A stretch of DNA of 26,956 nt, from positions 1-26,956 of the IMG/VR virus record IMGVR_UViG_3300042691_038145; one strand, given 5' to 3'. The stretch is from a virus. Shown here in pieces: positions 1-26,956 of this stretch (position 1 is its first letter; every line of letters starts with the position of its first letter). Position numbers and translations under genes: made by a program. Below the pieces are notes generated by a model. The model searched no databases and was not told the origin of the DNA. It worked only from the letters and a program-made list of their open reading frames with translations.

Positions 1-27
1 CTAGTGCCGTGCGGGTTTGCGCGGCCT

Positions 28-82
28 GGGGAGGGGCAGAGGCCCTGGGACTCGACACCGGGGGGAGGGGGGAGGGGGGAGG
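28..82 (+). repeat. G-rich repeat with GGGACTCGACACC core
   Basis: This stretch carries GGGACTCGACACC at 47-59, followed by three runs of six G separated by single A (60-79). It is a copy of the repeat family also seen at 1659-1827, 5493-5542, 7870-7881 and 23563-23702. The G-runs could form a G-quadruplex. Confidence 0.75.
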
Positions 83-86
83 CCCT

Positions 87-145
87 AAACCGACTGGCCA
101 GTTTTTATGGGCTCGACGGCACGATTCCGACTGGTCAGTCGGTTT
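87..145. repeat. Imperfect inverted repeat, 16-bp arms
   Basis: The arm at 87-102 (AAACCGACTGGCCAGT) matches the reverse complement of 130-145 with one mismatch. The second arm also holds a smaller hairpin, CCGACT with AGTCGG around a 4-base loop (127-142). This is a plausible protein-binding site; nothing identifies the binding protein. Confidence 0.55.
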
Positions 146-147
146 GA

Positions 148-550
148 ACCAAGGTGACCAAGCTAGCTTGGTCCAAAGGTTATTCAATGATTCCGGGCAC
201 TTAGAGCAGGGAGGCCAGCAATTTTGGACCGGGGTGTTGGTCCAACGTTTGTTCAATGGTTACGGGTACTTAGCTAGTGTTTCGGGCTGCCAGACCAAGC
301 TAACCACTGTAACTTTATACTAGAGAAAAAATGAGAGTGAAAGATATTTTTCAGGGCAGAAAATTTAGAAAATGGATGAAAAAATTGTAAATTTTAGGAA
401 AAAATGTGGAGAAAAATAAAATTTTGGTATCTGTGTTTTTGCTCTATATAAGGTTTGTGGGCCGTAGCCTGGTCTGAGGGTGTAAAACGTCGCGTAAGTA
501 CCCGTAACCATTGCGGAAGTATTGGACCAAGCTAGCTTGGTCACCTTGGT
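148..550. repeat. Perfect 29-bp inverted repeat with palindromic core
   Basis: Bases 148-176 are the exact reverse complement of 522-550. Each arm contains the perfect 18-bp palindrome GACCAAGCTAGCTTGGTC (156-173 and 525-542). A second inverted pair is nested inside: CAATGGTTACGGGTACTTA at 254-272 is perfectly inverted at 495-513, and a degenerate direct copy follows the first arm at 184-203. The arms flank the AT-rich segment 305-450. The arrangement looks like a multi-site protein-binding region such as an origin, partition site, attachment-site arms or operators. Confidence 0.85.
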
Positions 551-622
551 CAAAACGCCCTCGAAAATTCTCTAAGTAGTTGATTTCATTAGAGGCCGTT
601 GGACCAAGCACCCTGGTTCAAC
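170..622. promoter_or_regulatory. Cluster of TTGGACC/GGTCCAA boxes
   Basis: Seven-base boxes occur as GGTCCAA at 170-176 and 239-245 and as TTGGACC at 224-230, 522-528 and 599-605. The pair 224-230/239-245 forms a hairpin with an 8-base loop. The box at 599 begins an imperfect palindrome (598-606 with 614-622, one mismatch), followed by CAACCC/GGGTTG at 619-624 and 633-638. Five copies in mixed orientation within 440 bases suggest cooperative binding by an initiator, repressor or recombinase; the identity is inference only. Confidence 0.5.
424..452 (+). promoter_or_regulatory. Candidate sigma70-type promoter toward the terminase genes
   Basis: A -35-like TTGGTA (424-429) is separated by 17 bases from a -10-like TATAAG (447-452) at the edge of the AT-rich core. 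A transcript starting near 459 would have a leader of about 300 bases containing the right half of the inverted-repeat cluster before the first gene at 763. It matches the consensus at 4 of 6 and 5 of 6 positions. Confidence 0.35.
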
Positions 623-762
623 CCGCGCCCCTGGGTTGTGGTCACGCTCGCCGGTTGACTCTCGACACAATAACGAGTACCCTAACCGAGTAGGTACAGA
701 CGACGACGGCGGTTTCGTGCCGATAAATTCAGCAGGCCGCTAAATCACTGAGGTTTTGAATC

Positions 763-1437
763 ATGGCAGCAATCGAAAATGGACAGGAATTTGTCTGGGA
801 CCGTGTGATTTTTACGGAAATAACTCAGGGAGGAAAGAAAAAACGCTTCAAGGAAAGTGAATCGGAATTCCTGGCCTTTACGTGTTACCGTGATATTCCC
901 TACACAATTCCGGGTATTCGCCGCACTCACCGGGTAGCAAAATATCTGTACGACGGCGGAAAACCTGAATTAGTACCCTTAGACGTACAGGAACAAACGA
1001 AACTAATTGGCACTGCTTATGGTAGCGCGTTCGCTAATTGGTCCAGTAAATTCCAATGGGCTGAAAGGGTATTGGCTTTTGACGATTATGTGGATAAGCA
1101 ACGGCAATTGCGAACTATTGACGCAGCCTGTAAGGTTCATGAGGCGGTTTTAGGTAAGGCTTCGGAGCTTGCAAATACTGTACTAAATGCCGCCCTGGGA
1201 ATTCAGGCCCCACGGTTGGCTAATATGCAAGGCTCAACCTTGAAGTTTACAGCGAAAGAACAAATCAAAGCCCTTGAAATTGCCTTGAAAATGCTTACTG
1301 ACGCAACCGGAAAACCCGCGCCCTCACAAGCGCAATCGTTGACAGTCGCCAGTGTCAGCGATACAGGGGCGGTTAGCAGCGAAGACATTTTGTCTGCAAT
1401 AAAAATGCTGGCAAGTATTCCAAATGGTGCAAAATGA
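763..1437 (+). CDS. Terminase small subunit (probable)
   Basis: This 224-residue protein probably recognises phage DNA and guides it to the large terminase during packaging. Residues 34-62 hold an aromatic segment (FLAFTCYRD) followed by a basic helical stretch (RRTHRVAKYLYDG) that could be a helix-turn-helix. Residues 93-111 read WSSKFQWAERVLAFDDYVD, close to the W-S-x4-W-x-E-R-x3-[YF]-D pattern known from many phage small terminases. The middle is a helical, Ala-rich oligomerisation-type region. It is the first gene of the late block, two genes before the large terminase, as expected. The start ATG has a GAGG about 11 bases upstream. The end overlaps the next start as ATGA. The family call rests on pattern and position, not on a search. 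Confidence 0.6.
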   Translation: MAAIENGQEFVWDRVIFTEITQGGKKKRFKESESEFLAFTCYRDIPYTIPGIRRTHRVAKYLYDGGKPELVPLDVQEQTKLIGTAYGSAFANWSSKFQWAERVLAFDDYVDKQRQLRTIDAACKVHEAVLGKASELANTVLNAALGIQAPRLANMQGSTLKFTAKEQIKALEIALKMLTDATGKPAPSQAQSLTVASVSDTGAVSSEDILSAIKMLASIPNGAK

Positions 1438-1913
1438 AAGAGAAATTCCGGCGAATCCTTGAGAATAAGCCAACGAATATCGTGGCGGTTATTTTGAGTT
1501 TCATTGCCTTTGTGGGTTTGGTTGCTGTAGAGGCAACGCCAGCAACCGCAACGAACGGCCGTATCCCCTGGGAATTCTTCGTTGCACTTGTTGCGCTCAA
1601 ATTCATTGACGTGGTTTCAGGTTGGTACGTTGCGCCCCCTCTGCCCCCCGTGCATTTAGAGGCAGGGGGCCTGGGACTCGACACCGGGGGAGGGGCAGAG
1701 GCCCTGGGAAGCGTCCCAGAGGCCCTGGGAAGCGTCCCAGAGGCCCTGGGACGCTTCCCAGAGGCAGAGGGGGAGGCAGGGGGCCTGGGACTCGACACCG
1801 GGGGAGGGGCAGAGGCCCTGGGAAGCGCACCGGATAGCCAGAGGCGTGCACCTTTCCACGGCGGTTTGCATCATTTGACATTGCCTTTTGGCTACAAGTA
1901 TTTCGGACGGTGA
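1434..1913 (+). CDS. Small two-helix membrane protein with repeat-built C-terminus
   Basis: This is a 159-residue protein with two probable membrane helices (about residues 15-33 and 46-66) after a basic N-terminus. From about residue 76 to 127 it is encoded by the G-rich repeat family and reads as units of EALGSVP and GLGLDTGGG. The last 30 residues are unrelated to the repeat. Its start overlaps the preceding stop (ATGA). Size and topology would suit a holin or an accessory membrane protein, but there is no endolysin in the window to support a lysis cassette. The repeat probably entered or expanded after the second membrane helix, so the original protein may have been about 50 residues shorter. 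The function is not recognised. Confidence 0.6.
   Translation: MKEKFRRILENKPTNIVAVILSFIAFVGLVAVEATPATATNGRIPWEFFVALVALKFIDVVSGWYVAPPLPPVHLEAGGLGLDTGGGAEALGSVPEALGSVPEALGRFPEAEGEAGGLGLDTGGGAEALGSAPDSQRRAPFHGGLHHLTLPFGYKYFGR
1659..1827 (+). repeat. Coding G-rich repeat block: 55-bp direct repeat plus 21-bp tandem units
   Basis: Bases 1659-1713 and 1773-1827 are identical (55 bp, offset 114). Between and within them lie three 21-bp units (1699-1719, 1720-1740, 1741-1761). Each holds a hairpin, CTGGGA and TCCCAG around a 4-base loop: AGCG in the first two and CGCT, its complement, in the third. The block has no stop codon in any of the six frames, which explains the overlapping open frames here. 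It is read in frame by the membrane-protein gene. Confidence 0.9.
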
Positions 1914-1916
1914 AAA

Positions 1917-2213
1917 ATGGGCGCAATAACTGAGAACACACAAGTAACAATTGGCCTTTTGTTGCTGGCTTTCACCTTCGGAGTTTCGGGGCTGGCTTTC
2001 ATTTGGAAAGTTATGTCGCATTTTTCGTTGGTGGTAGAAAAGAAATTAGGAACGTTGCAGGATTTGTTAGTCGCGTTATTCGACAGCAAATTCGCAATTT
2101 TCGAAAATCGAATGGCAACCAAGGCGCAATTCGAAGGCCTAAACGAACGAATGCGACAAATCGAAATTGATTATGCGCGTTTGGCTGCAATGAATAACGG
2201 GCACCACCAATAA
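1917..2213 (+). CDS. Small membrane-anchored coiled-coil protein
   Basis: This 98-residue protein has one strong membrane helix near the N-terminus (about residues 10-31) followed by a hydrophilic, heptad-like helical region (about 38-90) rich in Glu, Lys, Arg and Leu. It starts 3 bases after the preceding stop. The plan of one anchor plus a coiled coil is seen in phage lysis accessory proteins and in small inner-membrane proteins of unknown role. I do not recognise the family. Its position between the two terminase subunits, paired with another membrane protein, is unusual for a packaging cassette. Confidence 0.65.
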   Translation: MGAITENTQVTIGLLLLAFTFGVSGLAFIWKVMSHFSLVVEKKLGTLQDLLVALFDSKFAIFENRMATKAQFEGLNERMRQIEIDYARLAAMNNGHHQ

Positions 2214-2260
2214 CCCTAGCCCTAAACCCTAGCCATAACCCTATGAAAATAACCCTACCC
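2211..2260 (+). repeat. AACCCTA-type degenerate repeat across the large-terminase start
   Basis: The stop codon of the upstream gene begins a run of TAACCCT/CCCTAAA-like units that continues through the ATG at 2243 into the first codons of the terminase gene. CCCTAAACCCT at 2220-2230 recurs at 13245-13255, just before another gene start. No Shine-Dalgarno sequence is visible before the ATG, so this gene may depend on translational coupling or on an unusual initiation signal. Confidence 0.5.
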
Positions 2261-3907
2261 AAAAAGCCTGGGTTTGTTCTGCCGTCGGTTGAAGCCAGCG
2301 AAGAATTGCCAGAGGTTGAAAAGCCATATATCCGGGGAGGAAATAGGGAAATACGGGTACGTCCTAAAATGGAATTGCTACCATTGCCAGGGTACGAAAA
2401 AATAAAGCTGCCTGCTTTGCCACCTCCCCCTCCCCCATTGTCGAGAGGACAAAGCAACGTTGCACCGTTAGGGGTGCGCTCAAACGACAAATTCTTTCAG
2501 AGGTTATTTCAGCCTAATATGGCGCCCTCTGAAACCTTCAAACCTTTTGATATTCCTGCGCCTTTGCCTTTTCTGGAAATTGTCGAGGAAATAGACCCGC
2601 TTGAACGCACGGCAATAACCCTAGCCAATGAAATAAATAGGCTGCTTTCGTTGGTACCGCATAAGCCGAGCGGAAAACAATTAGCTTTCCTAATTGCACC
2701 ACATAGGGAAATTCTTTTCGGTGGTGCGGCCGGGGGAGGTAAAAGTGATGCAATGCTAATGCGCGCGCTTAGGTTTGTGCATATTCCGGGTTACAATGCA
2801 CTTATTATTCGAAGGCAACGAAATACGCTGAAAATGGCCGGCGGTTTGGTTGACCGTGCACGAACTTGGTTAGAGGGGCGCGCAAAATGGCGGGACGAAA
2901 CAAACTCGTTTATTTTCCCCAGCGGCGCGACTCTAGCATTTGGATATCTGGAATCAAAAAACGATAAATTCCGTTACGGCTCGACTGAATATCATTTCAT
3001 AGGGTTTGAGGAATTGTGCGAGTTTCCCAGGGAGGAAGATTATTCGTTTCTTTTCTCGCGTCAACGAAAACCAAATTCAGGCCCATTGTCGGAAATACCT
3101 TTGCAAATGGGGGGCAGTGCTAACCCTATCGGCCCAGGTTTCGGTTGGGTTAGAGATAAATTCGTACGCAACCCTGAAAAATCCACGCTATTCCTGCCGT
3201 CGGTTTTGGACGATAACCCAGGAATCGACAAAGAATCTTACAGGGAATCTCTAAAGAAACTCCCAGAGGCAATTAGAAAACGATTAGAGGAAGGTTCGTG
3301 GGAAGATATGCGACGGGGGGAATTCTTCGACGTAAATAAAATCGAATTAGTGCCGCAAAATCGAATTCCGAAATTGGAAGAGTTTGCGAAATTGGTTAGG
3401 TTTTGGGATTTGGCTGGTACAGAAGACGACAAAGCCGATGAAACGGTCGGTTGCCTTTTAGGAATAACCCATACCGGCCGGATTTGGATTCTCGACATAA
3501 TAGCAGTTAGGTTAGAGCCAGCAGAAGTTAGCCAATTGCTAATAAATACGGCAAAGGCAGACGGGCCTAGCGTGACTATAGGAATTGAACAGGAACCAGG
3601 ACAATCTGGGAAAGCTCAAATAGTATCTTTCCAAAGGGATTTGGCTGGCTATAATGTTGTCGGTATACCTTCAACCGGTAGCAAGGCAATAAGGGCAATT
3701 CCGGTTGCAGGGCAAATATCCCAGCACAAAACCTGCATGGTTATCGGGCATTTTACGGCAAAAACGACTGACCAATTAGACGAATTTCCGTTTGGGTTGC
3801 ATGACGATAGAGTAGATGCTATTGCGAGCGCGTACAGTTTCGCGCTTGTTTCGCCACGTCGTCTAGACCCAGGCAAACAAGGGATAGCCCCCAGAATTAG
3901 CAGGTAA
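2243..3907 (+). CDS. terL: Terminase large subunit (packaging ATPase/nuclease)
   Basis: This 554-residue motor pumps DNA into the prohead and cuts the concatemer. The ATPase domain has a Walker A GGAAGGGKS at residues 160-168 and a Walker B-like IGFEE at 253-257, with the second Glu as probable catalytic residue. The C-terminal RNase H-like nuclease has acidic residues at D389 (FWDLAG), E449 (IEQE) and D521/D522/D525 (LHDDRVDA). Residues 1 to about 125 form a Pro-rich extension, including six consecutive Pro at 60-65, that places Walker A about 100 residues further in than in most large terminases. The order small subunit, large subunit, portal supports the call. The ATG lies within a CCCTAA-like run with no clear ribosome-binding site. 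Confidence 0.93.
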   Translation: MKITLPKKPGFVLPSVEASEELPEVEKPYIRGGNREIRVRPKMELLPLPGYEKIKLPALPPPPPPLSRGQSNVAPLGVRSNDKFFQRLFQPNMAPSETFKPFDIPAPLPFLEIVEEIDPLERTAITLANEINRLLSLVPHKPSGKQLAFLIAPHREILFGGAAGGGKSDAMLMRALRFVHIPGYNALIIRRQRNTLKMAGGLVDRARTWLEGRAKWRDETNSFIFPSGATLAFGYLESKNDKFRYGSTEYHFIGFEELCEFPREEDYSFLFSRQRKPNSGPLSEIPLQMGGSANPIGPGFGWVRDKFVRNPEKSTLFLPSVLDDNPGIDKESYRESLKKLPEAIRKRLEEGSWEDMRRGEFFDVNKIELVPQNRIPKLEEFAKLVRFWDLAGTEDDKADETVGCLLGITHTGRIWILDIIAVRLEPAEVSQLLINTAKADGPSVTIGIEQEPGQSGKAQIVSFQRDLAGYNVVGIPSTGSKAIRAIPVAGQISQHKTCMVIGHFTAKTTDQLDEFPFGLHDDRVDAIASAYSFALVSPRRLDPGKQGIAPRISR

Positions 3908-3911
3908 GAAA

Positions 3912-5351
3912 TTGAGTAAAACCCTTTTGTACGCGAGAGAAACCGGAGCATTTGTCAACGGTTGGTACTCTGATAATTTCGACCGTTGGGAGGCCGCACG
4001 AATTGCCTACGAAGGGGGGCAGGATTTTATTTCTGCAAACCTAGTAAAGCACGAAGACGAAACCACAAAATCTTTCGACAGACGCAACGCAATTGCAGTC
4101 TACGAAAATCACACACGAATGGTTGTAGACACTTACACGTCGCAATTGTTCAAGCGTTCTATTGCTCGCCAGAAAATGCAGGGCGCAGCCGGCGAATTGT
4201 TGGACGGGTTTTTCGAAAATGTAACCCGCTCCGGTGTAAGTGCTGACGAATTCTTCGAAACTTTCACACAACGGCTAATCAATTATGGCGCTTGCGCAAT
4301 TATGGTTGACCGTTTCGATTCCGTAAATGCACAAACAAGGGCGCAGGAATTAGGTGGAAACGCCAGACCTTACGCTTATATCGTCGAACCACAGAACCTA
4401 GTAAACTGGGTTTTAGACGAGGATAATCAATTCGAAGCGGTGCTAATTCGTGAGGTATTTACCCCGAAAACAAGTGTGCTAGAGGCCCCAGGAATTCCGG
4501 TTTACCGATATCGTGCATGGTTTCGGGACCGTTGGGAATTGTACGATATTGTAGCTGGGGAGGCAGAGGGCGAATTTACTTTCAAGAAAACGGCAGAGGG
4601 CTTGCACAATTTAGGTCAAGTGCCTATTGTGGTTTCGTATTTCCAAAAGGCAGTAAGTGACGGTGTACCGGTAGGGCCCTCACTTGTTGACGACGTAGCA
4701 GCAATTTCAAAAAGGGCGTTCAATTTGCGTTCGCTTATTGACGAACAAATTTGGCAGCAATGCTTCAATTTGTTAGTGGTCGGAGAAAAGCTATTTGACC
4801 GAATAAACGGATTCAAATTCGGGGTTTCTGGCGTCCTGGCACAATACGAAGGTGAGCCGCCACCATTTTACCTTAGCCCGAAAATGGAAGTGATAGATAA
4901 TCTGGCTTCGCAATTGAAAGAATGCCAGCAGGAAATTCGTGTTCTTTCAGGCCTTGGCAGATTGTCAGAGGGTGCAAGCGCGGAATCGGGAATTGCACTT
5001 GCATATAAGAACGTAGATAAAGCCGCCCTTTATCAGAGGTTGGCACAAACAATTCAGGACGCCGAAATTCGAGTAACTCGGCTGGCGCTGAAATGGTTTG
5101 AAATTGAAGATGAACCAACGGCCCCGAAATACGAAGTTCAATTAGAGCCTGGACAAATTGACGACGAATTGAATCGCGCAAATCGTTTCAGTGTATTGGC
5201 AGGAATGACAGCCGAACCACTGAAAGAAAACGTAAAGCAAGCGGTTATTTCGAGGTTTTCCGGTCAAGTAAGCGAAGAAAAGCTGGCTGAATTGCTGGCG
5301 GATATAGATACCAATTTCTCAGTGCCTATTGCACCGGATTCGTTGCTGTAG
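3912..5351 (+). CDS. Portal protein
   Basis: This 479-residue protein sits between the large terminase and the scaffold, the standard portal position, and has about the usual portal size. The N-terminal third is a mixed domain with an early helical segment (NAIAVYENHTRMVVDTYTSQLF). The middle has hydrophobic strands and the LIDEQIWQQCFNLLVV helix. The C-terminal part is helical and acidic (ALYQRLAQTIQDAEIRVTRL), as in portal stem and clip regions. The start is a TTG four bases after the large-terminase stop, with AGGTAAG upstream; no in-frame ATG fits a full-length N-terminus. It would form the dodecameric vertex through which DNA enters and to which the neck attaches. The call is from context and general features, with no single diagnostic motif. 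Confidence 0.75.
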   Translation: MSKTLLYARETGAFVNGWYSDNFDRWEAARIAYEGGQDFISANLVKHEDETTKSFDRRNAIAVYENHTRMVVDTYTSQLFKRSIARQKMQGAAGELLDGFFENVTRSGVSADEFFETFTQRLINYGACAIMVDRFDSVNAQTRAQELGGNARPYAYIVEPQNLVNWVLDEDNQFEAVLIREVFTPKTSVLEAPGIPVYRYRAWFRDRWELYDIVAGEAEGEFTFKKTAEGLHNLGQVPIVVSYFQKAVSDGVPVGPSLVDDVAAISKRAFNLRSLIDEQIWQQCFNLLVVGEKLFDRINGFKFGVSGVLAQYEGEPPPFYLSPKMEVIDNLASQLKECQQEIRVLSGLGRLSEGASAESGIALAYKNVDKAALYQRLAQTIQDAEIRVTRLALKWFEIEDEPTAPKYEVQLEPGQIDDELNRANRFSVLAGMTAEPLKENVKQAVISRFSGQVSEEKLAELLADIDTNFSVPIAPDSLL

Positions 5352-5365
5352 GCATAAACACACTG

Positions 5366-5400
5366 CCTTTGTGAACGTGCAACAAAGGTAGGCAATTTTT
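5366..5400 (+). terminator. Weak hairpin with T-run after the portal gene
   Basis: CCTTTGT (5366-5372) pairs with ACAAAGG (5382-5388) around a 9-base loop, and a short T-run follows at 5396-5400. The stem is only 7 bp and AT-rich, so it may be an attenuator or a transcript processing site rather than a strong terminator. It lies in the 69-base gap between portal and scaffold genes. Confidence 0.3.
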
Positions 5401-5420
5401 GCACGGGTAGAGGTTTTGCC

Positions 5421-6218
5421 ATGATGTTTTTGCGTTCAATGATTTTCGCAGCCGGAATTTGCCGTTATCAGCAGGAAAACTCCGAAGGGGGAGACACCGG
5501 GGGAGGCGTCCCAGGGGCGCCGGACTCGACACCGGGGGAGGCAGGGAAAACCTTTACAGAGGCAGAGGTAAACGCAATTGTGGTTGCGAGACTTGCGCGA
5601 GAAAGGGCGAAGAATTCCGGGGGGCAACCTGCGAATTCCGACCCTGAAAAGCAGGCTCTTTTCGAAATTCTGGGAATTGGTGGCGAAGGTCAACCGAAAA
5701 CCGTTTCGGAATTTCTGGAATTGCAGAAGCGAACCGAAGAAAAGGGACAGGCAGAAAAGGGGAAATACAAGGAACTTTGGGAGAAAACAAAGGCGCAATT
5801 GGAATTGCAGAATCAATTGCTGAACGAAACCAAGGCGCAATATACCGCTCGAATTTCCCAGCGAGAAACCGAGCGCGCGTTGCTTGCTGAATGTGGGAAT
5901 GCAATTCAGCCTTCCCAGGTTGCGGCATTGCTTCGAAGTCGAGTAAGGTATAACGCAGAAACCGACGAAGTAGAGGTCATGGAAATTGACGGGAAAACCC
6001 AGGCCGTTGACGTAAAGGGTAACCCGTTGTCAGTAAAGGATTTGGTGTCGGTATTTCTGAGAGAAAACCCTCACTTTTTGCCAGCAAGCAAATCGGCCGG
6101 GGGAGGAACCAACCAAACGCCTACAGGGGCAGCACCACAAGGCCAACGCACTATGGTTGTGAAAACAAACCAACGCTACGCAATCGGCCAGAACGGCGAG
6201 AAAATCCTAGTCGAGTAG
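5421..6218 (+). CDS. Capsid scaffolding protein
   Basis: This 265-residue protein should fill and shape the prohead and then leave or be degraded. Residues 44-64 (TFTEAEVNAIVVARLARERAK) match the start of many phage scaffolds of the minor structural gp20/DUF4355 type. The centre (about 95-155) is a long charged coiled coil, and the tail has the common Gly-rich linker (SAGGGTNQTPTGAAPQ). It lies between portal and major capsid. Residues 23-43 are encoded by the G-rich repeat and lie just before the conserved domain, so they look like an insertion in a tolerant N-terminal arm. ATG at 5421 and the next codon, ATG at 5424, are both possible starts. Confidence 0.82.
   Translation: MMFLRSMIFAAGICRYQQENSEGGDTGGGVPGAPDSTPGEAGKTFTEAEVNAIVVARLARERAKNSGGQPANSDPEKQALFEILGIGGEGQPKTVSEFLELQKRTEEKGQAEKGKYKELWEKTKAQLELQNQLLNETKAQYTARISQRETERALLAECGNAIQPSQVAALLRSRVRYNAETDEVEVMEIDGKTQAVDVKGNPLSVKDLVSVFLRENPHFLPASKSAGGGTNQTPTGAAPQGQRTMVVKTNQRYAIGQNGEKILVE
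5493..5542 (+). repeat. Two coding copies of the G-rich repeat in the scaffold gene
   Basis: GACACCGGGGGAGGC occurs at 5493-5507 and again at 5528-5542. The first copy is read as D-T-G-G-G and the second, in another frame, as S-T-P-G-E, within the same protein. CGGACTCGACACCGGGGGAG at 5521-5540 is the longer family core with one change. Confidence 0.85.
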
Positions 6219-6235
6219 CCAGGCGAGCGGGTACG

Positions 6236-6303
6236 TTGACAGGACCGGGGGGAATCTGATATTGACCGGTCAAACCGGTTGAATAGGGTTGTACGGTCAA
6301 CCC
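6236..6303 (+). promoter_or_regulatory. Candidate promoter and palindromes before the capsid gene
   Basis: A perfect TTGACA (6236-6241) is followed 16 bases later by GATATT (6258-6263), a 4 of 6 match to a -10 box. Directly downstream lie the 12-bp palindrome TTGACCGGTCAA (6262-6273), the overlapping palindrome AACCGGTT (6273-6280), and a hairpin GGGTTG/CAACCC (6286-6291 with 6298-6303). A dedicated, regulated promoter would suit the high demand for capsid protein. The gap of 129 bases before the ATG is the largest within the late block. Confidence 0.4.
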
Positions 6304-6347
6304 ACAAAACGTCACCAATTTACGAAAACCGAAAACAGGAAAAAATC

Positions 6348-7274
6348 ATGCCAGCGCAAACCACTACAGAAACTCAGGACGGAATTCCAGTCAAGCTATT
6401 GAATGCCGCAATTGGTGCACTGAAACCGCACCTTGCTGCGCTTATGCTTGTGAGTCGGGATTTTTCTTCGGAAGTAGCCGAACAGGGCGACACCGTACGA
6501 ATCAACGTAAGGGGGGGAGTAACTGTCCGCACCAAGGTTGAAGGTACGGATATCACTTCGGATGCCCCCACAAATACGAAGAAAGACGTGGTTCTGGAAT
6601 TCCACAAGTACGTTTCGTGGGCAAGTTCCAGCATGGTAACCTCCCTTACTCTGCCAGAGGCAATCAATTATCTGCCCGATGCAATGGCAGGACTGGCAGA
6701 GGAAATCGAGGGCGCAATTCTCGCCGCAATGTGGGCCCAGGCTGGAAACGCTGTAGGGACGGCAGAGGTTGACCTTGACGCCAGTGGAATCAAAGCCCTT
6801 ATGCGAAAGGCCGATGAATTGAAATTCCCTGTCAGTGGTCGGCATTTGATTGTGTCTGCCAAGGATAAGGGCTCACTTCTGGAAGAACCGCAAGTAACTC
6901 ACCAGAATATTCGTGGGGAACAGGCAACCGCTGCCCTTACCGACGGGCTTGTCGGCCGGATTTTCGGTTTCGATGTTTTCTATTCCGGTGGTGTGGATTC
7001 TGTCAGTGTAACCGCTGGCACTCCCCCCGTTACCACGGTAACCACACACAACGTAGCGTTTCACCCGTCGTCAGTCGCATTTGTTTCGCGTGCATTGGCA
7101 CTGCCCCCAGAGGGTACCGCAAATGCCGCGCTTATGGTAGACCCTGAAACGGGTTTGGTTTTGCGATACGTTCAAGCGTACGATGCAAAGGCAATGAACG
7201 TGCTCAATACCATCGACATTTTGTTTGGTGTTCGTGTGGTAGACCCGCGCCTTTGCATTGACGCGGTAGCGTAA
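6348..7274 (+). CDS. Major capsid protein (P22 coat/gp5-like HK97 fold)
   Basis: This 308-residue protein would form the icosahedral shell. The N-terminal region has the GDTVRINVRGGVTVR strand pair typical of P22-type coat proteins, and residues 199-215 (DGLVGRIFGFDVFYSGG) match the conserved G-x-I-x-G-F-D-V-x-x-S segment of that family. The C-terminal DPETGLVLRYVQAYD is also coat-like. It follows the scaffold and precedes the minor head proteins. I chose ATG 6348 because AGGA lies about 7 bases upstream; an upstream in-frame TTG at 6279 would add 23 unlikely residues and fall inside the hairpin-rich leader. Confidence 0.85.
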   Translation: MPAQTTTETQDGIPVKLLNAAIGALKPHLAALMLVSRDFSSEVAEQGDTVRINVRGGVTVRTKVEGTDITSDAPTNTKKDVVLEFHKYVSWASSSMVTSLTLPEAINYLPDAMAGLAEEIEGAILAAMWAQAGNAVGTAEVDLDASGIKALMRKADELKFPVSGRHLIVSAKDKGSLLEEPQVTHQNIRGEQATAALTDGLVGRIFGFDVFYSGGVDSVSVTAGTPPVTTVTTHNVAFHPSSVAFVSRALALPPEGTANAALMVDPETGLVLRYVQAYDAKAMNVLNTIDILFGVRVVDPRLCIDAVA

Positions 7275-7284
7275 GGAATTTTCG

Positions 7285-7305
7285 GGCTGGGTAAAACCCG
7301 CCTTT
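7285..7305 (+). terminator. Weak hairpin after the capsid gene
   Basis: GGC-T-GGGT (7285-7292) pairs with ACCCGCC (7296-7302) with one bulged T and an AAA loop, followed by only three T. It may be a partial terminator or an mRNA stabiliser that sets capsid expression apart from downstream genes. Confidence 0.3.
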
Positions 7306-7366
7306 GCGTGAGTGCCTGGTATTTGGTATTCTCGCAAGTGCGGTAGCTAAAATAAAAAGGTGCAAA

Positions 7367-8095
7367 ATGAATTCAGTTTTCGTGGTCAACGATTCAGGGC
7401 GGGTTTTGGAAATTCAAGATGCCGCATTGCGCGCAAAGCTATTGCGCACGGGTTTTCGTGAGGCAATGCCGCGAGAAATTGAGCAATACAAGATTTTGCT
7501 TGAGAATTCCCGTGGAAATGTCGAAGCAATCCGCGAAAATCGGGTAAAGCGAAAGGCAAATCGTTTGCAATCAATTATCGCAGCCGAGTGTCCAAATATG
7601 TCACTTGAATTGCGTGGAAACGTCAAGGTTTTTTGTGAGGGTTTGGCAGCGAACTACGTTGGACGTGCACCGGTAGAGGAAGTACCGGCGCCCCCCTCAC
7701 TTGACCAGAGGGCCCCAGAGGGCGCGGACGGTCTGCCCCCTTCCCTGCCCCCCTCCCTGCCCCCTGTAGGGCCTCAGACGCGCTTTGAGGAATCCACAGG
7801 GGCAAAACTGCCCCCTCTGCCCCCTCTGCCCCCCTCCCCCGGTCCTGTAGAGGCAGAGGCAGAGGGCCTGGGACTCGACACAACCGAGTCAGAGGGTGAG
7901 GTACAAGTTGACTTGTCGGCAATGGATGAAACCGAGCTTGAAAAGCTGCTGACAGAGTATTTCAATTTCGACGCACGAAACCTTACCAAGCAAAATATCG
8001 AAGATTTGGCACAGGAAAGGGGTGTGCCAATTGACGGCCGCAAATCTCGCTTGAATATGCTGCGAGACGTTGCAAAGCATTTTGCTACGGCGTAA
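7367..8095 (+). CDS. Head-associated protein with repeat-derived Pro-rich linker
   Basis: This 242-residue protein has three parts. Residues 1-75 hold a segment (VNDSGRVLEIQDAALRAKLLRTGFREAMPREIEQY) resembling a short domain found in many phage head-region proteins. Residues about 108-171 are low complexity, built of LPPLPP and EAEAEGLGLD units from the G-rich repeat family. Residues 183-242 form a charged helical domain (ELEKLLTEYFNFDARNLTKQNIEDLAQERG) resembling small helix-extension-helix or SAP-type modules. The ATG at 7367 has AAGG 7 bases upstream; a TTG at 7304 is in frame but lacks support. The stop directly abuts the next start. It is likely a head decoration or connector accessory, but I do not recognise the whole protein. 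Confidence 0.65.
   Translation: MNSVFVVNDSGRVLEIQDAALRAKLLRTGFREAMPREIEQYKILLENSRGNVEAIRENRVKRKANRLQSIIAAECPNMSLELRGNVKVFCEGLAANYVGRAPVEEVPAPPSLDQRAPEGADGLPPSLPPSLPPVGPQTRFEESTGAKLPPLPPLPPSPGPVEAEAEGLGLDTTESEGEVQVDLSAMDETELEKLLTEYFNFDARNLTKQNIEDLAQERGVPIDGRKSRLNMLRDVAKHFATA
7690..7881 (+). repeat. Coding C-rich/G-rich low-complexity block
   Basis: The segment contains CTGCCCC/CTCCCTGCCCC units, the reverse-complement sense of the G-rich repeats, then GAGGCAGAGGCAGAGGGCCT and a partial core GGGACTCGACAC (7870-7881). It encodes the Pro-rich linker of the head-associated protein. Confidence 0.75.
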
Positions 8096-8968
8096 ATGGC
8101 TACACGACGAAATAACGCAAACCTGCAAAGGTTGCGGAAATTTCAGGAAACGCAAAGCCTAACGATTGAAAATGGTTCACAATCTCTGCTAGATGCGTAT
8201 CAGAATTCTCTGAAAAAGGTTTCGGACGCATTAGCAGAAGAAGCCGATAAAAGGCAGGGGCAAGCAACGTCGGATATTCTGTCCGGCGTAAATCGTAGGG
8301 CGGTAAAGTTTGGCGAAGTAACCCGCCCTATTTGGTCTGCCTTTGAAAAGCATTTGGATTCACTGGCAGAGGAAATAGACGGCCTCTCTAAATTATACGG
8401 CCGAAATTATGCAATCGGTGAGGTAGACCGCGCACTAATAAAAACCCTAAAAGGTTTGTGGCCAGAGGTAAGAAACGGCCGGCTAATCCCAGGCACGGGC
8501 GCAGCCGGTAGGTTTTACGATTTGTCCGCATATCATCGGCAGGAATTGGCCAATTCAGTAACCCGCAACGTTTTAGGGGCTGCTGATAGACGAACAATAA
8601 TTCGTGACCTCGGCCAAACGTTGAAGCGTACAGAAAGCCAGGCTAGCCAATTGTTCCACGACGCAAGTATTCAATTTGCGCGGACAATTCAGTTAGAAAA
8701 GGCAAAAGAGCAAGGCTTTGAGTATTTCGTTTCAATGGGCCCCAGGGATGGAATAACCCGTAGATTTTGCGGTGTGGTTTTGAACCTAATTTGGTCAAGG
8801 CCTGAAATTGAGCGAATGAGAAACGGCCAGGATTCAGGGTCGGTTTTCATAACTCACGGCGGTTACAATTGTCGTCACCATTGGCAGGCCGTTGAAAGGG
8901 ATTGGTTTTCTGACGATGAATGGAATTCTCAAAGGGGAGTCTGGGTAGACTCTCTAGGAAGTGAGTAA
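8096..8968 (+). CDS. Minor head protein, Mu gpF-like
   Basis: This 290-residue protein belongs by motif to the phage Mu gpF/SPP1 gp7 minor head protein family, which sits inside or on the head near the portal and is often needed for infective heads. Residues 212-263 show the family signature: VSMGPRDGITRRFC (D218, T221, R222, C225) and then HGGYNCRHHW at 254-263. The N-terminal 150 residues are helical. It starts immediately after the upstream stop and ends immediately before the next ATG. No catalytic or toxin domain is fused to it. Confidence 0.87.
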   Translation: MATRRNNANLQRLRKFQETQSLTIENGSQSLLDAYQNSLKKVSDALAEEADKRQGQATSDILSGVNRRAVKFGEVTRPIWSAFEKHLDSLAEEIDGLSKLYGRNYAIGEVDRALIKTLKGLWPEVRNGRLIPGTGAAGRFYDLSAYHRQELANSVTRNVLGAADRRTIIRDLGQTLKRTESQASQLFHDASIQFARTIQLEKAKEQGFEYFVSMGPRDGITRRFCGVVLNLIWSRPEIERMRNGQDSGSVFITHGGYNCRHHWQAVERDWFSDDEWNSQRGVWVDSLGSE

Positions 8969-9634
8969 ATGATAAACGCAGCACATATACACGCAGAAGA
9001 CCGTTCCCTTTATTCTTCCTATTCAGGGGAAATACAAACCGAAATAGAGCTAGCAATTCAGGACGTAACGGAATCACTCACGGCTAACGGTTACAGAGAT
9101 TTGGCATTTGAATTAGGCGAGCGTAACATTTGCCAATTCAACATTTTCGGAACGGGTATGCTACCGGCCGGGAGTTATGCAATCGAATTAGAGGAAAGCG
9201 TTTTGCGTTGGCTTTTTTCAACCGTAGAGGAAAGGGAATTGCCAGACTCATTTGTAGCAGAGGCAGAGGCAGAGGGCACACCGTACAACATAACGGCAAA
9301 GCTCACCAGAGGCCGGCTGAAATTGATTCTGATAGAAAGCGAAGAAATCGAGGTTTCGGGAGTGTCTGTTATGCTGGCGCAAATAGGTGTCCCAGGGACA
9401 GACGCACCGGTTAGCAGGCTGGCAACCTTTCGCGCATTGCATTTGATTTATCGAGGGCTAATGCGTTCCCCCGACGACCATTTTTCAGCCAAGGCAAAAG
9501 CCTATGATTTGGATTATACCAGAAAGCTGAAAGAAATAGTAAAGGGGGGAGGGGCGCCGGGTATAATGGCAGAAAGCGGGAATAGTTTAGCCAACGTTGC
9601 ACCGGCCGGTGGTAAGACACTTATCAGAGGGTAA
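8969..9634 (+). CDS. Probable head-tail connector (adaptor) protein
   Basis: This 221-residue protein lies between the minor head protein and the tail-completion gene, the place of neck adaptors. The N-terminal part (about 18-60) is helical. The centre has beta strands (ITAKLTRGRLKLILIESEEIEVSGVSVML). Residues about 152-187 form a helical hairpin (RALHLIYRGLMRS through DYTRKLKEI), reminiscent of connector proteins in which a short Tyr-rich helix pair packs on the portal. The C-terminus is Gly-rich and probably flexible. It contains a small EAEAEG stretch from the GAGGCA repeat. The call is mainly from gene order. Confidence 0.5.
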   Translation: MINAAHIHAEDRSLYSSYSGEIQTEIELAIQDVTESLTANGYRDLAFELGERNICQFNIFGTGMLPAGSYAIELEESVLRWLFSTVEERELPDSFVAEAEAEGTPYNITAKLTRGRLKLILIESEEIEVSGVSVMLAQIGVPGTDAPVSRLATFRALHLIYRGLMRSPDDHFSAKAKAYDLDYTRKLKEIVKGGGAPGIMAESGNSLANVAPAGGKTLIRG

Positions 9635-9637
9635 ACA

Positions 9638-10279
9638 GTGGCAATTGACCGAGGCGCAATAGCGGTAGGAATTGAAATTCCGGCTGAAACGCTGGCTCTT
9701 TTGCTATTGAAATTGAAGGTTCAAGCAAACCCTCGTTTGCGAGACGGTAAAGGCAGGTATATAAAATCTGCCTCAATAATGGAACTTACAGACCGCCAAT
9801 TGTCGAGCCTGGCAAATAGAGCGGTATTTGAAATCAAAAAGCGAACAAACCCAGATAGCGGTTATGGGTTGGACTTCGAAGAAAAACCGTTTGCCAAGTA
9901 TTCGAAAAAATACGCAAAGAAAAAGCACAAAACAGTAAGGCAGGCAATTGACCGGGCAAGGGTAAACCTTGTGGGTTTCAAGGCTAAGGGTAGCGCGGGG
10001 GGCACTGGTGGCCTAATGCTGGCTAGCCTGGCAGGGTCTGCACAATCGGGTGCAGCTAGGGTGCATTTTAGCAACGTGGATGCCGCACGAATTGCGAATT
10101 TCCATAACTCACTAAAACCACGAAAGAAAATACCGCTTCGAAGGTTCCTAGATTTTGGTCACAAAACAAAAAGTTACGAAAATCTGGCGCAAATGGCAAT
10201 GCGGTTTCTAATCACTAACATCGAAGAATTCTGGCGAAATAATAAGATACAGCCGGACGGAAGGGTTACTAAATTATGA
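9638..10279 (+). CDS. Tail completion / virion morphogenesis protein (HK97 gp10 or Mu gpG-like)
   Basis: This 213-residue basic protein has the hallmarks of neck proteins that join head and tail: PFAKYSKKYAKKK (84-96), a helix with LMLASLAG (126-133), FSNVDAARIANFHN, and the C-terminal IPLRRFLDFG (165-174), comparable to the IPxRxFLG motif of the family. The start is GTG at 9638 with AGAGG 7 bases upstream. It overlaps the next gene as ATGA, suggesting coupled translation. Confidence 0.7.
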   Translation: MAIDRGAIAVGIEIPAETLALLLLKLKVQANPRLRDGKGRYIKSASIMELTDRQLSSLANRAVFEIKKRTNPDSGYGLDFEEKPFAKYSKKYAKKKHKTVRQAIDRARVNLVGFKAKGSAGGTGGLMLASLAGSAQSGAARVHFSNVDAARIANFHNSLKPRKKIPLRRFLDFGHKTKSYENLAQMAMRFLITNIEEFWRNNKIQPDGRVTKL

Positions 10280-10809
10280 AAACTTACCCGCGAGAAAAGG
10301 TTTTGGAAGCACTGGTAAAGGTGCTGAAAGACGGCGGATTCAATAGCGTTTTTTGTGACGCGATAACCGACAAAATGGTTGCTGACGCGGATATGCCCGC
10401 TGCAATAATTGAGGAAGTTACCGAGTCACTTACCCGCGTAACTGCTGGCAGAGAGAAAAGGATTTTCCGTGTAAATAGCCTTTTGGTTATTGATTTGCAA
10501 GGCAAGGTAAAAACCGAAACTGGCAAACGCAATGGAAGCCTAAGCAAATACAGAAACCTAATGAGCCGACAATTATTGCGAATTCTCGCCAATAATCCGG
10601 CGCTAGTTTGTCAGCTAGAAGGTGAAACCGCGTCAGAGGCACACTGTCTTGACTGTGCCGCATCGTTTGAGGTATCGTACAATTCAGAGGGCGCGTCCCT
10701 TCCCTATTGTCGGGCCCTGGTACCAATAACCGTTCAATTTGACGAAGAAATCTCCCCCGTTGAGACAACAAGCTGGTCAGAAATAGACTACGAAATTGAA
10801 AAGAGGTAG
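10276..10809 (+). CDS. Probable tail terminator protein
   Basis: This 177-residue protein directly precedes the sheath gene, where contractile-tail phages encode the protein that caps the finished tail. It has an N-terminal helix, an alpha/beta core with strands (RIFRVNSLLVIDLQG, CRALVPITVQFDEE) and an acidic C-terminus, consistent with the ring-forming terminator fold. It contains four Cys, with CLDC at about 122-125. The AAGAGG overlapping its last codons is the ribosome-binding site of the sheath gene. The assignment is from position and general fold character. Confidence 0.5.
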   Translation: MKTYPREKVLEALVKVLKDGGFNSVFCDAITDKMVADADMPAAIIEEVTESLTRVTAGREKRIFRVNSLLVIDLQGKVKTETGKRNGSLSKYRNLMSRQLLRILANNPALVCQLEGETASEAHCLDCAASFEVSYNSEGASLPYCRALVPITVQFDEEISPVETTSWSEIDYEIEKR

Positions 10810-10812
10810 AAA

Positions 10813-12756
10813 ATGCAGGTAGGTACCGAAATTATCCAGAAAGTCGCCGGACCTTTGGGACCGACAGATAACGAGGGTGCAAACGATTTTGTTTTCGGAC
10901 GATTTCAGAGGGGGCCTTTGACGCCGACCCTCGTTTCGTCGTTTGAACAATTCGAAACCATTTTCGGAACTACCGTTTCAAACGGTACAAGCGAGAATTT
11001 CAACGAATCTTGGTTCGTTGTTCGTGACCTTTTTTCAGGCAATTTCGACAAGCGGCCTGTGTGGGTTTGTCGAATTGAGGGGGATAGCGCAAACAGTGCG
11101 TCAATTTCAGTAGACAATACTGAGGGGCAAGCTATGGCCTTTTTCTGGGCTAAGGGGCCTGGGACAGACGGCAATAATTTGTCAGTGAGAATCACGGCCG
11201 GAATTCGTGAAGGATACAAGATTGAAGTCCTTTACTTCGGGAGTGTCGTCGAGGTTTGGGATGATATCGTTATTGACGCAGGAACTCCGTACGATACCGG
11301 ATTCGAGAAAATTCGTAACGGTAGCAATTGGATTGGTTGCGCTGTAAACGAGCCGGAAGAAATCGTGGGGAGTCCGGCAATTCCGGGCGTCTATTCTCTG
11401 ACAAAGAATGCAACCCCATTGCCCCCCCTGGCGCTTATGCCAACGCCAGAAACCCGCAATTTTGTGGCAACCTTTTCTGTAAGACATTTGCTAGGCCCTT
11501 CCGGTCCTGGCACTGTCTACAACGTTACAGGGACTTTCGTACAGGATGTTTCGGATACAACGGCGGATATTCTGGCAGGGCTTGCGGCGAATTTACAGAA
11601 CGCTTTGAATTCTGGTGTTATGACGGGTCTGTATACCGTAAACTATAACGGGGATACTTCCGTTATCACAATAACGGGACCGGGCACAATTCTTTTCAGT
11701 TTCGATTCTTTTGAAATTGAGGGGAGTTCATCGGGACCATTGAACCCGATGGATTATTTCTCTCTTTCTTCAACCAACTATGTTCCAGAGGTTCCAGACT
11801 TGGGAATTGTCTGGGATATTTCATTGCCATTTCAACAGAGCCTTGAAGGTGGTACAAATTCCGCGCCAGACACCGAAGAAATTGTCGGGGAAAATGGGGA
11901 GAGTTTGTCTGGCGTGTATCTCATGACCGGTTTTCATGGCTGGGGCTGGGTGCATTGTCCTGACTTTGATTCCGATTCATCGGTTTTCGATGCCCTTACA
12001 ACGCACGCTGCAACGGTATTCCGCCAGTTTCTCAGTACCAGTGACGAATTCTCGCCGGAAGATGTTGTGACAAATCACCCCGGAAATCCGGCCGGCGGGT
12101 ATAACGTGCTCAGGTATTATCCAAAGTTTCCTCTGTCCCAACGGAGCGGGGGAAGGGTTTACACACGCCCGGTTAGCCGAACGGGACGAATAACGTCAAT
12201 CTGGAAAACCCTTCAACGCACGGTCAGCTTAGGCAAGGCCCCAGCGGGTAAGGATTTTGTGATGGACGTAAAACCCATTTCAATGATGGGGGAAATGAAT
12301 TCCACGCAGGCAGATTTGCTGGTATCCGGGGGGGTAAATCCTATCTGGAGAAACGGCGCGAATAAGCCAATTTGCGTACAAGGTGCACGTACCTTTGACC
12401 GCTCAGGAAATTGGAAATTCGCGCACCACGGGCACATTTGGAATATGGCAGCCTATTGGTTGCAACAATTTCTGGACAATACCACGTACGACGCTGTAGA
12501 CCCTGAATGGTTTTCGCAGCAAAAGACTTCAATTTACAGCCGGTTTGCAAGCTGGGCGCGTGAAGGGGCTTTCTACGGGGAAATTCCGGCGCCGGGTACC
12601 GACTCCGACGAAACGAATTGTTTTGCGGTAGATTTTGGGCCCCATTTGCTGTCAAACGAAGACATAAACGCAGGGCGTTTGCGTGTGAGTGTTTGGTTTG
12701 TACCCGCTCTTACAAACGAGCGCACCACGCTAACCCTTGCAAAGCGCAACCTGTAA
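10813..12756 (+). CDS. Tail sheath protein (contractile tail)
   Basis: This 647-residue protein should form the contractile sheath around the tube. The N-terminus (FVFGRFQRGPLTPTLVSSFEQFETIFG) matches the usual sheath start, in which a ring-entry domain is followed by a segment naming the tail fibre axis. The C-terminal part has QFLDNTTYDAVDPEWFSQQKTSIYSRF and ends in a beta strand, GRLRVSVWFVPALTNERTTLTL, that resembles the strand exchanged between neighbouring sheath subunits. The middle (about residues 190-350) is a variable surface domain. Size, position before the tube, and context of baseplate genes all agree. This gene defines the phage as a myovirus type. Confidence 0.85.
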   Translation: MQVGTEIIQKVAGPLGPTDNEGANDFVFGRFQRGPLTPTLVSSFEQFETIFGTTVSNGTSENFNESWFVVRDLFSGNFDKRPVWVCRIEGDSANSASISVDNTEGQAMAFFWAKGPGTDGNNLSVRITAGIREGYKIEVLYFGSVVEVWDDIVIDAGTPYDTGFEKIRNGSNWIGCAVNEPEEIVGSPAIPGVYSLTKNATPLPPLALMPTPETRNFVATFSVRHLLGPSGPGTVYNVTGTFVQDVSDTTADILAGLAANLQNALNSGVMTGLYTVNYNGDTSVITITGPGTILFSFDSFEIEGSSSGPLNPMDYFSLSSTNYVPEVPDLGIVWDISLPFQQSLEGGTNSAPDTEEIVGENGESLSGVYLMTGFHGWGWVHCPDFDSDSSVFDALTTHAATVFRQFLSTSDEFSPEDVVTNHPGNPAGGYNVLRYYPKFPLSQRSGGRVYTRPVSRTGRITSIWKTLQRTVSLGKAPAGKDFVMDVKPISMMGEMNSTQADLLVSGGVNPIWRNGANKPICVQGARTFDRSGNWKFAHHGHIWNMAAYWLQQFLDNTTYDAVDPEWFSQQKTSIYSRFASWAREGAFYGEIPAPGTDSDETNCFAVDFGPHLLSNEDINAGRLRVSVWFVPALTNERTTLTLAKRNL

Positions 12757-12806
12757 GGCAACGCTCCCAGGCATACGGGTAAACCGGAAAACAAATCAGA
12801 GGCAAA

Positions 12807-13223
12807 ATGGAAACTCGCAGCAAATCGCACAATCTCATTTACTCCCCACAATTTCCGCGCATTATGTTTCTTACCCGAACGGGTGGAAATTCAAGCACGG
12901 CGGTAAGCCAGTCGCAGCCAGGCCCAGGGAAAAACCCGGTAAATTTCACTGGCCCTACAACGTGTGGTACTTTGACCGTAACCAAGCCAATTGATTTGGT
13001 GAAGGATGCCCCCATTATCCGATGGAATCGGGAATGGGATAAGGGCCGACGGGTATTGATTGACATTGTAGAGCAGCCAACAAATCCCGACGGCACTCCG
13101 AACGGCCCTCCGACGATTTGGCGAAATTGCGCAAAATCTGATTTTGACACTGGAGACAGTGATTCGAATTCAGCAGACCCGCAAATGCTGACAATTGCGC
13201 TTCAACCAACGCACCGCGAATAG
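12807..13223 (+). CDS. Tail tube protein
   Basis: This 138-residue protein follows the sheath and precedes the chaperone and tape measure, the invariant place of the tube gene in contractile phages. It is rich in beta strands (VNFTGPTTCGTLTVTKPIDLVKDAP and RRVLIDIVEQ) with few helices, as expected for the tube fold. The ATG has CAGAGG just upstream. The call rests on size, order and strand content. Confidence 0.65.
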   Translation: METRSKSHNLIYSPQFPRIMFLTRTGGNSSTAVSQSQPGPGKNPVNFTGPTTCGTLTVTKPIDLVKDAPIIRWNREWDKGRRVLIDIVEQPTNPDGTPNGPPTIWRNCAKSDFDTGDSDSNSADPQMLTIALQPTHRE

Positions 13224-13244
13224 TAGCGCGAAAAGAAAACCCTA

Positions 13245-13255
13245 CCCTAAACCCT
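13245..13255 (+). repeat. CCCTAAACCCT before the chaperone gene
   Basis: This 11-base motif is identical to 2220-2230 and again lies in a short gap before a gene start (ATG at 13266) with no clear Shine-Dalgarno sequence. Its role is unknown. Confidence 0.45.
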
Positions 13256-13265
13256 TGGCTAGAAA

Positions 13266-13613
13266 ATGGCAACGAGAAAATTGGAATTGTTGGACGGTTT
13301 CGTTGACGATAGCGGTGTAGCGCACAAAAACGTTGTTTTGCGCTCACCACAAATGTCAGACGAATTCGAAAGGGACAGAAAACTCACCCTTATGCGCGCA
13401 AAGGGTCAGATAATTCCGAAGGATGGAAACTTTGAATTGTTTGCGCTTATTTTGGAGTGTATTGAATCCTGGGACGGCCTGGTAAATTGGAACATGCAAA
13501 CAATGGCCAGCCTTTCCCGTAGGGACGGGCGTTTGATTGTTCAAACGTTTGCTTTTTTGGATATGGCGCCGGCATTTGACGACGACGGGCAGCTTACAGA
13601 AGCGGGAAAATAA
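13266..13613 (+). CDS. Tail assembly chaperone, short form (lambda G-like)
   Basis: This 115-residue protein lies between tube and tape measure, where phages encode the chaperone that binds the tape measure during tail assembly. It has the usual plan: an N-terminal segment (VLRSPQMSDEFE), a helical centre (FALILECIESWDGLVNWNMQTM) and the LSRRDGRLIVQTFAFL helix comparable to Mu gp41 and P2 gpE types. It ends at TAA 13611-13613, directly after the heptamer GGGAAAA, which allows a longer product by -1 frameshifting. Confidence 0.75.
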   Translation: MATRKLELLDGFVDDSGVAHKNVVLRSPQMSDEFERDRKLTLMRAKGQIIPKDGNFELFALILECIESWDGLVNWNMQTMASLSRRDGRLIVQTFAFLDMAPAFDDDGQLTEAGK

Positions 13614-13756
13614 TTGCGACTCGTTACGCAATGGCAGCGCGAGTCGCTAAAATAACAACCGTTCCTGTGTTACACTTGCTCGACTGCACAGATAAAGAAT
13701 TCGCAATTTGGCAACATGCCGCAATAATCGTGCTGAAAAAAGAGCAAGGTAAATAA
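13266..13756 (+). CDS. Tail assembly chaperone, long form made by -1 frameshift (lambda GT-like)
   Basis: If the ribosome slips back one base on GGGAAAA (13604-13610), translation continues through 13611 in the -1 frame and stops at TAA 13754-13756, directly before the tape measure ATG at 13757. This adds 48 residues (starting IIATRYAMAARVAKI and ending LKKEQGK) to give about 163. The extension has no start codon at a useful position and ends exactly where the next gene begins, so it is most simply a T-like domain. The arrangement matches the conserved frameshift in tail genes of lambda, Mu and P2. The extension contains the ribosome-binding site of the tape measure gene. Confidence 0.85.
13604..13647 (+). 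promoter_or_regulatory. Programmed -1 ribosomal frameshift signal
   Basis: The heptamer G GGA AAA (13604-13610) is in the X-XXY-YYZ phase of the chaperone frame and directly precedes the zero-frame TAA. After a 5-base spacer (13611-13615) comes a stem: GCGACTCG (13616-13623) pairs perfectly with CGAGTCGC (13640-13647), and CGC (13627-13629) pairs with GCG (13637-13639) above a three-base bulge, leaving a 7-base loop. Slippery site, spacer and GC-rich stem all match known -1 frameshift signals. Confidence 0.88.
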
Positions 13757-16087
13757 ATGTCGGGAAGGTCAGAAACAGAATTGCTAGTTAGACCGATACT
13801 AATTGGCGCTGATTTCAATACTAAATTGACCAATACGGCTAACGCTGTAAAAAATTTGCACGACCGTCAATCGGCCGGAATTTCAGACGCAATACACGAC
13901 GTTAGAAGATTAGAGGGGGGATATTCCAGACTTGCTAACGCCATAAATACCAGCGCCTCTGTATCCGGTAGCATGGTTAGAAATCTAATGTCTGTCCAAT
14001 CCGCAATTGTGGGTTTTGCGGCATACGGTGCCGGCCGGACGATAATCGAACAAACAATTGGCAGGCAAGACCAAATAGCACGGGCTAGGCTGCAATTAGG
14101 CGCCATTTTGCAAGATGCTGAATTATTGCAGCAAAGCGAAGCACGGGCCCTGAGATTGACGCAGGAAATCGCAGGTATTGACTACACCGGAGCAATGCGC
14201 GGTCTAGCTATGACCATAAATCTTGCAGGGGGTAGCGTAGACAGGGCAGCCGAGCTAGTAAAGCTGGCTAAGGCGCTGGAATCTATTTCGCCAGAGCAGG
14301 GATTTGAGGGTGCATTATTTGCACTAAAAGAATTGGAAAGCGGCGATGCAATGTCGCTAAGGGAGCGGTTTGGTTTTCGGTTGCTAAATGGTTCTGAGGC
14401 ACAGGAAATTGCAAGGCAAAACGGGCAGACGCTAAACGAATACTATTTCGGAGAATTGGAAAGGCAATTAGATCGGAGATATGCGGGGGGCGTTACGGGC
14501 GCCGGTGTAGAGGCTTTGCTTTCAATTGACAACGCAACGCTTTCTGGTCAAATAAACATGCTGTCAACGGCGATAAGCGATATATTTGCGCAAATAGGTG
14601 CTGACGCTTATTCAGAACTGACCGGTAGCGGGGGAATTGCTAGAATTTCGGCAGAGCTTGACCGGCTGAAACTAGACCCGGAATTCAGGCAGGGTGTAAG
14701 GGATTTGGCAGCCAACCTTTCGAGCGTGGCAGAATCGGCAATTGAATTGGCTGTAAATCTGCCACAAAATCTGCTGGCAATGCGGGATTTTCTGTCAGAA
14801 TACGGGGATATTCTGAAAACGGTGTTCGCTCTTTACGCTGCTAACCGGTTGACCGATGGTGCACTAGGCAGGGGCGCCGGTGCGCTTGCTGGCTATGCTT
14901 CACGTGGTTTGTCGAGTAGGCTAGGGGGGCAGGCAGGGGCGCTTGCACAGGGCCTAGAATCGGCTGCAATAGACGCGCAACCGGTACGTGTGGTCAATTG
15001 GTCAGAAATGCCAGGGGCAGGGGGCCTCCCAGGGGCCCCTACAGGCCCGCCAAACGTTCCGAACGTGCCAGGGGCAGGGGAGGCAGCGGGTACGGGCGCA
15101 ATGGGCCTTGCTGCTCGTTACAGGGCCTTTGGTTTCAGTGGCCTAGTGTCGAGCCTCACTAGCAGCGTTGGCAGCATGACCATACTAGGGGCAGGTATTT
15201 TAGCAGGGGCAGCCGCTTTATATGCTCAATTGACTTTTGTGGGCGGTTTGAACGAAGAAATGCAAGGCACTTTAGAGCAATTAGAAAGGGAGGCAGAAGC
15301 CGCAAGGGATTTGCGGGAAAGGCAACAAGCAATGTTCGAGGCCTCCCAGAATTTACAGCAAACACAAAACACCTACGAAAATTCAGAGGCAGCAGGGCCT
15401 TTGTCTAGAGCACAGGAAAACGAGGCAATGCTTCGAAGTTTCATTAGCTCCGAAATTCTGCCCTCACTAATGACAGGGCAATTAGATTCTTCCTCACTGA
15501 ATTATCAGAGCACTCTAGAACCAATTTTGGCAGAGGCGCGCTCTGGTATTGAGGCAATTTTCGGGGGAGAAAACACCGTATTTTCTGGCAGTGAAAATCA
15601 ATCCGCAATTTTGGCAACGTTGAACACTCTGCTAGCCGAGCAAGGTCTAAGGTTCAACGTATCCGAAGGGCAATCAATTAGAGAAGGTTCTTTTCAGTCG
15701 GGTATTTTCACAAAAGAATTCGATAGCCAGGTTTCGCGTATTGAGCGCGCATATAGCCGGCTTTTCGACACCGCAACCGGTCAAGCAAGGGGCCCAGCGG
15801 AGCAACAAGTTATTGAAAATTTGCGCCAGTCTGGGGAATTAGACCGCTTGCTTAGGGAGCGGGATAAAAACCGTGGGATTTTGTCTAGCAGTGAGGCAGC
15901 CGCACAAATATTGAATAGAAACCCTGGGGCTACCCCGCGAAGGGAAGTAGTTTTTCAAAATGGCGCGGTGCAAATAACAGTCAATACACCAAACGGGCTT
16001 TTGACACCGCAACAAGTAACCACGCTGCAACAAAGCGTAGAAGAATTATTTGTGGAAGCGGCTAGAAGCGCAAGCACAAAAGAGTAG
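13757..16087 (+). CDS. Tape measure protein
   Basis: This 776-residue protein is expected to set the tail length. The N-terminal part is helical and Ala-rich (NAVKNLHDRQSAGISDAIHDV), as usual, with long helices to about residue 400. Residues 417-446 are a Pro/Gly linker built of repeat-family bases. A strong hydrophobic helix (MTILGAGILAGAAALYAQL, about 474-492) could insert in the host membrane during DNA ejection. A Gln/Glu-rich coiled region follows (about 500-535). No peptidase domain is evident. At about 0.15 nm per residue, the family's usual ratio, the tail would be roughly 115 nm. AAGG 7 bases before the ATG serves as ribosome-binding site. It is the longest late gene and follows the chaperone, as expected. 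Confidence 0.85.
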   Translation: MSGRSETELLVRPILIGADFNTKLTNTANAVKNLHDRQSAGISDAIHDVRRLEGGYSRLANAINTSASVSGSMVRNLMSVQSAIVGFAAYGAGRTIIEQTIGRQDQIARARLQLGAILQDAELLQQSEARALRLTQEIAGIDYTGAMRGLAMTINLAGGSVDRAAELVKLAKALESISPEQGFEGALFALKELESGDAMSLRERFGFRLLNGSEAQEIARQNGQTLNEYYFGELERQLDRRYAGGVTGAGVEALLSIDNATLSGQINMLSTAISDIFAQIGADAYSELTGSGGIARISAELDRLKLDPEFRQGVRDLAANLSSVAESAIELAVNLPQNLLAMRDFLSEYGDILKTVFALYAANRLTDGALGRGAGALAGYASRGLSSRLGGQAGALAQGLESAAIDAQPVRVVNWSEMPGAGGLPGAPTGPPNVPNVPGAGEAAGTGAMGLAARYRAFGFSGLVSSLTSSVGSMTILGAGILAGAAALYAQLTFVGGLNEEMQGTLEQLEREAEAARDLRERQQAMFEASQNLQQTQNTYENSEAAGPLSRAQENEAMLRSFISSEILPSLMTGQLDSSSLNYQSTLEPILAEARSGIEAIFGGENTVFSGSENQSAILATLNTLLAEQGLRFNVSEGQSIREGSFQSGIFTKEFDSQVSRIERAYSRLFDTATGQARGPAEQQVIENLRQSGELDRLLRERDKNRGILSSSEAAAQILNRNPGATPRREVVFQNGAVQITVNTPNGLLTPQQVTTLQQSVEELFVEAARSASTKE
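15007..15093 (+). repeat. Coding G/C-rich low-complexity segment in the tape measure gene
   Basis: CCAGGGGCAGGGG recurs within this segment (near 15010 and 15068), together with CCTCCCAGGGGCCCC. It is related in composition to the G-rich repeat family but lacks the GACTCGACACC core. It encodes a Pro/Gly linker between the helical part and the membrane helix. Confidence 0.55.
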
Positions 16088-16090
16088 AAA

Positions 16091-16603
16091 ATGCAATACA
16101 CAGTCGAAACCGAAATAGGCGAGCGGGAACACTTCAAGCTAACGCTTGCCTCATTAGACGACGAAGAACAATTAGTGTTGGAAATAAACCCAGCACAATT
16201 AGAAACGTCCCACAAAATCAGTATAACCCCCTACAAATTAGCAGGGGCGAACATGGAAGCGCAGCCGGTAGCATTTTCAGGCCGCGAACAAATACCGTTG
16301 AAATTCGATTTTGTTTTGTCCGCTACAGAAACCGGGCAATTGAAACCGGACGGCAGTGTAGGCAGGCAGCCGCTAGAGGAATTGAAGGTGCACAGAGTTT
16401 TGCAAACCATAGAAACATGGGCAAAGCAATTAGCCCCAGGAAAAAACAGAACTCGGCGTTTCGCTGTAGTAACTGGCGAAACCTCGTTTATCGGTCAGAT
16501 TGACCAATTGACAATTCGAAGAAACCAGATAAACGATAGAGGTTACACTTTGGCAGCAGAGGTTAGCCTTTCTTTCGTAGAGGTTAGCGAATATGAATTC
16601 TAG
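16091..16603 (+). CDS. Probable baseplate tube-initiator protein (CIS tube/T4 gp53-54 type)
   Basis: This 170-residue protein lies between tape measure and hub. The N-terminal half has LVLEINPAQLETSHKISITPY, resembling the F-N-P-x-x-L segment of contractile-injection-system tube-initiator proteins, followed by the strand pair FSGREQIPLKFDFVLSATE. Then come a helix (VHRVLQTIETWAKQL) and a C-terminal beta segment (FIGQIDQLTIRRNQINDRGY). These would place it as the adaptor between tube and hub, often carrying a LysM domain in relatives; none is obvious here. The gene starts 3 bases after the tape measure stop and overlaps the next gene by 11 bases. Confidence 0.6.
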   Translation: MQYTVETEIGEREHFKLTLASLDDEEQLVLEINPAQLETSHKISITPYKLAGANMEAQPVAFSGREQIPLKFDFVLSATETGQLKPDGSVGRQPLEELKVHRVLQTIETWAKQLAPGKNRTRRFAVVTGETSFIGQIDQLTIRRNQINDRGYTLAAEVSLSFVEVSEYEF

Positions 16604-17111
16604 GCCACCATTGCTAAACCGAGTGCCAAGGGCAACGATAACACGTCGTCTTAGACAATTTGGTAAAGAGCTAGGATTTTTCCTGATAGCGCACAGAGCA
16701 AAAGGCGACTGGCGTTTCTGGCGTGATATCCTGGCCGGTGAGGAATACTCCGAAAAAACACACACACCGGAAAAAGCGGAAATTTACAGCATAGACGGCA
16801 CGATTATGTCAGAGGTTTTGAATACCTCTACAGATTTTGTTGAGTGCAGTTACTTTGGTACAGAAACCGTCGAGATTTCATCCGTAGAAGTAGAAGATGC
16901 GTTTTTGATTGTTGCTTTGTACGTGCAAAGCGGGGTAACCGAAACGATTTACGAATTGCTGAAAGATACTCTACCGGATTTAGAATTGCCTTTGCAAATT
17001 CAGGCCGGCGAATGGCTTTTTGTTTTTCACGGCAATTCAGTGTTTCTTCTGACATTAGGTGCCCGATTTCTAGTCGAGCCTTCAACCTGGTCAGACGAGG
17101 TTTCGGCATGA
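16593..17111 (+). CDS. Baseplate-region protein of unknown function
   Basis: This 172-residue protein has a basic N-terminus (RATITRRLRQFGKELG), a middle with WRFWRDILAGEEYSEKTHTPEKAEIYSIDG, and a beta-rich C-terminal half. I do not recognise it. It overlaps the tube-initiator gene by 11 bases and the hub gene by 4 (ATGA), so it is probably translated in step with both and may be a hub or baseplate accessory. Its alternation of strands and acidic loops (VEISSVEVEDAFLIVALYV) fits a structural protein. Confidence 0.55.
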   Translation: MNSRPPLLNRVPRATITRRLRQFGKELGFFLIAHRAKGDWRFWRDILAGEEYSEKTHTPEKAEIYSIDGTIMSEVLNTSTDFVECSYFGTETVEISSVEVEDAFLIVALYVQSGVTETIYELLKDTLPDLELPLQIQAGEWLFVFHGNSVFLLTLGARFLVEPSTWSDEVSA

Positions 17112-18202
17112 TACCTTTGCGTTTAGAAATAGCTTCACCAACGGGGGAGATTTTCCGGTTTTCCAATATGGGGGACGAACAGGGAAAAATAGAGTCTGGA
17201 AATTGGACTAAAAACGCTGGCCGTCGGGCTAATTCATTGGACGTGGAAATAGCAGACCCGGAATTATTTTACGCAAACTCGCTACCTCTGCCCTATGTGG
17301 CTAGGAATTTGCAGGCTACCGTAAGGTGTTTTCGAGGTTTGAATGGAATTCCATTTTTAGAGGGAGTGCTAACCGCTTGGAAAGGCTCCGGCCTGCCTGG
17401 TAAAATGTCCCTAACAATTTCCGACAAATTCAGGAACGTTCGAAGATACCCTAGTTTCAGGGCGTTTTCCAACGTAACGGCACAGGCCCTAATTGAGTCA
17501 CTAATTGAGGAAGTAAACGAAAATACAGGCACTTCGCTAACTGCTGATTTTACCGACGCAGATTTATCGCAAACTGTGTACGGTCAATTAGTAACCGCTG
17601 GGCAGACAGCAGCCGATATTTTCGAGAGTTTGTGTGAGTCCCAGGGGCATGGATTCAGGGTAGAGGGGGAAACCGCTGTATTTTTCAGGTTGCGCGAAAC
17701 CTCTGCAAATACCATTCTGTATCTAGGGAAAGATATATTGAACGGTTTTTCGTTTGACTGTGCAGAATTGACGCGAGCAACAACGCCAAATGTAAGGCAT
17801 TTTTTCGACGGCTCAGACACAACCGAACAGTCAGAGGAAAACGCAGATGATTTTTGGGCCCCTGCTCCGATACTAGGTTTGAATTTGCAGGCATTTACCA
17901 CACCTTCGTTTGACGGGCCTTCGTTAGAGCTTGCAAATAGAGCGCAAAAGAAAAGGCGCGAGCTAATGAAATTCAATTTCCCGCTAGTAGGTTTTCGAAC
18001 GGAAATTCAACCGGGCAGTCAAGTGCAAGTGTACGGTTTAGGGCGAAGGTTTGACGGCATCCATTTTGTGCAAAACTGCAACCTAGATTTTAGCACTGAA
18101 ATAACCACGATAAAGACAACTAATTCAGGGGGCGATTATGTCGAGTTACAGTCAGAACGAAATTCTGGGAAGGGGATTGAGATTTCCGATAAACCCAGAT
18201 AG
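17108..18202 (+). CDS. Baseplate hub protein (gpD / T4 gp27-like)
   Basis: This 364-residue protein should form the trimeric hub that holds the spike. It shows features of the late-control gpD family: an N-terminal beta domain with paired strands (SLDVEIADPELF, LQATVRCFRGLNG), the region QALIESLIEEVNENTG, then GQTAADIFESLCESQGHGFRVEGETAVFF, which corresponds to the conserved segment that reads out the domain swap in this family, and a C-terminal GSQVQVYGLGRRFDGIHFVQNC. I chose ATG 17108, which overlaps the upstream stop; an open frame extends upstream to 16844 but only as an overlap with the preceding gene. The last 65 bases also code for the next gene. Confidence 0.75.
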   Translation: MIPLRLEIASPTGEIFRFSNMGDEQGKIESGNWTKNAGRRANSLDVEIADPELFYANSLPLPYVARNLQATVRCFRGLNGIPFLEGVLTAWKGSGLPGKMSLTISDKFRNVRRYPSFRAFSNVTAQALIESLIEEVNENTGTSLTADFTDADLSQTVYGQLVTAGQTAADIFESLCESQGHGFRVEGETAVFFRLRETSANTILYLGKDILNGFSFDCAELTRATTPNVRHFFDGSDTTEQSEENADDFWAPAPILGLNLQAFTTPSFDGPSLELANRAQKKRRELMKFNFPLVGFRTEIQPGSQVQVYGLGRRFDGIHFVQNCNLDFSTEITTIKTTNSGGDYVELQSERNSGKGIEISDKPR

Positions 18203-18518
18203 CCGGGGGGATTTGAGCTTGACAGATAATGGTGAGGAAACCGTATTTCAAGCACTGTCACAAATTCTGCTGACTTATGCCGGGGAGTGTCCGTTAGACC
18301 CTGTTTTCGGGTCGGCTATAGAGGCGTACACTTACCAGGGGGAGCTAGACGCTTGGCTAGCTCGCTTAGGGCCTGCTGTAGCAGCTAGAGAACCGCGCAT
18401 TGACTCTCTGACCGTCACCCTACTGCAACGTACAGAGGGTGCGTTGACGTTGCGCTTGAAATGTGCTTTTATTGGTTCCATTGTCGAGTTCGTTAGGGTC
18501 TTCCCTATAAGGTACTAA
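18138..18518 (+). CDS. Baseplate wedge protein, gpW/gp25 family
   Basis: This 126-residue protein matches the gp25 (gpW) baseplate wedge family, the innermost part of the wedge that nucleates sheath assembly. GRGLRFPINPDSRGDL (residues 11-26) corresponds to the conserved G-x-G-x-x-F-P start, and VFQALSQILLTYAGECPLDPVFGSAIEAY to the helix followed by the T-x2-G-E-x2-L-x-P-x-F-G motif. The classic E-R after the Gly is E-C here. It starts 65 bases inside the hub gene in another frame, and this ATG is needed to include the conserved N-terminus. The stop directly precedes the next ATG. Confidence 0.82.
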   Translation: MSSYSQNEILGRGLRFPINPDSRGDLSLTDNGEETVFQALSQILLTYAGECPLDPVFGSAIEAYTYQGELDAWLARLGPAVAAREPRIDSLTVTLLQRTEGALTLRLKCAFIGSIVEFVRVFPIRY

Positions 18519-19694
18519 ATGCCTGACGTTTCAAATATACTGCCAGCGGGAATTGAAATTCCCCGCGTGGATTTGCAGGACGAAGAATCCGCGGTATTAT
18601 CCGCGCTTGACGCAATGCCGCCGGAATTGAGCGCCAGAAACCCTGGGGATTTGGTTGTCAAAATCACCGAGGCAATGGGGGCTTTTTATGGTATGATTTC
18701 ATGGCAGAGTGAAAGAATACCCGTAAGGCTGCTAATTGCAATGGCCAGGCTTTTAGGCCTGAAACCACAATCGGCCAGCAAGGCAAATGCAATTTTGAGA
18801 TTCAGAAAATCCGTAGGACCGCGAGTAACAATCCCTATGGGTTTCAGGGTAAGAAATGGTTTTGGTTCTGGCTCTGTTATTTTCCAAACCACAGAACAAA
18901 TAATCATCCCAGAGCTAGAAGAATACGCCAGCGTAAATGCAGCCGCAATAACTCCGGGTTTGGTTGGGAATGTGCTTCAAAATACCTTGACCATTTTTGT
19001 TGACGTTTTGCCGGATTTGATTTCCGTTACCAACCCAGGGGCAGCGATTCCGGGGGAGGCAGAGGAAACAATTGAGCAGCTAATTGCGAAAATGCCATTG
19101 CTAGTTCGTACGGTAAACCGAGCGGTTACCGGCGAAGACTTCGAAATACTATCAGAGCAATTCGAGGGGATTATTCGCGCAAAGGCCGTTTCATTGGTGG
19201 CGGGTTATGTTACGGTTTTCTGTGTGGATTCCCAGAGCAACACAATTGCAAACCCAGGCCTAGAAAATTCGTTGCGGGAATACCTACGGCGAAAATCCGT
19301 TCCTGGTGTTACGGTACAGTGCTCAATTCCAGCAGCAAAGCAAATATACGTGACAAGCGTTGAAGTAGAAATAAAAGACGGCTATTCCCTGCTGACTGGC
19401 GCCTCACCATTGCTGCCACTAATTGAAGCGGCTGCAAATTCAAATTTTCACGCCGAGACTTGGGAATTTGGCGCCCCCCTTTACAAAAGCCTAATTGCGC
19501 AATCAATTCTGGCACTTCCAGGGGTGAAGCGCGTAGGAACCATTTTTGTAACAACGTCAAGCGATTATGGTGCGACATTTTCGTTGCCTTTCGAAATTGT
19601 GGACGGAATACCGCTAAACACTGATTTGGCAGACTTCGGAGTTTTCCACGTTGCCAGTGTTGCGCCTTACCCGTTTGAAGTGACAGAGCTATGA
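18519..19694 (+). CDS. Baseplate J-like protein (T4 gp6 / P2 gpJ / Mu gp47)
   Basis: This 391-residue protein is the wedge component that dimerises around the baseplate. Its order after gp25 and before tail protein I is the same as in P2 (W, J, I). The conserved centre is present: RTVNRAVTGEDFEILSEQF (about 197-215), and an upstream ARNPGDLVVKITEAMGAFYGMI segment matches the helical N-terminus. The C-terminal part alternates strands (IYVTSVEVEIKDG) with a helix. AAGG 6 bases before the ATG serves as ribosome-binding site. Confidence 0.87.
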   Translation: MPDVSNILPAGIEIPRVDLQDEESAVLSALDAMPPELSARNPGDLVVKITEAMGAFYGMISWQSERIPVRLLIAMARLLGLKPQSASKANAILRFRKSVGPRVTIPMGFRVRNGFGSGSVIFQTTEQIIIPELEEYASVNAAAITPGLVGNVLQNTLTIFVDVLPDLISVTNPGAAIPGEAEETIEQLIAKMPLLVRTVNRAVTGEDFEILSEQFEGIIRAKAVSLVAGYVTVFCVDSQSNTIANPGLENSLREYLRRKSVPGVTVQCSIPAAKQIYVTSVEVEIKDGYSLLTGASPLLPLIEAAANSNFHAETWEFGAPLYKSLIAQSILALPGVKRVGTIFVTTSSDYGATFSLPFEIVDGIPLNTDLADFGVFHVASVAPYPFEVTEL

Positions 19695-20206
19695 AAATTC
19701 TGGAGTTTATCCCTAAGCATTGGCGAGAACAGGCAACCGGAGTAACCGAAGGATTTGTTTTGGCGCTGGCAAAGCCTTTGCAGACGGCCTGGGATATTCG
19801 TAAAAGGCTAGACCTTTGGTTATCGCCAGAAAATATGGATAGCTCGACTTTGGATTTCTGGCTTTACTTTCTTGGGTTGCCACCAAGCGTTATTCTGGTG
19901 CTAAACCAAGGCCAGAAAATAAGCCTGCTTCCTAACCTGGTAAATACCTGGGTTTCTAAAGGCTCCGTTGAAGGTGTAGAGCTTTACGCCAAGGCAATTT
20001 TCGGGCCGTCAATTGTATTCTCAGAAGACGCCTCCCTTTTCATTGTAGGTGTCAGTAAAGCTGGGGATTTAGTTGGGACTCTAAGACCGTTGTGGAACTA
20101 CAAATTGTTGATACCTTTGGCAGTGCCACAAACCGACGCAGAAGTAAGACAAATAATGGCATATTCCGTGCCGATGTTTTGTCGCTACACAATCGAAAGG
20201 GTGTAA
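19691..20206 (+). CDS. Tail protein I-like (P2 gpI / Mu gp48)
   Basis: This 171-residue protein should link the baseplate wedge to the tail fibres. LLPNLVNTWVSKGSVEGVELYAKAIFG (about 79-105) corresponds to the family segment around W-x3-G-T/S-x2-G. It overlaps the J-like gene by ATGA and is followed directly by a fibre-like gene, as in P2-type modules. Confidence 0.77.
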   Translation: MKILEFIPKHWREQATGVTEGFVLALAKPLQTAWDIRKRLDLWLSPENMDSSTLDFWLYFLGLPPSVILVLNQGQKISLLPNLVNTWVSKGSVEGVELYAKAIFGPSIVFSEDASLFIVGVSKAGDLVGTLRPLWNYKLLIPLAVPQTDAEVRQIMAYSVPMFCRYTIERV

Positions 20207-21034
20207 ATGAAAACCACATTTGTTGACGGCATAACCGTTTTGACAGCAGCTTTTGCTAACCATATTTTCAGACACGTTCACGACGGTTCAGACGTTGACG
20301 GGAGCGCGGCTAAAATTCACCCCGGAAATTCAAATATAGACTGGCAAAGCCAGGATTTGAATGTTACTTTTGGCGATTTGATTTTGCTGGGGATAGACAC
20401 GTTTCGGCAAATGGGTTTCGCTGGGTTAGGTGGTAAGAAATCCGCTATTCAATTAGACGGGGTTTTTACCAGCGGGATTTTCGGTAGCGGAGGATTTACC
20501 AAATTGTACGCGCCTCAAATCGTGGATAAAATCCGAGGCACTGTAAACCAAGTATTGCAATTTCTCGACGTGGCAAACGGAGACACAATAACGGTGCAAG
20601 CGTTCCGTTTTCAGTCTACTGAATTGCAAGCGGGTATAGCACAGGTTTCTAGCGTTAGTTCGTCGGGAGACGTTGCAACCTCTGGAAAATTCATAGGTAA
20701 GGGGGCGCCCTTGGCATTGTTTACCGTGCGAAAAGTAGGCGGTTCGTGGGAAATAGGTAAGGATTATTTCAATTCGGTTTCTTCACTGGCAATAAGTTCT
20801 GGGGCAGATATTTTGCGGGTTACACTTGCAACCGCTTTGCCCTACGGGTCAAGCACTCCGGTTTTCGTCAGCGCCCCTGAAACGGCATTGGAAGATTCAC
20901 TAAACCGAGTGCTAACTTGCGCTTACCGTGTGATAAGCTCGACTGAAATACAATTGTCAACATTTACACACACCGCAAGTGCCACAACGCAAAGTGACGG
21001 CACTTTCTACACAGTGCTAATTCCAAACGTGTAA
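20207..21034 (+). CDS. Tail fibre-like protein
   Basis: This 275-residue protein has the motif HVHDGSDVDGSAAKI (residues 23-37), like the H-x-H-D-G-x(2-4)-D-G-S-A segment at the N-terminus of many phage tail fibres where the protein attaches to the baseplate. The rest is beta- and Gly/Ser-rich with no enzyme motif. At 275 residues it is short for a fibre; a longer receptor-binding fibre might lie outside the window. It follows tail protein I, the standard fibre position. Confidence 0.65.
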   Translation: MKTTFVDGITVLTAAFANHIFRHVHDGSDVDGSAAKIHPGNSNIDWQSQDLNVTFGDLILLGIDTFRQMGFAGLGGKKSAIQLDGVFTSGIFGSGGFTKLYAPQIVDKIRGTVNQVLQFLDVANGDTITVQAFRFQSTELQAGIAQVSSVSSSGDVATSGKFIGKGAPLALFTVRKVGGSWEIGKDYFNSVSSLAISSGADILRVTLATALPYGSSTPVFVSAPETALEDSLNRVLTCAYRVISSTEIQLSTFTHTASATTQSDGTFYTVLIPNV

Positions 21035-21036
21035 AA

Positions 21037-21567
21037 ATGTCAATCCTTCAAGTAGTCAGACAAATCTTTGACGAAAAGATTGCGGGCCTAAGAATCGGCT
21101 ATCACGTCGCACGTGTAAATGCCGCCGCTTCTAGGTTTTCCGTTTCGTCTCGACTGTATAGAGGGCAGGCAAGTGTTGCACAAATTCAAAGCCCTATGAT
21201 TGACGCAAAACCGAAAATCGGTCAAAGGGTAGCAATTGTTTCGGAAAATGGGGGCCCCTCGTTTGGTGCGATAATTGGCGTTGTCTGGGACGAAAACAAT
21301 AACGCTAGCACAATGCAAGCGTGGCTTCGAAGTGACGAAAATGTAGCCCCTGGCGTTACTGAATTAGGGGCAACGCGATTGCTTAGAATAAAGGTTGGTG
21401 AAAATAACCTTACCTTTTCTGCCGACGACTTACCAGAAAGCCTAACGGATGCGAGCGTTACCTTGCAACCTGGGCGAATTCTTTTGAAGGCACTAGACTT
21501 GCGTATTGAAGGTGTGAACGTTACCGTAAATGGCAGACACATTTTGCCTAGCGGTGGAGATATCTAA
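21037..21567 (+). CDS. Probable baseplate spike protein (gpV / Mu gp45-like)
   Basis: This 176-residue protein fits the trimeric membrane-piercing spike. Residues about 60-85 (KIGQRVAIVSENGGPSFGAIIGVVW) look like an OB-fold domain, and the C-terminus alternates short strands (VTLQPGRILLKALDLRIEGVNVTVNGR) as in a triple beta-helix before ending in HILPSGGDI, similar to the V-x-V-N-G ... G-D ends of spike proteins. No iron-binding HxH tip is seen. It is encoded after, rather than before, the J-like and I-like genes, which differs from P2 order. Confidence 0.6.
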   Translation: MSILQVVRQIFDEKIAGLRIGYHVARVNAAASRFSVSSRLYRGQASVAQIQSPMIDAKPKIGQRVAIVSENGGPSFGAIIGVVWDENNNASTMQAWLRSDENVAPGVTELGATRLLRIKVGENNLTFSADDLPESLTDASVTLQPGRILLKALDLRIEGVNVTVNGRHILPSGGDI

Positions 21568-22238
21568 TGCCTACTTTTTTGTGCCGAACAATACAGCCTA
21601 CGAATGTGTGCACAATTCAAATGCCTGGGGGCGCGGCATTGTCCGGCGACAAGGTATTAGAACAATTGCAGGCAGCACTAGCGCCACTGGCACCGATATT
21701 CGTCATTGCAAATTGCTTGACCAATTTGGTAACGGTATTAGAGGCCGCGCCAGAAATTCCGGTAAACCCAGCCGCTTTCATAAATGCCCTTGACACGTTC
21801 ATAAATCAATGTGTGCCTAATCTGGCTACACTGGTGCCAGCTATTGCCGCGCCACAAATGTTGAAAGATATTCTCGACTGCCTGATAAATGCACTGGGTA
21901 AAATTCGAGAACAAATAATTCAATTGCAGGCGATTGAATCGCAGCTTTTGGCTTACGCTAATTATTTAGAAGGGTCAGAAATACCTAACCGCGAAGATTT
22001 GCGCTCTGTGCTGCAATGTAGCGAAGAATTGAGCGCGAGAAACTACGAAAACCTAAGCTCGCAATTAGAGGGGATAAACCAAATAATTGCGCTGGTAAGG
22101 CTTTTCGGGGTAGCCCTGCCAGGCTTCCCAACAATACCGGATTTTTCGGCACTACAAAGTGCTCCGATAAATGACGCTCTTTTTACTTTCGATTCAATTC
22201 TCACCGCTCTAGTTCAAGCTAGGGCCCTAATCCCATAG
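21567..22238 (+). CDS. Helical tail-region protein of unknown function
   Basis: This 223-residue protein is almost all helix, rich in Ala, Leu and Ile, with a central helix bundle (VPAIAAPQMLKDILDCLINALGKIREQIIQLQ) and a second helical part (about 150-190). It carries six Cys, three of them in the N-terminal 50 residues. The C-terminal third has Pro-rich turns (GVALPGFPTIPDFSALQS). It shares one base with the previous stop (TAATG), so it is translated together with the spike-like gene. I do not recognise the family. Confidence 0.55.
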   Translation: MPTFLCRTIQPTNVCTIQMPGGAALSGDKVLEQLQAALAPLAPIFVIANCLTNLVTVLEAAPEIPVNPAAFINALDTFINQCVPNLATLVPAIAAPQMLKDILDCLINALGKIREQIIQLQAIESQLLAYANYLEGSEIPNREDLRSVLQCSEELSARNYENLSSQLEGINQIIALVRLFGVALPGFPTIPDFSALQSAPINDALFTFDSILTALVQARALIP

Positions 22239-22245
22239 GTATTTT

Positions 22246-23562
22246 ATGCCAAGTGTTGTTGGTCCTGTTTGGAATAAGTTTCTAGGCTCTTTTGCAGAGG
22301 TTAGCGAAGGGGTATCCGCGGTTCGATTTTTCGAGAGGGAAATTGTAAATTCAGTGGCAATGTTCGACGGGCCTGCTGAGGGTGTGACGCCAAGGCCTAT
22401 TTCAGTGCTTGACGGCGTTTCAGTAGAGGGGCGAAACCGGGTCACTTTCCAATTTCAGAAGACCCTAGTTCGAGATAATTTGGATATTGAAAACTCAAAT
22501 TTTCAGTACCTTTTCGGATTGAACTACGTGGTAGAGGGCGGGGATTTTTCACCGTCTGAAAAGCCTATGAATTTGGAAGATTGGATTTATGGCAGGGCAA
22601 GCAAGCCAGACACTATTGAAACCTGGGGAGTTTTCCCCCTTGTAGTTCGTTTCTGGGGGCAGCCGAAAAACCAAACCAAATGGGGGATTTTGGATACAGT
22701 GCAATTAGCACACGCTGACGATTTTGTTACAGTAGAGACAAACGGTGTAGGGCGAATTTTCGTTCAAATTATCGGCTGGTTTGGGTATAGCTCTGTTCAA
22801 GTGCTTTGTTGCAATTGCAGCGGTACGGCGGGCTACCCAGGCAGTGAATTGAACGGGGCAATTATTCAATTTTCTGGAGATAAAAACATCCCTGAAATTC
22901 TAGCGGCGGTTTTAGGCGGGTCTGCAATGCCGCAAGATTCATCTTGTAGAATGGCGCTAGCGCATTTGGTTTCGGCAAATTTGAGCAGTTTGTCAGAACC
23001 AATGGTTGCAATGTTTCAGGGGTGCTACCAATATTGTTTGGATTTGTCGCATTCTGTAACCCTTATGCAAGGGGTTTCGGTAAGGGAATGGGCAGATAAT
23101 TTCAACGCAGCGAAAATCCCTGAAATGTGGAGCGTTACTCGTTTGAAATTGCTGGCTACGTGGGGAAATTCCGCCGCTTGTGAGGCCAGAATTGACGACG
23201 TTTTGCAATTGGATGGAAATGTTTTCATGAAATATGGGCCAGACCCTAGCTCAACGGATTTCATGGATGTTACTCAATTGTGTGCACGTATCCTTTGCAG
23301 TCCGTTTGCAAATGCGGATGAATACAACGAAGAACTTTTCAGCGGGATTCAGGGATATGCACAAACCCGCGATTGGTTGCAGGCTGAAATAAACGACGCC
23401 GCTTACGAAGACCGTCGCCCGTGGACAATGGCCATTATCCGAACGCAAATGCTACGGCACGAAAACGGTCTGAAATTGTGTATTCCGGCAATTTCGCTTT
23501 TTGAGGGCGGTAGCATGTCTGGGGAGGGTGTAGGCTCAATCCTCAGACCGCCACAACCGTAA
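22246..23562 (+). CDS. Terminal late-block protein of unknown function
   Basis: This 438-residue protein ends the + strand block. Its N-terminal half is beta-rich with aromatic residues, including the VLCCNCSG cluster (about residues 186-193). Its C-terminal half is helical (QGCYQYCLDLSHSVTLMQ) and ends in a Gly/Pro tail. It has eleven or so Cys in all, more than its neighbours. No enzymatic motif is visible. AGGT overlapping the previous stop serves as ribosome-binding site. It could be a second fibre, a host-attachment protein or a late virion protein; the evidence is only its position. The stop TAA is followed at once by the 70-bp repeat. Confidence 0.55.
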   Translation: MPSVVGPVWNKFLGSFAEVSEGVSAVRFFEREIVNSVAMFDGPAEGVTPRPISVLDGVSVEGRNRVTFQFQKTLVRDNLDIENSNFQYLFGLNYVVEGGDFSPSEKPMNLEDWIYGRASKPDTIETWGVFPLVVRFWGQPKNQTKWGILDTVQLAHADDFVTVETNGVGRIFVQIIGWFGYSSVQVLCCNCSGTAGYPGSELNGAIIQFSGDKNIPEILAAVLGGSAMPQDSSCRMALAHLVSANLSSLSEPMVAMFQGCYQYCLDLSHSVTLMQGVSVREWADNFNAAKIPEMWSVTRLKLLATWGNSAACEARIDDVLQLDGNVFMKYGPDPSSTDFMDVTQLCARILCSPFANADEYNEELFSGIQGYAQTRDWLQAEINDAAYEDRRPWTMAIIRTQMLRHENGLKLCIPAISLFEGGSMSGEGVGSILRPPQP

Positions 23563-23702
23563 GGCCTGGGACGCTTCCCAGAGGCCCTGGGGAGGGCAGA
23601 GGGCCCTAGCCTGGGACTCGACACCGGGGGAGGGCCTGGGACGCTTCCCAGAGGCCCTGGGGAGGGCAGAGGGCCCTAGCCTGGGACTCGACACCGGGGG
23701 AG
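23563..23702 (+). repeat. 70-bp tandem repeat, two copies, between convergent genes
   Basis: Bases 23563-23632 are identical to 23633-23702. The array begins on the base after the TAA of the 438-residue gene and ends just before the - strand resolvase stop (23706-23708). Each unit holds the hairpin CTGGGA/TCCCAG (23566-23571 with 23576-23581 in the first), a second possible stem GGCCCT/AGGGCC (23583-23588 with 23600-23605), and the core GGGACTCGACACCGGGGGAG. These structures could stop transcription from both sides, although no T-run follows them. Unlike coding copies, these units contain CTAG before the core. Confidence 0.9.
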
Positions 23703-23705
23703 GGC

Positions 23706-24332
23706 CTAGCGGACTAGCTTCGAAGGCCTGCGACTTTGCGCAACGTGGCGCAACCTGCCTAAATGTTGCAAGCCTATGCAAACCGAGTCGTCTAAGTTAT
23801 TTTTCAGATAATTTCGGCACTTATTCCGCCAGAACCAAAATACAAAGGTTTCTGGTGACGTGCTGCCATTGCCGTAAAAATTCAGAAGTCTAGCCGTGGT
23901 TATGGTTTTAGGGGTTTGCCCTTTCCATTGCTCCGGTGTATACTCGGCTAAATACAAATCCCGCTTGAAAAGGCTTTTCATTCGAGAAATAATTGCACCG
24001 ATAACGCCTTGAATTTCGGCCACGTCCTGACCAGCGGTTTTATCTCTAACAACCATGGTTTCTGTAACCACTGTTACCGGGTATTGCCAAATTGAAGATA
24101 TTTTTCCCCAGCCTATTTTCTCGCAGGCTGCCAGAAAAATCTCGTCTAATTTATTGCACACTTCAATTGACAGAGAATTCCACGCCTCAAACCCGCGAAC
24201 CTTGCAAGGGTTTGTAACACAGGCACAGGCGAGCAAAACACCGTCATAGAAAATAGCCATGCCGCAATTTCTAAGAGCCGGGTCTAATGCCACTAAAAAT
24301 TGTGTAGGTGTGTTTGCGTCAATCAAATGCAC
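23706..24332 (-). CDS. RuvC-like Holliday junction resolvase
   Basis: This 208-residue protein has an RNase H-like fold with RuvC-type acidic residues: D17 in VALDPALRNCGMAIF, E91 in VVTETMVVR, and D181/D182 in NNLDDSVCIGL, the place of the final catalytic Asp pair. YTPEQWKGQ (131-139) corresponds to the conserved segment before the last helix. It would cut branched DNA made during replication and so prepare concatemers for packaging. The start is GTG at 24332, overlapping the upstream gene by 10 bases, with an AGGGGG before it. It is the last gene of a three-gene operon headed by the DNA polymerase. Confidence 0.75.
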   Translation of the reverse strand: MHLIDANTPTQFLVALDPALRNCGMAIFYDGVLLACACVTNPCKVRGFEAWNSLSIEVCNKLDEIFLAACEKIGWGKISSIWQYPVTVVTETMVVRDKTAGQDVAEIQGVIGAIISRMKSLFKRDLYLAEYTPEQWKGQTPKTITTARLLNFYGNGSTSPETFVFWFWRNKCRNYLKNNLDDSVCIGLQHLGRLRHVAQSRRPSKLVR

Positions 24333-24661
24333 CCCCCTAGAGAAACAACGTGATAAAATTCCCCGTGCACGTCAATAACCATAACTTGCGGATTATCCGC
24401 AACCAAGTGAAAAGACAAGGGGGTTTCAGTAGTTGTTTCGTGGATTGAAATCCAAACGGTTACCGAGTACCGTGTCCGGCGGTCGCCGGTTATTTCTTTT
24501 TCAGCTACCCTTTCAAACCAACGCCTAAGCACTCCGGTCAATTCCTCTGCCAATTCAGCGCGAACGCCGTTGTCGGTTATTCCTACCTTTTTGCGGTTGA
24601 AAATCTTTTGGATATCTGAAAGGATTTGGTTTAGTTCGACATTCCAGATTGCTTTGCTCAT
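24323..24661 (-). CDS. Small protein of unknown function between polymerase and resolvase
   Basis: This 112-residue protein starts inside the polymerase stop (ATGA) and overlaps the resolvase start by 10 bases, so all three are translationally coupled. The N-terminal half is helical and charged (about 5-55). The C-terminal half is beta-rich (RYSVTVWISIHETTTETPLSFHLV). I do not recognise it. Its setting suggests a role in DNA replication or recombination. Confidence 0.6.
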   Translation of the reverse strand: MSKAIWNVELNQILSDIQKIFNRKKVGITDNGVRAELAEELTGVLRRWFERVAEKEITGDRRTRYSVTVWISIHETTTETPLSFHLVADNPQVMVIDVHGEFYHVVSLGGCI

Positions 24662-26718
24662 TTGGTTTCCTCTAGGGTTTTTGGATCGTATTCAATGGGG
24701 CTATGCCAAACGTCTAGCAGGCCTTCGGAATCAAAAACTTGCTCGGCGTTTTTATACCAGTGTCTAATTAGTACAGGGTCGCAGCTTACAGGAACGTGAG
24801 GGCAGAATTTCTGCATTCCAGAAATCATTATCTTTTTTGCTTCGTAGGCAGCCGCGTGTCTAAACGCTGGGGATTTGTCTGGAATTTCAAGCATGAATTC
24901 GTCATGCACTGCGAATACTACTCGACTGCCAAACAAGGGGCTTAGTGGATTAGTAAAGCAAGCGACAATCATTTCCCACAATGCCTGCTTTGCACCGTCA
25001 GCCGCCCCCCCTTGAAAGAATTGGTTACAGGCAGCGCAATAATCTGTTTGGCCCCTTACTCGCTCGCTGTAAGGTTGCACAATTGTTGCGCCTATACCCT
25101 CGACAATCATTGCACCAATTCGTGCAAAATAAAGCGTCATTTCTGGCCATTTGGTTTGCCACAAACGCTTCAATTTTCTGGCCATATCTTCGGTTACTGT
25201 CACGCCATAACCGACGGCGTACGTTACGAACGTTGCAGCACCGAGGCCCCCAGGGAAACCGAAATTGCAAACCTTTGCTAATTGCCGGTAGAATTTCGCT
25301 TTGTCTTTCCATTCCTTACCGAACTTGCCCTTTAGGCAGGACACAAAATCTTCGTAACTAATTCGCTGGCCAGTTTCAGCCGCTAGAATTTCAAGCGCAA
25401 AATCGGAGTGTAAATCTCGCGCGTTTCTAAGGGCATCTGCCATTGCACTAGAACCAAACCAATCGAATAGGGTATTCGCCAAAACACACAATTCGATTTG
25501 GTCATAATCTAAATTGCAAAAAACGTACCCAGGCCTAGAAACGTAACAGGGCCTAACCGCGCCGTTTCTGGGTTGGTTTTGAATGTTTGGATTGAAAGAA
25601 GAAAACCGGCCGGTATCCTTGCAAACATCGTATTGCGGATTTATCGGAACGGTTACACCTTGCTTCAATGGCGGTAGGTAAGTATTTATTCTGTGCTTTG
25701 CGCTCTGACTTTCAGCCAGCAATTGCAAAGCCGGATGATTGCAAACTGACAGGGTTTCGGAGTCGGTTTTAGGTCGGCCTGTATCGGTAAGCGGGGGGCT
25801 ACCACCAAATGAAACCGAAACCAAATGTCCTAAAACACCTTGGTCAATTGTGGGTTTTCCGGTTAGTTTATTGTAGGAAAGTAAGGCGTTTCTGCCCTGT
25901 GCATCGACGGGCTTTTTAGTCACTCCCGACGGAACCATTATCTTTACCTTTTCCAATTCCTCCCACAAAGTTGACATTTTATTTTCGAGGTAGTTTTCGA
26001 AAAGTGCTACCCTTTCAGGGTCGCTACGCAATCCCCAGGCGGACATAAACGTAGCAGCTAAATCCGCCCTTTGTTGGAACTCGCAATTGGCAGGGGTGCC
26101 AAAACGGTTTTCCTGTGCCAGAAAAACCTGAAAGGCGTAGACACTATCTAGCAACGAATAACTGTACGCTGCCAGAGGCCATTTTTCGGGGGGAATTCCA
26201 TCTAATTCTGAATACCTCAATCGCCAAGCGTCCGCACCGTCTTTACCATCCACCAGAATTTTCAGATAATCCCAGGCCAATGTTTTCAGACTGTAAAGTC
26301 GCGGGTCTACAATTCGAGGTTTTCCGGTGTGCGGGCAGGGTTTGAATTTGTACCCTCTGGCAATGTCGTGCATTTTTTCTCGAACCTTAGTGCAAGCAAC
26401 CTGCCCATTTTCGTAAGCGTCAAACCAAGCCTTAGCATTTTCCAGCGTGCTAGTTAGGTTTATGTTCGCCGCTACGTCAAACGCGGCATAATGCGCAACC
26501 ATTTTCAGGCCGGCTGCTAGAGCGGTCTGAATCAATTTTGCGCCTATTTCGGCGGAGTAAACGTGCTGCTGTAGAATTTCACCCTGATAATTGCCAAACA
26601 CAACCGACCAACAAACAACCTTTGGGAACATTAGTCCGGGTTGAATTAGGTAGGACTCACAATCGAACGAACAAATTTGCGCGCCGGCTGGAATTGTAGG
26701 GGGTTTTTTCATTTTCAT
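24658..26718 (-). CDS. Family A DNA polymerase with 3'-5' exonuclease domain
   Basis: This 686-residue protein is probably the phage replicative polymerase. Numbering is from ATG 26718; a GTG at 26721 and an ATG at 26712 are also in frame. The exonuclease domain has its three motifs: SFDCES (D19, E21), AHYAAFD (D81) and YSYSLLD (Y187, D191). The polymerase domain has motif A NLDYDQIEL (D404), motif B RQLAKVCNFGFPGGLG (R478, K482, F486) and motif C AVHDE (D606, E607). In motif B the position of E. coli Pol I Tyr766 is Gly490, and the R usually following QIEL is Cys. No 5'-3' exonuclease domain is present. It heads the - strand operon. Confidence 0.92.
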   Translation of the reverse strand: MKMKKPPTIPAGAQICSFDCESYLIQPGLMFPKVVCWSVVFGNYQGEILQQHVYSAEIGAKLIQTALAAGLKMVAHYAAFDVAANINLTSTLENAKAWFDAYENGQVACTKVREKMHDIARGYKFKPCPHTGKPRIVDPRLYSLKTLAWDYLKILVDGKDGADAWRLRYSELDGIPPEKWPLAAYSYSLLDSVYAFQVFLAQENRFGTPANCEFQQRADLAATFMSAWGLRSDPERVALFENYLENKMSTLWEELEKVKIMVPSGVTKKPVDAQGRNALLSYNKLTGKPTIDQGVLGHLVSVSFGGSPPLTDTGRPKTDSETLSVCNHPALQLLAESQSAKHRINTYLPPLKQGVTVPINPQYDVCKDTGRFSSFNPNIQNQPRNGAVRPCYVSRPGYVFCNLDYDQIELCVLANTLFDWFGSSAMADALRNARDLHSDFALEILAAETGQRISYEDFVSCLKGKFGKEWKDKAKFYRQLAKVCNFGFPGGLGAATFVTYAVGYGVTVTEDMARKLKRLWQTKWPEMTLYFARIGAMIVEGIGATIVQPYSERVRGQTDYCAACNQFFQGGAADGAKQALWEMIVACFTNPLSPLFGSRVVFAVHDEFMLEIPDKSPAFRHAAAYEAKKIMISGMQKFCPHVPVSCDPVLIRHWYKNAEQVFDSEGLLDVWHSPIEYDPKTLEETK

Positions 26719-26738
26719 CACTAGGGGTTTAGCTGACT

Positions 26739-26771
26739 CCAGAAAACCGATAAATTCAAACGGTTTTCAGG
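26739..26771. promoter_or_regulatory. Inverted repeat in the polymerase leader
   Basis: CCAGAAAACCG (26739-26749) pairs with CGGTTTTCAGG (26761-26771) with one mismatch, around an 11-base AT-rich loop. It lies 20 to 50 bases upstream of the polymerase start, where a repressor or activator site would be expected. No clear -10/-35 pair is visible. Confidence 0.45.
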
Positions 26772-26956
26772 GGGCAGCTAGCCGAGCAACTAGCGGCCGG
26801 CCGGTTAGCGGCCTGGGACCGGGGGAGGGCCGTAGACCGAGGCCGGGGGAGGGCCGTAGCCTGGGGCTGGGGCCTGGGGAGGGTAGCCCGCTGGGGGGCC
26901 CTGGGGAGGGCCGTAGCCCGCTGGGGGGCCCTGGGGAGGGCCGTAGCCCGCTGGGG
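26772..26956 (+). repeat. GC-rich end with 30-bp tandem repeat
   Basis: After GC-rich palindromic DNA (GGCCGGCCGG near 26794) come GGGGGAGGGCCGTAG units, then a 30-bp unit beginning GTAGCCCGCTGGGG, repeated at 26883-26912 and 26913-26942 with a partial third copy from 26943 to the window end. The units lack the GACTCGACACC core but share the CCTGGGGAGGG segment with 23563-23702 and 24-34. The array is cut by the window edge, so its true copy number is unknown. I see no gene in this stretch. Confidence 0.85.
26863..26883 (+). other. Potential G-quadruplex
   Basis: Four G-runs (26863-26866, 26869-26872, 26876-26879, 26881-26883) are separated by loops of 2, 3 and 1 bases, a canonical G-quadruplex pattern on the + strand, upstream of the polymerase operon and on its template strand. 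Confidence 0.5.

Follow-up and report, generated by a model that had tools for sequence, protein, structure and literature searches.

The slip site of the phage lambda G/GT frameshift is GGGAAAG. In lambda, this -1 shift joins a chaperone with affinity for the tape measure protein to a tube-binding extension; -1 frameshifting of the G/GT kind is widely conserved in tailed phages, and the motif G_GGA_AAG has been called highly shift-prone (PMC5009743). Of the heptamers known from IS elements, G_GG.A_AA.A is one of the more efficient in E. coli tests (PMC4066793), and the shorter motifs C_CCU and C_CCC have been measured as modest shift motifs in the same bacterium (PMC4066793). For the Microbacterium phage Bush, a -1 shift in the tail chaperone has been reported at GGGAAAA (PMC11749239). 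Here we describe a locus of an uncultivated phage whose putative tail assembly chaperone gene very probably carries a lambda G/GT-type signal for programmed -1 ribosomal frameshifting.

Genomic context of the locus

The window, that is the whole stretch of DNA analysed, comprises 26,956 bases of an IMG/VR virus record, an uncultivated-virus contig. Its + strand carries the myovirus morphogenesis module of a contractile-tailed phage fragment, with genes for terminase, portal, major capsid protein, sheath and tube followed by ORF 13266-13613, a 776-residue ORF, a contractile-injection tube-like protein and baseplate proteins. The features relevant to the frameshift are the following, with the evidence for each in brackets.

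12807..13223, + strand: tail tube protein, the gene preceding the chaperone (phrog_5102, tail tube, E=7e-9; tube profile of the distant relatives described below, E=0.0007)
13266..13613, + strand: putative zero-frame tail assembly chaperone (G-like), 115 residues plus stop (position between tube and tape measure; weak match to phrog_508, tail assembly chaperone, E=0.003; no Pfam match)
13604..13610, + strand: slippery heptamer G_GGA_AAA, in phase (sequence and phase)
13611..13613, + strand: zero-frame stop codon TAA directly 3' of the heptamer (sequence)
13610..13756, + strand: -1 frame extension (T-like), 48 codons plus the stop TAA at 13754-13756 (open frame; profile match, E=0.0013; codon usage)
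13616..13647, + strand: hairpin 5 nt past the heptamer (-17.5 kcal/mol; z=-3.8; top 0.3% of local windows)
13631..13633, + strand: in-frame ATG of the extension, within the hairpin loop (sequence; no Shine-Dalgarno match)
13757..16087, + strand: putative tape measure protein, 776 residues, whose ATG adjoins the stop of the extension (position and length only; no family match in Pfam or PHROG)

We tentatively designate ORF 13266-13613 as a tail chaperone, on account of its position between the tube and the putative tape measure gene and its weak PHROG match. An AlphaFold model of the protein reached a pLDDT of 43.9 and was not used.

The window phage is a lineage without close relatives in IMG/VR. 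Single-protein scans of this collection with the chaperone, the sheath and the terminase found no close relative, and the best terminase matches are 41-47% identical. Alignments of the terminase, the portal and the extension, used as queries, returned only distant phages or no match; the sheath alignment was too divergent to serve as a query, and tblastn of the fusion protein against named phages gave chance matches only.

GC-rich direct repeats around CCTGGGACTCGACACCGGGGGAGG occur in the window at 26-94, 1652-1831, 5522-5563, 7849-7881, 23563-23703 and 26819-26940. They fall in or beside several unrelated ORFs and are read as GLGLDTGGG-like peptides. The 24-nt core of the repeat has no match among other viral contigs, and the repeat was rejected as a host tag, as its one match in a genome collection is probably due to chance. 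A 62-nt inverted repeat (142-203 and 495-556, 82% complementary) lies near the left end of the record.

Slip site and hairpin

The initial annotation had proposed that a -1 frameshift joins the tail chaperone to an extension, and the slip site, its phase, the spacer, the hairpin and a profile match of the extension all support this proposal. The anatomy of the signal can be read directly from the DNA. ORF 13266-13613 ends in GCG GGA AAA TAA, such that the heptamer GGGAAAA is read as G_GGA_AAA, in the correct phase and right before the stop, as had been claimed. In-phase heptamers of the form X_XXY_YYZ (with Y being A or T) occur at 23 of the 7,431 codon positions in the window (0.31%), and ORF 13266-13613 is the only one of the 26 called ORFs with such a heptamer within its own -1 overlap. 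The motif lies inside the overlap of the zero and -1 frames, the latter being open from 13580 to 13753. Since the -1 frame is closed at 13577, an in-phase TTTTTTG at 13553 was discarded as a candidate site.

The 5-base spacer (TAATT) between heptamer and hairpin was likewise recovered, as was the GC-rich stem, which consists of 8 Watson-Crick pairs (GCGACTCG/CGAGTCGC, 13616-13623 with 13640-13647) and is extended, above an internal loop, by the 3 further pairs described earlier, namely one T-G and two G-C pairs. A stimulatory structure 5-8 nt downstream of the slip site is usual but not obligatory, and the hairpin observed here lies within this range. Its stability of -17.5 kcal/mol is a minimum free energy; for the segment 13611-13660, only 1 of 200 dinucleotide shuffles was at least as stable, and z amounts to -3.8. 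Among 40-nt windows spanning 2.2-23.5 kb the hairpin belongs to the top 0.3%, and none of the 23 in-phase heptamers is followed by a stronger structure. Once 77 nt of context are included, z drops to -1.1, and the structural evidence therefore covers the local hairpin only.

The -1 frame extension

As initially described, the -1 frame stays open for 48 codons (13610-13753, encoding IIATRYAMAARVAKITTVPVLHLLDCTDKEFAIWQHAAIIVLKKEQGK), and its stop codon immediately precedes the ATG at 13757 of the putative tape measure gene. The predicted fusion protein comprises 115 + 48 = 163 residues. An open run of 48 codons is by itself probably unremarkable. In its codon usage the -1 frame resembles coding sequence; only 1.7% of out-of-frame pieces score equally well. 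Contrary to the initial description, the extension does possess a start codon, the in-frame ATG at 13631, which opens 41 codons.

Distant relatives provide a comparison. Four IMG/VR phages found via the terminase have a sheath that matches the window and share the order sheath, tube, chaperone, -1 ORF and tape measure. In the Gordonia phage GMA6 the gene order agrees from the tube onward, and the Brevibacterium phage Cantare shows this arrangement too, annotated as two genes. A scan with the extensions of these phages enlarged the set to 35 distinct -1 extensions in distant myoviruses, all of them (35 of 35) located in the -1 frame and with a conserved slip site. We built a profile from the 35 extensions, excluding the window, and ran it on all six-frame segments of the window. 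The segment 13580-13753 ranks first of 608 (E=0.0013, the runner-up having E=1.4). The match is significant, though low-scoring (13.8 bits): none of 5,000 shuffles of the extension peptide reached this score, nor did any of 26,164 unrelated segments from other phage loci, the best of which scored 8.8 bits. The aligned part is AARVAKITTVPVLHLLDCTDKEFAI, against the consensus AArlgelFgtDPirlLdcteeeWli. The chaperone profile of the relatives gave no match to the zero-frame protein of the window. With tube, sheath and extension matched and the chaperone not, the former three are recognisable across these phages and the chaperone domain is not. Codon usage and profile match together show that the -1 extension is of coding character and related to known -1 extensions, and the match gives independent support to the frameshift reading.

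The shift signal itself differs among these phages. Nearly all of the 35 relatives carry (A/G)ACCC[TC]NCGA with an in-phase C_CCU tetramer (C_CCC in a few), and the slip sites of GMA6 and Cantare are CCCTTTG and CCCTTTA, respectively. The GGGAAAA of the window is hence replaced by a C_CCU tetramer or by CCCTTTR. The spacer of the relatives measures about 6 nt, and a clear hairpin is found behind the slip site in about half of the 35 (mean z of -2.3, range -6.5 to 0.9). The plan common to the window and its relatives is a slip site followed, after 5-6 nt, by a hairpin, with different slip sequences.

The non-heptamer site (A/G)ACCC[TC]NCGA is kept by a large group of IMG/VR uncultivated myoviruses (L098-L187, for example L161 near 3501). 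In this group a hairpin of up to 12 pairs often lies approximately 6 nt past the slip site, in some cases with the zero-frame TAG in its loop. In the paper library searched, no publication pairs CCCTAC with frameshifting in a tail assembly chaperone.

Several named phages show small ORFs at comparable positions. In Cantare (NC_071014.1, 19559-20334), genes 22 and 23 have the appearance of a single -1 frameshift product, with CCCTTTA 6 nt before the stop. Phage ctsHD2 (MW202816.1, 33509-34092, - strand) has a chaperone gene with an in-phase TTTTTTA; its -1 ORF, annotated as a protein of its own (39 residues), extends over the start of the tape measure gene (AAATGA). This phage was set aside, its chaperone belonging to Pfam Phage_TAC_15 and showing no similarity to the window chaperone. 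In the Thermus phage phiMa (MH673674.1, 1233-1917), the tape measure gene is immediately preceded by genes 45 and 44, which overlap each other in the +1 (or -2) frame. This small ORF is similar, but due to its +1/-2 frame phiMa is not counted as a parallel; its genes 45/44 possibly represent a different type of shift.

Alternative explanations

Several observations count against the frameshift reading: no close relative was found, the family match of the zero-frame protein is weak and the chaperone profile of the relatives does not match it, and the score of the extension is low. The best of the competing explanations, in our view a very improbable one, holds that translation starts anew at the ATG at 13631, through reinitiation or internal initiation, and gives a free peptide of 41 residues in place of a fusion. 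This ATG lies 17 nt past the stop, exactly where the conserved core (AAR...) starts, and comparable ORFs are sometimes annotated as small genes in their own right, as in ctsHD2 and Cantare. However, the ATG has no Shine-Dalgarno match and sits in the loop of a stable hairpin, and several relatives have no start codon at the corresponding place. The relatives moreover keep P-Y/F residues encoded right at the slip site, which would be translated by frameshifting only and not by initiation at the ATG. A separate peptide also leaves the slippery heptamer and its spacing unexplained.

Still less probable is a sequencing or assembly error, by which one base was lost or gained in GGGAAAA (the record reads GGGAAAATAA) and the true gene is one continuous frame. 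The window belongs to an uncultivated-virus contig, and a one-base homopolymer error would give an identical picture; but the same -1 split occurs, with another slip sequence, in 35 distinct relatives including GMA6, and a hairpin 5 nt downstream is not explained by a chance error. Transcriptional rather than ribosomal slippage, on the four A in GGGAAAA, is the least credible source of the long product, since such slippage normally requires longer homopolymer runs and the spacing of the hairpin is in keeping with a shift by the ribosome.

Proposed mechanism

The following account of the slippage, of how often it occurs and of what the two products do is inferred. Most ribosomes would translate ORF 13266-13613 and halt at the TAA at 13611, giving the 115-residue chaperone. 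A minority would pause at the hairpin (13616-13647) with GGA in the P site and AAA in the A site, slip back onto GGG and AAA, and translate 48 more codons, giving the 163-residue fusion. If the products work as in lambda, the tape measure protein may be coated by the short form and the tail tube protein recruited by the extension on the long form, so that the ratio of both forms would matter for tail assembly.

The signal might also have a dual job, which we consider unlikely: shifted ribosomes could reinitiate on the tape measure gene, so that one slip would set the dose of both the long chaperone and the tape measure, and the hairpin-masked ATG at 13631 could add a third product. Reinitiation on the tape measure gene is conceivable because the -1 frame ends immediately before its ATG, the zero frame having stopped 143 nt earlier.

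If translated as proposed, the locus calls for a revised annotation in an isolated phage lineage, with a 163-residue fusion in place of a 115-residue protein followed by a gap. Even between lineages in which chaperone domain and slip sequence no longer match, the -1 extension can be recognised, which helps in the search for such fusions among uncultivated phages.

Comparison with known systems

The lambda G/GT locus and the window have in common a chaperone gene (putative in the window) between the tube and (in the window by position and length only) the tape measure gene, a -1 shift near the 3' end (predicted in the window), a short extension, and a slip motif of the form GGGAAAN. The likeness shown here is one of arrangement and motif, not of sequence, and the tail is flexible in lambda but contractile in the window phage. 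Unlike in lambda, the heptamer of the window ends at the zero-frame stop and is followed, 5 nt on, by a strong hairpin.

GMA6 (NC_030906) resembles the window in the order of tube, chaperone, extension and tape measure and in the -1 frame; its extension is part of the profile that detected the one in the window, and its chaperone is annotated as 'translated by conserved programmed translational frameshift'. In contrast to the window, GMA6 has a structural protein in the place of the sheath, its slip site CCCTTTG lies 3 nt before the stop, and its chaperone domain is not similar. In the uncultivated myoviruses L098-L187 a -1 extension likewise follows the chaperone gene, without exception among the distinct cases, and sheath and tube homologues are present; these phages differ in having the tetramer C_CCU and no heptamer, and a chaperone of about 180 residues as compared to 115. 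Phage Bush, compared here by its reported heptamer, has the identical GGGAAAA and a -1 shift, but is a siphovirus. GGGAAAA is thus an already reported shift site of tail chaperones, and the window fits a known kind of frameshift.
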